This document shows, piece after piece, positions 1 to 64,000 of a DNA stretch of 64,000 bases. Position 1 is the first letter of the stretch. Every line of letters starts with the position of its first letter. Source of the stretch: Stutzerimonas stutzeri (GTDB lineage: Bacteria; Pseudomonadota; Gammaproteobacteria; Pseudomonadales; Pseudomonadaceae); assembly GCF_018138085.1 (NCBI RefSeq), contig NZ_CP073105.1, forward strand, positions 3,100,001 through 3,164,000, written 5' to 3'. The notes beneath the pieces are model-generated. The model did not search any database. It saw only the letters and a list, made by a program, of their open reading frames with translations, and had not been told where the DNA came from. Position numbers and translations under genes: made by a program.

Positions 1-103
1 CGTAGGTCTTGCCATGCAGGGCTTTGGGGATCAGGTGATGGCGAGTCAGCGGTGCCTGACGGAGGCAGAGCTCGCAGGCTTCAGGCTGATCGGGAAGTCG
101 CAT
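1..103 (-). CDS. HNH endonuclease family protein, N-terminal fragment (cut by window edge)
   Basis: Reading leftward from an ATG at 103, the first 34 codons give a peptide that contains CELC followed by RHHLIPKALH. A CxxC pair plus an RHHLIPK stretch is typical of the short HNH-type nuclease proteins common in pseudomonads, where the His pair begins the metal-binding active site. Only the N-terminus is inside the window, so the catalytic remainder cannot be checked. It has the same orientation as the NlpC/P60 genes. Confidence 0.6.
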   Translation of the reverse strand, partial: MRLPDQPEACELCLRQAPLTRHHLIPKALHGKTY

Positions 104-225
104 GATCGGCGCCATTGAACGAGCCTCGAGTCGCAGTGCCAAACGCAACCGCCGCCAAGGCTTGCCAGCCCCATTGGCCGCGACGAACCCCGTTCCGGGC
201 CCGCATCCCGACCGAGCACGGGCCG

Positions 226-753
226 CTACGGGTTGCGAGCGAGGCGCTCGCTGTCGAGAACGCGCTTGGCACTGAGGTAGTTTTTCTGCCAGTAACGGTT
301 GGAAAGACTGTCCAGGCGGACGGTTCCGCCGGTCGATGGCGCATGGACGAAACGCCCTTCGCCCACATAGATGCCCGCATGGCTGACACGGCGCCCACCA
401 CTGGTGGCGAAGAACACCAGATCCCCTGCTTTCAGCGCATCGCGCTTGACCGCCTGAGCGTGCATGGCGTTCATCTCACGCGTGGTCCGTGGTAGCGCGA
501 CGCCGGCCGCTCCTCGGTAGACATAACCGATCAAACCACTGCAATCGAAGCCGCCGTCAGGCGTATTGCCGCCATAGCGATAAGGCGTGCCGACCAACCC
601 CAAGGCGGTGAACAGCACTTCTTCGGCGGTTCCGGGATATTGCTGCGTCGGCTGGGGTGCGATGACCGTCGGCTCGACCGGCGTCCGACTGGAACAGGCG
701 GATACCAGGAAGGCAGCCACCAAGACGGTCAGAAATCGGGCCAGAAGAAGCAT
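226..753 (-). CDS. NlpC/P60 (C40) family lipoprotein, probable murein endopeptidase
   Basis: A 175-residue protein with a lipoprotein signal peptide (lipobox LVSAC, lipidated Cys20) and one C-terminal NlpC/P60 domain from about residue 45. Catalytic Cys71 lies in DCSG, His125 in SHAGIYVG and the third polar residue His137 in FVHAPS. Family members cleave stem-peptide or cross-link bonds in peptidoglycan (Spr/MepS-like), acting from the inner face of the outer membrane. It is followed at once upstream by a second, longer paralogue on the same strand. Its cleavage specificity cannot be assigned from sequence. Confidence 0.88.
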   Translation of the reverse strand: MLLLARFLTVLVAAFLVSACSSRTPVEPTVIAPQPTQQYPGTAEEVLFTALGLVGTPYRYGGNTPDGGFDCSGLIGYVYRGAAGVALPRTTREMNAMHAQAVKRDALKAGDLVFFATSGGRRVSHAGIYVGEGRFVHAPSTGGTVRLDSLSNRYWQKNYLSAKRVLDSERLARNP

Positions 754-836
754 GACAGAGCGGTCCAGGCAAATGAGCCATCACTCTGCCGGCATGCGTT
801 TGCGGATGCAAGCCCGGCGCACCGCTCTTTCAGCGA

Positions 837-1484
837 TCAGTGATGAGTGGGAACCGCGTTGGAATCGTGCGCCAGCGCCAGAACGCGCTTGGCCTGCATG
901 AAGCTGCTGCGCCAGTACTTGTCGTCCAGGCTATCGACGCGCACGCCTCCGCTGCGGCGGCTGGCCGAGTGGATGAACTGATCGTTGCCGATGTAGATAC
1001 CGGCGTGGCTGACCCGGCCGCGGCCGCGATTGTTGAAGAACACCACATCGCCTGGCTCGAGATCGCTGCGCGCGACTTTCGGTGCATCAAGATTGATCAT
1101 TTCGCGAGTCGAGCGCGGCAGGTCGATTCCAGCTTCCTTGCGGAACAGGAAGCCCACGAAACCGCTACAGTCGAAGCCCGTCTTGGTCGAGCTGCCGCCG
1201 TAGCGATACGGCGTTCCGACCAGCTTGAAGCCGAGTTCCAGCACGCTGTCGGCCAGCGCTGGGAGTTCGTAGCTTTGTTCGTCGGCGAGCTCACGCAGCT
1301 GTTGTTCGGTCGGCTCGTCCGAATCGGCTTGCGCGTCCGCGCTGGCTTCCGTCAGCTCAGCGGGGAATCTGAAAGCGAAGCCCTCCGGGACGATGGGAGC
1401 TTCGCTCTGCTCTGGCTGACTGGCACAAGCCGCCAGCAACAAAACGAGCGATACAGGCAAAAGTGATGAGAGGCTTCTTCGCAT
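837..1484 (-). CDS. NlpC/P60 (C40) family lipoprotein, paralogue with acidic linker
   Basis: A 215-residue lipoprotein (lipobox LLLAAC, Cys20) with an acidic, Ala/Glu-rich linker at about residues 24-75 before the NlpC/P60 domain. Active-site residues are Cys106 in DCSG, His160 in SHAGIYIG and His172 in FIHSAS. It lies 83 bp upstream of the shorter paralogue and shares the motifs TPYRYGG and SHAGIY with it, so the pair looks like an old tandem duplication. It probably trims peptidoglycan in the periplasm. Confidence 0.88.
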   Translation of the reverse strand: MRRSLSSLLPVSLVLLLAACASQPEQSEAPIVPEGFAFRFPAELTEASADAQADSDEPTEQQLRELADEQSYELPALADSVLELGFKLVGTPYRYGGSSTKTGFDCSGFVGFLFRKEAGIDLPRSTREMINLDAPKVARSDLEPGDVVFFNNRGRGRVSHAGIYIGNDQFIHSASRRSGGVRVDSLDDKYWRSSFMQAKRVLALAHDSNAVPTHH

Positions 1485-1547
1485 AACACGGGACGTCTGG
1501 AAATCGAAGTGGCGGAACTATGCCTGCTGTCGTATCGATGAGCAAAT

Positions 1548-2315
1548 TCAATCGCGAAAAATGTGACGAATGAGGTGTGGCAAAACGTCCGCGGCAGCCG
1601 CGGCTATATGTACATCGACCAAAAGCGACAACTCGCTGGCGCTCGGGTCGATCTGAGCCGTAAAACCGCCGCTGTTTCGCACATGCAGCAAGGGCTCGAC
1701 GATATAGGCAAAACTGGCGGACGTGCCGACCGCAACCACCGCATCGAAACCTGTCTGCAGCTCGCTCTGCAAACGCCTCAACGCCAGCGCCGGCAGCATT
1801 TCCTCGAACAGCACGACGGGCGGTCGAAGCACGCCGCTGCATAGCGAGCACTGTGGTGGGAGCGACCTCGACAGGTGCTCCGCCAGCTCGGCACTTTCCT
1901 CTCCGCAGCTCATGCAGAACAGAGGTGCAAGCGTGCCGTGGATCTCGATCAGTCGTTGCGGCGGGCTTCCGGCCGCGCGGTGATAGCCGTCAACGTTCTG
2001 GGTCAGCACCCAGCAGCCAGGCTTTCTATTCTGCAACTCGGCAATCGCCAGGTGACCGGCATTTGGCTTTCCTGCCAGGCAGGCGCGACCGATCTCGGCG
2101 AGGTATTTCCAGCACAAGCCCGGGTTGAGCTCGAGCATGGGCCCGGACAGCGCTGCCTCGATTGGCAAGCCGTCTTCCGTGTGCCCGTTGTAGAGCCCAC
2201 CGACGCCTCGATAGGTGGGCAGCCCGGAGTCGGCGGAAAGCCCGGCACCGGTAATGAAAAGGATGCGCTCGGCCTGTCGTAGCGCTTCGGCGGCTCGCTG
2301 CTCCGCGTCGCTCAT
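1548..2315 (-). CDS. Sir2-family NAD-dependent protein deacylase
   Basis: A 255-residue cytoplasmic sirtuin. The NAD-binding motif GAGLSADSGLPTYRG lies at about residues 23-37 and TQNVDGYHRAAG at 105-116. The catalytic His126 is in EIHGTL. The structural zinc site has two CxxC pairs, Cys134/137 and Cys156/159. Sirtuins remove acyl groups from lysines and convert NAD to nicotinamide and O-acyl-ADP-ribose. It lies 63 bp upstream of the larger NlpC/P60 gene but is functionally unrelated to it. Whether it is a deacetylase or a desuccinylase cannot be decided here. Confidence 0.9.
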   Translation of the reverse strand: MSDAEQRAAEALRQAERILFITGAGLSADSGLPTYRGVGGLYNGHTEDGLPIEAALSGPMLELNPGLCWKYLAEIGRACLAGKPNAGHLAIAELQNRKPGCWVLTQNVDGYHRAAGSPPQRLIEIHGTLAPLFCMSCGEESAELAEHLSRSLPPQCSLCSGVLRPPVVLFEEMLPALALRRLQSELQTGFDAVVAVGTSASFAYIVEPLLHVRNSGGFTAQIDPSASELSLLVDVHIAAAAADVLPHLIRHIFRD

Positions 2316-2418
2316 CTTTGCATCTCCCGTCTCGGCATATTTCCCGCGCAGCTGGCGTGAAGCGACAGCTCCCTGGCTGGAGCTGGGCGATCAAGGCCTC
2401 GAGTCGCACGCGGCCGCC

Positions 2419-3090
2419 TCAATGGTTGACCGTGAACGCCAGCATGGCCGACAGCTGGCACATCGGACGGCCGCTCTCGCTATGCCACTGGTTGAATACG
2501 GCTTGCACTGCAGCCTGATCACGCTGGCTGCTGGGCACCTTGTCGACCACCTTCTGCGCCTTGAGGGCGGCGACGACATCGTTGCTCGGGATAAACGTAT
2601 CCTTGCCGGCCATGCGCAGCAAACGCGGCGCCGAGAGGCCACCGAGCTGGCTACCTCGCTTGGCGAGATAGCGCCACAGGCCGACGATGTCCGTCACCGG
2701 CCATTCGGCGATGAGGTTGCCGAAGCTGCCATGCTCCTTCGCCACGTCGAGGACGAACTGCGCGTTGCGCGGCACGCTCTTGAGCTTGCCCAGGTGACGG
2801 ATGATGCGCGCGTCCTGCATCAACCGCTCGATGTGCTCGCCACCCATGAGCACCAGTTTCTCCGGATCGAAGCGGAAAAACACCTCCTCGAAGGCCGGCC
2901 ATTTGGCGTCCACCAGGCTGTGCTTGAGCCCAGCCCGGAAGATTCGAAGGCTGATCAGCGAGAGGTAGCGATCGTCCGACACGCTGCGCAATTCAGCGGC
3001 ACTGCGCGGTTGCGGCAGGCGTGCTTCGAGCGCGGCGGCCGAGCCGAAACGGTTGAGACAGTATTCGTGCAGCCATTTGTAGTCGTGCAT
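2419..3090 (-). CDS. DNA-3-methyladenine glycosylase I family protein
   Basis: From the ATG at 3090 the product is 223 residues. The segment FRAGLKHSLVDAKWPAFEEV, the FDPEK motif, RLMQDARIIRH and the later KLKSVPRNAQ run resemble the Tag family (helix-hairpin-helix glycosylases that excise 3-methyladenine). The frame stays open to 3381, but the extra 97 N-terminal residues are basic and low in complexity and do not look like the family, so the MHDYKW start is preferred. It is more divergent than E. coli Tag, so the exact lesion substrate is uncertain. Confidence 0.72.
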   Translation of the reverse strand: MHDYKWLHEYCLNRFGSAAALEARLPQPRSAAELRSVSDDRYLSLISLRIFRAGLKHSLVDAKWPAFEEVFFRFDPEKLVLMGGEHIERLMQDARIIRHLGKLKSVPRNAQFVLDVAKEHGSFGNLIAEWPVTDIVGLWRYLAKRGSQLGGLSAPRLLRMAGKDTFIPSNDVVAALKAQKVVDKVPSSQRDQAAVQAVFNQWHSESGRPMCQLSAMLAFTVNH

Positions 3091-3398
3091 GTGGGTATCC
3101 GGTGGCGACGGCAGCGGCACAGGGTGCCGGTGACGAGCCGGCCTCGCAAGTCCGCCGCCATGGGAGCGGCTCCGTCTGAGCAGCAGCGGCTGGAGGAGTT
3201 GGCATAGGCCGGTCCCGGCGAAATGCGTACCGGCAAGCCCGCTCCAGCAGATGAAATGGCGCCGGCTGGTGGCACCCCATGGCACGCGCCGCATTTGTCC
3301 GACACCAACGCAGACGGTGGACAAGCTTCGCGTTGTCCACGCTACGAGCAGGACGTTATTCGCGTGCCTGCCCGCCTCCACGCTGCGGCGACCTCCGG
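3091..3398. other. Intergenic region between glycosylase and DAHP synthase
   Basis: About 308 bases without a supported gene. The glycosylase frame reads through it, but the translation lacks family-like sequence. No clear rho-independent terminator follows the DAHP synthase stop, and I see no convincing promoter for the glycosylase. Confidence 0.4.
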
Positions 3399-4478
3399 TC
3401 AGTCGCGCAACTGCTGCGCCGCCTTGCGCAGCATGTGCTCCGTCGCCGCCCAGCCCAGGCAGCCATCGGTGATCGATACGCCATAGCGCAATTCAGCGGC
3501 GAGCGGCTGGCAGCCGTCGAACAGGTGGCTCTCCAGCATGACGCCACGCAGGCTCATGTCACCAGCCAGGCGCTGTTCGATGACCGATTGGAGCACCGCG
3601 GGCTGGCGCAGCGGGTTCTTGCCGCTGTTGGCATGGCTGCAATCGACCATGATGCGCGAGGCGATGCCCTGCTTCTCCAATGTGCGACGAGCAGCAGCGA
3701 CACTGGCCGCGTCGTAGTTGGGTACGCCGTGGCCGCCGCGCAGCACCAGATGGGTGTCCGGATTGCCGCGCGTCTGCAGAAGTGCCGGATGGCCGAGATC
3801 GTCGATGCCGAAGTGCTGGTGCGGATGTTCCGCTGAACGCATGGCATCGCAGGCGACACCCAGGCCACCGTCGGTGCCGTTCTTGAAGCCCACCGGCAGA
3901 TCCAGCCCGCTGACCAGCTCACGATGTATCTGCGATTCGCTGGTGCGCGCACCGATCGCCGCCCAGCCGAGCAGATCGTCGAAGTACCCGGTCGCAAGCG
4001 GCTGCAGCAGTTCGGTGGCGATCGGCAGGCCGGCCTGGAGAATGTCCAGCATCAGGCGGCGCGACAGGTGCAGCCCCTCGGCCATGTTGCCGCTGCCGTC
4101 CAGGTGCGGGTCGTACATCAGCCCTTTCCAGCCGACCGTGGTTCGCGGTTTTTCCACGTAGGCACGCATCACCAGCAGCAGCTGATCGCTGACTTCGGGC
4201 GCAAGTGTGGCCAAACGTTCGGCGTACTCGAGCGCGGCGGCAGGATCGTGCAGGGAACAGGGCCCGATGACGACGAGAAGGCGTGGATCGCGTCCGTCGA
4301 GCACAGCGCGGATGGCGTTGCGGTCGTCATGGATACGTGCGGCAAGCGCGTCACTCAAGGGCAGACGTTGCCGCAATACGGCGGGGCTGGGCAGCGGCTG
4401 CGCGCTGCGGCGGGTGGAAATGGTTTCGGCGGAAAAGGCCGGGGGGTGGTTGGCAATGGCGGTGGCGGATGCATTCAT
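3399..4478 (-). CDS. 3-deoxy-7-phosphoheptulonate synthase (DAHP synthase, class I)
   Basis: A 359-residue AroF/AroG/AroH-type enzyme that condenses phosphoenolpyruvate and erythrose 4-phosphate, the first step of the shikimate pathway. Recognisable stretches are GPCSLHDP (PEP binding), ARTSESQIHRE, KNGTDG and DCSHANSGK near the metal site. The length matches the family (about 350-360). The start at 4478 has an AGAAGGAA ribosome site. Upstream lie two small aromatic-rich ORFs and a terminator, implying control of transcription or translation by aromatic amino acid supply. Which amino acid also feeds back on the enzyme allosterically cannot be told from sequence. Confidence 0.92.
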   Translation of the reverse strand: MNASATAIANHPPAFSAETISTRRSAQPLPSPAVLRQRLPLSDALAARIHDDRNAIRAVLDGRDPRLLVVIGPCSLHDPAAALEYAERLATLAPEVSDQLLLVMRAYVEKPRTTVGWKGLMYDPHLDGSGNMAEGLHLSRRLMLDILQAGLPIATELLQPLATGYFDDLLGWAAIGARTSESQIHRELVSGLDLPVGFKNGTDGGLGVACDAMRSAEHPHQHFGIDDLGHPALLQTRGNPDTHLVLRGGHGVPNYDAASVAAARRTLEKQGIASRIMVDCSHANSGKNPLRQPAVLQSVIEQRLAGDMSLRGVMLESHLFDGCQPLAAELRYGVSITDGCLGWAATEHMLRKAAQQLRD

Positions 4479-4522
4479 GATCTGGCGGTTCCTTCTGCCG
4501 GCGCGGGTGGTCCGCGGCGGCG

Positions 4523-4618
4523 CTAGTCGGGTGTTCGTTCGCGTGATGTCCGTTTGGCGTCGAAGCGGCTAAATCGCCAGTCATAGCGGTAATAACGGTC
4601 GGTGCGGTAGGTGGTCAT
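4523..4618 (-). CDS. Short aromatic- and arginine-rich ORF before DAHP synthase (possible second leader peptide)
   Basis: A 31-codon ORF with ATG at 4618 and TAG at 4523-4525, preceded by a good ribosome site (GAGGAA, about 7 nt spacing). Its residues include Tyr4, Tyr9, Tyr10, Tyr12, Trp14, Phe16 and Phe19 mixed with many Arg. It sits after the 13-bp terminator and 44 bp before the DAHP synthase start. It could be a second sensor peptide acting on translation of the synthase, or a small protein of its own. The aromatic density and position are seen directly; the function is inference. Confidence 0.55.
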   Translation of the reverse strand: MTTYRTDRYYRYDWRFSRFDAKRTSRERTPD

Positions 4619-4650
4619 GGCGTATTCCTCGTTGCGTTGGGCCAATGAAT

Positions 4651-4694
4651 GGCCAAAAAAACAAAACCCCCGGTCGGGTGGCCGACCGGGGGTT
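4651..4694 (-). terminator. Strong intrinsic terminator (attenuator) between leader peptide and DAHP synthase
   Basis: A perfect 13-bp stem (4665-4677 with 4682-4694) closes a 4-nt loop and is followed, on the minus strand, by a T-rich tract (TTTGTTTTTTT). It starts about 50 nt after the stop codon of the leader peptide at 4744-4872 and ends 33 nt before the mini-ORF start at 4618. A competing pairing is visible between 4711-4718 and 4676-4683 (7 of 8 pairs), which would break the terminator loop and could be an antiterminator. Confidence 0.85.
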
Positions 4695-4743
4695 CGAAAA
4701 CTGCTCTGGTGGCGACCCTGCTTGCTAGGGCGCCTGTGGGGTA

Positions 4744-4872
4744 TCAGGCGCGCCTGTGGCTAAACCAATACCCAAAGTAATAACCAGCGGTCGCAACCTG
4801 CTGCACACCCGCAATCGCGGCGCGAGTGGCACCGGCGTTTGCGTGAGAGAGGAAGGCGAGGCTGGGGGACAT
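4744..4872 (-). CDS. Aromatic leader peptide of the DAHP synthase attenuator
   Basis: A 42-codon ORF with a good ribosome site (CAGGAG, 7 nt before ATG at 4872). Its C-terminal part is GYYFGYWFSHRRA, so residues 31-37 hold three Tyr, two Phe and one Trp in seven codons. The stop is followed by a strong terminator. This is the layout of a classical amino-acid attenuation leader: ribosomes would stall on the aromatic codons when charged tRNA-Tyr, -Phe or -Trp is scarce. The rest of the peptide is Ala-rich with no recognisable domain. The peptide and terminator are visible; the regulatory mechanism is inferred. Confidence 0.8.
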   Translation of the reverse strand: MSPSLAFLSHANAGATRAAIAGVQQVATAGYYFGYWFSHRRA

Positions 4873-4956
4873 CGTGAGCTCCTGAATGGCGATTACCTTA
4901 CTGCGGCAAGCACCAGGCGGCAAGCTCAAGGGCCATGCGGTGAGCTGAAGCGGCTC

Positions 4957-5027
4957 GTGGGAGCGGTCTCGACCGCTAATAAACCGGGCTCCGGTACAAA
5001 CCCATTCGCGGTCAAGACCGCTCCCAC
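4957..5027. repeat. REP-like inverted repeat pair
   Basis: GTGGGAGCGGTCTCGACCGC at 4957-4976 faces its near-complement GCGGTCAAGACCGCTCCCAC at 5008-5027. Each arm is itself a partial palindrome. Arms starting GTGGGAGCGGTC are typical pseudomonad extragenic palindromes. It lies between the attenuator leader and ttcA and may act as an mRNA stabiliser or transcription block. Confidence 0.75.
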
Positions 5028-5123
5028 CTGCGGTTCTGCCCTTGGCGGACCAGCTAGGCTCAATCGTGGGCTTCAGCCCGCCAACCCGGCTCAGCGGACC
5101 AGCCGCTACGTCAGCGCTGCGCC

Positions 5124-5948
5124 TTACAACGCCATTACATCGAGAAAACGAGGCGTGGCGCTGTCGTCGATGCGCAGACTGGTGAAGTCGAACAGATTGC
5201 GGTCGGCCAGCTGCGACGGCACCACGTTCTGCAGGGCGCGGAACATGATCTCGACGCGGCCCGGCGATTTGCGCTCCCATTCCTGCAGCATTTCCTTGAC
5301 CACCTGTCGCTGCAGGTTCTCCTGCGAGCCGCAGAGGTTGCACGGGATGATCGGAAACTCCTTCATCTGCGAATAGGCTTCGATATCCGCCTCGCTGCAG
5401 TAGGCCAGCGGCCGGATCACCACGTTGCGGCCATCATCGGACAACAGCTTGGGCGGCATCGCCTTGAGCGTGCCGCCGTAGAACATGTTGAGAAAGAAGG
5501 TCTCGAGGATGTCGTCGCGATGATGACCCAGCGCCATCTTCGTCGCACCGATCTCGTCGGCGAAGGTATAGAGCGTGCCACGGCGCAGGCGCGAGCACAG
5601 CGAGCAGGTCGTCTTGCCTTCGGGGATCTTCTCCTTGACCACCGAATAGGTGTCCTTTTCGACGATGTGGTACTCGACGCCGATCGATTCGAGGTAGGCC
5701 GGCAACACATGCTCGGGGAACCCCGGCTGCTTCTGGTCCATGTTGACCGCGACGATCTCGAACTTGATGGGCGCGACCTTCTGCAGATACAGCAGCACAT
5801 CGAGCATGGTGTAGCTGTCCTTGCCGCCAGACAGGCAGACCATGACCTTGTCGCCGTCCTCGATCATGTTGAAATCGGTGACTGCCTCGCCGGCAAGGCG
5901 GCGCAGGCGCTTCTGCAGTTTGTTCTGGTTGACCGAAAGGTTGCCCAT
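5124..5948 (-). CDS. ttcA: tRNA 2-thiocytidine(32) synthetase TtcA
   Basis: A 274-residue PP-loop ATPase that thiolates cytidine 32 of certain tRNAs using an iron-sulfur cluster. The PP-loop SGGKDS lies at residues 40-45, the first cluster Cys pair CSLC at 114-117 and a further CNLC at 202-205. The length and the [19 protein letters not shown] stretch match TtcA rather than the related TilS/ThiI families. It is transcribed alone, away from the DnaJ-like gene. Confidence 0.95.
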
Positions 5949-6061
5949 GTCTGGTGTCCGGGTGAGATGCGAAAGGCGCGCATTTTACGCGCAAAGCACG
6001 TCGCGCCCCACCCCATCGATCCGGCTCTTTGCACTGCTGGCCCTGTGCTAGGCTAGCCGCC

Positions 6062-6688
6062 ATGAACGAAGACCTCGAACCGCAGATGGACCTGGCCGAG
6101 CAGATATTCGTATTGCTGCGAGAACAGCCGGAGGGCTGCAGCGAATACCAGCTGATCCAGCAGCTCAAGGCCCGTCACAGCACTCACATCCCCAACCTGC
6201 CATTACTCGACAAGCTGGTGCTGTATCGCACCCATTTTCTGGTGTTCAACGCACTCTACGGTCTGCGCGATCAGCTCTGGGGCGAGGCCAGCCACAGCCT
6301 GCAGATTTCTCCTCTGTGCGTACGGCTGCAGCCCTACGTGCCCGGTGCCGCCGGCATCGTCGAAAATGATCCGCTGCGCGACTATTACCTGAACATGAGC
6401 AACCTGCGCGACACCGACGAAGCGGAGGTGGAACGCCTGCTGGCCAGTTTCTGGTCGAGGATGCGCGGCGACGACCCGGAGACGAGCGGCGGCTGGGACC
6501 CTGAGCAAAAGCGCGCGGCCCTCGAGTTGTTCGAGCTGGATAAGGAGGCCGCGTCACTGAGCCTGCACACCATCAAACGCCGTTATCGCCAGCTGGTCAG
6601 CATCCACCACCCTGATCGGGGTGGCAGCACCGCTCGGCTGCAGTCAATCAATCTGGCGATGGAAATACTGCAACGCTATTACCGCTAG
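6062..6688 (+). CDS. DnaJ-related protein with C-terminal J domain
   Basis: From the ATG at 6062 the product is 208 residues. The C-terminal 50 or so residues form a J domain with its HPD tripeptide at 183-185 in IHHPDRGG. The N-terminal 120 residues, including PNLPLLDKLVLYRTHFLVFNALYGL, match the DNAJ-related N-terminal domain found in gammaproteobacteria. It should be a cytoplasmic Hsp70 co-chaperone. The client is unknown. It is divergent from ttcA across a 113-bp gap. Confidence 0.85.
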   Translation: MNEDLEPQMDLAEQIFVLLREQPEGCSEYQLIQQLKARHSTHIPNLPLLDKLVLYRTHFLVFNALYGLRDQLWGEASHSLQISPLCVRLQPYVPGAAGIVENDPLRDYYLNMSNLRDTDEAEVERLLASFWSRMRGDDPETSGGWDPEQKRAALELFELDKEAASLSLHTIKRRYRQLVSIHHPDRGGSTARLQSINLAMEILQRYYR

Positions 6689-6826
6689 CACGATAGCTTC
6701 CAAACGCTCTAACCAACGCCGGTGCGCCGTATCGCCGAGTTCCTATACTGCGACTTAAGGTCGCACGCCCGTCCAACTGACGGCACGCCAGGCGAAGCGA
6801 CCCTCCAAAACTGAGGAGACGCTGGC

Positions 6827-7426
6827 ATGATCAATCACGTTTGGGGACTCTTTGCTCACCCTGGCCAGGAATGGCAGGAAATCACCGGAGAAGAACGCAA
6901 GGTCGGCCATCTGCACCTCGGAGAGGTGATGGTACTGGCGGCAATACCGGCCATATCGGCATTCATCGGCACCACCCAGGTCGGTTGGAGCATCGGTGGT
7001 GGCGAAGCGGTGAAACTCACCGAAGGCAGCGCGATGCAACTCACCCTGCTGTCTTACCTCGCGATGCTCGCGGGCGTCGGGGTCATGGGAGCCTTCATTC
7101 ACTGGATGTCGCGTACCTACGATGCCAGCCCCACCCTGGTGCAATGCATCGTTTTCGCGGCCTATACGGCTACGCCGCTGTTCGTTGGTGGTCTGGCTGC
7201 GCTCTATCCACACATCTGGCTGGGCATGATCGTCGGTACGGCAGCGATCTGTTACACCACCTATCTGCTCTATGTCGGCCTGCCGACGTTCATGAACATC
7301 CCATCCGACGAGGGCTTCCTGTTCTCCAGCTCGATACTGGCGGTCGGCCTGGTCGTGCTGGTCGCCATCCTCGCGCTGTCGGTGATCATGTGGGGCATGG
7401 GGGTCGGCCCGATCTACGTTCGCTGA
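6827..7426 (+). CDS. Yip1-family inner membrane protein
   Basis: A 199-residue protein that begins MINHVWGLFAHPGQEWQEI, the usual opening of bacterial Yip1-domain proteins, followed by about five hydrophobic segments (around residues 35-55, 70-95, 110-130, 140-165 and 175-195). No catalytic residues are known for the family and its role is unclear. A well-formed ribosome site (GAGGAG) precedes the ATG and an intrinsic terminator follows at 7449. A paralogue lies directly downstream. Confidence 0.82.
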   Translation: MINHVWGLFAHPGQEWQEITGEERKVGHLHLGEVMVLAAIPAISAFIGTTQVGWSIGGGEAVKLTEGSAMQLTLLSYLAMLAGVGVMGAFIHWMSRTYDASPTLVQCIVFAAYTATPLFVGGLAALYPHIWLGMIVGTAAICYTTYLLYVGLPTFMNIPSDEGFLFSSSILAVGLVVLVAILALSVIMWGMGVGPIYVR

Positions 7427-7448
7427 ACCTGCCCTCCTCTTCATCCCG

Positions 7449-7479
7449 CCGGCGTGATAGCTCACGCCGGTTTTTTTTT
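7449..7479 (+). terminator. Intrinsic terminator after first Yip1 gene
   Basis: A perfect 9-bp stem CCGGCGTGA/TCACGCCGG with a 4-nt loop is followed by nine T residues. It starts 22 nt after the Yip1 stop codon and separates the two Yip1 paralogues. Confidence 0.92.
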
Positions 7480-7647
7480 GCCAACGGCATCGTCATTTGG
7501 CGTATCGCCACTTCGCCGTCCGCAACCTGACAAGGCATGGGCGTAGCGTCACGCCCGCCAACCAACGGTTATGGATTTGAATCCCTGTCGAGCGTGAGCG
7601 TCTATATCAGCAACAACAGCGCTCAAGCATCGGCATCAGGAGGCTCC

Positions 7648-8313
7648 ATGACCCCAGAATTCATCAGCTTGTTCACCCGGCCGGACCGCGCCTGGGAAAC
7701 CATTCGCCAGAAGGAGGACGCCCACAGCCTGCACTACCTGATGCACCTGCTGTTACTGGCGCTGATTCCCAGCGTATGCCTGTTCATCGGAGTCACCTTT
7801 GTGGGTTGGAGCCTGGTGGATGCGGAGCGGGTCAGGCTCGACTTCGCCAGCGCCTTCCAGCTGTGCCTGCTGCTGTACGTCACCATCGTCATCGGCACGG
7901 TGATCATGGGCTTCTTCGTACGCTGGATGGCGCGCGCCTTTGAAGTACGGCCGAATCTGAATCAGTGCATCGGTTTCATCGCATACGTGATCACACCGTT
8001 TCTGGTCGCCGGCGTAACCGGCCTGTACCCGAATCGCTGGTTCGCGGCCATTGTCCTGCTGATCGCCGGCATCTACTCCACCTACCTGCTGTTCACTGGC
8101 CTGCCGGCCTTCATGCGCCAGCGCAACTCGCAGAGCTTTCTCTATGCCAGTTCGATCTGGGGTGTCGCCCTACTGGTACTGGTTACGGTGCTGGTCAGCA
8201 TGATTCTGTTCTGGACGCTTTCGCTCGAACCCAACTACGAGCGGACCGTGCAGCAGAATCAGAGCTATGGGACGCAGGACGAACGTCCGCAGGAGGAGCC
8301 CGGCGGTCTCTGA
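7648..8313 (+). CDS. Yip1-family inner membrane protein (second paralogue)
   Basis: The ATG at 7648 has an AGGAGG ribosome site 5 nt upstream and is preferred over the longer open frame from 7537. The product is 221 residues, opens MTPEFISLFTRPDRAWETIR and has the same set of about five membrane segments as the preceding gene, with a hydrophilic Gln/Glu-rich tail of about 25 residues. Shared features such as VGWS and the FxxYxxTP-type segment show paralogy. A terminator between the two suggests separate transcription. Confidence 0.82.
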   Translation: MTPEFISLFTRPDRAWETIRQKEDAHSLHYLMHLLLLALIPSVCLFIGVTFVGWSLVDAERVRLDFASAFQLCLLLYVTIVIGTVIMGFFVRWMARAFEVRPNLNQCIGFIAYVITPFLVAGVTGLYPNRWFAAIVLLIAGIYSTYLLFTGLPAFMRQRNSQSFLYASSIWGVALLVLVTVLVSMILFWTLSLEPNYERTVQQNQSYGTQDERPQEEPGGL

Positions 8314-8367
8314 ACGGTTGCCAGCCTGGCGTGTTGGGGCATAATTCCGGGCTTCTTCGGAGGCCCT

Positions 8368-8862
8368 ATGCCCGAACAGCTTCATGCCCGTGTCGAGGCC
8401 TGCTATCAACAGGCCGAGACCTTCTTCAACCGGCGCTTCGAACGCCCGCAGGTCAGCTTCAAGCTACGCGGGCAGAAAGCCGGCGTCGCACACCTCAACT
8501 CCAATCTGTTGCGGTTCAACCCGCAGCTGTACCGAGAAAACCGCGAGCACTTCCTCAAGCAGACCGTAGCGCACGAAGTCGCTCATCTGATCGCGCATCA
8601 GATGTTCGGCGGTCGGATCCGGCCCCATGGCGAGGAATGGCAGTTGATCATGCGCGGCGTCTACGAGCTCGTGCCGGATCGCTGCCATACCTATGAGGTC
8701 AGCCGCCGCCCGGTCAGTCGCTACATCTACCGCTGCGCCTGTAGCGGTCAGGATTTCCCCTTCACTTCGCAGCGGCATGCGCTGGTTCGTAAAGGGCGTC
8801 GTTATTTCTGCCGTAGCTGCCGCGCCACGCTGGTATTCAGCGGCGAGCAACGGCTCGAATAA
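8368..8862 (+). CDS. SprT-family zinc metalloprotease-like protein
   Basis: A 164-residue SprT-like protein. The zinc motif HEVAH lies at 69-73, with a likely third ligand in RPHGEEW (His87). A C-terminal zinc ribbon has Cys123/125 and Cys148/151. The fold resembles the protease domain of eukaryotic SPRTN, but the cellular role of bacterial SprT is not well defined. The ATG at 8368 is preceded by CGGAGG. Confidence 0.9.
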   Translation: MPEQLHARVEACYQQAETFFNRRFERPQVSFKLRGQKAGVAHLNSNLLRFNPQLYRENREHFLKQTVAHEVAHLIAHQMFGGRIRPHGEEWQLIMRGVYELVPDRCHTYEVSRRPVSRYIYRCACSGQDFPFTSQRHALVRKGRRYFCRSCRATLVFSGEQRLE

Positions 8863-8872
8863 TCGGCCGAAT

Positions 8873-10060
8873 CTATAGAGATCTGGCCCGCCAGGCGGCG
8901 AGCACGAACAGCGCTGCGAGTACGGCCATCAGCGGCAGCCAGCCGGCATGTTCCCAGACATAGCCCGCGGCATATCCCACCACGCTCGACCCCAGGTAGT
9001 AGGCGCACAGATACAGCGCTGAAGCCTGCGCCTTGGCCCCCGAAGCATGAATGCCGACCTGCCCGCTGGCGACCGCATGCGCGGCGAAGAATCCCAGCGT
9101 AAACAGCGCCAGACCGATGACGATAGCCACCAGCCAGGGCGTGGAACACAACCCCACCCCTAACAGCATGAGTCCGACACCCGCCTGGAGAACGGTCCGC
9201 GCCCCGAACCGCGGCACCAGTCGCCCAGCCCAACCGGCGCTGAAAATGCCTGCCAGGTAGACGACGAACAGCAAGCCGATCACCGTCGAGGAAAGGCCGA
9301 ACGGCGCACCTGCCAGGCGGAAGCCTATGTAGTTGAACAAGGCAACGAAGCCACCCATCAGCAGGAACGCCTGCAAGAACAGCGTGCGTAAAACGGGATC
9401 GCTCAAATGCCGGGCGAAGTTGGCCAGCAGACCTTGCAGCGACAAGGGTTGCGCCTTGAAATGCCGTGACGCCGGCAGCAGCCAGACGAACAGGCCCAGC
9501 GCGACCATCCCGAGAACGGCGATCGCGCCCAGCGCGAACTGCCAGCCGCCGATGTCGCTCAGCAACCCAGACAACAAGCGCCCCAACAGCCCACCGAGCG
9601 CCGTCCCGCCGATATACAAGCCCATCGCCGCCGGCAGCGATTCAGGGTCGAACTCCTCGCCGACATAGGCCATCGCCAATGCCGGCAGCCCGCTGAGTGC
9701 GAGCCCCAGCAGGGCCCGCAGCAGGAGTAACAGCGTCCAGGATTCCACCGCTGCACAGGCCAGACCAAGCAGGCAAGCCAACCCCAGAGCGAGCCCCATG
9801 ACCGGCTTGCGCCCCCAACTTTCCGCCAGGCCGCCAGACACCAACAGGCACACCGCAAGGGACAACGTGGTCAGCGACAAGGCCAGACTGCTGTTAGCCG
9901 CCGACACGGAGAAATGCGAGGCCAGAAGCGGCAACAACGGCTGCACGCAGTAAAGGATGGCGAAGGTGGCGAAACCGGCACAGAACAATGCCAGCGTCGC
10001 ACGACGGTAGGCGGACGTTCCGCGCTTGAGATGAGTGCCATCGAACGAGTCAGTCGACAT
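8873..10060 (-). CDS. MFS transporter (drug/metabolite efflux type, 12 TM)
   Basis: From the ATG at 10060 (GGGG 7 nt upstream) the product is 395 residues with about 12 membrane segments. The motif ESWGRKPVMG between segments 2 and 3 is the MFS signature loop. The opening FCAGFATFAILYCVQPLLPLLA is typical of the YnfM-like efflux branch. The open frame extends to 10255 but the added residues are not family-like. It is convergent with the SprT gene and divergent from nap. The substrate is unknown. Confidence 0.85.
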   Translation of the reverse strand: MSTDSFDGTHLKRGTSAYRRATLALFCAGFATFAILYCVQPLLPLLASHFSVSAANSSLALSLTTLSLAVCLLVSGGLAESWGRKPVMGLALGLACLLGLACAAVESWTLLLLLRALLGLALSGLPALAMAYVGEEFDPESLPAAMGLYIGGTALGGLLGRLLSGLLSDIGGWQFALGAIAVLGMVALGLFVWLLPASRHFKAQPLSLQGLLANFARHLSDPVLRTLFLQAFLLMGGFVALFNYIGFRLAGAPFGLSSTVIGLLFVVYLAGIFSAGWAGRLVPRFGARTVLQAGVGLMLLGVGLCSTPWLVAIVIGLALFTLGFFAAHAVASGQVGIHASGAKAQASALYLCAYYLGSSVVGYAAGYVWEHAGWLPLMAVLAALFVLAAWRARSL

Positions 10061-10210
10061 GCGTTTACCCCAAAGCCCGTACCTATCGTACGGAGCACAA
10101 AAAGCCGCGCAGCCTAGCACAACACGACGTGCCCGGACGCTCGCTGGCAAGCGGCCCGCCACCGAGACCGCCACACCCGGGCCGGAAATGGCAGCTGAGA
10201 ACGACCACCT

Positions 10211-10234
10211 GGCGGATTGATCACCGAATCCGCC
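10211..10234. promoter_or_regulatory. Inverted repeat in the MFS-nap intergenic region
   Basis: The 8-bp arms GGCGGATT and AATCCGCC (10211-10218 and 10227-10234) are perfectly complementary around an 8-nt centre. The element sits just upstream of the ANR-type box, in the 297-bp divergent region between the MFS gene and napE. It may be an operator; no regulator can be named. Confidence 0.4.
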
Positions 10235-10241
10235 GTATTGC

Positions 10242-10255
10242 TTGAGCCAGATCAA
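10242..10255 (+). promoter_or_regulatory. ANR/FNR-type binding site upstream of napEDABC
   Basis: TTGAGCCAGATCAA matches the FNR/ANR consensus (TTGAT-N4-ATCAA) at nine of ten defined positions. A -10-like TATAAC lies at 10275-10280, placing the box at about the -40 position expected for a class II activated promoter. napE starts about 100 nt downstream. This points to induction of Nap under low oxygen. Confidence 0.72.
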
Positions 10256-10357
10256 TGGAAATGCACGATTTGCTTATAACCTTAAGTTTAGTAGACGAAT
10301 GACTTTGATTAAGCCGTCTGTGCTTCCTAGACTTTCGGCAACAGTCGGAGAGACAAG

Positions 10358-10537
10358 GTGAACGCAGTGCCCGATGACACCGACCACATGCCAGGCAAGC
10401 CCGAAGAAACGAGGCTGTTCGTTTTTCTGCTGGTCTTCCTGTTCCCCATTCTGAGCGTCGCGATAGTGGCCGGCTATGGCTTCATCGTGTGGTTCAGCCA
10501 GCTGCTGTTTTTCGGCCCGCCAGGCCCGCCAAGCTGA
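10358..10537 (+). CDS. napE: Periplasmic nitrate reductase small membrane subunit NapE
   Basis: A 59-residue single-span membrane protein starting at a GTG (10358) with GGAGAG upstream; an ATG also occurs nine codons in. The core ETRLFVFLLVFLFPILSVA followed by GYGFIVWFSQL and an FGPPGPP tail is characteristic of NapE. Its function is unknown, but it is conserved at the head of napEDABC operons. It is the first gene after the ANR-type box. Confidence 0.9.
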   Translation: MNAVPDDTDHMPGKPEETRLFVFLLVFLFPILSVAIVAGYGFIVWFSQLLFFGPPGPPS

Positions 10538-10612
10538 TACCAGGCTTTTACACCCGATCAAACACCCCCCTTAGCTTGCCTTCCTTAATGCAGGCGGAGC
10601 CTTACTAAAAAA

Positions 10613-10876
10613 ATGAACCACGACGCTCTGCATATCGCCAGCTTGCTTGTGCATTGCCGCCCTGAGCTGCTGGACGCCGTGAAACGCAACCTGGTGCTGC
10701 TCCCTGGAACCGAACTGCATCAGGAAAGCCCAGCGGGCAAGCTGGTGGTCGTCCTGGAAGCCGAACACGAGAGCCTTATCCTCGACACCATTCGCGACAT
10801 CCAACAACTGCCCGGCGTGCTTAACGCTGCCCTGATTTACCACGAACTCCTCTCACCCGAAGGAGAGCCTGAATGA
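10613..10876 (+). CDS. napD: NapD, chaperone for NapA maturation
   Basis: An 87-residue cytoplasmic chaperone that binds the NapA twin-arginine signal peptide and holds it back until the cofactor is inserted. The ferredoxin-like fold is suggested by [12 protein letters not shown], the KLVVVLEA strand and the C-terminal [13 protein letters not shown]. It overlaps napA by four bases (ATGA), so translation is coupled. Its own start lacks a close ribosome site: the ATG follows an A-tract, and the purine-rich AGGCGGAG lies about 16 nt upstream. Confidence 0.92.
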
Positions 10877-13377
10877 GCCTCACACGACGTCAATTTGCCA
10901 AGGCCAACGCCGCGGCCATCGCAGCCAGTGTGGCGGGTCTGCCGATCGCCACCAGCGCCAGTAACCTGGTCACCGATCCGGAAGCGACCGCGCTCAAGTG
11001 GAACAAGGCGCCCTGCCGGTTCTGTGGCACCGGCTGTGGCGTCATGGTCGCCACGGCCGGCGATCGTGTCGTGGCCACGCACGGCGACGTGAAAGCCGAG
11101 GTGAATCGCGGCATCAACTGCGTCAAGGGTTACTTTCTCTCGAAGATCATGTACGGCACCGATCGCCTGACGCAGCCACTGCTGCGCATGAAGGACGGGC
11201 GGTACGACAAGCAGGGCGAGTTCCAGCCAGTGAGCTGGGACCAGGCGTTCGACATCATGGAGGAGAAATACAAGGCCGCCCTGAAAGAAAGCGGCCCGAG
11301 TGCAGTCGGCATGTTCGGCTCCGGCCAATGGACCGTCTGGGAAGGCTACGCGGCCAACAAGCTGATGAAGGCGGGCTTTCGCTCCAACAACCTCGACCCC
11401 AATGCCCGCCACTGCATGGCTTCTGCCGCGGTCGGCTTCATGCGCACCTTCGGCATGGACGAACCCATGGGCTGCTACGACGATATCGAAGCGGCCGATG
11501 CCTTCGTACTCTGGGGTTCGAACATGGCTGAAATGCATCCGGTCCTGTGGACCCGGGTGACCGACCGCCGCCTGAGCGCGCCGCATGTCAAGGTCGCGGT
11601 CATGTCGACCTTCGAACACCGCAGCTTCGACCTGGCCGACATCCCGATGGTCTTCAACCCGCAAACCGACCTGGTGATTCTCAACTACATCGCCAACCAC
11701 ATCATTCAGAGCGGCGCGGTCAACCAGGACTTCGTCAAGAACCACACCAAGTTCGCCAAGGGTGCGACCAACATCGGCTACGGCCTGCGCCCCACCGACC
11801 CGCGTGAATTGAAGGCGGAAAACGCAGCCGTTGCCGGCAGCTGGACCGATATCAGCTTCGAGGACTACGCCGAATTCCTCAAGCCTTACACGTTGGAACA
11901 CGCAGCTCACGAGTCAGGCGTGCCGGCTGAGCGCCTGAAGGCGCTGGCCGAACTCTATGCCGACCCCAAGACCAAGGTGATGTCGTTCTGGACCATGGGC
12001 TTCAACCAGCACACCCGCGGTGTCTGGGCGAACAACATGATCTACAACATCCACCTGCTCACCGGAAAAATCAGCGAACCCGGCAATAGCCCGTTCTCGC
12101 TGACCGGCCAGCCGTCGGCGTGCGGCACCGCGCGCGAAGTCGGAACCTTCTCTCACCGTTTACCAGCGGACATGGTCGTCACCAATCCGAAGCACCGCGC
12201 CGTGGCCGAGAAGATCTGGAAACTGCCCGAAGGCACCATTCAGGAAAAGCCCGGCTTCCATGCCGTCCAGCAGAGCCGTGAGCTGAAGGACGGCAACCTC
12301 AAGGTCTACTGGACCCAGGTGACCAACAACATGCAGGCCGGCCCCAACATCATGCAGGAAGTGCTGCCGGGCTGGCGCAACCCCGAGACCTTCGTCATCG
12401 TTTCCGACGTCTATCCCACCGTCTCCGCGCAGGCCGCCGACCTGATCCTGCCGGCGGCCATGTGGGTGGAGAAGGAAGGTGCTTACGGCAATGCCGAACG
12501 TCGCACCCACGTGTGGCATCAGCTGGTTTCGCCGCCCGGCGAGGCACGCTCGGACCTGTGGCAGCTGATGGAGTTTTCCAAGCGCTTCACCACCGATGAG
12601 GTGTGGCCCGCCGATCTGCTGGCCAAGGCGCCGGAGCTCAAGGGCAAGACGCTGTTCGAAGTCCTGTTCAAGAACGGTCAGGTCGACCGCTTCCCCACAT
12701 CTGATATCGAAGAGGGTTACCGCAACCAGGAATCCGAGGAATACGGATTCTACGTGCAGAAGGGACTGTTCGAGGAATACGCCCAGTTCGGCCGCGGCCA
12801 TGGTCACGACCTGGCGGACTTCGACCGCTATCACCAGGAACGCGGCCTGCGTTGGCCGGTGGTGGATGGCAAGGAAACCCGCTGGCGCTACCGCGAGGGC
12901 TATGACCCTTATGTCGCCAAGGGCGCCGGCGTCGAGTTCTATGGTTACCCGGACAAGAAGGCAATCATCTTTGCGCTGCCGTACGAAGTGCCGGCTGAGG
13001 TACCGGACGAGGAGTACCCCTTCTGGCTCAGCACCGGGCGTGTATTGGAGCATTGGCACACCGGCAGCATGACGCAGCGCGTCGACGAGCTGTACCAGGC
13101 GGTCCCCGATGCGCTTGTGTACATGCACCCCGACGACGCGCGTGATCTCAAAGCGCGCCGCGGCAGCGTGGTGAAAGTGATCAGCCGCCGCGGCGAAATG
13201 CAGGCGCGCATCGAAACCCGCGGTCGCAACAAGCCACCGAAGGGCCTGATCTTCGTGCCCTTCTTCGACGCCAACAAGCTGATCAACAAGGTCACCCTCG
13301 ACGCTACCGACCCGATCTCCAAGCAAACCGACTACAAGAAGTGCGCCGTGAAGATCGAAGTGGTCAGCATCGCCTGA
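10873..13377 (+). CDS. napA: Periplasmic nitrate reductase catalytic subunit NapA
   Basis: An 834-residue molybdoenzyme that reduces nitrate to nitrite in the periplasm. The N-terminus carries a twin-arginine signal ([11 protein letters not shown]) cut near residue 30. One [4Fe-4S] cluster is bound by Cys48, Cys51, Cys55 and Cys83. Cys181 in [13 protein letters not shown] is the expected molybdenum ligand of the bis-MGD cofactor. The C-terminal molybdopterin dinucleotide domain starts near [15 protein letters not shown]. The length matches the family. It is the core of napEDABC. Confidence 0.97.
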
Positions 13378-13388
13378 GGAGAGTCGCC

Positions 13389-13871
13389 ATGAAATTTCGC
13401 TTACTGCCTTTGACCCTCCTCGCGGTATTTGGCCTGGCGGTTGCCGCCGGGCCCGATTACCCATTGGATGCCCCGGCCCCGGACGGTCGTCGCCCGGGCG
13501 GCACCCTGACTCAGGAGTTCACCCCACCGCCGCTCAAGGACGAAGAAAACAAGGACCTGCGACGCGAGCGCAACTACCCGGAGCAACCGCCCACCATTCC
13601 GCACACGATTCGCGGCTATCAGATCGACCGGAACAGCAACAAGTGCCTGTCCTGCCACAGCCGCGCCAACAGCGCGCGTACCCAGGCGCCGATGATCAGC
13701 ATCACGCATTTTTCCGACCGTGATGGCCAGACGCTCGGTACCGTCGCCCCTCGCCGCTATTTCTGCACGCAATGCCATGTCGTGCAGCAGGACGTGAAGC
13801 CACTGGTGAAGAACGACTTCAAGAATATCGACAAGCTGCTCTATCACGAAAACAAGCAGAACGATCAGTGA
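13389..13871 (+). CDS. napB: Periplasmic nitrate reductase diheme cytochrome c subunit NapB
   Basis: A 160-residue secreted diheme cytochrome that passes electrons from NapC to NapA. A signal peptide ends near AVAAG at 20, and the heme c motifs are CLSCH (86-90) and CTQCH (126-130). The ATG at 13389 with AGGAG upstream is preferred to the longer open frame. It lies 11 bp after napA. Confidence 0.95.
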
Positions 13872-13881
13872 GGACGCCCGG

Positions 13882-14478
13882 ATGAAGTCGATACTGTCGT
13901 TTCTCAAGCGATACTGGACGGTACTACGCCGTCCCAGCGTGCACTACAGCCTGGGCGCCCTGGCACTCGGCGGGTTCGTTGCCGGCATCATTTTCTGGGG
14001 CGGATTCAACACTGCCCTGGAAGCGACCAACACCGAAACCTTCTGTATTTCCTGCCACGAAATGCGCGACAACGTGTACATGGAGATCAAGGACACCATC
14101 CATTACAGCAACCGCTCGGGGGTGCGGGCAACCTGTCCGGACTGTCACGTTCCGCACAAATGGACCGACAAGATCGCACGCAAGATGCAGGCATCGAAGG
14201 AGGTCTGGGGCAAGATCTTCGGCACCATCAACACGCGCGAGAAGTTCCTCGGCATGCGTCGCGAAATGGCCGAGCGCGAATGGCGTCGCTTGAAGTCCAA
14301 CGATTCGCTCGAATGCCGCAACTGCCACAACTTCGACTACATGGACTTCACCAAACAGTCCCAGCGTGCGTCGAAGTTTCACTCCACCGCCCTGGCCAAC
14401 GGCGAAGCCACGTGCATCGATTGCCATAAGGGCATCGCCCACCGCCTGCCGGACATGCACGGCGTGCCCGGCTGGTAA
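13882..14478 (+). CDS. napC: NapC/NirT tetraheme quinol dehydrogenase
   Basis: A 198-residue membrane-anchored tetraheme cytochrome c that oxidises quinol and feeds NapB. A single N-terminal membrane anchor lies at about residues 23-42. The four CxxCH motifs are CISCH (55-59), CPDCH (85-89), CRNCH (145-149) and CIDCH (178-182). It closes the operon and is followed by a hairpin at 14487. Confidence 0.96.
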
Positions 14479-14486
14479 TGGCGCAA

Positions 14487-14513
14487 CCGGTCCGGTCGCG
14501 ATGACCGGGCCGG
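14487..14513 (+). terminator. Hairpin after napC
   Basis: An 11-bp stem (14487-14497 with 14503-14513, one G-T wobble) with a 5-nt loop starts 9 nt after the napC stop. No T-run follows, so it may stabilise the mRNA end rather than terminate by itself. Confidence 0.5.
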
Positions 14514-14732
14514 ATGCCATGACCGAAACCACTTTCGATCCCAGGGAGCGACGGCAGCCTTGTCAGCGCATCGTGACGCTCTTCCATCGCGACCGATGCT
14601 TACCGCGCCGCAAGGTCAGCCGCCAGAGAAACCGGCACGGTGAACCCTGCCCCGCCGTCACTGCCGGTTGCGCGCGGGCCGAACTCCGGCTATTTATCGA
14701 AGCACCTCGATAGCGTCGACAAGGAAACCACC

Positions 14733-15524
14733 ATGCGTTACTACCTGCTCGGTACATTGATGGCCATGAGCGCCGTCGCCCATGCTGAAGTCCAGACCCG
14801 CGAAATCCCCTATACCGCCGCCGATGGCACCGAGATGATCGGCTACTACGCCTACGATGATGCGATCGAAGGCAAGCGCCCCGGCGTGGTAGTCGTCCAT
14901 GAGTGGTGGGGCCTCAACGACTACGCCAAGAGCCGCGCTCGTGACCTTGCCGAACTGGGCTACAGCGCACTGGCCATCGATATGTACGGCGAGGGCAAAC
15001 ATACCGAGCATCCCAAGGACGCCATGAGCTTCATGAAGGCCGCGCTGTCCGATGCCGAGGCCGCCAAGGGCCGTTTCAATGCCGGGCTGGACCTGCTCAA
15101 GCAGCAAGCGCAGACCGATACCGAGAAACTTGCCGCGGTTGGCTACTGCTTCGGCGGCAAGGTCGTGCTGGACATGGCGCGCCAAGGCGCCCCGCTCGAC
15201 GGTGTCGTCAGCTTCCATGGCGCACTGGCCACCCAAACCCGCGCCACCCCCGGCAGCGTAAAGGCACGCGTGCTGGTCGAACATGGCGCCGCCGACAGCA
15301 TGGTCAGCGCTGACGACGTCGCGGCGCTGAGCGCCGAAATGGTCAAGGCCGGCGCCGACTACCGGCTCGTCTCCCTGCCCGGCGCCAAGCACGGCTTCAC
15401 CAACCCCGGCGCCGACAAATTCCAGAAACAAGGCGTCGACGTGGCGTACAACCAGACCGCCGACGAACGCTCCTGGCAGGATATGCAGCGCTTTCTAGAC
15501 GAGACCTTCGAGTCGGGGCAATAA
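14733..15524 (+). CDS. Secreted dienelactone hydrolase family protein
   Basis: From the ATG at 14733 (AAGGAAA upstream) the product is 263 residues with a cleavable signal peptide ending in AVAHA. The alpha/beta-hydrolase core shows the dienelactone hydrolase triad: a nucleophilic Cys in GYCFGGKV, an Asp in EHGAADSMV and a His in KHGFTNPG. The VVHEWWGLN motif near the N-terminus is typical. The periplasmic substrate is unknown, and no catabolic genes are nearby to suggest one. Confidence 0.85.
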   Translation: MRYYLLGTLMAMSAVAHAEVQTREIPYTAADGTEMIGYYAYDDAIEGKRPGVVVVHEWWGLNDYAKSRARDLAELGYSALAIDMYGEGKHTEHPKDAMSFMKAALSDAEAAKGRFNAGLDLLKQQAQTDTEKLAAVGYCFGGKVVLDMARQGAPLDGVVSFHGALATQTRATPGSVKARVLVEHGAADSMVSADDVAALSAEMVKAGADYRLVSLPGAKHGFTNPGADKFQKQGVDVAYNQTADERSWQDMQRFLDETFESGQ

Positions 15525-15560
15525 CGCAACCGCAGCCTCGTTTTCTGCCTGAGTTTTTTT

Positions 15561-15609
15561 GGCTTCAGGCTTCAGGCTTCAGGCTTCAGGCTTCAGGCTT
15601 CAGGCTTCA
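15561..15609. repeat. Tandem repeat, 7 copies of the 7-mer GGCTTCA
   Basis: Seven perfect head-to-tail copies of GGCTTCA begin 37 bp after the dienelactone hydrolase stop codon. The frame across it translates to repetitive SGFRLQA-type text with no domain, so it is a non-coding microsatellite-like array. Confidence 0.95.
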
Positions 15610-15612
15610 GGT

Positions 15613-15783
15613 TTGGCTCTGCATTCGGCTTCGGCTTCGGTTTTGCCTTTGGCTTTGGCTTTGACGAAGATCGCCGTCATGCACAACGCCGACGACGACG
15701 TCTTTGCCATTGTCTTTATCTTTGTCTTTGGCTTTGGCTTTGGCTTTGGCTTTGGCTTTGGCTTTGGCTTTGGCTTTGGCTGA
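15613..15783. repeat. Degenerate and perfect hexamer tandem repeat (TTTGGC)n
   Basis: Nine perfect TTTGGC copies fill 15727-15780. They are flanked by degenerate copies upstream (TTCGGC, TTTGCC, TTTGTC at about 15613-15726) and by a few further TTTGAC-like units downstream. The repeat is open in several frames on both strands (FGFGFG or KAKAKA), but no start, ribosome site or domain supports coding. Confidence 0.93.
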
Positions 15784-15853
15784 CTTTGACTTTGTCTTTC
15801 CTTCGGCTTCGACTTTGGCTTCGATCACCCACTCGCCCGAGATCAGCTCGGAC

Positions 15854-15896
15854 TGCCCCCTCTCCCCTCTGGGGAGAGGGCTGGGGTGAGGGGGCA
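15854..15896. repeat. Palindromic extragenic element
   Basis: CCCTCTCCCC/GGGGAGAGGG (15858-15867 with 15871-15880) forms a 10-bp stem with a 3-nt loop. A nested alternative pairing joins TGCCCCCTC at 15854-15862 to GAGGGGGCA at 15888-15896. Elements of this sequence type are dispersed repeats in many gammaproteobacterial genomes. Confidence 0.65.
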
Positions 15897-16038
15897 GAGT
15901 TCGCCACGCCGCCATCCCTTCAGTCCCCATCGCCTTATCCAATACCGCTACGCTCGCACCCAGCACTGCCACCACGCCCGACCGTGCTAGCATGGTCACC
16001 CAGCGCAACTCCCTCTCCAAACCAATCGATCGCGAGTC

Positions 16039-16476
16039 ATGGCCGAACACGATTTCCGCTACACCCTGCTCAATCCCGGACACACCCTCACCGAATGTCG
16101 CGCCCTGGCACCGGGCCGTTACCAGGTCACCGGCAACGGCGGCAACGTCCGCTCCGGCGACGTCCTGATCGTCACGCTCAAGGGCAGCCGCGAGCTCTCC
16201 CAGCGCCTGACCGTCGACAAGGTCCGCCACCTGATCAATCCGCCCGGTCAATGGATGGCTGTAGCGACTGGCCCCGTATTCCGCGAACTGTCGATCCTCA
16301 ACTGGCAGGTCGATTGCGACGGCTGCGGCAAACAACTGGACTTCGAGTTCGCGGTGGATGCCGCCAAGGGCGAAGCCGCCCGCGCCCCGGCCGCCGAAGC
16401 ACGGATCGCCGAACTGGGCTGGAGGAACAATGCCGGCCGTCACCTGTGCCCTGCATGCCAGAGGGAGCAAGCATGA
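16039..16476 (+). CDS. Uncharacterised protein with two CxxC pairs
   Basis: A 145-residue protein with no family I can name. The N-terminal half, starting EHDFRYTLLNPGHTLTECRALAPGRYQV, looks like a beta-rich domain. CDGC at about 98-101 and CPAC at about 138-141 form a likely zinc ribbon. There is no signal peptide, so it should be cytoplasmic. Its last codons overlap the META-domain gene by four bases (ATGA), so the two are co-translated. Confidence 0.7.
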   Translation: MAEHDFRYTLLNPGHTLTECRALAPGRYQVTGNGGNVRSGDVLIVTLKGSRELSQRLTVDKVRHLINPPGQWMAVATGPVFRELSILNWQVDCDGCGKQLDFEFAVDAAKGEAARAPAAEARIAELGWRNNAGRHLCPACQREQA

Positions 16477-16874
16477 AAGCCCTCTTGATGGTCGGTTTGG
16501 CCGCGGTGTCCGTTACGGGTTGCTCGGTCGAGCCACTGACGCTGCAGAACGACGTCACCTACATCGCCGAGTGGATCGGCGACGAACCCGTGGTCGGACG
16601 TAATCCGGTCTCGCTGACCTTCAGCGAAGACCGCGCGTACGGCAACGCCGGCTGCAATCACTGGTTCGCCAGCTACCGGCTCGACGGCCAAAAGCTGCGC
16701 TTTAGCGAAATCGGAAGCACGCGCAAGATGTGCGCCGAGCACATCATGAAGCAGGAACAGCACTTCCTCGAACTGCTCTCGCAGATCGAGCGCTGGGATG
16801 TCTCCAAGATCGACCAACTACGCTTCTGGCCCACCCAGGGTGCTCCACTGCGCGTCTGGCCCGAACAGAACTGA
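16473..16874 (+). CDS. META-domain lipoprotein (HslJ-like)
   Basis: From the ATG at 16473 the product is 133 residues with a lipoprotein signal (VSVTGC, Cys17). The META-domain signature is seen as LTFSEDRAYGNAGCNHWFASY followed by LRFSEIGSTRKMC and the EQHFLELL helix. Family members such as HslJ are envelope proteins linked to novobiocin resistance or heat shock, but the biochemical role is unclear. It is coupled to the preceding CxxC protein gene. Confidence 0.82.
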   Translation: MKALLMVGLAAVSVTGCSVEPLTLQNDVTYIAEWIGDEPVVGRNPVSLTFSEDRAYGNAGCNHWFASYRLDGQKLRFSEIGSTRKMCAEHIMKQEQHFLELLSQIERWDVSKIDQLRFWPTQGAPLRVWPEQN

Positions 16875-17201
16875 TTGCGCCAAAGCGGGGCACCGTCTGC
16901 GCACGAAGCACCTTCCACAGGCGCGCACGCCCCGTTTCGAGCTCGACGCCGCCCGGGGCGCCCTTCATGTTGCGCTATTCCTCGGGCAGCCGAACCTGAA
17001 GCCTGCCACCGAACCCCGCCCGAACCGTGGCTTTCAGCCGCCCTATCCTGCCGGAGCGGCGCTCAGATAGGCCGAAGCGACGCGGATTCGGACAATCTCC
17101 AGAAATTGGCACGACCGATGCAATAGCTCAGTCATAACCAGTTTCGGGGGCCCTGGTACAGGCAGGCCAGGGATTCCCCTCTTTTACAGCAGAATGACAA
17201 G
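16875..17201. other. Intergenic region, no gene seen
   Basis: About 330 bases between the META-domain gene and the end of the msh operon. Short open frames exist in several phases, but none has a ribosome site or a recognisable product. Apart from the terminator at 17202 I see nothing here. Confidence 0.4.
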
Positions 17202-17224
17202 GGGGCCGCTCAGTGAGCGGCCCC
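17202..17224 (-). terminator. Hairpin at the end of the msh operon
   Basis: A perfect 10-bp stem GGGGCCGCTC/GAGCGGCCCC with a 3-nt loop lies 5 nt past the stop codon of the mshQ-like gene. The following minus-strand sequence (TTGTCATT) is only weakly T-rich, so termination strength is uncertain. Confidence 0.65.
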
Positions 17225-17229
17225 TCTGT

Positions 17230-20200
17230 TTATCGATAAATCTCTCGGCGAAAGATCAGCGGTCGGGCACCAGCGTAGCCGCCAAAGCTAGCGGTCGCGC
17301 TGGGGTTTGTCGCGCCGTTACCCAACCAGTCGAAGTAAAGCCAGCCGGGCACCTGCGGAGTCACTTGCAGCGTGCCGACATTGCCGGTGCCTGGCGCGCT
17401 CAGGGTCAGGAATCTCACGCCTTGCGAGGCTGCTCCAATCGTGACGCTGGTCTTGCCAGCCGTCAGTCTGCCGGTTGGATTGTCCAGTGTCGCCTCGCTG
17501 ACCGCAGTGCAATTCACATCGGCCAGCGCGGTATCGGTGACGAAAGCCGTTCCGCTCCAACGTTCCAAGTAAAGCGGCAGGTTTAGCGGGCTAACCTCTG
17601 GCCCGGACGCCCCTGTCAACCGGTAACGGCCCAGAACCACCGATGCGCCACTCATGGGAAACGCGTAGTCGATCGGCGTATTGGTTGCCGTGGCGCTGGC
17701 GACGAAGATCCCATCCGAATCCACAAGCTTGGCGCGTGGCGTGAACACAGAAAGGGTTGCGTCGAATTGGCGATCATCGGGTCCCGGACTGGCGGCCCGC
17801 AGATAACGCAGCCCCAGATCGTCAGGGGCCAGAAAGGTTTTCGCCCCGTCACCCACAACGTCGGAGACGCTACCGAAAGCCGAACCGCTCGCTTCCAGCC
17901 TAGCCGCCACGCAATTGGCCTTGTTGGCCTCCGATGAGCAATCGAGCGATGCCGGCTGCCCAGCCCCTGGCTTGCGAGCATCCAACGCCACGCGGCCGGT
18001 ATTTGAAAAATACGTGGGCGCCCAGCTGCTTGCGAAACGCCAGAACATATCGCGGTCGTAATTGGTAGTCACCATGCCACTACGATTCATGCCGCTAATC
18101 GTCAGGCTAGGCTTTGCGGTAATCCTCAACGGTTGGGCCTGGTAGGTAATGCCATTGCTGCAAACATTACCCAGGCTGCCACTTCCCGCCGCAGCCAGAT
18201 AAGCGGGCGTTACTCGACCAACATTGGCCGAAAGGCCTCCAGCCACTGTTTCGTTATCGAGGTAACCACCCGCTGGCGGGGTAACCTTCATGCGGAATAC
18301 CCCAACCTCGGAAAACTTCACCTGTTGCACCACCTCGGCGCTGGCAGCGCTGTATCCGGACGCACCCGGCAAGTGGTCATAAGTTGTCCGTCCGTCGAGG
18401 CTGGTATTGCTGGATAACAGGCTAAGCGTACCCGCCGCACCGCCGGATGGCTGGACCAGCTCCGAGATGATCGCGAGATTGCTGTGCCGAAAGTTGGGCG
18501 TGGTTGGGTTGCCGACACACAAGTCACTGTCGCCGCTGTCCGACTCCCAACCCACCGGCCGAAAGCGCACCGGGAAGCCATCGCCCGCCGCGATGAAAGC
18601 CGGGCACGTTGCATCACCCGCCGCACAGGTCGTCGTCGTGGCGTCGCTCCAGGCCGCGGGTTTGACACAAAACCCGACCGGCTTGACCACGAACTGCCTC
18701 GCGCCGGACATGATCAAATCGGCATCCTTATTGGCCGCGCTACCGGTATAGCGCACATTAAGCTCCAACTTACCGGCGTCGTTGTAACGGACATTGATGG
18801 GCGCCTGCGCATTGTCGTTGAACTTCAGGCGCATCGTGGTAGGGGCGCTCGCATTCGAGGACACAGGGGTGCCGTTGACCTCCAGAGACCGACCGGCGCC
18901 GGTATTGGGCTCGATGTAGGTCGACCATACCGTCAGATCACGGTCGACCTTTTGGAACGCCGGCACACAGCGTTGCGTAGTCTGGTCCTTACGGACGGCG
19001 TTGATCATCACTTCGCCAGAGAGCTTGTTGGATAGCTGCGTGGGGATATCGAACACGAAGCCCGAATCGACGAACTCGACGGCACAATTGACGCTCAGGC
19101 TCCCGGAGCCGATTTTGCATTTGGTTTCGGTATACGGCTTGGCGGCTGGCGTTGAAGCGCCTACCCCCAGCGTCACGGTGCCACTGGTCGTACGCGCCAG
19201 CGAAAACGCCCCTGTGCCACCTGTGAAGGTCTGGGTATCACTGCTGACTACGCCCTTGTTTGCTGCGGTTAACGTGGCCGTGGCGGTCACAGGCTCGGTG
19301 TACAACGAGCACGCGGCATCCAGGCAAGCCTTGACCGTGACCGGCATCGGTGAACAAGTCAGTCCCGTCTGTGGAGCGAAGATCTCGAAATGATCAATTT
19401 GCGCGCCCACCGCATTCATTTTGTTGGCGCAAACCTGGAGGTCATCCAGCTCGTGAATATTGACGTTGCCGCCCGTAGAGCCAGTAAAGCTGAGCATGAA
19501 GTCTTTCGGCACGGCGCCTTGACCGCTGTTGGTGCGCACGTCGTAGGGCGCAATCAAGGTGGTGTAATTGTTGCCGGTGCCGCCTGTGTCACGCTCAACC
19601 TTGACCAGCGTCTTGCCAGGCGTACGCGAATCGACGGTGATGCGATAGAGATGTCCGGGGCTCGGTGTGCTGGTGGCCGAGCCATTGTCGATGCCCGTCG
19701 CTAGGCTTCCGGTGCCGGTCAGATAGGCGTATTCGCTGCTACCGGAACCTCGAATGGCTACTGCATCGCTGCGCGAGCCCACCCCACCCACACGCCCTTC
19801 CGTGGGATTGGAATAGTTGCCGAACTCGTCGAGGCCGATGCCCAGCCAGCCGCCGGCGAAACCGGGTATGCCGGTTTTTTGCGCATACCCCAAGGAGCCG
19901 CCGAACGCACCGGGCTGCGGCGTCACACTCGCGTCCGACAGGATCAATGCCATGCCGTCGGCGCCACGGCTGCTCTTGCTCGAGTAACCGAAGTACTTGA
20001 ATGTCACGGTGATGAGGTTGTTGGCGGCCGGAAACGTTCGTTGCACGGTGGCAGCGGTCGATGCATCGCCCGTGTCATCGGTCATCCGCAGGCGACCATT
20101 GACGATCCTCGGCGTCCCAAAGGTTCCACTGCGCGAGGTGACGACCCAGTCATTGCCCAGCACTGAGCGAGCGAAGGTGTCAGCAGAGGTCGTCAGGCAG

Positions 20201-21306
20201 CTCGGCGTGATGGCACCGTCGCAAAGGTCGGTCGGAGTCGTTGCCGTTGGGGTGCAAACGCCATAGACATGGCTGCTTCCGGTACCCGTGATGGTCGTAT
20301 TACCCCAGGTTGCCGCCGTCACGTTGCCATTTACAACGCTGTCGTCGAGCCGGACCTCGTTGGTGGTGCTCATGTTTCCCGTCAGGGTGGTGCGGCTCAG
20401 AACGATATTGTTGCTCGTCGCCGTCACGTTACCCGTCACGTTGGTACCGGTCAGAGTGATCTGGCAGCAGTTGCTGCTGATCGCACCGGTCACAGATCCG
20501 CCAGTAACCGTGACAGCACCCGACGTGGCAGCCAGGCCTCCACCGAATACCGCCGCGTTACCGACAATCGTCTGGCCCGTAACGCTGCCCCCGACGCGTC
20601 CACCCTCTACCAAGATAGTGCCGTAGCTATTGCTGACACTGCCCGCGATCACCGTGCCGCTGGTCGCCGTGACATCGCCGCCATTTACCAGGTTGGCTTC
20701 AAGCGTGCTTGCCGATAGCAGACTCGTTCCGGTAACCGTCAGGTTGCTTTTGAAAGTCGTGCCACTTGCGGTGAGGTTGTTGTTGACCCGGGCAGTCCCG
20801 CTGATTGACGTGTCCGTCAGGCTCGTAGCGCCACTGCTTAACAGCGTGCCGGTAACCGCGGTTCGGACAAGGGTCACCCCGCCGCTGCCGGCCTCGACCG
20901 CCCCGTTCACGGTCGTGGTGGTGAGAGATATCGCGCCACTGGTCGAAGTCATCGACCCGTAGACCGTATTGGTCCCCGTAGCGGTCAGCGGACTGTATCC
21001 AGAGTTGAGCGAGACGGACCTGCTTGACGTGCCGATCACGTTGCCGCGTAGAGCGAATCCGCCGCTCGCGGAAACGTTTACATCGCCAAGTGGCCAATCG
21101 GCGGTAAGCGTGTCACCGCTACCCAGCGACACGGACCCTGAGCAATAAAAAGTCCCGCTATCGTAAGACCAATTACCGGTACAGGGTGCGTTGGTGCCGT
21201 ATCCGAAATACCAATAAAAGGAATAGTTCGCCGCAGATGCCAATCCAGGCGACATGCACAGCAACAACAGCAAGCTGCGTATGACTGCTGAAGTCTTAGT
21301 TCCCAC
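17230..21306 (-). CDS. mshQ: MshQ-like giant adhesin: repeat region, L-type lectin-like domain, DUF6701 C-terminus
   Basis: A large secreted protein of about 1358 residues, the last gene of the msh operon. A GTG at 21306 gives a clean Sec signal (TKTSAVIRSLLLLLC then ASA); an ATG at 21342 and the open frame to 21393 are alternatives. Residues about 65-350 are Thr/Ser/Gly-rich short repeats (TGTxVTGNVTA type), probably a beta-solenoid. Residues about 373-630 resemble an L-type lectin/concanavalin-like fold, with ADGMALILSD, GGSLGYAQ and GWLGIGLDEFGNY. The remaining half matches the DUF6701/MshQ type. It probably sits at the pilus tip or surface and binds glycans. Confidence 0.8.
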   Translation of the reverse strand: MGTKTSAVIRSLLLLLCMSPGLASAANYSFYWYFGYGTNAPCTGNWSYDSGTFYCSGSVSLGSGDTLTADWPLGDVNVSASGGFALRGNVIGTSSRSVSLNSGYSPLTATGTNTVYGSMTSTSGAISLTTTTVNGAVEAGSGGVTLVRTAVTGTLLSSGATSLTDTSISGTARVNNNLTASGTTFKSNLTVTGTSLLSASTLEANLVNGGDVTATSGTVIAGSVSNSYGTILVEGGRVGGSVTGQTIVGNAAVFGGGLAATSGAVTVTGGSVTGAISSNCCQITLTGTNVTGNVTATSNNIVLSRTTLTGNMSTTNEVRLDDSVVNGNVTAATWGNTTITGTGSSHVYGVCTPTATTPTDLCDGAITPSCLTTSADTFARSVLGNDWVVTSRSGTFGTPRIVNGRLRMTDDTGDASTAATVQRTFPAANNLITVTFKYFGYSSKSSRGADGMALILSDASVTPQPGAFGGSLGYAQKTGIPGFAGGWLGIGLDEFGNYSNPTEGRVGGVGSRSDAVAIRGSGSSEYAYLTGTGSLATGIDNGSATSTPSPGHLYRITVDSRTPGKTLVKVERDTGGTGNNYTTLIAPYDVRTNSGQGAVPKDFMLSFTGSTGGNVNIHELDDLQVCANKMNAVGAQIDHFEIFAPQTGLTCSPMPVTVKACLDAACSLYTEPVTATATLTAANKGVVSSDTQTFTGGTGAFSLARTTSGTVTLGVGASTPAAKPYTETKCKIGSGSLSVNCAVEFVDSGFVFDIPTQLSNKLSGEVMINAVRKDQTTQRCVPAFQKVDRDLTVWSTYIEPNTGAGRSLEVNGTPVSSNASAPTTMRLKFNDNAQAPINVRYNDAGKLELNVRYTGSAANKDADLIMSGARQFVVKPVGFCVKPAAWSDATTTTCAAGDATCPAFIAAGDGFPVRFRPVGWESDSGDSDLCVGNPTTPNFRHSNLAIISELVQPSGGAAGTLSLLSSNTSLDGRTTYDHLPGASGYSAASAEVVQQVKFSEVGVFRMKVTPPAGGYLDNETVAGGLSANVGRVTPAYLAAAGSGSLGNVCSNGITYQAQPLRITAKPSLTISGMNRSGMVTTNYDRDMFWRFASSWAPTYFSNTGRVALDARKPGAGQPASLDCSSEANKANCVAARLEASGSAFGSVSDVVGDGAKTFLAPDDLGLRYLRAASPGPDDRQFDATLSVFTPRAKLVDSDGIFVASATATNTPIDYAFPMSGASVVLGRYRLTGASGPEVSPLNLPLYLERWSGTAFVTDTALADVNCTAVSEATLDNPTGRLTAGKTSVTIGAASQGVRFLTLSAPGTGNVGTLQVTPQVPGWLYFDWLGNGATNPSATASFGGYAGARPLIFRREIYR

Positions 21307-21712
21307 TGGCTTCGACCCTCGCGTGCAATCGCCTGTAGGCATAATCCGGACGAGTCGCAGGCGTCGGCGCGTTTTGCGCAACGGCGTCGACACTGAACAT
21401 CGTCACCGTCTTGCCGTTCTCGCGAGCCGGATAGACAGTCGCTACGCAACTGACCGACACGCCGGAAAATTCGGCCAGCGTGCCGTCCAACGCAAGACTG
21501 CCAGAGCCCGCACACGCGCCGTCCTTCACAGCACGCCGGATGCCCCATTCAAGACCGGCCCTCGCCGCCTGGTAGGCGCGGGCCTGCTGCAGTGACAAAC
21601 TCAAGGACCCGCCGGTATTGATCGACAGGCGCGCCATGCCAATCACCGCCAGCGCAACGACGATCATCACGAACATGGCCGCCACCAACGAAAACCCGCG
21701 TTCACGGCGCAT
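21296..21712 (-). CDS. mshP: MSHA biogenesis pseudopilin-like protein MshP
   Basis: A 138-residue protein with a prepilin-like start (MRRERGFSLVAAMFVMIVVALAVIGMARL): cleavage after the Gly before FSLV and then a hydrophobic helix. The Glu5 equivalent is replaced by Ala (FSLVAA), as in MshP/PilX-type minor pseudopilins. The tail contains two Cys. It overlaps mshO by 11 bp and runs into the mshQ-like start. Confidence 0.8.
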   Translation of the reverse strand: MRRERGFSLVAAMFVMIVVALAVIGMARLSINTGGSLSLSLQQARAYQAARAGLEWGIRRAVKDGACAGSGSLALDGTLAEFSGVSVSCVATVYPARENGKTVTMFSVDAVAQNAPTPATRPDYAYRRLHARVEASGN

Positions 21713-22580
21713 TGTCGACTTTCACCTGTTGTTGAAGGGTGATGGATTCGCCCTCACGCGTGAGTGTCAGGCTCAGCGTCACCAATCCCGGTCGCTGTGG
21801 CGTGCCTGGCTGGTAGTTGATCTGGCAGCCGGTCACGTAGGGCGCCACCCGCACGGCATCCGCCGGCAACGTACTCGGTGCGGTCGCCGTCAGGGTCGTG
21901 CGGGTATAGCGCGCCAACTGTCCACCTTCGGCAGCCGGTTCACAGCGATAGCCGATGACCTGGTCAGCCAGATAGAACCGCCGCTGCGGTGAGGGATACG
22001 CAAAGGTGAATCCTGCGGCCGACAGGCCATTCAGGCTTACCTGTGTTTCGCGACTGGTGGCGTTGGCTGCAGCAGTGAAGGAAGCGCCAGTGGGTGTGAT
22101 CACCCCCGGGTTGGCATAGGCCCACACATTGGCCCCGGCCGAAGGGTTGCCACCGCTACTGGCGCCCAGGTTGTAGACCACCAGCCAACGGGCGCCGCTG
22201 ACATCGAAGTTCGGATCCAGCACCTGAAAACCATCACAACGGCCATTGGCCGTCTCGCACCCACTCAACTCGGCGGAAAAGCGCAGGCTATCGCTCCCGG
22301 CCCGGTTGGAGACATACCGGCCGGCATTGAGGATATTGAGCATTTCCAGCGTGCGGCCGTCGGCCGACTGACGTACCGAGTTGGGTACCGCCAGGCGGAT
22401 ATCGCGCGCCGCTCGGTTGAGAGCCAGAGACGCCAGTTCTACCAGCTCGCCGCGTCGGCTCTGGTCGACATACGCATCCAGCGGTCGCTTGAGCACCACC
22501 GTGATCATCACCAGGACGATGGCGCTGAGCGCAATCACGATGACCAGCTCGACGAGGGTGAAACCACGCGTTGGCTTCAT
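21702..22580 (-). CDS. mshO: MSHA minor pseudopilin MshO
   Basis: From the ATG at 22580 (GGAG 8 nt upstream) the product is 292 residues; a TTG two codons upstream is also open. It has a type IV prepilin leader MKPTRG/FTLVELVIVIALSAIVL with Glu5 present. The middle contains a Cys pair and YRCEP. Within MSHA systems MshO is a larger minor pilin of the tip complex. It overlaps mshD and mshP. Confidence 0.82.
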   Translation of the reverse strand: MKPTRGFTLVELVIVIALSAIVLVMITVVLKRPLDAYVDQSRRGELVELASLALNRAARDIRLAVPNSVRQSADGRTLEMLNILNAGRYVSNRAGSDSLRFSAELSGCETANGRCDGFQVLDPNFDVSGARWLVVYNLGASSGGNPSAGANVWAYANPGVITPTGASFTAAANATSRETQVSLNGLSAAGFTFAYPSPQRRFYLADQVIGYRCEPAAEGGQLARYTRTTLTATAPSTLPADAVRVAPYVTGCQINYQPGTPQRPGLVTLSLTLTREGESITLQQQVKVDNAP

Positions 22581-23074
22581 GGGCAACGCTCCACGCCGCT
22601 AGCGTCGATTTCGCCATAGCAGGTCCGCATGCCGGCGAGTTTCAGCGCCTGGCCGGACGGATCGATAACGGTCACCTCGACGCGACGGGCCAGTACTCCA
22701 TTCCAGTCAGCCAGATTGGCAACAGCGACCCGTACCCGATACTCCGACAAGCCGGTGATGGCGTTGCCCGCCGCATCGCGCGCGCCCTGATCATCCAAAT
22801 CAGCGTAATCACAGAGGTCGTCGAACCGTGCACGTGGCAGGCCAACTGTCGCCGCACAGCTTCCGGTATTGAAGCTGCTCGGGTCGAGGTAGGGCTGCGT
22901 GAGGATTTCTTCGAGGTAGCCTTCGGCAATCGTCAGGCTCTGTTGGCGCAACATGGGGTCAGCAGAGCGGCCAACCATGGATGCCATCGCCGAATAAAGC
23001 GCAGCTGCGGCAATCCCGATGATCATGATGCTGATCACCAGCTCGATCAGCGTCATACCCTGCTGGCGCTTCAT
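22577..23074 (-). CDS. mshD: MSHA minor pilin MshD
   Basis: A 165-residue prepilin with leader MKRQQG/MTLIELVISIMIIGIAAAALYSAM, in which the first mature residue is Met rather than Phe and Glu5 is present. The EGYLEEILTQPYLDP stretch is typical of MshD. It overlaps mshC by four bases (ATGA), which implies coupled translation. Confidence 0.82.
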   Translation of the reverse strand: MKRQQGMTLIELVISIMIIGIAAAALYSAMASMVGRSADPMLRQQSLTIAEGYLEEILTQPYLDPSSFNTGSCAATVGLPRARFDDLCDYADLDDQGARDAAGNAITGLSEYRVRVAVANLADWNGVLARRVEVTVIDPSGQALKLAGMRTCYGEIDASGVERCP

Positions 23075-23535
23075 TGCACCAGCCCGGTTTCGGCGGTCAC
23101 ACTGAAAGTGAATGCACCGATGGTGGCGCTCGCCGCGCTGGAGGGGCGCCCCAGCGAGTCGAACACCACGGGGAAATTGGTGGCCGATACCGAGACGCCT
23201 GCGGGCAAATCGGTATTGGCAAAGGGTATCTGGCCGTCCGGCCCCTGCACCTCAGCGCTATAAGCGCCGGAGGTACAGTTCGCGGCACGGCGCAGCTGGT
23301 AGCCACCCGCGCCCAGGCTGATCTGCGTCAGGCAGCCGCTGGCCAAGGCTAGCTTCTGCGCGTAACGCACGGCCGAGACCGTCTCTTCGAAAAACAGGCG
23401 CTCATCGAACACCCGCCGGTCAAAGAATCGCGGCCCCACCACAGCGGCGAGGATGCCGATGATGACCAGGGTCAGCACCAGCTCGACGAGGGTGAAGCCG
23501 GATTGGCCACAGTGCATACCTATTTTTTTATGCAT
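23071..23535 (-). CDS. mshC: MSHA minor pilin MshC
   Basis: A 154-residue prepilin-like protein with GQSG/FTLVELVLTLVIIGILAAVVGPRFFD. The ATG at 23535 gives a 13-residue leader; an ATG at 23517 (MHCGQSG) would give a shorter, more usual leader and has AGG close by, so the start is uncertain. Two Cys in the C-terminal half may form a disulfide. It sits between mshA and mshD. Confidence 0.8.
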   Translation of the reverse strand: MHKKIGMHCGQSGFTLVELVLTLVIIGILAAVVGPRFFDRRVFDERLFFEETVSAVRYAQKLALASGCLTQISLGAGGYQLRRAANCTSGAYSAEVQGPDGQIPFANTDLPAGVSVSATNFPVVFDSLGRPSSAASATIGAFTFSVTAETGLVQ

Positions 23536-23609
23536 TTATCGACGGACTACGCTGAGCGGACCACGCACATAAAAAGGCCTTAGCCAATCACCAGCGGCCT
23601 ACTAGCGGA

Positions 23610-24089
23610 TCAATTACATCTGGCCTTGGTCACATTCGACGTGTTGATGGCTGGAGCGGCATCAACTGCCGCCGTGGTGCCGGCAGCAGCGGTGTAGTTG
23701 GTTGTGTAAGTAAAAGAACAACTGCTGTTTGCATTCGAGGTCACGGTTAGAACGTTGCCAGTTGCTGTGACGGTATAGTCAGCGCCGCTCGTTTCAAGTT
23801 GAGCAGCCTCGCCGATGCCCTCGTTGGTGGCTGCAGGATATGTCCCAATCATTGCGATAGATTTTCCTTCCAAGGTGATAGTGTTACCGGTCGGCTTGGT
23901 CACCAGCGCTTGGGCATGCGCAATAGCTGACGCCGACTTCACCGAACCAGCGATGCCCTGCATAGCAGCCACCCGAGCATCAGTACCAAAATCCGCAAAT
24001 CGCGGCAGCGCAAACGCCGCCAAAATCCCCAGTATCACAATCACCATAATCAGCTCGATCATGGTGAAACCGCTTTGTTGCTTCTTCAT
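23610..24089 (-). CDS. mshA: MSHA major pilin MshA
   Basis: A 159-residue type IVa-like prepilin. The leader is MKKQQSG, cut before FTMIELIMVIVILGILAAFA with Glu5 present. The globular domain has two Cys, one in NSSCSF and one four codons before the end (KARCN), the expected C-terminal disulfide loop. A strong ribosome site (GGGAG) precedes the start. The gene order mshB-mshA-mshC identifies it as the major subunit. Confidence 0.86.
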   Translation of the reverse strand: MKKQQSGFTMIELIMVIVILGILAAFALPRFADFGTDARVAAMQGIAGSVKSASAIAHAQALVTKPTGNTITLEGKSIAMIGTYPAATNEGIGEAAQLETSGADYTVTATGNVLTVTSNANSSCSFTYTTNYTAAAGTTAAVDAAPAINTSNVTKARCN

Positions 24090-24110
24090 GGTGTTGCTCC
24101 CGTTGTGTAA

Positions 24111-24659
24111 TCAGTTGAAGGTGACGAAAACTTCGCCGGTATTGGCGTTGTACTCGATGATGTCGTCAGCCCCATCGAGCGTGTAGGCGTACAGGCAGCG
24201 GGTGCCGTTGGCCGTGGCGGTGAAGGCCGCCTGGTTCCCGTTGACCGTGGGCGCCGATGCTTGCAGCAGGTTGCCCCATAGCCGCCGGCATTCGTCGGCG
24301 GTCATGGCCGTATTGATCCCCGGCGTTCCACTGCGCTCGGTGCCTACCGGCCAACCGGCCGCGTTGACGTCGAGCGTTCCGTTGCCATAGCCCGCCACGT
24401 TGATCTGGCAGTTGCCGGCGACGCAAAGGTTGGTGCCGCCATTGCGATTGAGCTCGTATTGCCCGCGCAGGAGCGACACCGCCGAGGTAAACGCCCCGCC
24501 AGCGCTGCGCACCGCGGCACGGTGAGCGTCTTTGGCCGAATCGATGAAGTGCGGAAGCGCTACTGCGGCCAGGATGCCGAGGATCGCGATCACCACAACC
24601 AACTCGATCATCGTGAAACCTGTTTGCGGTTTGTTCATGCGTTGCCGGTTTTCTGTCAT
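24111..24659 (-). CDS. mshB: MSHA pilin protein MshB
   Basis: A prepilin of 182 residues from the ATG at 24659, which has GGAAAGG nearby; an ATG at 24638 (MNKPQTG) would give a more typical leader but has a weak ribosome site. Mature sequence begins FTMIELVVVIAILGILAAVALPHFIDSAKDAHRAAVRSAG. Cys pairs (CVAGNC and later CRRLW and CLYAY) are present. It is 21 bp upstream of mshA and is probably a minor pilin. Confidence 0.8.
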   Translation of the reverse strand: MTENRQRMNKPQTGFTMIELVVVIAILGILAAVALPHFIDSAKDAHRAAVRSAGGAFTSAVSLLRGQYELNRNGGTNLCVAGNCQINVAGYGNGTLDVNAAGWPVGTERSGTPGINTAMTADECRRLWGNLLQASAPTVNGNQAAFTATANGTRCLYAYTLDGADDIIEYNANTGEVFVTFN

Positions 24660-24737
24660 GAGCCTTTCCAATTTCCGTTCAGTAGCAATTGCCATGCTGG
24701 TTTCGTCGGCTGCCGACAGACGGCCGCCGGTACGCCG

Positions 24738-25979
24738 TCACCCTCTTCCCTGCGCCGCTGCGCCCAGTTCCCACATCGGCAGGAACACACCGAGCGCCAG
24801 CACCAGCACCATCACGCCCATGCAGACGATAAGGATCGGCTCGATGGCGTCGGCCAGTTGCTTGAGGTCGTAGTCGACTTCCTGTTCGTAGAAATCGGCG
24901 ACTTCGATAAACAGGTCGTCGAGGGCGCCGGTTTCTTCGCCGACGGCCATCATCTGCAGCACCAGCGGGGTGAACAGGCCGCTGTTGTACGCCGAGCGTG
25001 TCAAGGCTTCGCCACGTTCGACGCTTTCGCGAATGCCGAGAATGGCTTGGCCGATATGCCGGTTGCCGACGCTGGCGCTGTTGATCGACAGGGTCTGCAA
25101 CAACGGCACGCCGGCGCGGTACATCATCGCGAAGGTGCGGGTGAAGCGCGCCAGGGCGATGCGTTCGAAGATGCCGCCGACAATGGGCAGGCGCAGTTTG
25201 ATGCGATCCCAGTGCAGTCGGCCCGGATCGGTCTCGATCCATTTGAAGAAGGCGTAGAGCCCACCGACAATGCCGAACAGAAGCAGCCACCACCAGTCGC
25301 GCATGAAGTTGGAGGTGCCGATCAGCACCCGCGTCGCCCAGGGCAGCTGCGCGTGGAATTGCGCGAATACCTTGGCGAAAGCCGGAATCACCAGCAGGTT
25401 GATCACCGCCAGGGCGACCCCCATCGCGACCATGACGAAGATCGGGTAGCGGGTGGCCTGCTTGATGCGCTTGCGGGTTTCGCGCTCGAGCTCCAGATAG
25501 GCCGCCAGCTGCTTGAACGCCTGATCGAGCTGGCCGGTGTTCTCACCGACGCTGACCATGCTGACGAACAGGTTGTTGAATACTCTCGGGTGCGCATTGA
25601 GGGCCACGGCCATGGATTGGCCGCTTTCCAGGCTGGCGCGCACGTCCTGCAGGATCTGTCGGAAGAACAGGTTTCGATTGGATTCGGCCAAGCCGCCGAT
25701 GGCGCGGATGATCGGCACGCCGGCCTTGCTCAGGCTGTACATCTGCCGGCTGAAGATGATCAGCTCGTCCAGATCGACCCGCTTGCGACGCAGCTTGTCG
25801 CGCAGCAGCGCCAGCGCATCGCCGCTACCGACGGCCCCAGCATCGCTGGCATCGATGGTCAACGGCGTGATCTGCCGGGACAGCAACTCGCCGGCAACGG
25901 AATCCGCGTTGGCACCGTCGAGTTCGCCGCTGACCTTGGCGCCCTGCGCGTTGCGGCCGGTGTAACGGAAGCTAGCCAT
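24738..25979 (-). CDS. mshG: MSHA inner-membrane platform protein MshG (GspF/PilC family)
   Basis: From the ATG at 25979 the product is 413 residues. It has an N-terminal FRYTGRNAQG stretch, two T2SS-F domains and about three membrane segments near residues 165-190, 215-235 and 370-395. The repeated G-V-P and GEETGALDD/GENTGQLDQ motifs mark both F domains. It anchors the assembly ATPase to the membrane. No mshF gene follows; only a short gap separates it from mshB. Confidence 0.9.
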   Translation of the reverse strand: MASFRYTGRNAQGAKVSGELDGANADSVAGELLSRQITPLTIDASDAGAVGSGDALALLRDKLRRKRVDLDELIIFSRQMYSLSKAGVPIIRAIGGLAESNRNLFFRQILQDVRASLESGQSMAVALNAHPRVFNNLFVSMVSVGENTGQLDQAFKQLAAYLELERETRKRIKQATRYPIFVMVAMGVALAVINLLVIPAFAKVFAQFHAQLPWATRVLIGTSNFMRDWWWLLLFGIVGGLYAFFKWIETDPGRLHWDRIKLRLPIVGGIFERIALARFTRTFAMMYRAGVPLLQTLSINSASVGNRHIGQAILGIRESVERGEALTRSAYNSGLFTPLVLQMMAVGEETGALDDLFIEVADFYEQEVDYDLKQLADAIEPILIVCMGVMVLVLALGVFLPMWELGAAAQGRG

Positions 25980-26079
25980 CAGACTGCTGCTCCGCTTAGA
26001 GGTACCTGCGCAACGTGCTCGATGCATGCAAGCAAGCTGCCCCCTACAGAAGCGGTACCGCGCGGCATCGGCACGACGT

Positions 26080-27804
26080 TCACGCCATCACCTCATCGTC
26101 CGCCAGGGTCGCGCAGACCTTGAGCACTTCGTCCACGCTGGTAACGCCGGCGATCGCGTAGTCCATGGCGCACTCGGCCAGCGGACGATAATGCGGCTGC
26201 TGGCGTGCAGCTTCGGCGAAGCCCTGCGGATCACCGCGACGCAGTGCGGCAACCATGGCTTCATCGAGCTCGAGCAGTTCGTAGACACCGATCCGTCCGC
26301 TGTAACCACTGTTATGGCACTGGTGGCAGCCGCTTCCTCGATAGAAGCGTTTGCCCGCCAGGGAGCTGCTATGGAGCGCCTCCAGCCACGCCAGCTGTCG
26401 CGGATCGGGCTGGTGTTCTTCCTGGCAATTTTCGCAAACACGGCGGATCAAGCGCTGAGCCAGGACAGCATTGAGCGCAGTGGCGACCAGGAACGGCTCG
26501 ACGCCCATGTCGATCAAGCGCATGGCAGATGTCAGCGCGTCGTTGGTGTGCAAGGTAGACAGGACGAGGTGGCCGGTAAGCGCGGCACGCAGGCCGATCT
26601 CGGCGGTCTCCTGGTCACGGATTTCTCCGACCAGCACGATGTCCGGGTCCTGACGCAGCGCGGCGCGCAGAACGCGAGCAAAGGTCAACTCGATCTTGGC
26701 GTTGACCTGCACCTGGTTGATCCGCGGCAGGCGGTATTCGACCGGGTCTTCCACGGTGATGATCTTCTTCTCTGGGCTGTTCAGCTCGGAAAGGCCCGCG
26801 TAGAGCGTCGTAGTCTTGCCCGAGCCGGTCGGGCCGGTGACCAGCACCATGCCGTGCGGCCGTTGCAGCAGGCGCCGAAAACGCTCCAGCATGGCCGGCG
26901 GCATGCCCGTGCCGTCGAGCTGGAACATCGCGCCGCTCTGGTCAAGCAGACGCATGACCACCGATTCGCCGAACTGTACCGGCATGGTCGAGACCCGCAC
27001 GTCGAGGTTGCGGTTCTTCACCCGGATATTGAAGCGACCGTCCTGGGGCAGGCGTTTTTCGGATATATCCAGACCCGACATGATCTTCAGGCGCATAACC
27101 AATGCGGAAGCCACGCGGTGCTCTTTCATCACCTGCTCGTTGAGCACGCCGTCGATACGTTGGCGGATGCGCACCACGCCTTCGTCGGGCTCGATGTGGA
27201 TGTCCGAGGCCTTCATTTGTACGGCGTCCTCGAACAGCGTTTGCAGCAGGCGCACCACTGGCGCGTCGCTGTTGCTCTCGGCTCCCAGGCGCGACAGGTC
27301 GAAGTCGCTCTCCTGCAGCTCGCCTTCCAGTTCGCCGGCCAGCGAGGCGATCTCGCTGGTGCGCCGATAAAGCTGATCGAGCGCGCCGAGCAATTCGTTT
27401 TCGCGCACCACCGCGGGGAATACCCGCTTGCCGAGCAGGCGCTCCATCTCGTCCTGGGCGAACAGGTCGAGCGGGTCGGTCATGCCGACCAGCAGACCAT
27501 CGGCCTGGCGTGACAGCACCAGGACCCGGAAGCGCCGCGCCACCGCCTCGGGCAGGCTCTGCGTCAGCTGGTTGTCGAATTTGTAGTGCTTGAGTTCGAC
27601 GAAGGGAATCTGCAGCTGCTCGGAAAGCGCCCGCAGCAAGCGCCCTTCGTCGATGAAGCCGAGATCCAGCACGGTACGTCCGAGCTTGGAGCCAGTGCGT
27701 TTCTGATCCTGCAAGGCAAGTTGTAGCTGGGCTTCGCTGATCAGTCCGGCCTGGACCAATAGGTCACCGAGACGAATCTTGCGCTGGCGAAGATCCTGAG
27801 TCAT
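26080..27804 (-). CDS. mshE: MSHA pilus extension ATPase MshE with MshEN c-di-GMP-binding domain
   Basis: A 574-residue GspE/PilB ATPase starting at 27804 after a strong GGGAGGG ribosome site; the upstream frame extension is spurious. The N-terminal MshEN motif is visible twice, as RLGDLLVQAGLI and KLGRTVLDLGFI, each followed by an L-x3-L-x2-Q pattern, the known c-di-GMP site of MshE. Walker A is GPTGSGKTTTLY and the Walker B region holds GEIRDQET. A tetracysteine zinc site has CENC and CHQC. It overlaps mshN (ATGA). Confidence 0.93.
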   Translation of the reverse strand: MTQDLRQRKIRLGDLLVQAGLISEAQLQLALQDQKRTGSKLGRTVLDLGFIDEGRLLRALSEQLQIPFVELKHYKFDNQLTQSLPEAVARRFRVLVLSRQADGLLVGMTDPLDLFAQDEMERLLGKRVFPAVVRENELLGALDQLYRRTSEIASLAGELEGELQESDFDLSRLGAESNSDAPVVRLLQTLFEDAVQMKASDIHIEPDEGVVRIRQRIDGVLNEQVMKEHRVASALVMRLKIMSGLDISEKRLPQDGRFNIRVKNRNLDVRVSTMPVQFGESVVMRLLDQSGAMFQLDGTGMPPAMLERFRRLLQRPHGMVLVTGPTGSGKTTTLYAGLSELNSPEKKIITVEDPVEYRLPRINQVQVNAKIELTFARVLRAALRQDPDIVLVGEIRDQETAEIGLRAALTGHLVLSTLHTNDALTSAMRLIDMGVEPFLVATALNAVLAQRLIRRVCENCQEEHQPDPRQLAWLEALHSSSLAGKRFYRGSGCHQCHNSGYSGRIGVYELLELDEAMVAALRRGDPQGFAEAARQQPHYRPLAECAMDYAIAGVTSVDEVLKVCATLADDEVMA

Positions 27805-29198
27805 TGCGTCCCTCCCAAGGAACCGGCGCGTTCGCTGGCGAACTGACGCGCGCTGCCATCCAGGCCCTGCCCTTGCAGGGCCTGGCGATAATGCTGGCCG
27901 GCCTGCGCCGGCTGATCGAGTTGCTCCAGCGCGATGGCCAGGCCGAGCTGCCAGGCGCCCTGATCCGGTCGCACGGCAACCAGTTGCCGATAGGTCGCGG
28001 CACTGGACGACCAATCGCCGACCTGCTGATAGAGCGCAGCAAGCAACGCGTGATAGCTGACGTTGCGGCGCAGGTCCGGTGCGCTCTGCTGTAACGTGGC
28101 GATGGCGGCCGCTGGATCGCCTACCTGCAACTGGCCACGTGCGAGCAGTTCACGAAGCTCCGCATCGAACGGCCGCGCTTGCAATTGAGCCGGCAGCCAC
28201 CTCAGCAGCGCAGCCGTGTCGCCAGCCGCCAGGTAGGCCCGGGCCAGCCATCGGATGACCTCCGGGTTGTCCGGCTGGGCGAGCTGCAATGCTTGCAGTT
28301 GCTCGATGGCCCGCAGGTGATCGCCTCGCGCCAGCGCCTGGCGCGCCTCGACCAGCGCATCGGCCTTGTGCGCGCCGATGGACAATGTTTTGGGACCAAT
28401 AGGCGCCGATGGCTCGGCGCTCGGAGCCGGCCGAGCGCTGGGCTTCTGCGCGATAGGCGCCGGCTCACGGGGCGCTTCCGTCGCAGCGACCTCCCGGGTG
28501 ACCCAGTCCGGCAGCTGCGCTTCGTCCGGCTCGGCCGGTTCAGCTACCGGCATCGATACGTTCTGCGCTTCGGCGTCATTGGCGTCACCCAGCGGCACAT
28601 CCAGCCACAGCTGCGACCGGTCGCCAGCCGACTCGAGACGATCGGCCACACTCAGGCGATCGCCGAAACCGACCAGTAGCACCTGAACGTCGTTGCCCTG
28701 CGCCTCGACCCGCCAGGACAAGGTCTGCCCATCCTTTTCAATGCGGCCGGAGCGAGCCTCGCCCGTGTACCGAACGTCTTCGAGCCTGAAACTGACCGAA
28801 CCGCTCGTGTCGGTTCGCTCGTAGCTGACGGAGTGATCGAGCAACAGCTGGAGCACGAAACGTCGCCCATCGTTTTGCGGCAACACCTCCAGCAAACGCG
28901 TCGATGAAATAGCCACGGGCACCGGTGCGACCGGCTCGGCTGGAACCGGCGCGACGGGAGCGGGCGTGACCGTGGCGGACTCTGCGGTCCAACGCAGGCG
29001 ATCGCCAAGCAGCCACAGGGCAGCGACCGCCAGCACGATCGCGGCGATGACCGCCCCGCCCCGCCACAACCGCTTGAGCCGCCCACGGCGTGCGGCGCCG
29101 CGTTCATCCACGGCATGAAGGGCGCCCAGCTGCTGCCGTTCGGCAGGCGCCGCTCGACGCGCGTCGAGATCACGCAGCATGTCGTTGACCAGGCTCAT
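27801..29198 (-). CDS. mshN: MSHA biogenesis TPR protein MshN
   Basis: From the ATG at 29198 the product is 465 residues. It opens MSLVNDMLRDLDARRAAP, as MshN proteins do, with one membrane helix near residues 50-68 and Pro/Ala-rich linkers. Several tetratricopeptide repeats follow from about residue 270 (LARGDHLRAIEQLQALQLAQPDNPEV and later units). It probably couples the inner-membrane ATPase modules to periplasmic parts. It overlaps both mshM and mshE by four bases. Confidence 0.82.
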   Translation of the reverse strand: MSLVNDMLRDLDARRAAPAERQQLGALHAVDERGAARRGRLKRLWRGGAVIAAIVLAVAALWLLGDRLRWTAESATVTPAPVAPVPAEPVAPVPVAISSTRLLEVLPQNDGRRFVLQLLLDHSVSYERTDTSGSVSFRLEDVRYTGEARSGRIEKDGQTLSWRVEAQGNDVQVLLVGFGDRLSVADRLESAGDRSQLWLDVPLGDANDAEAQNVSMPVAEPAEPDEAQLPDWVTREVAATEAPREPAPIAQKPSARPAPSAEPSAPIGPKTLSIGAHKADALVEARQALARGDHLRAIEQLQALQLAQPDNPEVIRWLARAYLAAGDTAALLRWLPAQLQARPFDAELRELLARGQLQVGDPAAAIATLQQSAPDLRRNVSYHALLAALYQQVGDWSSSAATYRQLVAVRPDQGAWQLGLAIALEQLDQPAQAGQHYRQALQGQGLDGSARQFASERAGSLGGTQ

Positions 29199-30121
29199 GG
29201 CAGCACCTCGACCAATTGATCCAGCCAGGGCCAGAGGCCGGCGATCAACGCCAGACAACCCACAGCCAAGGTCCAGCCGAAGCGAGACGAAGCCTGTCGC
29301 CAGAAGGGCCGTGCCCCTTCGGTGTCATCCAGCGCCCGACGCACATGCCGCGCCGACACCTGGCGGGCGCCTTCTCCAAACGCCACCATCAGGCATTTGT
29401 TGGACAGGATGTTGATCAACCGTGGAATACCGCCGCTGCCACGGACCAATAAGCGGACCGCGGCGGCCTGGAACAGCGGCTCGCCTCGATAACCCGCCAC
29501 CGCGAGGCGCTCCTGCAGGTAGCGCGTGGTGTCTTTGACGTCCAGCGGGCGCAGGTTGTAGGAGAACGTGATGCGCTGACGCAGCTGGCGAAAGTCCTCG
29601 CGCGCCAGCGTCTCGTCCAGTTCCGGCTGGCCGAACAGCACCACTTGCAGCAGCTTGTTGTGTTCGGTTTCGAGGTTGGTCAGCAGGCGCAACGCTTCCA
29701 GCGTCGAGGTAGGCAGTGCCTGAGCTTCGTCGATCAGCAGAACCGTGCTTTTGCCCAGCCCGGCCAGGTCGATGAGGCGGCTGTGAAGGGCGGCGAGCAA
29801 GGCGTGATTGTCCAGGCTTTCAACCTCGGCAATGTGCAGCTCGTGCGCCAGCGCCTGACGCAGCGTCATCGGCGTCAGTGTGGGATTGGGCAGCCAGGCG
29901 ACCTGATAGCGGGCGCCGTCCAGCTCGTTCAACAACGCACGGCAGAGCAACGTCTTGCCCGTGCCGACCTCGCCGGTAACCTTGATGAAACCCTCGCCCT
30001 CGGCCAGCGCCACACGCAGCAGGTTAAGGCATGCCTGATAGGGGGCCAGCTGGACCATGAAGCCGGTATTTGGCGTCAGTGCGAATGGCTTTTCGCGCAA
30101 GCCGAAGAATGCTTCGTACAT
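29195..30121 (-). CDS. mshM: MSHA biogenesis AAA ATPase MshM (ExeA/GspA-like)
   Basis: A 308-residue protein with the ExeA-family start MYEAFFGLREKPFALTPN. Walker A is GEVGTGKTLLC near residue 50 and Walker B is VLLIDEAQAL. A single C-terminal membrane helix lies at about 283-302 (GWTLAVGCLALIAGLWPWL). Relatives help the secretin assemble in peptidoglycan. It lies 9 bp after mshL. Confidence 0.88.
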   Translation of the reverse strand: MYEAFFGLREKPFALTPNTGFMVQLAPYQACLNLLRVALAEGEGFIKVTGEVGTGKTLLCRALLNELDGARYQVAWLPNPTLTPMTLRQALAHELHIAEVESLDNHALLAALHSRLIDLAGLGKSTVLLIDEAQALPTSTLEALRLLTNLETEHNKLLQVVLFGQPELDETLAREDFRQLRQRITFSYNLRPLDVKDTTRYLQERLAVAGYRGEPLFQAAAVRLLVRGSGGIPRLINILSNKCLMVAFGEGARQVSARHVRRALDDTEGARPFWRQASSRFGWTLAVGCLALIAGLWPWLDQLVEVLP

Positions 30122-30130
30122 TGCCAGCGC

Positions 30131-31732
30131 TTACCTGATCGACCGGAACGATTCGGCGGACTTGCGCAGATCGTCCAGCCAGGCCTGGTCATCGACCACC
30201 TGCGGCCGCATGAGGATCACCAACTCGGTCTGCTGCAGTGCCTTGCGCTGCTGCTGGAACAACCCGCCCACCACCGGCAGTTTGGAGGCCCAGGGAATGT
30301 TCGCGTCGGTGTTGGTGTTGCGATTCTCCAGCAGCCCGCCAATGACAACCACCTGGCCGCTGCGGGCACGCACGATGGAGTCGGATTGTCGGGTCGTCGA
30401 GAGCGCCAGGGGCAAGTTGAAGACGTTGTCCGAACCGCCCAGCTGGATGCTCTTGTTCTGATCCTGCACGCGGCTCACGGTGGGACGCACGTGCAGCGTG
30501 ACCTGACCGTTCTCATCGATCTGCGGGGTGACATCCAGCGAGATGCCGGAGAAGAACGGCGTCAGCGTGATGTCCAGATCCGGCGCGGTGGTGCCGCCAG
30601 CCAGGGAAGTGGTGGTAGTCGACACATCGGTGACGAAGAACTCGTCCGTGCCCACCTTGATCACCGCCTTCTGATTGTTCAGCGTGGAGACCCGCGGGCT
30701 GGAGAGCACGCGCACGTCGCCCTGGGTCTCCAGCAATTGCAGCACGCCGCTGAAGTCGCCCACCTGCACGGCCGCGCTGAACACGCCGCCCAAGTTGTTC
30801 GGCCCGCTCAAGGTATCGCCCTGCACGCCCAGGCTGAACTGCGCATTGCCCATGCTGCCCAGTTGCGCCCAGTTGATGCCGGACTGGAAGCCGTCGGACA
30901 GATTCACTTCGAGGATCTTGGTTTCCAGAATGACCTGGCGTTGCAGGTTGCGCTGCGCCTGGGCAAGGAAGCGCTCCACCGCTTGCTGGTCGCTGCTCGG
31001 CGCCCGCACCACGAGCAATCCGGCCTGCGGATTGACCACTACCTGATTGCCCTGCTCGTCGCCGATCATCATCTCGACCACGCCGCGTACCTCGCTCCAC
31101 AGGTCGACGTTGCTGGTGGTCATCAACTGGCTCGCATTCACCGTCGCGGAGGTGCTGCTGGTCGTGGTGCCGGCCGCGCCAACACCGGTGTTTTCACTGT
31201 TGGTGACCTGGCCGGAGCTGACGCGGGTATCGGTGGTGCCCTGACGCTGGACGTTCAGGTAGTTCAGGTCATAGGTGCGGGTAATCGCCTGGTTCGGCTG
31301 AATCTGATAGCCGTAGGCGGTGCGGCGGTAATCATAGCCATAGCTGTCGCGCACGGCCGCGAGCGCTTCCTCGAGCGTGACGTTGCGCAGGCTGAACGTC
31401 ACGTTCCCTGTCACGCCGGGATGCACCAGGATGTTCTCTCCGGCGCTGTCCATCAGACTGAGAAAGAACTCCCGCGCCGGCATGTCACTGACGGCCACAT
31501 CGAACCGCGGTCCGGTAATGGGCTGGCTGTCCGCGGCGGGCAGCGGCGGAATAAGACCGGCCTGTATCGAGGGTGGCGGCGCAACCTTCTGCTGATTCTG
31601 CTCCAGGCTTTCCTGGAACAGGCGGTTGCTTTGCTCATACAGGCGCTTGTCGCCATCCTCGAAAGTCTGGCAGGCAGGCAGCAGGCAGAACAGGCTCAAC
31701 GCGCCGAGGCGGAGCATCAAGGTCGGCATCAT
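30131..31732 (-). CDS. mshL: MSHA pilus secretin MshL
   Basis: A 533-residue outer-membrane secretin with a lipoprotein signal (FCLLPAC). The N-terminal secretin/TonB short domain is seen around VTGNVTFSLRNVTLEEAL, and the C-terminal secretin domain carries VRVLSSPRVSTLNNQKAVIKVG and QVVVIGGLLENR. It forms the gate through which the pilus leaves the cell. Its start overlaps the mshK stop by four bases. Confidence 0.92.
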   Translation of the reverse strand: MMPTLMLRLGALSLFCLLPACQTFEDGDKRLYEQSNRLFQESLEQNQQKVAPPPSIQAGLIPPLPAADSQPITGPRFDVAVSDMPAREFFLSLMDSAGENILVHPGVTGNVTFSLRNVTLEEALAAVRDSYGYDYRRTAYGYQIQPNQAITRTYDLNYLNVQRQGTTDTRVSSGQVTNSENTGVGAAGTTTSSTSATVNASQLMTTSNVDLWSEVRGVVEMMIGDEQGNQVVVNPQAGLLVVRAPSSDQQAVERFLAQAQRNLQRQVILETKILEVNLSDGFQSGINWAQLGSMGNAQFSLGVQGDTLSGPNNLGGVFSAAVQVGDFSGVLQLLETQGDVRVLSSPRVSTLNNQKAVIKVGTDEFFVTDVSTTTTSLAGGTTAPDLDITLTPFFSGISLDVTPQIDENGQVTLHVRPTVSRVQDQNKSIQLGGSDNVFNLPLALSTTRQSDSIVRARSGQVVVIGGLLENRNTNTDANIPWASKLPVVGGLFQQQRKALQQTELVILMRPQVVDDQAWLDDLRKSAESFRSIR

Positions 31733-32061
31733 GGCAGGGTACGGCTCGTTTGGATGATTGGAGCGCTCAGGCGCAGTTCTTGTTGCCGGCCCTGGCGTTC
31801 GATGACAACGGAATGCCTGCGCACCGCCAGGACGCGCATGTCGCCCAGGCGCTCGCCGACCTTCAGGTTCTGCCCGTTTATCACGGCGCTGGCGCGCTCG
31901 GGGCCGCGCAGGATGGCCTGCAGGTGCAGGTCCACTGGCGCTTGCGTCACGGCGTCGCTGACAACGCGCCCGGCGGGTGGTTGAGTGGGATCCACGGCGA
32001 AAACCGGCGCGGTGAGGAGCAATGCAACCAGGCCGATCGTGCTGACTTCAAACTTAAACAC
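31729..32061 (-). CDS. mshK: MSHA biogenesis protein MshK
   Basis: A 110-residue secreted protein with an N-terminal signal and the DPTQPP motif near residue 25, typical of MshK/PilP-like periplasmic proteins. LQAILRGPERASAVINGQNLKVGERLGD resembles the GspC/PilP HR fold that contacts the secretin. It sits between mshJ and mshL with overlapping ends. Confidence 0.8.
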   Translation of the reverse strand: MFKFEVSTIGLVALLLTAPVFAVDPTQPPAGRVVSDAVTQAPVDLHLQAILRGPERASAVINGQNLKVGERLGDMRVLAVRRHSVVIERQGRQQELRLSAPIIQTSRTLP

Positions 32062-32719
32062 CCACCCACCCCGCGTCGCGACTCAACGTATGCAGATCGA
32101 GAATGACGCGGGCCCGACCGGCACCGCCCTCACCCACCTGATAATCCAGCGCATCCCAATGCAGGCGCCAACCGCTGGACTGGATCGCTTTGAGGTAGGC
32201 CAGCAGGTCGAAATAACCGCCTTCCAGGGTCAGGCGCAGACCGTGGCGATAGAACACCACGGGCGTCGGCTTCCCCTCGGCCGGTTCAGCTGGCATCGCC
32301 GCTGGCACAGCCAACGGGGCACTGGAACTCTCCAGGGAAACCAGCTTCAGCTTCGTCTGGTTCCGCAGCAGGTCTTGCAGCAAGGCTTTCATGTTCGCCG
32401 GCGATACCAGCGTGCTGGTCTCCAGGTCGATGCGCCGAAGCAGCTCATCGTGGCCTGCCTGCGCTGTCGCCAATGCCTGCCGATAGCTCAGGTTGGGGTC
32501 GGCGGCAAGCTTGGCCTGGATCTCCAGCAAACTGTTCTCGGCCTCCAGTTGGCGCGCATGGGCGAGCTGCTGTCGGCTGGCCTCGGCAGCGACACGCAGG
32601 CCCAGCGGCTCGGCAACCAGTAGCAGGTAAAGCATGATCAGCAGCGCCAGCCCGACGCCATAGGCCAGCCATTGCTCGCGTGGCGCCAGGGTCCGCCAAT
32701 GCTGGATGAGCTTATTCAT
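32054..32719 (-). CDS. mshJ: MSHA biogenesis protein MshJ (PilO-like)
   Basis: From the ATG at 32719 the product is 221 residues. One N-terminal membrane helix (WLAYGVGLALLIMLYLLLV) is followed by a long coiled-coil-like stretch and a C-terminal ferredoxin-like part ending with SGWRLHWDALDYQV. This is the PilO/GspM arrangement of an alignment-complex subunit. It overlaps mshI2 by 8 bp and mshK by 8 bp. Confidence 0.82.
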   Translation of the reverse strand: MNKLIQHWRTLAPREQWLAYGVGLALLIMLYLLLVAEPLGLRVAAEASRQQLAHARQLEAENSLLEIQAKLAADPNLSYRQALATAQAGHDELLRRIDLETSTLVSPANMKALLQDLLRNQTKLKLVSLESSSAPLAVPAAMPAEPAEGKPTPVVFYRHGLRLTLEGGYFDLLAYLKAIQSSGWRLHWDALDYQVGEGGAGRARVILDLHTLSRDAGWVGV

Positions 32720-33317
32720 CGCCCCGCTCCGCCAATGCTTGCGAGGCCAACCGGAACCGCAGCAGATCCTGTTCGTCACGCTGTAAATCGAAGTGAGCGA
32801 AATCACGCCCGCTAAACGCACTGCTCTGTCCCAGGCTGCGCAGATATAGCGGGAGCAGTTCCTGGTCCTGCGTCAAACCCTGCAGGGCCAACTCATCCCC
32901 GCCGGCCTGCAGCTGAATGCTCGTCAACCAGAGCCCGTGCGGCGGATGCCGGTCGGCCAACCCTTGCAACAACGACACGAAGCCGGAGCTGCGCTGAGCG
33001 TCGAGTGTTTTCAGGTAATCGGCCAGGCGCTGCAGCTCGCGATTCTCCGCTTCGCGCTCGGCCAACTGGCGTGGCAACTCGGGATCGAGCACTGGCTCTT
33101 GAAAGCCTGTCTTGACCACGTCGAGCTTGGCCACGGCCTCGACGGCCTGTCGCTCGGCAATCGCCGCGGCCTGGCTGGCCGAACGCAGCTGCCAGCCCTG
33201 CCAGCCGCCATGGCTGATCAGCAGGACCACAAGCAGGGCAATGCCCAGGCGCATCTGGCGTGGCCTCGGGCCGCCGCCACGACGGCGCTCGCGTTGATAG
33301 AGATTGATGTTCTGCAT
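32712..33317 (-). CDS. MSHA biogenesis PilN-like protein (MshI2)
   Basis: A 201-residue single-pass protein opening MQNINLYQRERRRGGG, which matches the conserved N-terminal INLxP/Y signature of PilN that docks into PilM. The membrane helix is at about 23-45, followed by a coiled coil and a C-terminal fold. Its start codon overlaps the mshI stop by one base (TGATG). Confidence 0.82.
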   Translation of the reverse strand: MQNINLYQRERRRGGGPRPRQMRLGIALLVVLLISHGGWQGWQLRSASQAAAIAERQAVEAVAKLDVVKTGFQEPVLDPELPRQLAEREAENRELQRLADYLKTLDAQRSSGFVSLLQGLADRHPPHGLWLTSIQLQAGGDELALQGLTQDQELLPLYLRSLGQSSAFSGRDFAHFDLQRDEQDLLRFRLASQALAERGDE

Positions 33318-34234
33318 CAGATTTGTTCCTGACGCAGGGCGGCGCCAACGGCACCGATACAGAACGCCTGGCTCGGCTCGGGAAGATCGCTCGCCGGTTG
33401 CCCGGGGAACAGGTCACGCAGGTCCAGGCGCTGCAGATTGACGGCCAGGCCGCTGGCAAGCGCCTGGTGGGTCCGCTCACCGTCCTGTTTCATCGGCAGA
33501 AGCAACAGCCGGCTGATATAGCCTTTTCCCAGCTGGCTCTCGTAGTAATCGAGCGAGCGCTGGATTTCCAGCGTCGCCCCGGACAGGTCGTGCTCGGCGC
33601 GCGCCAGTCCGTGCTCGATACGCCGCGCCATGTACAGGTCGGCCCCGTTCTGGACGATGATCAAGCCTTCGCTGGTACGCAGGCGCAGCAACGCCAGGTT
33701 GGTCGCCCCAGCGCCGGCCAGCAGGCCCAGATTGCGCAAGGCCATTTCGGTGATGTCGATGCTTGCCAGCCGCAATCCCGCGTGTTGCACCAACGCGCGG
33801 TACTCCTTCATTCGCGCCTTGGTCAGTACCACGCAATAGACCATGCGGGTGCGCCCGCGGTACGCATCATCGGGCAGCGCGAAGCAATCGATGACCACGT
33901 CTTCAAGCGACTCGCCGATCAAATCCTTGACGCGCCAGCGCATCGCGTCGCGCAGCTCTTCGGCCGGAACGTCCGCTGCTTCCAGCAAGAACATCTGATA
34001 AGCGGACGGATGCAGCAGAAAATTGACGGGCAGACCGCCCAGGCCGTGATCGGCAACCGTCTGCTTGAGCCGCTCGGCCTGTGCCGCAGGTTCACATTCG
34101 AAATAGTCGCAACGCCGTAGCGTTGGCGTCTCGCCATTGCGTTGCACGTGCGCGAGCGAAATGCCTTGCGGTCCGGTTTCGAGACCAAGCAGGCTGCCTG
34201 TCGCAGCTTCTCGGCGTTTGAAAAACAACCCCAT
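33317..34234 (-). CDS. mshI: MSHA biogenesis protein MshI (PilM-like, actin fold)
   Basis: From the ATG at 34234 (AGGAG upstream) the product is 305 residues. It begins MGLFFKRREAATGSLLGLE and shows the actin-like PilM pattern with LGLETGPQGISLAHVQR and the central DIxxMALRNL stretch. It is the first gene of the msh operon and would recruit the PilN-like subunit on the cytoplasmic side. No mshH is present upstream. Confidence 0.85.
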   Translation of the reverse strand: MGLFFKRREAATGSLLGLETGPQGISLAHVQRNGETPTLRRCDYFECEPAAQAERLKQTVADHGLGGLPVNFLLHPSAYQMFLLEAADVPAEELRDAMRWRVKDLIGESLEDVVIDCFALPDDAYRGRTRMVYCVVLTKARMKEYRALVQHAGLRLASIDITEMALRNLGLLAGAGATNLALLRLRTSEGLIIVQNGADLYMARRIEHGLARAEHDLSGATLEIQRSLDYYESQLGKGYISRLLLLPMKQDGERTHQALASGLAVNLQRLDLRDLFPGQPASDLPEPSQAFCIGAVGAALRQEQI

Positions 34235-34582
34235 CGGGATATGAACTCCTGGTACGACTCGGTGGTTCACAGGCGCTTTTTATTGGCGATCCCGAACCTC
34301 TGGCGAAAAATATCAAATTGCCATTACTGCGACGCGACTCTAGCAAAACGAATCGGCAGGTCCAAATGCGACACGCTTCGCTGCCTGCAACCGATACGCG
34401 TCAAATTACCGCGACCACTTATTTATCGGCCGGTCTGGAAGCGAGCTACAAACCGCTCGTCGAGACTGACCATGGCAAAGGCGTCTGGAATATGGCGGCC
34501 TGTGCTCTTGTCGACACATCGAGCAACAGGCGTACCACAAAGGCGGGCTAGCGCGTTTTGCGCAGATAATGGCGACCAGCGG
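34235..34582. other. Intergenic region upstream of the msh operon
   Basis: About 348 bases between dinB and mshI, both on the minus strand. The msh promoter must lie here or within dinB. The stretch is less GC-rich than its surroundings near 34300-34330, which suits a promoter, but I see no convincing -35/-10 pair. A small plus-strand open frame at 34318-34551 has no ribosome site and is not supported. Confidence 0.4.
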
Positions 34583-35704
34583 TCAGAACAGCCGGAGCTG
34601 CTCGAAACCGGCGCGCAGATCGATCAGGCGGACCCCGACGCCGATCAGCCGCACGGGGCGTTTGCCGCGGGCGAAAGCGCCTGCGAGCAGGTCGGCATAG
34701 TCTTCGAGTTCCAGGCCGGCGCCGGCCTGCTCGAGGGTGGTCTGGGTGAAATCGTGGAACTTGAGTTTGACGAAGGGCTTGCCGGGGCGGTAACCGCTGT
34801 CGAGTCGCGCCATACGCCCGGCCAGTTGCTCGAGCAGCTCAGGCAGGCGCTCGAGGCAAGCGGCGAGATCAGGCAGGTCGCGGTCATAGGTATTCTCGAC
34901 ACTGACCGACTGGCGCCGACTCTCGACCTGTACCGCACGCTCATCGATGCCGTGCGCCAGGCCCCACAGCCGTTCGCCAAAGGAGCCGAAATCCCTCACC
35001 AGATCCAGCCGCCGCCAGCTGCGCAGGTCCGCACAGCTGTGTATGCCCATGCGCTTGAGCTTCTCGGCCGTAACCCGCCCCACTCCGTGCAGCTTGGTTA
35101 CCGGCAACGCCTGGACGAATTCATCGACCTGATCCGGGGTGATCACGAACAGACCATCGGGCTTGTTCCAGTCGCTGGCGATCTTGGCGAGAAACTTGTT
35201 CGGCGCCACGCCCGCCGAGACCGTGATACGCAACTGTTGCCAGACACGCCGCCGGATATCTTGCGCGATGCGAGTGGCGCTACCGGCGAAGTGCTCACAA
35301 CCGCTGACATCGAGAAAGGCTTCATCGAGCGAGAGAGGCTCGATCAGGTCGGTGTAGGTGCGAAAGATGCCATGGATCTCCCGCGACGCTTCCTTGTAGG
35401 CATCCATGCGCGGCCGCAGGATCAGCAGGTCCGGGCAGAGCTTCAGCGCATGACCGGACGCCATGGCCGAACGCACGCCGTAGGCGCGTGCTTCGTAATT
35501 GCAGGTCGCGATCACGCCGCGACGATCGGCCAGGCCCCCGACAGCGATCGGCCGGTTCGCCAGACTGGGGTCATCGCGCATCTCGATCGCCGCGTAGAAG
35601 CAGTCGCAATCGACGTGAATGATCTTTCGGGTCGCGTTAACGGTGCTGCACTCGTGTTTGGTGCCGGGAAGCGCCGCGCGGAGCGGCGCTGGCTCGGAGC
35701 GCAT
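34583..35704 (-). CDS. dinB: DNA polymerase IV (translesion, Y-family)
   Basis: A 373-residue Y-family polymerase. Catalytic motifs are IIHVDCDCFYAAIE near the N-terminus and SLDEAFLDVSG, which carry the metal-binding Asp and Glu residues. Helix-hairpin-helix and little-finger regions follow. The start at 35704 gives about 25 residues before the usual beginning, and no start codon lies closer to the conserved core, so either the N-terminus is extended or a rare start is used. Confidence 0.92.
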   Translation of the reverse strand: MRSEPAPLRAALPGTKHECSTVNATRKIIHVDCDCFYAAIEMRDDPSLANRPIAVGGLADRRGVIATCNYEARAYGVRSAMASGHALKLCPDLLILRPRMDAYKEASREIHGIFRTYTDLIEPLSLDEAFLDVSGCEHFAGSATRIAQDIRRRVWQQLRITVSAGVAPNKFLAKIASDWNKPDGLFVITPDQVDEFVQALPVTKLHGVGRVTAEKLKRMGIHSCADLRSWRRLDLVRDFGSFGERLWGLAHGIDERAVQVESRRQSVSVENTYDRDLPDLAACLERLPELLEQLAGRMARLDSGYRPGKPFVKLKFHDFTQTTLEQAGAGLELEDYADLLAGAFARGKRPVRLIGVGVRLIDLRAGFEQLRLF

Positions 35705-35975
35705 TATTGCCGATATTCAGCGCGCCGAGCCAACGACCAGATGATCAGCACCGGCCGGGTTTCTCGATAGTGCGGAGCGAGCGCCTAAGGCGCCGACAGA
35801 CGGGGCGAAGGAGCCTGGAACCCGTCGAGCCAGGCGCTAGAGCGGTTGCTCTGGGCGTCACGCGAGGGTACGAAACGCCAGGCAGGGAGGTCACGGCGCC
35901 TGGTCCGAACCAATATCCGCAGGCCTCAGTCGGAATTAATGAACCGAAGACTTCTTATCGACGCCGGAGACCACT

Positions 35976-36251
35976 ATGAAACTACCCACTACCGCTATTG
36001 CAACCCTTACCCTGCTGTTCGCTAGCGCCACCATGGCCAATCAGGACGATATGCAACACCAAACCCATGGCGCCGCCGGCGATACCCAGGGCAGCGCGAT
36101 GCAGGAGAACCATCAACGCGCCAACACGGCCAATGTCGACGCCAACGGCAAGAGCATGGATCGCAAGATGGAAAAGGAAGTGCAGGACGACTGGCGTGAA
36201 GATGCCAAGGAACGCCGTGACGCCGATGTCAGCAAACCGGAACAGCGCTGA
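35976..36251 (+). CDS. Small secreted hydrophilic protein, function unknown
   Basis: A 91-residue protein with a Sec signal peptide ending near ATMA. The mature part is rich in Asp, Glu, Lys, Asn, Gln and His, with the pattern MDRKMEKEVQDDWREDAKERRD that should form a charged helix. No Cys and no family I recognise. A ribosome site GGAG lies 9 nt before the start. It stands alone between dinB and the thioesterase. Confidence 0.7.
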   Translation: MKLPTTAIATLTLLFASATMANQDDMQHQTHGAAGDTQGSAMQENHQRANTANVDANGKSMDRKMEKEVQDDWREDAKERRDADVSKPEQR

Positions 36252-36260
36252 GGCGAGCCG

Positions 36261-36710
36261 CTACAGCTCGAGGGGGTAAGGCTGCACCAATGCCTTGCCG
36301 TACCCCTCGACGAATTCCGCTGGCATTCGCTTGGGCTTGCCTGAAGACAGCTGAATGCAGACGAAGGTGGTCTGAGCGCGCAGCAGCGTGGTGTTGTCGA
36401 TGGGCCTGATGAGCTGGAAATCGCGGCGCATCTTCAGGCGCTGATCGGAATCGACGATCCAGGTCGCCAGTTGCAGGCGATCGCCCTGATAGGCTGCCGC
36501 CAGGTAATCGATTTCATGCCTGAGCACGGCCATGGCACGGTCCAGCCGACGATAGTCCTCCAGGCCCAGCCCCAGGCTTTGCGAATGCTGCCAGGCACAT
36601 CGCTCCAACCAGGATACGTACACCGCGTTGTTGGCGTGGCCCAGCTCATCGATATGCTCGGCCTCGACAGTGAAATCGATGATGAACGCGTCGGTCCGGT
36701 CCCAGATCAT
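36261..36710 (-). CDS. Acyl-CoA thioesterase (4HBT hotdog family)
   Basis: From the ATG at 36710 (GAGG 8 nt upstream) the product is 149 residues, the usual hotdog length. The 4-hydroxybenzoyl-CoA thioesterase-type signature DELGHANNAVYVSWLERCAW is clear near residue 20. It hydrolyses acyl-CoA thioesters in the cytoplasm; the chain preference is unknown. The ends are convergent with the small secreted protein gene, only 9 bp apart. Confidence 0.85.
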   Translation of the reverse strand: MIWDRTDAFIIDFTVEAEHIDELGHANNAVYVSWLERCAWQHSQSLGLGLEDYRRLDRAMAVLRHEIDYLAAAYQGDRLQLATWIVDSDQRLKMRRDFQLIRPIDNTTLLRAQTTFVCIQLSSGKPKRMPAEFVEGYGKALVQPYPLEL

Positions 36711-36879
36711 GCCTATCCTCGCTGTGCAGTGCGTCTTCAGGTTGCGGTCTATTGGAAGCCAGATGCCGATGGATGTCACGTCCGTGACGATCATCTATGA
36801 CGAAGCATTCAGCACTGCGCATCGTTTCAGCCTGATGAACACAATTGCCAGCGCTGACAATCGATGAAATCGCGCCCAA

Positions 36880-36914
36880 AACAAAAAGGGCCATTTCGTG
36901 AGAAATGACCCTTT
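36880..36914 (-). terminator. Terminator of the Glu-Ala-Glu-Ala tRNA operon
   Basis: A 13-bp stem with one mismatch (36885-36897 with 36902-36914) and a GTGA loop lies about 25 nt beyond the last tRNA on the minus strand and is followed by TTTGTTTT. Confidence 0.82.
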
Positions 36915-36938
36915 GATGCCCAAAACGGGCAAAAAAAA

Positions 36939-37014
36939 TGGCGTCCCCTAGGGGACTCGAACCCCTGTTACCGCCGTGAAAGGGCGGTGTCCTAGGCCAC
37001 TAGACGAAGGGGAC
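36939..37014 (-). tRNA. tRNA-Glu (anticodon TTC)
   Basis: A 76-nt cloverleaf on the minus strand, 5' GTCCCCT to AGGGGAC, discriminator G and encoded CCA. The anticodon loop CTTTCAC gives TTC. It is identical to the copy at 37189 and is the last gene of the operon. Confidence 0.97.
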
Positions 37015-37062
37015 GAAACCTTCGATGAACAGATCGTCGAACCGCTACGACCTGTCGTGGAT

Positions 37063-37138
<76 letters not shown>

Positions 37139-37188
37139 GGATTTAACGTCTCCCGACTCGCGCCGCTTTCGCGTCGCGATCTGAATAA

Positions 37189-37264
37189 TGGCGTCCCCTA
37201 GGGGACTCGAACCCCTGTTACCGCCGTGAAAGGGCGGTGTCCTAGGCCACTAGACGAAGGGGAC
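37189..37264 (-). tRNA. tRNA-Glu (anticodon TTC), second copy
   Basis: Identical in sequence to the tRNA-Glu at 36939-37014, with encoded CCA. The repeated Glu-Ala pair shows a tandem duplication of a two-gene unit of about 250 bp. Confidence 0.97.
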
Positions 37265-37313
37265 GCAAAGCCCTTCAAAGGCAACCGGCGTTAACCGGTG
37301 TGGCAATCGAGAT

Positions 37314-37389
<76 letters not shown>

Positions 37390-37407
37390 ATCTCGAGGAC
37401 GGGGCGC

Positions 37408-37436
37408 ATATTAGGTGCGGCCCTGCGGGGTGTCAA
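37408..37436 (-). promoter_or_regulatory. Consensus sigma-70 promoter of the Ala/Glu tRNA operon
   Basis: On the minus strand a perfect TTGACA (37431-37436) is separated by 17 bp from TAATAT (37408-37413). A GC-rich discriminator (GCGCCCC) follows, the usual mark of stringently controlled stable-RNA promoters. Confidence 0.92.
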
Positions 37437-37555
37437 CGATATTTTTACCTGAGCCCAAAGATTTTTCGGCAGCAGAACAAATACTTACCGGTGACGAGCG
37501 GTACAGGACGACCCGCGCGCGGCGGCGCCAGGCGCACGCCGCCTTGTCGCTCGGG

Positions 37556-39037
37556 TCATGCCATGGCGGCGAAAAGCTTTTCCCACTCCTTCACTTCTTT
37601 CTTCGACGCCCCGCCCAACAGCTCCAGCGCCTGACGCAGTCGGAAGCGCGTGAGGTCCGGGCCGATGATTTCCATGGCGTCGAGCACTGATACCGAGCTG
37701 GCCTGGCCAGTGATCGAGGCGAACATCAACGGCATGACATCACGCAGTTTAAGTTCGAGATGCGCAGCGACCGCATTAATGCAGTCGGTGACGCGCTCCT
37801 TGTCCCACTGGCGCAGCGCTTCGAGTTTCCACAGGGTCAGCTGCAGCACCTGGCGAACCTGCGTGGCGTCGAGCTTCTTGTGCTCGAACAGCGCGGGATC
37901 GAGGTTCAACGCTCCGGAGAAGAAGAAACTAGCCAGCGGCGCGATCTGACTGAAGGTCTCCACGCGCTGCTGCACATGCGGGGCGATCTGCATCATGTAG
38001 TCTGGGTTGAGCGCCCACTTTTGCACTGCGGCGGCGAACTGCTCGACCGACAGCTCGCGCAACCACTGTCCATTGAGCCAGGACAGCTTTTCGATATCGA
38101 AGATCGGCCCGCCCAGCGATACGCGACTGATGTCGAAGTGCTCGATCATTTCCGCCAAGGTGAACTTCTCGCGCTCGTCCGGCATCGACCAGCCCATTCG
38201 GCCGAGGTAGTTGAGCATCGCTTCAGGCATGAAGCCCATGCGCTCGTAGAACGTCACTGAGGTCGGGTTCTTGCGTTTGGACAGCTTGCTCTTGTCCGGA
38301 TTGCGCAGCAGCGGCATGTAGCACAGTTGCGGCTGCTCCCAGCCGAAGTATTCGTAGAGCTTGATCAGCTTCGGCGCCGATGGCAGCCATTCCTCGCCAC
38401 GCAGGACATGGGTGATGCCCATCAGGTGATCGTCGACGACGTTCGCCAGGAAATAGGTGGGCAGGCCATCGGCCTTCATCAACACCTGCATGTCCATGCG
38501 ATCCCAGCCGATCTCGACCGTACCGCGCAGCATGTCGTTGACCTGGCAGACGCCCTCGCTCGGCACCTTCATGCGAACCACATGCGACTCGCCCGCCGCG
38601 ATGCGCTGCTGAGCGGTTTCGGCGGGAATATGCATGCAATGGCCGTCGTAACGCGGCGTTTCCTTGTTGGCCATCTGCTCGGCCCGCACCTGATCGAGGC
38701 GCTCGGCGCTGCAGAAACAGGGGAACGCATGCCCCTTGGCGACCAGTTCGTCCGAATACTTCTTGTAGATCTCGCCGCGCTCGCTCTGCCGATAAGGGCC
38801 GTGCGGCCCGCCCACGTCCGGGCCCTCGTCCCACTCGATGCCCAACCAGCGCAGCGCATCATAGATCTGCTGCTCGGACTCGCGCGTGGAGCGCAGCTGG
38901 TCGGTGTCCTCGATACGGAGGATGAACTGGCCGCCGTGCTGGCGCGCGAAGCAGAGGTTGAACAGCGCGATGTAAGCAGTGCCGACGTGAGGGTCGCCGG
39001 TGGGGGATGGTGCGATGCGGGTGCGAACGGTGGTCAT
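37556..39037 (-). CDS. gltX: Glutamyl-tRNA synthetase
   Basis: A 493-residue class I aminoacyl-tRNA synthetase that charges tRNA-Glu. The HIGH-type motif appears as [16 protein letters not shown] near residue 9 and the KMSKR-type motif as KLSKRKNP near residue 253. The length matches bacterial GltX. It is transcribed upstream of, and in the same direction as, the tRNA-Glu/Ala array. A separate strong tRNA promoter lies between them. Confidence 0.97.
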
Positions 39038-39101
39038 GATGTTCTCGGATCAGTGCACGGAAAGACACGGCAGCCGACGATAGCCGGCTCGGTCGGCTGA
39101 G

Positions 39102-40031
39102 TCAGCGCGTGTAAAGGCGCGATGTTAACAGGCGCGCCTCCACCGGCTCCACCAGGCGTCCATCGGTAACCGGTAGCGATTGCATCAGGAAGTCGAGGAA
39201 GGCTTTGACTTTCATCGCCTGGAAACGCCGGGAGGGATATACCGCATACACTTCGCCGGTCGGCAGCTCGACGTCCGGCAGAAGCTCGATCAGATGGCCG
39301 TCACGCACCTCCTGGTCGGTAATCATGGTCGGCAACGCAGCGATACCCGCCCCTGCCAGCGCAGCTTCACGGGCAAAGGTGATGTTGTTGCAGGTCAGCA
39401 CGCGACGACAACTGACGTTCTGCTCCAGGATCGGCCAGTAGCGGACAGGATCGCGTGACAGGCTGATCGCACGATGGCGCGCGAGATCCTCCACCTGCAT
39501 CGGCACGCCATGTTGCGCCAGGTAGGCGGGACTCGCGCAAAGCCGCCGGCGGGTTTCGAACAACTTGCGCGCGATCAACGTGGAGTCTTGCGGCTGGCCA
39601 ACCAGGATGACGATGTCGATCCCCTCCTCCACCGGATCGACAGGCCGCGCGGCTAACTCCACCTCGGCATTGATATCCGGATACTGGCGCATGAATTCGC
39701 CCAGAACCCGCCCCAGCACCCACTGACCGAACTCGATCGGAGCGGTGATCCGCAGCAACCCGGCCGGCGCCTGCTGCAGTTGCATGACCGCCTGCTCGGC
39801 TTCGGCGAAGTCGAGCATGATCTGCCGGCAACTTCCGTAGTAGGCCTGCCCCACCTCAGTCAACCGCAACCTGCGCGTGGTGCGGTTGATCAAGCGGACG
39901 CCGAGGCGCTCCTCGAGCTGGACGATCCGCCGGCTGACCGTGGATTTCTGCATCCCCAGGCTCAGCGCCGCCTGGGTAAAGCTGTGGCACTCGACCACAC
40001 GGGTGAAGATCAGCGCGTCGTCCAGCCCCAT
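39102..40031 (-). CDS. LysR-family transcriptional regulator next to an emrAB-type pump
   Basis: From the ATG at 40031 (AAGGAA upstream) the product is 309 residues. The winged helix-turn-helix includes SFTQAALSLGMQKSTVSRRIVQLEERLGVRLINRTTRRLRLTEVG without long insertions, followed by a LysR substrate-binding domain. It is divergent from the membrane-fusion/MFS pair across 104 bp and is the likely regulator of that pump. The ligand is unknown. Confidence 0.9.
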   Translation of the reverse strand: MGLDDALIFTRVVECHSFTQAALSLGMQKSTVSRRIVQLEERLGVRLINRTTRRLRLTEVGQAYYGSCRQIMLDFAEAEQAVMQLQQAPAGLLRITAPIEFGQWVLGRVLGEFMRQYPDINAEVELAARPVDPVEEGIDIVILVGQPQDSTLIARKLFETRRRLCASPAYLAQHGVPMQVEDLARHRAISLSRDPVRYWPILEQNVSCRRVLTCNNITFAREAALAGAGIAALPTMITDQEVRDGHLIELLPDVELPTGEVYAVYPSRRFQAMKVKAFLDFLMQSLPVTDGRLVEPVEARLLTSRLYTR

Positions 40032-40135
40032 TGATTGTTCCTTATGTGCAACAAAGTTTAGCGATTGTAACGACTTATTACGCAACAGGAACACTGGTAG
40101 ATTGACCGGCTCACTTTCCGGTCACGAGCGACGAC

Positions 40136-41170
40136 ATGCCCACCAAGCTGCAACGCCGACTGTTCGTCTTCATCGCCCTGCTGCTGCTCGTCGCAGGCGC
40201 CTTTTTCGCCCACTGGTACTTCGTCGGGCGCTACTACGAACACACCGACAACGCCTATGTGCAGGGCGAGATCACACGCATCTCCAGCCAACTCGCCGCG
40301 CGCATCGAGCAGGTCCACGTGCAGGACAACCAGCATGTCCAACCAGGCGACCTGCTGGTAACCCTGGAACCGGGCGATTTTCGCCTCGCCGTTGAGCAGG
40401 CCCGGGCAAACCTGGCGATTCGCGAAGCCGAACTCGCCCAGGCTCGAAGCCGCCTCGCGCAACAATCCAGCCTGATCGCCGCCAGCCAGGCGTCGCTCGG
40501 GGCGGCGCAGGCGAATCTCGAGCGCAGTCAGGTCGATCTGTCTCGGGTCGAGGCACTACGCAAACCCGGTTTCGTCTCCGAGGAGCGAGTCACTACCCTG
40601 TCCGCCGACGCCCGAGTCGCCCGCTCGCAGCGGCAGAAAGCCGAAGCCGACCTGGCCGCCCAGCGCCAGCAGATCGATGCCCTGGAGGCGGACGTTAAAC
40701 GTCTGCAGGCGCAAATCGAAAGCGCCCGTGCCGAGATCGCACAGGCCGAGCTGAATCTCGGCCGCAGCGAAATCCGCTCTCCCATCAGCGGCATCGTCGG
40801 GCAGCGCTCGGCGCGCAGCGGCCAGTACGTGTCCGTCGGCGCCTACCTGATGTCGATCGTTCCCGACGAGGAAATCTGGGTTCAGGCCAACTTCAAGGAA
40901 ACCCAGATCGGACGCATGCGCGAAGGCCAGAGCGCCGAACTGACCTTCGACACCTATCCCGACACGCCGATTGAAGGCCGCGTCGAAAGCTTGTTCCCCG
41001 CCTCCGGCGCCCAGTTCAGCCTGTTGCCGCCGGACAATGCCACCGGCAACTTCACTAAGGTGGTCCAGCGCATTCCGGTCAAGCTGACCTTTGCCAGCGA
41101 CAACCCGCTCAAGGGCAGCATCCGCCCTGGCATGTCGGTGGATGTGAAGATCGACATCCGTGGCCGCTGA
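40136..41170 (+). CDS. HlyD-family membrane fusion protein (EmrA-like)
   Basis: A 344-residue periplasmic adaptor with one N-terminal membrane anchor (about residues 8-28), the lipoyl-half motif TDNAYVQGEITRISSQLAARIEQVHV, a long coiled coil at about 90-205 and a second barrel half with SPISGIVGQRSARSGQYVS. It links the MFS pump to an outer-membrane channel. It overlaps the downstream pump gene by 11 bp. Confidence 0.9.
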   Translation: MPTKLQRRLFVFIALLLLVAGAFFAHWYFVGRYYEHTDNAYVQGEITRISSQLAARIEQVHVQDNQHVQPGDLLVTLEPGDFRLAVEQARANLAIREAELAQARSRLAQQSSLIAASQASLGAAQANLERSQVDLSRVEALRKPGFVSEERVTTLSADARVARSQRQKAEADLAAQRQQIDALEADVKRLQAQIESARAEIAQAELNLGRSEIRSPISGIVGQRSARSGQYVSVGAYLMSIVPDEEIWVQANFKETQIGRMREGQSAELTFDTYPDTPIEGRVESLFPASGAQFSLLPPDNATGNFTKVVQRIPVKLTFASDNPLKGSIRPGMSVDVKIDIRGR

Positions 41171-42713
41171 TGCGCTGATCCGCCCGGTTGGCGAACCCAG
41201 CCGGCGCGACTGGATCGCGGTGATGAGCGCCATGCTCGGCGCCTTCATGGCGGTGCTGGATATCCAGATCACCAACTCGTCACTGAAAGACATCCAGGGC
41301 GCGCTCTCCGCCACGCTGGAGGAAGGCTCCTGGATTTCCACTTCCTACCTGGTCGCGGAAATCATCATGATCCCGCTGACCGCCTGGCTGGTGCAGCTGC
41401 TCTCGGCGCGGCGACTCGCCGTCTGGGTATCGGTCGGGTTCCTCTTCTCTTCCCTGCTCTGCTCCTTCGCCTGGAACCTCGAAAGCATGATCGTGTTCCG
41501 TGCGATGCAGGGCTTTACCGGCGGTGCGCTGATTCCGCTGGCCTTCACCCTCACGCTGATCAAGCTGCCCGAGCACCATCGTGCCAAGGGCATGGCGCTG
41601 TTCGCCATCACCGCGACCTTCGCGCCCTCGATCGGCCCGACTCTCGGCGGTTGGCTCACTGAGAGCTGGGGCTGGGAATACATCTTCTACATCAACATCC
41701 CGCCCGGCCTGCTGATGATCGCCGGCCTGCTGTACGGCCTGGAAAAGAAGCCGCCGCACTGGGAATTGCTGAAAAGCACCGATTACGCCGGCATCGTCAC
41801 GTTGGCCATGGGCCTCGGCTGCCTGCAGGTGTTTCTCGAGGAAGGTCATCGCAAGGATTGGCTGGAATCGACACTGATCGTCCAACTGGGCTCGGTGGCA
41901 CTGGTCAGCCTGATCCTCTTCGTGATCCTGCAGCTGTCCCGACCCAATCCGCTGATCAACCTGGGCATCCTGCGCGAGCGCAACTTCGGTCTCACCAGCA
42001 TCGCCAGCCTGGGTATGGGGCTCGGCCTCTACGGGTCCATCTACCTGCTGCCGCTGTACCTGGCGCAGATCCAGAACTACAACGCGCTGCAGATTGGCCA
42101 GGTGATCATGTGGATGGGCATTCCGCAGCTCTTCCTGATCCCGCTGGTGCCCAAACTGATGAAAATCATCCCGCCGAAACTGCTCTGTGCGGCGGGATTC
42201 GCGCTGTTCGGCCTGTCCAGCTTCGCTTCCGGCGCGCTCAATCCGGACTTCGCCGCCGATCAATTCCACCCGATCCAGATCATCCGCGCGCTCGGCCAGC
42301 CCCTGATCATGGTGACCGTCTCGCTGATCGCCACCGCCTATACCCAGCCGCAGGACGCCGGCTCGGCCTCGAGCCTGTTCAACATCCTGCGCAACCTCGG
42401 CGGCGCGATTGGCATCGCCCTGCTCGCGACTCTGCTCGACAGTCGCGCCAAGATTTATTTCGATTATCTGCGCGAGTCGGTGGTGCCGAGCAACCCGGCG
42501 GTGGCCGAGCGCCTCGCATCCCTGACACAGCAGCTGGGCAGCGAGCAAGCGGCGCTGGGAAAGCTCAGCGAGATCACGCACCAGCAAGCCATGATCATGG
42601 CCTACAACGATGCGTTCCATTTCGTCGGCATCGCGTTGGCGATCAGCATGGTCGCCGTGCTGCTCACCCGGCCTCTACCACAGAATGTACAAGCCGGCGC
42701 CGGAGGGCATTGA
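41160..42713 (+). CDS. DHA2-family MFS drug efflux pump (EmrB-like, 14 TM)
   Basis: A 517-residue transporter starting at a GTG inside the end of the fusion-protein gene. About 14 membrane segments; the motif LDIQITNSSLKDIQGALSAT in segment 1 is typical of EmrB/QacA pumps. Motif C-like GPTLGGWLTESWGWEYIFYIN is also present. With the EmrA-like partner it would export hydrophobic compounds across both membranes. The substrate is unknown. Confidence 0.92.
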   Translation: MAADALIRPVGEPSRRDWIAVMSAMLGAFMAVLDIQITNSSLKDIQGALSATLEEGSWISTSYLVAEIIMIPLTAWLVQLLSARRLAVWVSVGFLFSSLLCSFAWNLESMIVFRAMQGFTGGALIPLAFTLTLIKLPEHHRAKGMALFAITATFAPSIGPTLGGWLTESWGWEYIFYINIPPGLLMIAGLLYGLEKKPPHWELLKSTDYAGIVTLAMGLGCLQVFLEEGHRKDWLESTLIVQLGSVALVSLILFVILQLSRPNPLINLGILRERNFGLTSIASLGMGLGLYGSIYLLPLYLAQIQNYNALQIGQVIMWMGIPQLFLIPLVPKLMKIIPPKLLCAAGFALFGLSSFASGALNPDFAADQFHPIQIIRALGQPLIMVTVSLIATAYTQPQDAGSASSLFNILRNLGGAIGIALLATLLDSRAKIYFDYLRESVVPSNPAVAERLASLTQQLGSEQAALGKLSEITHQQAMIMAYNDAFHFVGIALAISMVAVLLTRPLPQNVQAGAGGH

Positions 42714-42771
42714 GGCGCAGGAAGAGCCGCTCCCAGCACACGCCCCACCACTGCACGGAGCCCACCGCTCT

Positions 42772-42842
42772 TGTAGGAGCAGGTTCTACCTGCGACCCCA
42801 CGCCAGCAGCGAGCCCAATCGCAGGCAGAGCCTGCTCCTACA
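42772..42842. repeat. REP-like inverted repeat pair
   Basis: TGTAGGAGCAGGTTCTACCT (start of the 24-nt arm at 42772-42795) faces a near-complementary 24-nt arm at 42819-42842. It lies between the convergent ends of the efflux pump and uvrB genes. The TGTAGGAGC start is common in pseudomonad extragenic repeats. It may act as a two-way transcription block. Confidence 0.75.
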
Positions 42843-42885
42843 TAGAAGCGCGTGCCTGCGATCGCTCCTCTCGCGCCGATATTCC

Positions 42886-44901
42886 TTACACCTGCAGCAA
42901 CCGCTCGCGCAGCTTGTGGATTTCGTCGCGTGTCTGCGCGGCGGCCTCGAACTCCAGGTCGCGTGCATACGCCAGCATCTTCTCCTCCAGCTGGCGAATC
43001 CGCTTGGTGATCTCGCTTGGCGACCGTAGCTCGTTCTCGTAGCGAGCGGCCTCCTCCGCGGCCTTCGCCTCGCCGCGGCGCTTTTTGCTGCGCGACCCTG
43101 GCACGGTTGCGCCCTCGAGAATGTCTTTCACATCCTTGAACACACCCTTAGGTACGATGCCGTTGGCTTCGTTGAAGGCGATCTGCTTGTTGCGTCGACG
43201 CTCGGTCTCGCCGATGGCTCGTTCCATGGAGCCGGTCATGTTGTCGGCATAGAGAATCGCTCGGCCGTTGAGGTTACGTGCCGCGCGGCCGATGGTCTGG
43301 ATCAGCGAGCGCTCGGAGCGCAGGAAACCTTCCTTGTCCGCGTCGAGAATGGCTACCAGCGACACCTCCGGCATATCCAGGCCCTCGCGCAGCAGGTTGA
43401 TACCCACCAGCACGTCGAACACGCCCAGGCGCAGGTCGCGGATGATCTCAACGCGCTCCACCGTGTCGATATCCGAATGCAGATAACGCACCCGGACACC
43501 GTGGTCGCCCAGGTAATCGGTCAGATCCTCGGCCATCCGCTTGGTCAGCGTGGTGACCAGCACCCGCTCTTCCTTGGCCACGCACTTGTTGATTTCCGAG
43601 AGCAGATCGTCGACCTGGGTCAGCGCCGGCCGAATCTCCACTTGCGGGTCGACCAGGCCGGTGGGCCTGACCACCTGCTCGATCACACGCCCCGAATGCT
43701 CGGCCTCGTATGGCCCGGGGGTCGCCGAGACGAAGATCGTCTGCGGACTGATCGCCTCCCACTCATCGAAACGCATAGGTCGGTTGTCCAGCGCCGACGG
43801 CAGACGGAAGCCGTATTCGACCAGGGTTTCCTTGCGCGAGCGGTCGCCCTTATACATGGCACCGACCTGCGGCACGCTGACATGGGACTCGTCGATCACC
43901 AGCAGCGCATCAGCCGGCAGATAGTCATAGAGCGTCGGCGGCGCCTCGCCCGACGCGCGGCCGGACAGGTAGCGCGAGTAGTTCTCGATGCCGTTGCAGT
44001 AGCCCAGCTCCATGATCATTTCCAGATCGAAGCGGGTGCGCTGCTCGAGTCGCTGCGCCTCCACCAGCTTGTTGTTGCTACGCAGGTAGTCGAGGCGGTC
44101 CTTGAGCTCCGCCTTGATGTTCTCGATGGCGTCGAGCAGGGTTTCGCGCGGCGTCACGTAATGGCTCTTGGGATAAAAGGTAAAGCGCGGCAGCTTGCGG
44201 ATAACCTCGCCCGTCAGCGGATCGAAGGCAGACAGACTTTCCACCTCGTCGTCGAAAAGCTCGATGCGGATGGCTTCCAGATCGGATTCGGCCGGGAAGA
44301 CATCGATGACGTCGCCGCGCACCCGGAACGTCGCACGGGCGAAGTCCATGTCGTTGCGGGTGTACTGCAGGCCCGTGAGACGGCGCAGCAACTCGCGCTG
44401 ATCGAGACGGTCGCCGCGATCCACATGCAGGACCATCTTCAGGTACGACTGAGGATCACCCAGGCCGTAGATGCAGGAAACGGTGGTGACGATGATCGCG
44501 TCCGGTCGCTCCAGCAACGCCTTGGTCGCCGACAACCGCATCTGCTCGATGTGATCATTGATCGAGGCATCCTTCTCGATGAAGGTATCCGACGAGGGTA
44601 CATAGGCTTCCGGCTGGTAGTAGTCGTAATAGGAAACGAAGTACTCCACCGCATTGTTCGGAAAGAACGCCTTGAACTCGCCGTACAGCTGCGCGGCCAG
44701 CGTCTTGTTCGGCGCCAGCACCAGGGTCGGCCGCTGCACATGAGCAATGACATTGGCGATGCTGAAGGTCTTGCCCGAGCCCGTCACCCCCAGCAAGGTC
44801 TGATGCGACAGGCCCGCCTCGATGCCTTCGATCATCTGCCGGATCGCTTCAGGCTGGTCCCCGGCGGGCTTGAAGCGCGTGACCAATTCGAACTTCGACA
44901 T
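42886..44901 (-). CDS. uvrB: Excinuclease ABC subunit B
   Basis: A 671-residue nucleotide excision repair helicase. Walker A is [10 protein letters not shown] near residue 40. The beta-hairpin region with [13 protein letters not shown] inserts between strands at damage, and [10 protein letters not shown] holds the Walker B. The C-terminal UVR motif ([22 protein letters not shown]) binds UvrC. The length matches the family. It is convergent with the efflux pump gene. Confidence 0.97.
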
Positions 44902-45208
44902 ATCGACCTCTTCAGATAGCGTAACGACCCGAAAGCCGAACGGTGGTGCCGCTCCGTCGCAGGCAAGGCGAACGGCAGACGTGGCCTTTCAATGCGGACG
45001 CCCGCGGCGATATCAAGTGCCCGGCCGCACAGACAGACGAAGCGAGGCAAGATAGAGGCCAGGCGAGCGTGAATCGGATAGAAAAAACCGCCCTAGCATA
45101 TCGCGACGCGAGGGTAGGCCCGCTATACTCTTGCCCCGTTTGCGCACCGCCCTCAGCGCGAAGCGAGGGTGCTGCATCAGCCACCTCCTCTCTTCGAGCT
45201 TCCCCACC
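44902..45208. other. Divergent intergenic region between uvrB and the aminotransferase
   Basis: About 307 bases. A -10-like TATACT lies at 45124-45129 on the plus strand, with only a weak -35 (TCGCGA at 45101), and could drive the aminotransferase. I see no SOS box in front of uvrB. Confidence 0.4.
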
Positions 45209-46405
45209 ATGAGTTTGTTCTCCGCTGTCGAAATGGCGCCGCGCGATCCGATCCTCGGCCTCAATGAAGCCTTCAATGCCGACACGCGGCAGAACAAGGT
45301 CAACCTGGGGGTAGGCGTCTACTACAACGAAGAAGGTCGAATTCCGCTGCTGCGTGCCGTCGCCGCCGCCGAGATGGCGCGCCTGGAGCTCAACGCCCCT
45401 CGTGGCTATCTGCCAATCGAAGGCATCGCCAGCTACGACATGGCCGTGCAAGGCCTGCTGTTCGGTGCCGACTCGGCGCTGATCGCCGACGGTCGAGTGG
45501 TGACCACACAGGCCCTGGGCGGCACCGGCGCGCTGAAGATCGGCGCGGATTTCCTCAAGCGCATGCTGCCCAACGCAGTCGTGGCGATCACTGATCCGAG
45601 CTGGGAAAACCATCGCGCATTGTTCGAATCCGCCGGTTTCCCCGTGCAGAACTACAGCTACTACGACGCCGCCAGTCACGGGATTGACCGTGCCGGCATG
45701 CTCGAAGATCTGAAAAACCTCCCGCCCCGCTCTATCGTCGTGCTGCACGCCTGCTGCCACAACCCGACCGGCGTAGACCTGCAACCGGAAGACTGGAAAC
45801 AGATCGTCGACGTACTGCGCGCCAACGACCACGTGCCGTTCATCGATATTGCCTACCAGGGCTTCGGCGACAGCATCGAGGAAGACGCCGCTGCCGTGCG
45901 CCTGTTCGCCGAGTCGGGCATGAGCTTCTTCGTTTCCAGCTCGTTCTCCAAGTCGTTCTCACTCTACGGCGAACGCGTTGGTGCACTTTCGATGGTGACC
46001 CAGAGCCGCGACGAGTCAGCGCGCGTGCTGTCGCAAATCAAGCGCGTGATCCGCACCAACTATTCCAACCCACCGACTCACGGCGCCACCGTAGTATCGG
46101 CCGTGCTGAACAGCCCGGAACTTCGTGCCATGTGGGAAACCGAACTGGCCGAGATGCGTACCCGCATCCGGGACATGCGCCTGAGCATGGTTCGCCAACT
46201 GACTGAGAAAGGCGCCAAACAGGACTTCGGATTCGTTGCCAAACAACGCGGCATGTTCTCCTATTCCGGCCTCACTGCAGCCCAGGTGGAACGTCTGCGG
46301 GTCGAATTCGGCGTCTATGCGATCGGCACCGGACGCATCTGCGCCGCGGCGCTGAACCACAGCAATCTGGACCACGTGACCGACGCCATCGTGCAGGTCC
46401 TCTGA
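45209..46405 (+). CDS. Aromatic/aspartate aminotransferase (class I, PLP)
   Basis: From the ATG at 45209 the product is 398 residues, the usual length for AspC/TyrB enzymes. The pyridoxal phosphate Lys lies in SSFSKSFSLYGERVG, and the NPTGVDL and substrate-binding Arg regions are present. It transfers amino groups between aromatic amino acids or aspartate and 2-oxoglutarate. The choice between aspartate and aromatic preference cannot be made from sequence alone. Translation from upstream ATG 45131 is unlikely. Confidence 0.9.
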   Translation: MSLFSAVEMAPRDPILGLNEAFNADTRQNKVNLGVGVYYNEEGRIPLLRAVAAAEMARLELNAPRGYLPIEGIASYDMAVQGLLFGADSALIADGRVVTTQALGGTGALKIGADFLKRMLPNAVVAITDPSWENHRALFESAGFPVQNYSYYDAASHGIDRAGMLEDLKNLPPRSIVVLHACCHNPTGVDLQPEDWKQIVDVLRANDHVPFIDIAYQGFGDSIEEDAAAVRLFAESGMSFFVSSSFSKSFSLYGERVGALSMVTQSRDESARVLSQIKRVIRTNYSNPPTHGATVVSAVLNSPELRAMWETELAEMRTRIRDMRLSMVRQLTEKGAKQDFGFVAKQRGMFSYSGLTAAQVERLRVEFGVYAIGTGRICAAALNHSNLDHVTDAIVQVL

Positions 46406-46416
46406 TCCCTGAGGGG

Positions 46417-46445
46417 TTGACTTCTCCTTAGTTAACAGTAGGATA
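46417..46445 (+). promoter_or_regulatory. Probable promoter of tRNA-Asn
   Basis: TTGACT (46417-46422) and AGGATA (46440-46445) are 17 bp apart and 11 bp before the mature tRNA 5' end, with a GC-rich discriminator. Confidence 0.7.
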
Positions 46446-46456
46446 CGCACCGCTGT

Positions 46457-46532
46457 TCCGCGATAGCTCAGTCGGTAGAGCAAATGACTGTTAATCATTG
46501 GGTCCCTGGTTCGAGTCCAGGTCGCGGAGCCA
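46457..46532 (+). tRNA. tRNA-Asn (anticodon GTT)
   Basis: A 76-nt cloverleaf from TCCGCGA to TCGCGGA with discriminator G and encoded CCA. The anticodon loop CTGTTAA gives GTT. Its 3' part is copied in the tandem repeats that follow. Confidence 0.97.
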
Positions 46533-46925
46533 ACTTCAAAGCCTCAGGTGAAAACCTGGGGCTTTTTTGTGGCCGCCGGACTCTCACCAGGGACTCTGTC
46601 CCAGGTTATTCGCTTCGCTCACCCCTTCGGGGCCGCGCTGAAGCGCGTTCTGCTGCGCAGTCGAGTCCAGGTCGCGGAGCCAACTTCAAAGCCTCAGGTG
46701 AAAACCTGGGGCTTTTTTGTGGCCGCCGGACTCCCACCAGGGACTCTGTCCCAGGTGATTCGCTTCGCTCACCCCTTCGGGGCCGCGCTGAAGCGCGTTC
46801 TGCTGCGCAGTCGAGCCCAGGTCGCGGAGTCAAATTCAAAGCCTCGGTACATACCGGGGCTTTTTTTTGTGGCCGCCGGACTCTCACCAGGGACTGTCCC
46901 AGGTGATTCGCTTCGTTCCCCTCGG
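46511..46925 (+). repeat. 150-bp tandem repeat containing the tRNA-Asn 3' end, three copies
   Basis: Units start at 46511, 46661 and 46811, exactly 150 bp apart. Each begins TCGAGT/CCCAGGTCGCGGAG (the T-loop and acceptor part of tRNA-Asn), then a GCCTC hairpin with a T-run, then GTGGCCGCCGGACT and a stretch up to GCTGCGCAG. Units 1 and 2 differ at only two positions that I can see. Unit 3 is more diverged and breaks off near 46925. Short open frames across it are repeats of the same text and are not genes. Confidence 0.95.
46539..46568 (+). terminator. Terminator of tRNA-Asn (first of three copies)
   Basis: A 10-bp stem (46539-46548 with 46555-46564, one wobble) is followed by a T-run. Equivalent hairpins recur 150 and about 300 bp downstream within the repeat units. 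Confidence 0.88.
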
Positions 46926-46972
46926 GATGTTTTCTATCTTCCCGCTTCGGCAGAACTCGGAGCTCGCTCCGA

Positions 46973-47020
46973 CGTAGGATGGGTGCAACCCATCGCCATT
47001 GATGCGCTGCCCATCCTACG
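46973..47020. repeat. REP-like inverted repeat
   Basis: CGTAGGATGGG (46973-46983) and CCCATCCTACG (47010-47020) are perfectly complementary around a 26-nt loop that contains GCAACCCATCGC. GTAGGATGGGT-type elements are a common pseudomonad extragenic repeat. It lies downstream of the LysR gene end. Confidence 0.75.
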
Positions 47021-47078
47021 ACTCAGCAATGCCCCAGGCGTAGGTTGGAAAACTGATTCAGGACGAGGCGACAGCTTC

Positions 47079-48002
47079 TCAGGCTATCTCGCGCAGCCAA
47101 GTCAATAGATCGGCCTGCGGACTGCAGGGCTGCAAGGGTTGCGACGACAACAGGCAGTAGCGCGAGCCATCTTCGACAAAGCCCAAGGGCGCAACCAGCA
47201 CGCCGCTGTCCAAATCGTCGCGCACCAGGTGCCATGGGCCAATAGCCACGCCCAGGCCGGCCACCGCCGCCTGCAGACTGAAGTAAAAATGATCGAAGGC
47301 CTGCCCCGGCGAGCTGGGAGCACACCGACCTGTTGCCAAGGCCCAGTCCTGCCAGGCGGTCGGCCGTGTCTGGGAGTGAAGGCAAGACGCACCAACCTGC
47401 AACGCAGCGCCATCGTGCTCCGCGCTAATCCAGGCCGCCGCCTTGTCCGGACGACAGACCGGGCCGACCCGCTCCACGAACAAGGACTCGACATGGTAGC
47501 TATCAGGCCACCGGAAATCGTCACGACGGATTGCCAGGTCGATGCCGTCCGCGAAGGAGAACGGCCCGCCACCGGCAACCAGATGCACCTCGACTCCTGG
47601 GTGCCTGGTCTGGAAAGCGGGCCAGCGAGGGATCAGCCAGCGCATCAGCAGCGTGGGTTCGCACGACACCACCAAGCGCCGCGCCTGCCGAGCACTGGCG
47701 CGCAGCTCGCCGACGGCCTGCCGCATCAGGCCGAAGCCCCCGCTCACCGCCCGCGCCAGGGTGCGCCCAGCCTCGCTCAGAAACACGCGACGACCACGCC
47801 GCTCGAACAGCGCAACATCCAGTTCATCTTCGAGCAGACGCACAGCGCGACTGATCGCGCCGTGGGTCAGATGCAACTCGTCGGCCGCGCGACTGAAATT
47901 TTCCAGCCGAGCCGCGGCTTCGAAGCACCGCAGCGCCAGCAACGACGGCAGGCGCTGATTGACGGCTAGTGAGCCTGACTCACTATGACTGTCAGAAAAC
48001 AT
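47079..48002 (-). CDS. LysR-family transcriptional regulator (GcvA-like)
   Basis: From the ATG at 48002 the product is 307 residues. The winged helix-turn-helix is seen in LPSLLALRCFEAAARLENFSRAADELHLTHGAISRAVRLLEDEL, a GcvA-type N-terminus, and a substrate-binding domain follows. It is divergent from a broken LysE-type exporter gene across 65 bp, which suggests that it once regulated that exporter. Confidence 0.88.
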   Translation of the reverse strand: MFSDSHSESGSLAVNQRLPSLLALRCFEAAARLENFSRAADELHLTHGAISRAVRLLEDELDVALFERRGRRVFLSEAGRTLARAVSGGFGLMRQAVGELRASARQARRLVVSCEPTLLMRWLIPRWPAFQTRHPGVEVHLVAGGGPFSFADGIDLAIRRDDFRWPDSYHVESLFVERVGPVCRPDKAAAWISAEHDGAALQVGASCLHSQTRPTAWQDWALATGRCAPSSPGQAFDHFYFSLQAAVAGLGVAIGPWHLVRDDLDSGVLVAPLGFVEDGSRYCLLSSQPLQPCSPQADLLTWLREIA

Positions 48003-48067
48003 CGTTAATTCATCCAGAGACACTTGGTCTAGCATCCTATTTTTGCTGCGCGTCGACAGGATACGTC

Positions 48068-48339
48068 ATGACCGAACTGATAGCCGTAGTCACATTTACC
48101 TTGCTGGCGGTGATCAGCCCGGGGCCGGACTTTGCGATGGTCACACGCAACAGCCTGACACTGTCGCGCCGGGCCGGGCCGGGGTGCTGACAGCCTTGGG
48201 TATCGGTCTGGGCGTACTGGTCTCAGCCGGCGCCGTGCGCGAGCGCCTCCTGGCCGTGCGCCATTGGATAGACCGCTTGTTCGGCGGCCTGCTGGTCGGA
48301 TTCGGGGTATTGCTGGCGGCCGCTCGCGGGGCGCACTGA
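48068..48339 (+). pseudogene. LysE/RhtB-family exporter pseudogene (frameshift and internal deletion)
   Basis: The first 37 codons, MTELIAVVTFTLLAVISPGPDFAMVTRNSLTLSRRAG, are a normal LysE-family N-terminus. Then an extra 5-bp unit (GGGCC repeated around 48170-48180) shifts the frame. In the new frame GVLTALGIGLGVLV continues the family sequence, and then jumps straight to a C-terminal VRERLLAVRHWIDRLFGGLL. About 120-130 residues normally lie between these two parts. The gene is therefore doubly disabled. It is divergent from the LysR gene. Confidence 0.82.
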
Positions 48340-48392
48340 CCGCCCACGCCGCCCATGATGACAGCGGCGCCACCGGACCAGGCTGGCGGTCA

Positions 48393-48424
48393 GAAACAAA
48401 AACGCCCCGCATGAGCGGGGCGTT
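48393..48424 (-). terminator. Terminator of the FKBP lipoprotein gene
   Basis: A perfect 10-bp stem AACGCCCCGC/GCGGGGCGTT with an ATGA loop begins 17 nt after the stop codon on the minus strand and is followed by TTTGTTT. Confidence 0.88.
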
Positions 48425-48441
48425 TCGATACCACCGAGCAG

Positions 48442-49197
48442 TTACTGCTTGGCAGCTTCTTCAGCGGCTTCAGGCTCGGCCTCAGCAGCAGGAGCGGCTG
48501 CGTTTTCGTCACCCTTGATGCCCAGCAGTTCCAGATCGAAAACCAGAACCGAGTTGGCAGGGATCAGCGGGCTCGGGCTCTGCTCGCCATAGGCCAGCTC
48601 GCTCGGGATGTACAGCTTGTACTTTTCACCGACATGCATCAGCTGCAAGCCTTCGACCCAACCAGGAATCACGCCGCCGACCGGCAGATCGATCGGGGTG
48701 CCGCGCTTGATCGAGCTGTCGAAGACGGTGCCATCGGTCAGGCTGCCTTCGTAATGGACAGTCACGACATCATCCGGACCCGGCTGAGGACCATCAGCTT
48801 TCTTGACCACCTCATACTGGAGGCCGGACTCGGTGGTCTTCACGCCTTCGCGCTTGGCGTTTTCTTCGAGGAATTTCTTGCCGGCCGCAACGGCCTCTTT
48901 GTTCATTTCAGCCATGCGCTCTTCGGCGCGCTTCTGCAAATAGCTGAACGCCTCCATCAATTGCTCGTCGGTCAGCTTCTGCTCTTTCTTGCCGATCGCA
49001 TCATCGATGCCCTGCGCAACAGCGTTCGAATCGAGATCGGCCATGCCTTCCTGCGCCAGACTCTTGCCCATGTTCAGGCCGATGCCATAAGAGGCTTTCT
49101 GTGCCGGGGTTTCCAGCTTGGCGCTGGTTTCCGAATCACAGCCCGCCAGAACCAGGCCAACCAGGGCAATCGCCGACGCCAAACGATGATGTCTCAT
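48442..49197 (-). CDS. FKBP-type peptidyl-prolyl isomerase lipoprotein (FkpA/Mip-like)
   Basis: From the ATG at 49197 the product is 251 residues with a lipobox LVLAGC (Cys20). An N-terminal alpha-helical dimerisation domain (ASYGIGLNMGKSLAQEG onward) is followed by an FKBP domain with GSLTDGTVFDSS, PVGGVIPGWVEGLQLM and YIPSELAYGE. It speeds proline isomerisation of envelope proteins. The C-terminus is an Ala/Glu-rich tail. Confidence 0.9.
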   Translation of the reverse strand: MRHHRLASAIALVGLVLAGCDSETSAKLETPAQKASYGIGLNMGKSLAQEGMADLDSNAVAQGIDDAIGKKEQKLTDEQLMEAFSYLQKRAEERMAEMNKEAVAAGKKFLEENAKREGVKTTESGLQYEVVKKADGPQPGPDDVVTVHYEGSLTDGTVFDSSIKRGTPIDLPVGGVIPGWVEGLQLMHVGEKYKLYIPSELAYGEQSPSPLIPANSVLVFDLELLGIKGDENAAAPAAEAEPEAAEEAAKQ

Positions 49198-49362
49198 TCT
49201 GTTTCCTTTAATTACGCGTAAGAGGTGCAGCAAAAACAATGACCGGAGCTTAACAGCCACCTCATGCAGTGACTACCGAGCACGCCGCGGTAATAGGTAA
49301 AGACAGTGCAAAGTCCAGAAGTGCCGCACGAAACGCAGAAAGCCGCCAACCCAAAACATCGG

Positions 49363-49392
49363 GCAAAAAAAAAGCGACCCTAAGGTCGCTTT
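49363..49392 (-). terminator. Terminator of the tRNA-Val/tRNA-Asp operon
   Basis: A perfect 9-bp stem AAAGCGACC/GGTCGCTTT with a 4-nt loop lies 42 nt past tRNA-Asp on the minus strand, followed by a run of eight T. Confidence 0.88.
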
Positions 49393-49434
49393 CTTCGTGC
49401 TATCAAGGCGTTCAGTGGTCCTTGATGGCTAATA

Positions 49435-49511
49435 TGGCGCAGCGGACGGGACTCGAACCCGCGACCCCCGGCGTGACAGGCCGGTATTCTAACCGACTGA
49501 ACTACCGCTGC
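49435..49511 (-). tRNA. tRNA-Asp (anticodon GTC)
   Basis: A 77-nt cloverleaf on the minus strand, 5' GCAGCGG, with encoded CCA. The anticodon loop CTGTCAC gives GTC. It is the second gene of a two-tRNA operon. Confidence 0.97.
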
Positions 49512-49524
49512 GCTAAACCTCGAG

Positions 49525-49600
49525 TGGTGGGTGATGACGGGATCGAACCGCCGACCCTCTGCTTGTAAGGCAGATGCTCTCCCAGCTGAGCTAATCACCC
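49525..49600 (-). tRNA. tRNA-Val (anticodon TAC)
   Basis: A 76-nt cloverleaf on the minus strand, 5' GGGTGAT, with encoded CCA. The anticodon loop CTTACAA gives TAC. It is the first gene after the promoter at 49623-49651. Confidence 0.97.
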
Positions 49601-49622
49601 GTTTGCTCTCGAAGTGGGGCGC

Positions 49623-49651
49623 ATTCTAGAGACGGATCTGAACCTTGGCAA
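49623..49651 (-). promoter_or_regulatory. Promoter of the tRNA-Val/tRNA-Asp operon
   Basis: On the minus strand TTGCCA (49646-49651) and TAGAAT (49623-49628) are 17 bp apart, followed by the same GCGCCCC discriminator seen at the Ala/Glu tRNA promoter. This points to shared stringent control. Confidence 0.85.
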
Positions 49652-49814
49652 CCCCCTTTTGAAAAAAAAATTGAAGAACTTACAAAGACTTAGGAAACCC
49701 CTCTGTTTAAGGGTCGTTTTTGTGGTTTCCATCGGCATTGCCCCTGCGCAGGGTTGGCCTGCGTTCGCCAGAGGGGAATAATGCGCGCTTTGCTTTTACC
49801 GGAGTTTCCATCGC

Positions 49815-50735
49815 ATGTGGTTTCGCAATCTGCTCGTCTACCGTCTCACTCAAAACGTCCCTTTTGATGTCGAGACACTTGAAACCGCATTGGCCGCCAA
49901 GCCCGCCCGCCCCTGCGCCAGCCAGGAACTGAGCACCTACGGTTTCGTCGCGCCCTTTGGCAAGGGCGAAGACGCACCTCTGGTACATGCCAGCCAAGGC
50001 TTTCTCTTGATCTCAACGCGCAAGGAAGAGCGCATCCTGCCAGGCAGCGTGGTCAAGGACGCGCTGAAGGAAAAGGTCGACGAGATCGAAAACGAGCAGA
50101 TGCGCAAGGTCTACAAAAAGGAACGCGACCAGCTCAAGGACGACATCATCCAGGCCTTCCTGCCGCGCGCCTTCATTCGCAAGTCCGGGACCTTCGCCGC
50201 CATCGCGCCTGAGCACGGCCTGATTCTGGTGGACTCTTCCAGCCCCAAGCGCGCCGAAGACCTGCTCTCCACACTGCGCGAAGCCATCGGCTCGCTGCCG
50301 GTTCGCCCGCTGACGGTCAAGATAGCGCCTTCGGCCACCATGACCGACTGGGTCAAGACGCAGAAAGCCGCGGACAATTTCTTCGTGCTCGACGAGTGCG
50401 AATTGCGCGATACCCATGAAGACGGCGGCGTGGTGCGCTGCAAGCGCCAGGATCTGACCAGCGACGAGATCCAGCAGCATCTGGAAGTCGGCAAGCAGGT
50501 CACTCAACTGTCGCTGGGCTGGCAGGACAAGCTGTCCTTCGTCCTCGACGACAAACTGGTGATCAAGCGCCTGCGCTTCGAGGAGCTGCTGCAGGACCAG
50601 GCCGAACAGGACGGTGGCGACGACGACCTCGGCCAGCAGGACGCCAGCTTCCTGCTGATGATGCTGACCTTCAAGGAGTTCCTGCCCGCGCTGTTCGAAG
50701 CCCTGGGTGGTGAGGAGATCCCGCAGGGCATCTAA
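49815..50735 (+). CDS. rdgC: Recombination-associated protein RdgC
   Basis: A 306-residue protein that matches RdgC in length and in stretches such as [32 protein letters not shown] and the C-terminal [15 protein letters not shown]. RdgC forms a ring dimer on DNA and limits RecA activity. It is followed by the BASS-type transporter gene, which is unrelated in function. Confidence 0.95.
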
Positions 50736-50797
50736 ACTGCCCTGGCCGTCAGCCCCGGCTGGCGGCCCACTCCCCCATAACTACAAGGTAAAGCCCG

Positions 50798-51742
50798 ATG
50801 CGTGCTCTCGCCGCCCTAAGCCGCTTTGTCGGCAACACCTTCGCCCTCTGGGTCCTGCTGTTCGCCGTCCTCGCTTTCTTCCAACCCAGCTGGTTTCTGC
50901 CTGCCACCGCCTGGATCGTCCCCTTGCTCGGCCTGATCATGTTCGGCATGGGCCTGACACTGAAAGCGGCGGATTTCGCTGAAGTCGCGCGCCGGCCGCT
51001 GTGGGTGGCATTGGGTGTCGGGGCGCAGTTTCTGATCATGCCCGCCCTCGCCTGGCTGCTCTGCCAACTGCTGGGCTTGCCCGCGGAGATCGCGGTGGGT
51101 GTGATCCTGGTGGGCTGCTGCCCGGGCGGTACCGCGTCGAACGTGATCGCCTGGTTCTCGCGGGGTGACGTCGCGCTCTCGGTAGCGATCACCGCCGTCA
51201 CCACCCTGCTCGCCCCGCTGGTCACGCCCGCGTTGATCTGGCTGCTGGCTTCGGCCTGGCTACCGGTCAATTTCGGCGCGCTGTTCATGTCCATCGTGCA
51301 GATCGTGCTGCTGCCGATCGCCCTCGGCCTGATCGCGCGCCGCCTGCTGGGCAATCGGGTGCATCAGGTGGTCGATATCCTGCCGCTGGTTTCGGTGGTA
51401 AGCATCGTGATCATCGTTGCGGCCGTGGTTGCCGCCAGCCAGGCGAAAATTGCCGAGTCGGGCTTGTTGATCATGGCCGTGGTGATACTGCACAACAGCC
51501 TGGGGCTCGGCATCGGCTATCTGGTCGGGCGCTTGTTCGGCCTGCCGCTGGCGCAGCGCAAAACACTGTCGATCGAAGTCGGCATGCAGAACTCGGGGCT
51601 CGGAGCGGCCCTGGCCAGTGCGCATTTCTCGCCTTTGGCAGCGGTGCCCAGCGCATTGTTCAGCGTCTGGCACAACCTCTCCGGTGCGCTGCTGGCGACG
51701 GTCTATCGGCGAATGAATGACAAAGGTCACGACGCGTCCTGA
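50798..51742 (+). CDS. BASS-family (bile acid:sodium symporter type) transporter
   Basis: A 314-residue inner-membrane protein with about ten membrane segments. The motifs GCCPGGTASNVIAWFSRGDVALS and EVGMQNSGLGAALA are family signatures near the two discontinuous helices that bind sodium. The physiological substrate in pseudomonads is probably an organic anion rather than a bile acid. It lies 56 bp upstream of the guanidine riboswitch and is unlikely to be controlled by it. Confidence 0.9.
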   Translation: MRALAALSRFVGNTFALWVLLFAVLAFFQPSWFLPATAWIVPLLGLIMFGMGLTLKAADFAEVARRPLWVALGVGAQFLIMPALAWLLCQLLGLPAEIAVGVILVGCCPGGTASNVIAWFSRGDVALSVAITAVTTLLAPLVTPALIWLLASAWLPVNFGALFMSIVQIVLLPIALGLIARRLLGNRVHQVVDILPLVSVVSIVIIVAAVVAASQAKIAESGLLIMAVVILHNSLGLGIGYLVGRLFGLPLAQRKTLSIEVGMQNSGLGAALASAHFSPLAAVPSALFSVWHNLSGALLATVYRRMNDKGHDAS

Positions 51743-51798
51743 CAGACTCGTGCCGGTCCGGGTCAGTTGCCCGGACCTTCTTGCTGTGACAATAGCGC

Positions 51799-51870
51799 GT
51801 GCCGAGGACGACCTCGGCTTGCTCGCAACTACCGGGGACGGCCCCACCCAGTCACTGTCCTTGTGGAGGT
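51799..51870 (+). promoter_or_regulatory. Guanidine-II riboswitch (mini-ykkC motif) upstream of gdx/sugE
   Basis: Two small hairpins with ACGR loops are visible: GCCGAGG-ACGA-CCTCGGC (51801-51818) and GGGG-ACGG-CCCC (51834-51845), about 15 nt apart. A GGAGG ribosome site follows at 51865-51869, just before the ATG at 51874. This is the mini-ykkC architecture, in which guanidine binding brings the two loops together and frees the ribosome site. Confidence 0.9.
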
Positions 51871-51873
51871 GCT

Positions 51874-52188
51874 ATGTCCTGGATCATCCTGTTTATCGCC
51901 GGTCTGTTCGAAGTCGGCTGGGCCGTTGGTTTGAAGTACACGGAAGGTTTCACCCGCCCGCTGCCCACCTTGCTCACCGTTGCGTCCATGTTGGCCAGCC
52001 TGGCGTTGCTGGGCATTGCCATGAAAGAGCTGCCGCTGGGCACTGCCTACGCCGTCTGGACGGGCATCGGAGCAGTCGGGACGGTGGTCGTCGGCATCCT
52101 GCTGTTCGGCGAATCGGCAGCGCTGTTGCGCCTGGCCAGCGTAATGCTGATCTGCATCGGCCTGGTCGGGCTGAAACTCAGCCACTGA
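51874..52188 (+). CDS. gdx: SMR-family guanidinium exporter (Gdx, formerly SugE)
   Basis: A 104-residue four-helix small multidrug resistance protein. It begins [26 protein letters not shown], with the Glu14 needed for proton/guanidinium exchange, and contains the Gdx-type [15 protein letters not shown] stretch. The guanidine-II riboswitch in its leader supports export of guanidinium rather than generic drugs. It is the only SMR gene here; the older name is sugE. Confidence 0.93.
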
Positions 52189-52210
52189 GAAGCCATTGAA
52201 GCGCCGTCAC

Positions 52211-52234
52211 GGCAGCCGGCGAACCCCGGCTGCC
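52211..52234. terminator. Hairpin between the convergent gdx and malK genes
   Basis: A perfect 9-bp stem GGCAGCCGG/CCGGCTGCC with a 6-nt loop sits between the two stop codons. No T-run is present on either side, so it is only a possible two-way terminator. Confidence 0.5.
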
Positions 52235-52244
52235 GCAGGCTGAG

Positions 52245-53360
52245 TCAAGCGTGGAGCGCGGGCTCGCGATAGTGCCGCGCACAGGCCTCACCATCGGCGC
52301 GGAACAGATGGCACTTGTTGGCTTGCACGCCGGTCGCGAAGACCTGTCCAACCGCAACCCGGCGATTGCCATCGCTGGCGACCGCCACCATCGAGTCGAC
52401 GCCTTCCAGGTTCAGGTGCAACAGGTTGTGATCGCCAAGCCGCTCGGCCACGGCAATCTCGCCGTTGAAGACGAAATCCGCCTGCTCGGCATCGACGAAG
52501 TGCTCAGGGCGAACGCCCAAGATCAGCGCGTCGCCTGGATTGACCTTTCGGCCATCGACCGCCACCCGCATGGCGCTGCCGCCGGGCATCTCGACCTCAA
52601 CCGAGTCTGCATCGGCGCGCAGGGCTCGAACTGGCAGGAAATTCATCTGAGGTGAGCCGATGAAACCCGCGACGAACTGGTTATGCGGGTAGTGGTACAG
52701 CTCCAGCGGCGGGCCAACCTGCGCAATGCGGCCAGCGTTGAGCACCACGATCTTGTCGGCCAGAGTCATGGCCTCGACCTGGTCGTGGGTGACATAGATC
52801 ATCGTTGCCTTGAGGCGCTGGTGCAGGCGCGAGATTTCGATACGCATCTGCACGCGGAGGAAGGCGTCCAGATTGGACAACGGCTCGTCGAACAGGAACA
52901 CCTTGGGTTCGCGAACCATGGTGCGCCCGATCGCGACGCGCTGGCGCTGGCCGCCGGACAGGTCCTTGGGCTTGCGCTCGAGCAAGTGGTCGAGCTGAAG
53001 AATTTTGGCAACCGACTCGACACGGCGATTGATTTCGGCCTTGTTGACCTTTGCCAGCTTGAGGCCGAATGCCATGTTTTCCGCGACGTTCATGTGCGGA
53101 TACAGCGCATACGATTGAAAGACCATCCCCACCGAGCGATCCATCGGCGGCAGCTCGTTGACCCGCTCGCCGTCGATCTGCAGCTCCCCGTCGGTGATGT
53201 CTTCGAGACCGGCAATCAGTCGCAGCAACGTCGACTTGCCGCATCCCGACGGCCCGACGAACACGACGAATTCGCCGTCGGCGATATCCAGGTCGATGCC
53301 ACGCGTGATTGGAACCTCGTCATAGCTCTTGCAAATATTTCGCAGGGTTACACTGGCCAT
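52245..53360 (-). CDS. malK: Maltose/maltodextrin ABC transporter ATP-binding protein
   Basis: A 371-residue ABC ATPase of the MalK/UgpC type. Walker A is [12 protein letters not shown], the signature [13 protein letters not shown], and Walker [13 protein letters not shown]. The C-terminal half (from about 240) is the regulatory TOBE region with GVRPEHF. It powers MalFG and may bind MalT as in enteric bacteria. It follows the alpha-glucosidase gene, separated by a hairpin. Confidence 0.92.
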
Positions 53361-53382
53361 TATTGTTGTTCTCCTTCAAAAA

Positions 53383-53405
53383 CAGCCGCCGTGACGGGTC
53401 ACGGC
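53383..53405 (-). terminator. Hairpin between the alpha-glucosidase and malK genes
   Basis: A 7-bp stem GCCGTGA/TCACGGC with a 4-nt loop is followed on the minus strand by GGCTGTTTTTG. It lies 64 nt after the alpha-glucosidase stop codon and 23 nt before malK. It could lower malK expression relative to the upstream gene. Confidence 0.55.
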
Positions 53406-53468
53406 GAGCATAGCGAGCGGCGGCGGGCCGGTCGAGACGAAGCATCTGCTTCGCCTCGAGCCCTGGAC

Positions 53469-55088
53469 TTAGCCGAGCCGGCGGGCGAAGCCGAAGCCAT
53501 GCGCCGGCAGGTGCACGCCTTGACTATCGAATACCGCCGTAGCCGATGGCACATCGAGCCCTTCGACCGGTGCGGACAGGTCATAGTGCCGAGCGCTGTC
53601 GCTCATATTGAACAGACATACCCAGACTTCGTCGTCCAACCGACGCTCGTACACCAGCAGGGCTTCGTCGTGGTAGACGGTGCGCATGCTGCCTTCGACC
53701 AGAAGGCGCTGATCCTGGCGCCAGGCGAGGAAGCGGCGATAGATGTTGAGCATGGAGTTCGGGTCCGGCTCCTGCGCGGCCACCGAGAGCGGCAGATGCT
53801 TGTCGGCCAGCGGCAACCAGGGCTGCTCGCGACTGAAGCCACCATGCGGGCCCTGGTCGTGCCAGGGCATCGGCGTACGGCAACCATCGCGGCCTTTGAA
53901 TTCCGGCCAGAACCGGATGCCGTAGGGGTCGACCAGTTGCTCGAACTGCAGCTCGGCCTCGTCCAGGCCCAGCTCCTCGCCCTGATAGAGGCAGACACTG
54001 CCGCGCATGCTCAGCAACATCGCCATGAACATCCGACCGCGGGCGTGATCCGGCTGGTTGGCCAGCGCCCAGCGGCTCATCACCCGCACCACGTCGTGGT
54101 TGCCGATCGACCAGCAGGGCCAGCCATCGACCAGCTCGCGCTCGACGCAGTCGATGGTGTGACGCAGGAAGCTCGGGCTGCACTGCTCGGTCAGCAGGTC
54201 GAAGGAGTACGCCATGTGCAGGGTGTCGCTGCCGCCTGTGTAAGCGGCCATGGTCCTCAGCGAATGATCGCAACCGATCTCGGCCACGGTCGCGCTGCCC
54301 GGATAGCGCTCGAGCAACTGCCGGATACGCCGCAGGAAGCCGATGTTCTCCGGCTGAGTCTTGTCGTAGACGTGCTGCTGGAAGGCATAGGGGTTTTCGG
54401 CGCGTACACCGATGCTACCTTCACGAATCTCATGGTTCGGCGGGTTGTCGCGCAACTCACGATCATGAAAGTAGAAATTCGCCGCATCCAGGCGGAAACC
54501 GTCGACGCCCAGCTTCAACCAGAACTCCATGTCGTCAAGCAGCTGCTGCTGGACTTCTTCGCAATGGAAGTTCAGATCCGGCTGGCTGGAGAGGAAGTTG
54601 TGCAGGTAATACTGCTTGCGACGGCTGTCCCAGGTCCAGGCGGGCCCGCCGAACACTGAGAGCCAGTTATTGGGCACGGTGCCGTCCTCCTTCGGATCGG
54701 CCCAGACGTACCAGTCCGCCTTTGGATTGTCGCGGCTGGAGCGGCTTTCCTTGAACCAGGCGTGCTGATCCGAGGAATGGTTGAGCACCTGATCGATGAG
54801 GATACGAATGCCGCGCGCATGGGCCACATCGATGACCTGCTTGAAGTCTTCCAGCGTGCCGAACAGCGGATCGACGCCACGGTAATCGGACACGTCGTAG
54901 CCGAAGTCTTTCATCGGCGAGGTGAAGAACGGCGATAGCCAGATAGCGTCGACGTTGAGGCTGGCGATGTAGTCGATCTTCTCGACCACACCGAGCAGAT
55001 CGCCAACCCCATCGCCGTTGCTATCGAAAAAGCTGCGCGGGTAAACCTGATAAATGACGCCGCCGCGCCACCAGTCGTTGCGATTCAT
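53469..55088 (-). CDS. Alpha-glucosidase (glycoside hydrolase family 13)
   Basis: From the ATG at 55088 the product is 539 residues with no signal peptide, so it is cytoplasmic. GH13 motifs are DQVLNHSSDQH (region I), DGFRLDAAN with the catalytic Asp (region II), TVAEIG with the catalytic Glu (region III) and SIGNHDVVR (region IV). The opening WWRGGVIYQVYPRSFFDSNGDG is typical of oligo-1,6- or alpha-1,4-glucosidases. It splits maltose or maltodextrins to glucose, consistent with the neighbouring transporter genes. Confidence 0.92.
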   Translation of the reverse strand: MNRNDWWRGGVIYQVYPRSFFDSNGDGVGDLLGVVEKIDYIASLNVDAIWLSPFFTSPMKDFGYDVSDYRGVDPLFGTLEDFKQVIDVAHARGIRILIDQVLNHSSDQHAWFKESRSSRDNPKADWYVWADPKEDGTVPNNWLSVFGGPAWTWDSRRKQYYLHNFLSSQPDLNFHCEEVQQQLLDDMEFWLKLGVDGFRLDAANFYFHDRELRDNPPNHEIREGSIGVRAENPYAFQQHVYDKTQPENIGFLRRIRQLLERYPGSATVAEIGCDHSLRTMAAYTGGSDTLHMAYSFDLLTEQCSPSFLRHTIDCVERELVDGWPCWSIGNHDVVRVMSRWALANQPDHARGRMFMAMLLSMRGSVCLYQGEELGLDEAELQFEQLVDPYGIRFWPEFKGRDGCRTPMPWHDQGPHGGFSREQPWLPLADKHLPLSVAAQEPDPNSMLNIYRRFLAWRQDQRLLVEGSMRTVYHDEALLVYERRLDDEVWVCLFNMSDSARHYDLSAPVEGLDVPSATAVFDSQGVHLPAHGFGFARRLG

Positions 55089-55448
55089 ACAACCAACCTT
55101 CGATGTTTGGGGGAACACGCCGCCACTCTAGGTGCGGCAACCCGCCGCAACATCCTCCCGCCAACTTATTACCGAGGCGTATGGCGCGGGCGTAGAGACA
55201 GGGCCGACGGGGGGCGTAGAGCCAACTGCCCGGGCTGGCCCGGCGCCGCCGAATCGCGTCTGGCTTCGCCCATGCAGCTCGCCATAAAACCGTCAACCTA
55301 AAAACGAATCGACACTTATTTGTCACGAGCAGCTTTTAGGATCGATGCAGTTCCGGGACTGACCCTGCAGTAGCAGCCGCGCCAGCCATCCCTCGCGCCG
55401 CTGCACCAGCCAGGAGCGACACGCATCCACACATCCATGGAGAGAACA
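55089..55448. other. Divergent regulatory region between alpha-glucosidase and the curlin-like gene
   Basis: About 360 bases without a gene. It holds two direct copies of GGGCGTAGAG at 55188-55197 and 55212-55221, spaced 24 bp apart, and a GGGAGGATG on the minus strand near 55150. These resemble MalT boxes (GGGGAKGAGG) only loosely. The region must contain promoters for the glucosidase (minus) and the curlin-like gene (plus). Confidence 0.5.
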
Positions 55449-56729
55449 ATGTTCAAGTGCAAGCCCCTCGCCGCTGCCATCATCGCGATCCTCGCCAGCC
55501 AGGCCTACGCCGACGACAACAGTGCAGAACAGAGCCAGTCCGGTGCCGACAACATTGTGGAAGTCACGCAGACCGGAGGCCAGGACAACCTGTCCTACCA
55601 ATCGCAGATCGGTGCCAGCAACGATGGCATGGTCACCCAGAATCAGGCGACTCTGTCGGATGCCGTCCAGACCCAGACCGGCAACCTGAACCGCGCCGAC
55701 ATCGTGCAGGACTCGACCGAGCAGAGCGAAGCGATCCAGCTGCAGCAAGGCGACAGCCACGACGCCAGCATCGTCCAGAACGGCTCGTTCGGCGCCAGCG
55801 CCCGTCAGTATCAGGACGGCAGCTACAACACCGCGATCACCGAGCAGACCGCCGCTGATATGAGCACTGCGGTGACGGAGCAAGATGGCAGCGACAACTA
55901 CGCCGAAACCATCCAGAGCAACACCGAGTCGAGCGTCTCCGAGCAGCGCCAGACCGGCGCTGAAAACATCTCGCTGGTCTGGCAGGACGGCGGTGCCCGC
56001 AACGAGGCCGGCGTCGACCAGCAGGGCAACCTCAACGATGCGAGCGTCTACCAGACCAACGCCTTCGACTCGCGCGCCAAGATCGAGCAGCAGGGTGATT
56101 CGCAGGTCGCCTCGGTGATGCAGCAGGGTTCTGACCACACCGCCAGCATTCAGTCGACGGGCCTGATGAACGAAGCCTATATCGATCAGACCGGCAGCCT
56201 GCAGAGCGCGTCGATCTATCAGGACGGCACGTCCAACAGCGCCGATATCTTCCAGGCCGGTGAAAGCAACACGGCCAGCACCAAGCAGACCGGCAACAAC
56301 CACTACCTCACCATCGACCAGCTGGACGGCAACTTCCAGACCGCCTCGCTACAGCAGAACGGCGAGTACAACGAAGCCTACGTCGCCCAGACAGGCACGG
56401 ATCACCTGATCGACTTCGCCCAGGACGGCGCCGACAACCTGCTCACCGTCGAGCAGCGCGGCAACGGCAACGAGCTGACCGGCACCAGCTATGGCGACAA
56501 CAACCGTGTGGACGTTATGCAGGATGGTGACCTCAACGTGGCCGACATCCAGCAGATCTACGGCTCCGATAACGAAGTCAGCCTGGCGCAGACTGGCGAG
56601 GGTCATTTGGCGCAGGTGATCCAGGGCGGCACTGCCAACCAGGCGATGCTCGATCAAAGCGGCATGGGCAACTCGGCCATGGTGTCGCAGATGGGCTCGG
56701 GCAACATCGCGATCGTCACCCAGCAATAA
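55449..56729 (+). CDS. Orphan curlin-repeat protein (CsgA/CsgB-like, secreted)
   Basis: From the ATG at 55449 (GGAGAG 4 nt upstream) the product is 426 residues with a Sec signal ending in QAYA. The mature protein is acidic and consists almost entirely of about 18 repeats of roughly 22 residues with the pattern Q-x-G-x2-N-x-A-x3-Q, the hallmark of curli subunits. Typical units include QTGSLQSASIYQDGTSNSADI. No csgB, csgE, csgF or csgG is in the window. It probably forms an extracellular amyloid-like beta-solenoid. It lies inside the maltose gene block. Confidence 0.82.
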   Translation: MFKCKPLAAAIIAILASQAYADDNSAEQSQSGADNIVEVTQTGGQDNLSYQSQIGASNDGMVTQNQATLSDAVQTQTGNLNRADIVQDSTEQSEAIQLQQGDSHDASIVQNGSFGASARQYQDGSYNTAITEQTAADMSTAVTEQDGSDNYAETIQSNTESSVSEQRQTGAENISLVWQDGGARNEAGVDQQGNLNDASVYQTNAFDSRAKIEQQGDSQVASVMQQGSDHTASIQSTGLMNEAYIDQTGSLQSASIYQDGTSNSADIFQAGESNTASTKQTGNNHYLTIDQLDGNFQTASLQQNGEYNEAYVAQTGTDHLIDFAQDGADNLLTVEQRGNGNELTGTSYGDNNRVDVMQDGDLNVADIQQIYGSDNEVSLAQTGEGHLAQVIQGGTANQAMLDQSGMGNSAMVSQMGSGNIAIVTQQ

Positions 56730-56738
56730 AGCCGTACC

Positions 56739-56764
56739 GGCGGCCAGCCGTGTGGATGGCCGCC
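56739..56764. terminator. Hairpin between the convergent curlin-like and acetyltransferase genes
   Basis: A perfect 8-bp stem GGCGGCCA/TGGCCGCC with a 10-nt loop lies 9 nt after the curlin-like stop and just before the acetyltransferase end. There is no strong T-run. Confidence 0.5.
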
Positions 56765-56770
56765 CTCCTG

Positions 56771-57319
56771 CTAACGCATGCGCGCCGGATTGCCCATCAC
56801 GGTTGCGCCCGCCGCGACGTCTCGCGTCACTACACTGCCCGCACCGACCACCGCGCCATCGCCGATGGTCACGCCCGGCAGGATGATCGAGCCACCGCCG
56901 ATCCATACATGCTCGCCGATCATCACCGGCCGGCCGAATTCCAGGCCGCTACGGCGCTCCTCGACACCGCGCGGATGATCCGCCGCGTAGATCTGCACCG
57001 CGGGACCGATCTGCGTCCCGGCACCGATGCGCACCTCGGCCACGTCAAGAATCACGCAATTGAAGTTGAAGAACACCTCATCGCCCAGATGGATGTTGTA
57101 GCCGTAATCGCAGTGAAAAGGCGGCCGCACCACCGCGCCGTCGCCGACGCTTCCCAGCAGTTCCTTCAGCAAGGCGCGACGGACCGCTGGCGTCTCGCCG
57201 AGCGCAGCGTTGTAGCGCACCATCCAGGCCTTGGCAGTGGCCTGATCGGCCTGTAGCTCGGCGTCGCCCGGACGATAGAGTTCGCCGGCGAGCATCTTCT
57301 GTTTTTCGGTCATCGTCAT
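56771..57319 (-). CDS. maa: Maltose O-acetyltransferase family (left-handed beta-helix)
   Basis: A 182-residue acetyltransferase opening MTMTEKQKMLAGELYRPGDAEL, the typical Maa/NodL/LacA N-terminus. Hexapeptide repeats form the left-handed helix, with GEHVWIGGGSIILPGVTIGDGAVVGAGSVV as the C-terminal coils. The catalytic His lies in AADHPRG. It acetylates maltose or glucose with acetyl-CoA, probably to divert excess sugar. It follows malT on the same strand. Confidence 0.9.
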   Translation of the reverse strand: MTMTEKQKMLAGELYRPGDAELQADQATAKAWMVRYNAALGETPAVRRALLKELLGSVGDGAVVRPPFHCDYGYNIHLGDEVFFNFNCVILDVAEVRIGAGTQIGPAVQIYAADHPRGVEERRSGLEFGRPVMIGEHVWIGGGSIILPGVTIGDGAVVGAGSVVTRDVAAGATVMGNPARMR

Positions 57320-57392
57320 CTTCAGCTCTCGCTAAGCTTGATCGGCACGTGCACCGGGCCGGTCGGGTACGCACTGAATGGCTCTATACCGG

Positions 57393-60137
57393 TCACTCAC
57401 CCTGGATCTTGCTCAGCAGGCTGCGCGCCAGCTGCACCGCCTCGTTGCGATGGGTGATGTTGAGCTTCTGATACAGGCTGCGGATGTGTGTCTTGATGGT
57501 GGTCGGTGCGACGTTGAGGTGCTCGGCAATCTGCTCGTTCGACTGCCCTGCGTGGATCAGGCTGAGCACCTGCCATTCGCGCCGGGTCAAGGGTGAGTGC
57601 CGGATCAGCTCGGGCACGTCGGGGCGGTTGATGATGTCCTGGATCACCGCCTCGTCGAGGGTGATGCGGATCGCCCGGCTGAAGTCGCGTTGCTGCTGCG
57701 CCAGCTGAATCAACCGATCGGCTCGCTGGGCCTCGAGCTCACCGAGCGTGCGCTCGTGCTGCAACGCCTTGAGCATGACGATGATCAGCTTGCCGATGCG
57801 TAGAAAGCTGCCGATGGCGCCCGTGCTGGTGGCCAGCGTCAGTGCTTGTTGCAGGTGATCGAGCGCCTGCTGTCGTTCCTCGCGCTGCCAATGCAGCTGC
57901 GCCAGGAGGATATGGTTGCGGTTCAGGTCCATGACCAGGCCGTGCTGTTCGGCATCACCCTGCAACTGGCGCAGGATGGGCAGCGCCTTCTCCGGCTGCT
58001 TCAGCGACAGGTAGGCACGCGCGTGGTTGCGGCCGTTGTACTGGGCGAAGTGATTGAGCCCCCGCTCGAGTGCGGGCGCGGTAAGCAGCCACTGCTGGAT
58101 CGCTGCCTTGTCCTGAGTCGAATCCCAGTAGCTGAGCATCACCGCATGGGCATTGGCGAGCCAGTCAACGTGGTAATTGTCGCCTGCCAGCATGCTCTGC
58201 ATCTTGCCGACGTATTCGGCGCAGGCATTCTGCTGGCCGCGTGCGTGGGCGACGCCTGCCAGCAAGGCATAACACTGCAGCAACCACCGGTCACCAACGT
58301 CCTCAAGGATCTGGATGCCCTGCAGCGCGCACTGCTCGGCGGCGTCGAGATGGTGCCATTCGAGCAGGACCTGGCCGCGCACGCGGTAGATGAATTCCAT
58401 GATCGGCGTAGCCCGCAGCTCGGCCTGTTCGACGTACTGAATCGCCCGTTCCTGCAACGAGTACGCTTTTTGCAGAAAGCCTTGGGCGATGGCGATCTCC
58501 GAGAGCTGGCCGAGGTTCCACACCACCAGGTGCGAGGCTCGAATTTCCCGTGCGCGGCGTTCGGCCTCCTGATATTGCTGTTGCGCCTGGGGCAGCAACC
58601 CCTGTACGAAATGCGCCTCGGCCAGGCCCGATAGCGCGGCGACCTTCGAGGTCCGCATGATCAGCGGTTCGCGTGCCAGCGCCTCGCGAGCCAGCGCCAT
58701 GGCCTGCTGCTCGTCCCCCTGATTCATCGCCACCTGCGCGCGCACGGCGTTGAATTCGCCGACGATACGCGCCCAGTCCTCTTCCGAGCAGCTGTGCTGC
58801 AGGGCCTGCTCTCCGGCCTTGAACCAGCGCTCGACCTGATCGAACTGGTAGGAATTCTGCGACACCCACGCCTGCAGCAGTGTGAACAACGGCGACCCGG
58901 CGATGACCGCCTCGGGCAGCGTTTCCAGACATTGTTGCAACAGCCCCAGCCGTCCCTGACGGTAGAACTGCCGACCGAACCGCTCCAGCACCTCGCCGAC
59001 CCGCGTCGGGCAGCGCGCCTGCACCGAGTGGCGTGCTGCTTCCTCCGGCATGCTCTCGGCCATCAGCGCCTCGGCCGCACGCAAATGAAGTTCAGGCACA
59101 CGCTGCGGCTGATGGGTGTGCAGTTCGCCCTGCAGGAAGATGCCGAACAGCGGATGGTAGGCGTACCACTGACGCAGACTGTCGAGGGGCTGCACGAACA
59201 AGCCGTTCCGTTCGAGCTGCTCGAGCATGTCGCGGGAATTGCTGCCCTGGGTCAGGTGATTGGCCAGGGCGGCATTGAAGCGCTCCAGCAGACAGGTCGT
59301 CTGGAGGAACTCGACCGTCGCCGACCCCAGCGAGCTCATCACCTGTTCGCGCATGTAGTCGCGGACGAAGGGATGGCCGAGTTGCAGGCTTTCCAGAAAC
59401 AGGTCCATGCCGCGGCTGGTCTGCACTTCCTGCAGCGCCAGCGGCAACGCACAGGGCCAGCCACCGATGCGGCGGTTGAGTCGCTCCACCTGCTCGCGGT
59501 TGATGGCCACCGGCAAGCCTTCCTTGAGCAAGGCTTCGACCTCGTCGGTTTCGAAAGCCAGATGCGCCGCGTCCACGGTCAGCAGTTGATGCTTGACGCG
59601 CAGTTCGGCCACGCCCAGCTCAGGCAGGCCGCGGCTACACACCAGAAGGGTCAGCCAGGACGGCATGTTGCGCAGGAAGAATCGCAACACCGCGATGACC
59701 TCGGGGTTGGCCAGCGTCTCGAAGTCATCGAGCACCAGCAGCAGCGGTTCGTTATCGACCGGCAGCTCCGCCAGCAGATGCGTGATCAGGACATCGAAGG
59801 CCTCGCTGCCCTGCTCCGCGAGCAGCAGGCTGCGCGGGCAACCCTGCTCCAGCTGCGCATCGAGCACATGCAGCAGGTAGCGAGCCAGCTGCCGTGGATC
59901 GTTATCCGCCGGGTGCAACTGCAGCCAGGCCACCTGCCCCGGAAATGCGCGTGCCCATTGGCAAGCCAGCGTGGTCTTGCCGAAGCCGCTCGGCGCATGC
60001 AGTACCGCCAGCCGCACATCCCCGAGTCGCTGCAGCCACTCATCCAGTCGAGGGCGCGAAAGCAGCCCCTTGGGCATCGGCGGCATGCTCAGCTTCGCCG
60101 GGATCAGCGGCAAAGGCTCAGGTATTGCGGCATTCAT
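57393..60137 (-). CDS. malT: ATP-dependent transcriptional activator MalT (LuxR-type HTH)
   Basis: From the ATG at 60137 (GGGAG 6 nt upstream) the product is 914 residues; an ATG two codons upstream is also open. N-terminal STAND ATPase: Walker A HAPSGFGKTTLAC near residue 50 and Walker B LLVLDDFETL. TPR-like repeats fill about 450-800. The C-terminal LuxR-type HTH is TRREWQVLSLIHAGQSNEQI followed by HLNVAPTTIKTHIRSL. It binds maltotriose and activates mal genes in the known MalT family. It sits between malG and maa. Confidence 0.93.
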   Translation of the reverse strand: MNAAIPEPLPLIPAKLSMPPMPKGLLSRPRLDEWLQRLGDVRLAVLHAPSGFGKTTLACQWARAFPGQVAWLQLHPADNDPRQLARYLLHVLDAQLEQGCPRSLLLAEQGSEAFDVLITHLLAELPVDNEPLLLVLDDFETLANPEVIAVLRFFLRNMPSWLTLLVCSRGLPELGVAELRVKHQLLTVDAAHLAFETDEVEALLKEGLPVAINREQVERLNRRIGGWPCALPLALQEVQTSRGMDLFLESLQLGHPFVRDYMREQVMSSLGSATVEFLQTTCLLERFNAALANHLTQGSNSRDMLEQLERNGLFVQPLDSLRQWYAYHPLFGIFLQGELHTHQPQRVPELHLRAAEALMAESMPEEAARHSVQARCPTRVGEVLERFGRQFYRQGRLGLLQQCLETLPEAVIAGSPLFTLLQAWVSQNSYQFDQVERWFKAGEQALQHSCSEEDWARIVGEFNAVRAQVAMNQGDEQQAMALAREALAREPLIMRTSKVAALSGLAEAHFVQGLLPQAQQQYQEAERRAREIRASHLVVWNLGQLSEIAIAQGFLQKAYSLQERAIQYVEQAELRATPIMEFIYRVRGQVLLEWHHLDAAEQCALQGIQILEDVGDRWLLQCYALLAGVAHARGQQNACAEYVGKMQSMLAGDNYHVDWLANAHAVMLSYWDSTQDKAAIQQWLLTAPALERGLNHFAQYNGRNHARAYLSLKQPEKALPILRQLQGDAEQHGLVMDLNRNHILLAQLHWQREERQQALDHLQQALTLATSTGAIGSFLRIGKLIIVMLKALQHERTLGELEAQRADRLIQLAQQQRDFSRAIRITLDEAVIQDIINRPDVPELIRHSPLTRREWQVLSLIHAGQSNEQIAEHLNVAPTTIKTHIRSLYQKLNITHRNEAVQLARSLLSKIQGE

Positions 60138-60203
60138 GGTCATCTCCCGTGCTTCGTTCCCTGGTCGGGTCGCGCGGTCCATCGACGTTGCGACTGGGCG
60201 AGC

Positions 60204-61094
60204 CTAGCCCTTCACCCCGCCAGCGGTCAGCCCGCCAACGATCCAGCGCTGACAATACAGGAACACCACTGTGATCGGCAGGCCAGACAGCACGGCGGCA
60301 GCGGCGAAGTCGCCCCACAGGTAGTTCTGCGGATACAGGTATTGCTGGGCACCGACGGCCAACGTCAGCTTGTCGACATCCATCAGCAGCACCGAGGCGA
60401 TCGGGTATTCGGTCACACTGGTGATGAAGGCGAGGATGAATACCACCGCGAGAATCGGCACGCTCATCGGCAGCAGGATGTGAAAGAACGCCTGCCAGGT
60501 CGTGGCGCCGTCGACGATGGCCGCCTCCTCCAGCGAACCGTCGATACTTTCGAAATAGCCCTTGATCGTCCAGATATGCAACGCCATGCCACCCAGCGAA
60601 GCGACGATCACCGCGCCGTGGGTATTCACCCCGAGCCAGGCGATGTGCTGACCGAGCTGGTCGAACAGGGCATAGATGGCGACCAGTGACAGAACGGGCG
60701 GGAACATCTGGAATATCAGCATGCCCTTGAGGATCGGCGCCTTGCCACGGAAGCGCATGCGCGCGAATGCATAGGCGCTGGTGGTCGAGAGCATCAGGAT
60801 CAGCACCGAGCTGATCAGCGCGATCTTCAACGAGTTCCACAGCCACAGCAGCACCGGGAACGGCGGGTTGGTCACCGTGCCGTCGGCGTGGGTGTAGGGG
60901 ATGCCCAGCGCCAGCGACCAATGCTCGAGCGTCGGATGGTCGGGAAACAGGCTGCCGGTGGCGAAGTTGCCTTCACGAAACGAGATGGATACCACCATCA
61001 GCAACGGGAACACGATCAGTGCGATGAAGACGAGCAGCGAAGCGTGCGCCAGCCAGAGGCGATATTTGACGGATTTAGCTTGAACGATGGCCAT
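60204..61094 (-). CDS. malG: Maltose/maltodextrin ABC transporter permease MalG
   Basis: A 296-residue inner-membrane permease with six membrane segments. The conserved EAA loop is [21 protein letters not shown], which docks MalK. The opening [31 protein letters not shown] matches MalG. It is 12 bp after malF and 66 bp before malT. Confidence 0.94.
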
Positions 61095-61106
61095 GTCCGG
61101 TTTTCC

Positions 61107-62669
61107 TCACACTTTCACTTTCGAGAGTTTCAGGTTCAGCCAGGCCATGGCACCGACCAGCAGGAAGATCAGCGTGGAGATGGCGGCCGCGAGGGCGAAG
61201 TTCTGTCCAGAATCCTGGAAAGCGATGCGGTAGGTGTAGCTGACCAGCAAATCGGTGGTGCCGGCCGGCGTCGTCGCACCGATGATGTCGGGCCCGCCGC
61301 GTGTCAGCAGGGTAATCAGTACGAAGTTGTTGAAGTTGAACGCGAAGCTTGCGATCAGCAACGGGGCCAGCGGCTTGATCAGCAGCGGCAAGGTGATCTT
61401 CAGCAGGTTGTCCAGGGGCGTCGCGCCGTCCATCGCCGAGGCCTCGTAGAGATCGCGCGGGATGGCCTGCAGCAAACCCATGCTCAGCAGCAGCATATAC
61501 GGATAACCGAGCCAGGTATTGACGACCAGAATCATGCTGCGTGCCAGCGTGGGATCGCTGAACCAGTCCGGGCGGATTCCGAACAGCGTGTCGAGCAGCA
61601 GGTTGATCTCGCCGAAGTTCTGGTTGAACAGCCCACGGAAGACCAGGATCGAGATGAATGCCGGCACGGCGTAAGGCAGGATCAGCATTACCCGATAGAA
61701 CGGCTTTCCACGCACCATGTCCCACTGCAGCAGGCTCGCCAGCACCAGGCCGACGGCCAGCGTGAAGAGTACCGTCAGGGCGGCGAAGGCCACCGTCCAG
61801 ATGAATATCTGCACGAAGGGTTCACGAATGCTCGGATCCGTCAGCACCTTGGTGAAGTTGGCGAAACCGGTGAATACCGCGAAACCAGGCGCCAGCGCCT
61901 TGCCGTCGCTGTCGACGTAGAAGCCCGTTTCCAGGTTCGGCGTCAGGTGTTCGCCGGTCTTGTTGTTGATCAGCACGCCGTCGTCGGCCTGCCGGTAGAG
62001 CGGCTGCACAGCGGCCACTTCGCGCAGGCCATACAGACGCAGCAGGCTGCCGTCCGGACCGCGCATGACCCACTGTTGCAATTGATCGCGGCGCTGGATG
62101 ACGTCGCGCAACGGCAAGGCCTTGCCCAGGTCGGCGACGTCCTCGGCCGGCTGCATCGCCAGGGGCTCTTCGGCTTTCGGCTCGCCCGTCAGCGGATCAC
62201 TGACGAACACGCCCTGCTCGCCCTTGTCGACGCGCAGACGGTCGCCCTCGGGGCTGGCGTGCAGGCTGAACCGGTAGCGCTCCCCGGCCAGGTAGGTCTG
62301 ATTGAGGTGATACTGCTTGACCTGTTCCTGGCTCAGCAGGTTGCTGCCGCTGTAATTGGTGAAGCCGATCCCGACCGTGTACAGCAGCGGAAAGATGACG
62401 AACACCAGCATCCCCGCCACCGCTGGATAGATGTAGCGATGGGCGTAGGTGCGCCGGCTGATGAATACGTAACTGGCGATTCCCGTCACGACCAGGCCGA
62501 GTATGGCGAACGCCAGTTGCCGCTGGGCATAGAGCGCCACGACCAGATACAGCGAGAGCGCGTTGAAGGTAAGCCAGACCAACCAGCGCAACCCGGATTT
62601 CAACGAGGGATGAAGCGTCCTTGTATGGTTTGTCATGGCAGGGCTGGGCAACTCGGCAAGGGCATTCAC
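61107..62669 (-). CDS. malF: Maltose/maltodextrin ABC transporter permease MalF
   Basis: A 520-residue permease close to E. coli MalF (514). It has about eight membrane segments, a large periplasmic loop (about residues 90-275) that contacts MalE, and the EAA loop YEASAMDGATPLDNLLKITLP. It is separated from malE by a 71-bp gap that holds a strong hairpin. Confidence 0.94.
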   Translation of the reverse strand: MNALAELPSPAMTNHTRTLHPSLKSGLRWLVWLTFNALSLYLVVALYAQRQLAFAILGLVVTGIASYVFISRRTYAHRYIYPAVAGMLVFVIFPLLYTVGIGFTNYSGSNLLSQEQVKQYHLNQTYLAGERYRFSLHASPEGDRLRVDKGEQGVFVSDPLTGEPKAEEPLAMQPAEDVADLGKALPLRDVIQRRDQLQQWVMRGPDGSLLRLYGLREVAAVQPLYRQADDGVLINNKTGEHLTPNLETGFYVDSDGKALAPGFAVFTGFANFTKVLTDPSIREPFVQIFIWTVAFAALTVLFTLAVGLVLASLLQWDMVRGKPFYRVMLILPYAVPAFISILVFRGLFNQNFGEINLLLDTLFGIRPDWFSDPTLARSMILVVNTWLGYPYMLLLSMGLLQAIPRDLYEASAMDGATPLDNLLKITLPLLIKPLAPLLIASFAFNFNNFVLITLLTRGGPDIIGATTPAGTTDLLVSYTYRIAFQDSGQNFALAAAISTLIFLLVGAMAWLNLKLSKVKV

Positions 62670-62698
62670 GACGGGGAACCTTTCTAACCTGGAGAGTA

Positions 62699-62730
62699 GA
62701 TCGCCGGTCGCGATACCGCGACCGGTGATC
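62699..62730 (-). terminator. Strong hairpin in the malE-malF intergenic region
   Basis: A 14-bp stem with one wobble (62699-62712 with 62717-62730) and a 4-nt loop starts 10 nt after the malE stop. There is no T-run. In E. coli the same spacer carries REP sequences that protect malE mRNA so that more MalE than MalF is made. A like role is inferred here. Confidence 0.7.
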
Positions 62731-62740
62731 GGCGACGATT

Positions 62741-63928
<1,188 letters not shown>

Positions 63929-64000
63929 ATTGCTTTTCCTCGTGGCTTCTTATTGTTGATCCCACACGCTGCAGCCCTTGGGCATTCGCAGTTCCCGCAT

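Follow-up and report, generated by a model that had tools for sequence, protein, structure and literature searches.

P15 as a probable leader-peptide attenuator of a DAHP synthase gene, with a second aromatic leader peptide downstream

The control region in front of a type I DAHP synthase gene (aroFGH) of Stutzerimonas stutzeri matches the Rfam family RF00627, "Pseudomonas sRNA P15". We consider it likely that P15 is a leader-peptide transcription attenuator through which the first shikimate enzyme responds to the supply of Tyr, Phe, and Trp, and that a second, translated aromatic leader peptide then adjoins the ribosome site of the gene. The open reading frames (ORFs), their codon bias, the helices with their conservation and covariation, and the linkage to one DAHP synthase are established from the sequences of the window (the whole 64,000-nucleotide stretch analysed) and its relatives.

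Organization of the locus and identity of P15

The elements lie on the minus strand of the window in the order of a likely promoter region, leader peptide 1 (L1), switch strands, terminator, leader peptide 2 (L2), hairpin, Shine-Dalgarno sequence (SD), and DAHP synthase, as follows.

Upstream of the leader, minus (shared strand): ttcA (tRNA 2-thiocytidine synthetase)
4744..4872, minus: L1, 42 codons and TGA, MSPSLAFLSHANAGATRAAIAGVQQVATAGYYFGYWFSHRRA
4768..4773, minus: strand A, GGGTAT (codons Gly-Tyr); partner A' (4744-4739) if ribosome-free; present in the centroid fold
4745..4754, minus: strand 1, GGCGCGCCTG, end of L1; equivalent helix in the Halomonadaceae-type set
4728..4736, minus: strand 2, CAGGCGCCC; partner is strand 1 or strand 3
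4711..4718, minus: strand 3, GGGTCGCC; partner is strand 2 (terminator free) or strand 4 (antiterminator)
4676..4683, minus: strand 4, GGCCACCC, top of the terminator hairpin
4655..4695, minus: intrinsic terminator (stem 4695-4664 and U-rich tail)
4667..4786, minus: match to RF00627 P15, model positions 1-119, 115.2 bits (gathering threshold 70) by covariance-model search
4523..4618, minus: L2, 31 codons, MTTYRTDRYYRYDWRFSRFDAKRTSRERTPD, SD GAGGAA
4568..4579, minus: near-invariant L2 core, TGGCGATTTAGC (Trp-Arg-Phe-Ser)
4497..4521, minus: hairpin from the L2 stop to the DAHP synthase SD; a hairpin with other letters is kept in relatives
4482..4487, minus: CGCCAG in the SD-ATG spacer of the gene, complement of CTGGCG in L2 (4580-4575); in a minority of loci
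3399..4478, minus: type I DAHP synthase (aroFGH), the regulated gene

The element described in the initial annotation is real, though it is already an Rfam family. RF00627 and the element are identical, but the family is typed as an RNA gene, and its model, which spans from within L1 to within the terminator, omits the L1 start, L2, and the target gene. P15 occurs in 156 of 198 Pseudomonadaceae genomes, 15 of 194 in the order, and 4 of 185 in the class, the window genome being included in each count. One match from the class search (L017) was treated as chance because no DAHP synthase lies beside it. The function of P15 was stated to be unknown in a 2017 paper, judging from its available passages (PMC5627042). 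The passages found in the literature searched, which lies outside subscription papers including Livny 2006, contain no tie between P15 and DAHP synthase, no attenuator reading of P15, and no description of L2; those found in an attenuator survey do not mention DAHP (PMC2965389).

In many relatives, TTGA(A) and, about 17 bases further on, AGTAAGCT or a similar sequence are recognized by eye shortly before the L1 ATG, and likely represent a promoter with a short 5' UTR. A consensus promoter scan of the window found none. A long inverted repeat (GGGAGCGGTC...GACCGCTCCC, 4955-5029), which we take to resemble Pseudomonas REP elements, lies between ttcA and L1; its only matches are sub-threshold ones to unrelated miRNA families. 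Elsewhere in the window, a Guanidine-II riboswitch (Rfam; 51800-51846, plus strand) precedes a small ORF ending at 52188, whose product looks by eye like a small multidrug-resistance-type (guanidinium exporter) protein, and a tRNA-Glu/tRNA-Ala pair is duplicated in tandem (36939-37389, minus strand).

Leader peptide 1 and the switch strands

The 42-codon ORF, its ribosome site, and its aromatic run, as initially claimed, are all present at 4872-4744 on the minus strand. The SD (AGGAG) is located 6 nt 5' of the ATG, and the aromatic end YYFGYWFSHRRA gives the peptide C-terminus ...TAGYYFGYWFSHRRA. The relatives compared by name are the best 80 of at least 594; one (L150) has no upstream sequence, leaving 79 loci, and all counts below over 80, 79, 78, or 75 loci belong to these best 80 of at least 594. 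L1 with its aromatic run is kept upstream of all 79 orthologues, 78 being detected by script and one (L159) by eye. An SD from our own motif list precedes 69 of the 78 script-detected ORFs and is missing from nine, which bears out the expected conservation of the ribosome site in most relatives. Tyr, Phe, and Trp all occur within the last 22 residues in 78/78 of these leaders. The N-terminus of L1 is variable. At the C-terminus, variants of (F/Y)-rich-GYWFS are kept in Pseudomonadaceae, and endings like GFSYWYWFS or GYWSGYWF in Halomonadaceae (family placement verified for four of these genera). A chance test was made for ORFs with ATG and SD that lie no more than about 520 nt from the gene and have at least four aromatics in nine residues. 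At least one such ORF was found in 74 of the 79 upstream regions (dinucleotide shuffles, 1/790) and at least two in 62 (0/790).

The codons of the run should also be noted. The last Phe of L1 is TTT in 77/78 loci and the last Tyr is TAT in 73/78; the DAHP synthase genes of these loci have TTT in 20/350 and TAT in 80/462. U-ending Phe and Tyr codons, and likewise the CGA and TTT of the L2 core described later, are wobble-read codons. For this reason, we read the near-invariant letters as the result of codon selection, which leaves room for a nucleotide-level role of the same letters.

Five RNA strands, the first at the end of L1, form the pairs 1:2, 2:3, 3:4, and 4:5, the last being the terminator. 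The proposed 13-bp terminator with a T-run was found at 4695-4664, with 13 Watson-Crick pairs and one G.T pair, the loop CCAC, and the tail TGTTTTTTTG. The proposed antiterminator (4718-4711 with 4683-4676) pairs at 7/8 positions and corresponds to helix 3:4. The earlier picture of the switch was incomplete in that it lacked two further upstream strands (1 and 2), which would decide its polarity, and also missed the hairpin before the gene SD. The fold of the 251-nt leader has a z-score of −3.28, with 1/200 shuffles equally good.

Conservation of the helices was examined in 46 non-redundant sequences of 146 of the Pseudomonas type and 14 of 15 of the Halomonadaceae type, which have different letters; L147, missed by the terminator pattern of the script, and L159, without a scripted L1, lie outside these helix counts. 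In the 46 sequences, the paired cells amount to 88.5% (1:2), 95.0% (2:3), 92.5% (3:4), 98.6% (4:5), and 88.3% (A:A'). Upon permutation of partners among the 60 loci, the native combination is better than cross-species ones for 1:2, 2:3, 3:4, and 4:5 (0/500 each), a test that can be inflated by clade composition and, for 4:5, also by the terminator-finding pattern. Within the subsets, 2:3 gave 1/500 in the 46 sequences alone, and 1:2 and 2:3 gave 11/500 and 31/500 in the 14 alone.

Double-sided changes in the 46 sequences number 14 cells in 4:5 and 9 cells in 1:2 (0/500 shuffles each), and covariation is graded as strong for 4:5, fair for 1:2, and weak for 3:4. No covariation was found for 2:3 and A:A' in these sequences, though both helices are conserved. 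In the 14 Halomonadaceae-type sequences, 1:2 (98.2% paired) and 3:4 (91.1% paired) have eight double-sided cells each (0/500 shuffles for either), and RNAalifold recovered the 1:2 helix unprompted. If changes are counted as pairs instead of cells, both helices fall within the shuffles in the 46 sequences (1:2, 141/500; 3:4, 442/500) and in the 14 (38/500 and 134/500). The covariation expected of the terminator across relatives is clear, as stated above for 4:5, and that of the 4711-4718/4676-4683 pairing is weak in the Pseudomonas-type set and clear, by cells, in the Halomonadaceae-type set. As expected of a leader-peptide transcription attenuator, the leader contains an SD-preceded ORF with a run of product codons, an intrinsic terminator before the gene, and a mutually exclusive antiterminator kept in evolution.

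We infer the direction of the switch, ribosome stalling, and tRNA identity as follows. A ribosome held up for lack of Tyr-, Phe-, or Trp-tRNA would cover strand A and leave strand 1 free; strand 1 would then pair with 2, and 3 with 4, so that nucleation of the terminator would be blocked and transcription would read through. When aromatics are plentiful, the ribosome would complete L1 and leave, A:A' would re-form and sequester strand 1, 2 would pair with 3, and the terminator would form, the product being only an RNA of P15 size. Since 3:4 spans only the top of the terminator, antitermination must be kinetic.

Ensemble folds were computed for the moment when strand 4 emerges, in 45 of the 46 Pseudomonas-type loci and the 14 Halomonadaceae-type loci. 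In the window, the computed probability of 3:4 is 0.87 with a ribosome on the aromatic run and 0.01 without a ribosome, where 2:3 reaches 0.82. The probability is equally 0.87 with a ribosome parked on the L1 stop codon, so quick ribosome release must be assumed. The mean 3:4 probabilities in the 45 loci are 0.79 and 0.72 for stalls at the Tyr codon before Trp and at the Phe codon after it, respectively, 0.55 with the ribosome on the stop codon, and 0.40 without one. The corresponding values in the 14 loci, in this order, are 0.95, 0.64, 0.59, and 0.79, the last of which indicates that the no-ribosome state is not clearly off there. Compared with the stop state, the stall state is higher by 0.1 in 21, lower in 2, and flat in 22 of the 45 loci, and higher in 7, lower in none, and flat in 7 of the 14.

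A primarily trans-acting role of P15 as a small RNA, as its Rfam name says, with the ORF and read-through being secondary, seems quite improbable. According to the available part of PMC2375449, P15 is an sRNA that Livny et al. reported; it is commoner without Hfq in Pseudomonas fluorescens according to passages of PMC5627042, and an attenuator leader peptide able to act in trans is described in part of PMC7298713. However, the conserved parts of P15 are the aromatic codons, the switch strands, and the terminator, and P15 stands ahead of DAHP synthase in the examined loci, with both absent in 13 of 14 tested genomes. A ligand-binding riboswitch, proposed for P15 from synteny in a passage of PMC2527527, is scarcely credible, since the coding run, switch strands, and terminator account for most of the conserved columns, and an aromatic ORF ends at P15 in 79/79 named loci.

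Leader peptide 2 and the ribosome site of the gene

The initial annotation overlooked a second aromatic ORF, L2, at 4618-4523 between the terminator and the gene (MTTYRTDRYYRYDWRFSRF...). Its core contains TGG-CGA-TTT. The exact form TGGCGATTTA(G/C)C has a single copy in the genome of the window and is found upstream of 143 of 164 loci and of 72 of the 80 named loci (the best 80 of at least 594, as before), and 75/79 have the core if one mismatch is allowed, the exceptions being Salinicola loci (L152, L153, L156, and L157). In all 75 core-bearing loci, the frame is open with ATG and SD, while the other two frames are open in 1/75 and 0/75. Per 16 codons, the L2 frame contains 6.1 aromatics, and the other two frames 0.1 and 0.8. 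The core codons are CGA in 74/75 and TTT in 75/75, against a background of 73 CGA in 2139 Arg codons of the DAHP synthase genes of these loci. L2 peptides vary between MNYATYYRYDSFTAWRFTSLRSGQPAASDRS... (P. fluorescens type) and ...GYYGYWRFSELRSCQCATSDRS... (Halomonas).

A conserved hairpin is located at the end of L2, directly before the gene SD. In 51 non-redundant loci, its mean z-score is −2.15 (below −2 in 29), and its arms score −16.0 kcal/mol in native and −11.65 kcal/mol in permuted combinations (0/500), where taking the arms from the best fold of each sequence favours native pairs. When shuffled sequences were treated in the same way, the gap was smaller (real, −4.5; 40 shuffled sets, mean −2.2 and extreme −3.0), and the hairpin therefore stands. 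This alignment-free test was used because the alignment of the region is badly gapped; with that alignment (A4, 39 sequences), RNAalifold predicted no common structure. In the window, no transcription terminator was detected downstream of L2 as far as the gene, and in the 39 aligned relatives an SD, not a U-run, follows directly 3' of the hairpin. In the long class of L2 (31 non-redundant of 65 loci), an H-type pseudoknot extends over RSxQxAxSDRSxxGG, with 95.5% of cells paired and a covariation score of 0.168 against 0.097 in shuffles (0/500), the structure being drawn from the same sequences that were scored; it is absent from the window. Coding-type conservation and the neighbouring hairpin are what the comparison establishes for L2.

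Several further roles were considered for L2 and set aside. Pairing of the core with the SD-ATG spacer is not a general feature, since at most 1/50 spacer shuffles are as good in 22 of 65 loci (window included) and not in the other 43; it is lineage-specific at best. Pairing of the core with strand 3 (TGGCGATTT with GGGTCGCCA) was rejected as a general partner because it fails where strand 3 is GGGACGCC. A frameshift from L2 to the gene was dropped because the L2 start is in no fixed frame with the gene start.

L2 may sense nothing and couple translation into DAHP synthase by termination and re-initiation, with the hairpin shielding the SD, a reading that we regard as a serious contender, short of probable. 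The L2 stop lies at −7 to +4 of the gene start in six Halomonas-type loci (L014, L159, L160, L161, L164, and L165); in most other loci it is at −37 to −50. In the model, the ribosome site of the gene becomes slightly more open on average once a ribosome sits at the L2 stop (8.2 to 6.8 kcal/mol in 55 loci and 8.1 to 6.1 in 27). The modelled opening energies, also considered with a view to direct masking of the gene SD by L2, change little, the mean shift between states over the 82 loci being at most about 2 kcal/mol. Pure coupling, however, would need neither aromatic codons nor the CGA-TTT described above.

As a working guess, L2 is a second, translational gate on DAHP synthase. It is possible, and we propose it tentatively, that two aromatic sensors act in series at two levels: L1/P15 would decide mRNA synthesis, and a ribosome held at the slow Trp-CGA-TTT core of L2, in some lineages just ahead of the H-type pseudoknot, would decide translation. 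An arrest peptide for which TnaC is the precedent, stalling on a free aromatic amino acid to repress translation of the gene, is unlikely. The Trp-Arg-Phe-Ser/Thr end is strongly kept and conserved structures lie downstream, but synonymous codons are avoided too, which favours codon reading or RNA over the identity of the peptide.

Linkage to one DAHP synthase and comparison with known systems

Besides the regulated enzyme and a paralogue (L167), the window genome encodes a third PF00793 protein as well as a type II enzyme. Among the 42 Pseudomonadaceae genomes without P15, 14 were searched for the orthologue, and in 13 of them it was not found, the sole match being the paralogue, which is 80-91% identical to L167 and 49-54% identical to the protein of the window. 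G421, a genome among these 13, is 77% complete. The 14th (G407) has the paralogue and a truncated match without upstream sequence. The L2 core is absent from all 20 non-orthologue loci examined (L167 and L171-L189). One of these, the DAHP synthase of a class-level genome (L187), has a different candidate aromatic ORF (...CARFYRWYYFPKPP...) about 290 nt upstream.

In the order sample, the L1 nucleotide core TA(T/C)TGGTTTA is found in 19/19 orthologues of 57-100% identity (L191-L209), and the L2 core in 15 of them. Two loci of family f20 with 55-57% identity (L211 and L212) have, by eye, a recast aromatic leader (FFWWFGYGFYFSQ or FSWWFSYGFYFSQ) and a terminator; L212, not L211, keeps the L2 core, in an ORF with few other aromatics. 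These recast leaders suggest that the arrangement may be older than the Rfam range of P15. The other nine loci below 57% identity in this sample have neither core.

Classical leader-peptide attenuators are known from the trp, phe, and his operons. The present leader shares with them a short ORF rich in product codons, alternative helices, and an intrinsic terminator. Unlike them, it has a mixed Tyr/Phe/Trp run before the common first enzyme and five strands instead of four, and its antiterminator grips only the top of the terminator. The tandem attenuators mgtM/mgtP of Salmonella mgtCBR also have two short ORFs per leader, but those ORFs read different signals, judging from the passages available (PMC3641672), whereas both ORFs of the present leader are aromatic and L2 is not followed by a terminator. 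Attenuation for a Tyr-type DAHP synthase has also been predicted in other genera, as attenuators at the DAHP synthase-tyrA operon of Vibrio (PMC1173090) and as a regulatory RNA at aroF of Shewanella (PMC2659441); the available passages of both describe neither a mixed nor a double leader.

Since leader-peptide attenuation itself is classical, the case is ordinary in principle, but it supplies a possible explanation for an orphan RNA and a second leader with its own conserved structures. The double-leader layout, which is rare, occurs in Pseudomonadaceae and Halomonadaceae and allows sensing at a second short ORF to be tested directly. If the series arrangement holds, the two sensors would give a steep response to the combined supply of the three end products. 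Entry into the shikimate pathway is controlled in enteric bacteria by the repressors TyrR and TrpR. For Pseudomonas, the attenuator reading gives an orphan Rfam RNA a concrete and testable job at this entry point.
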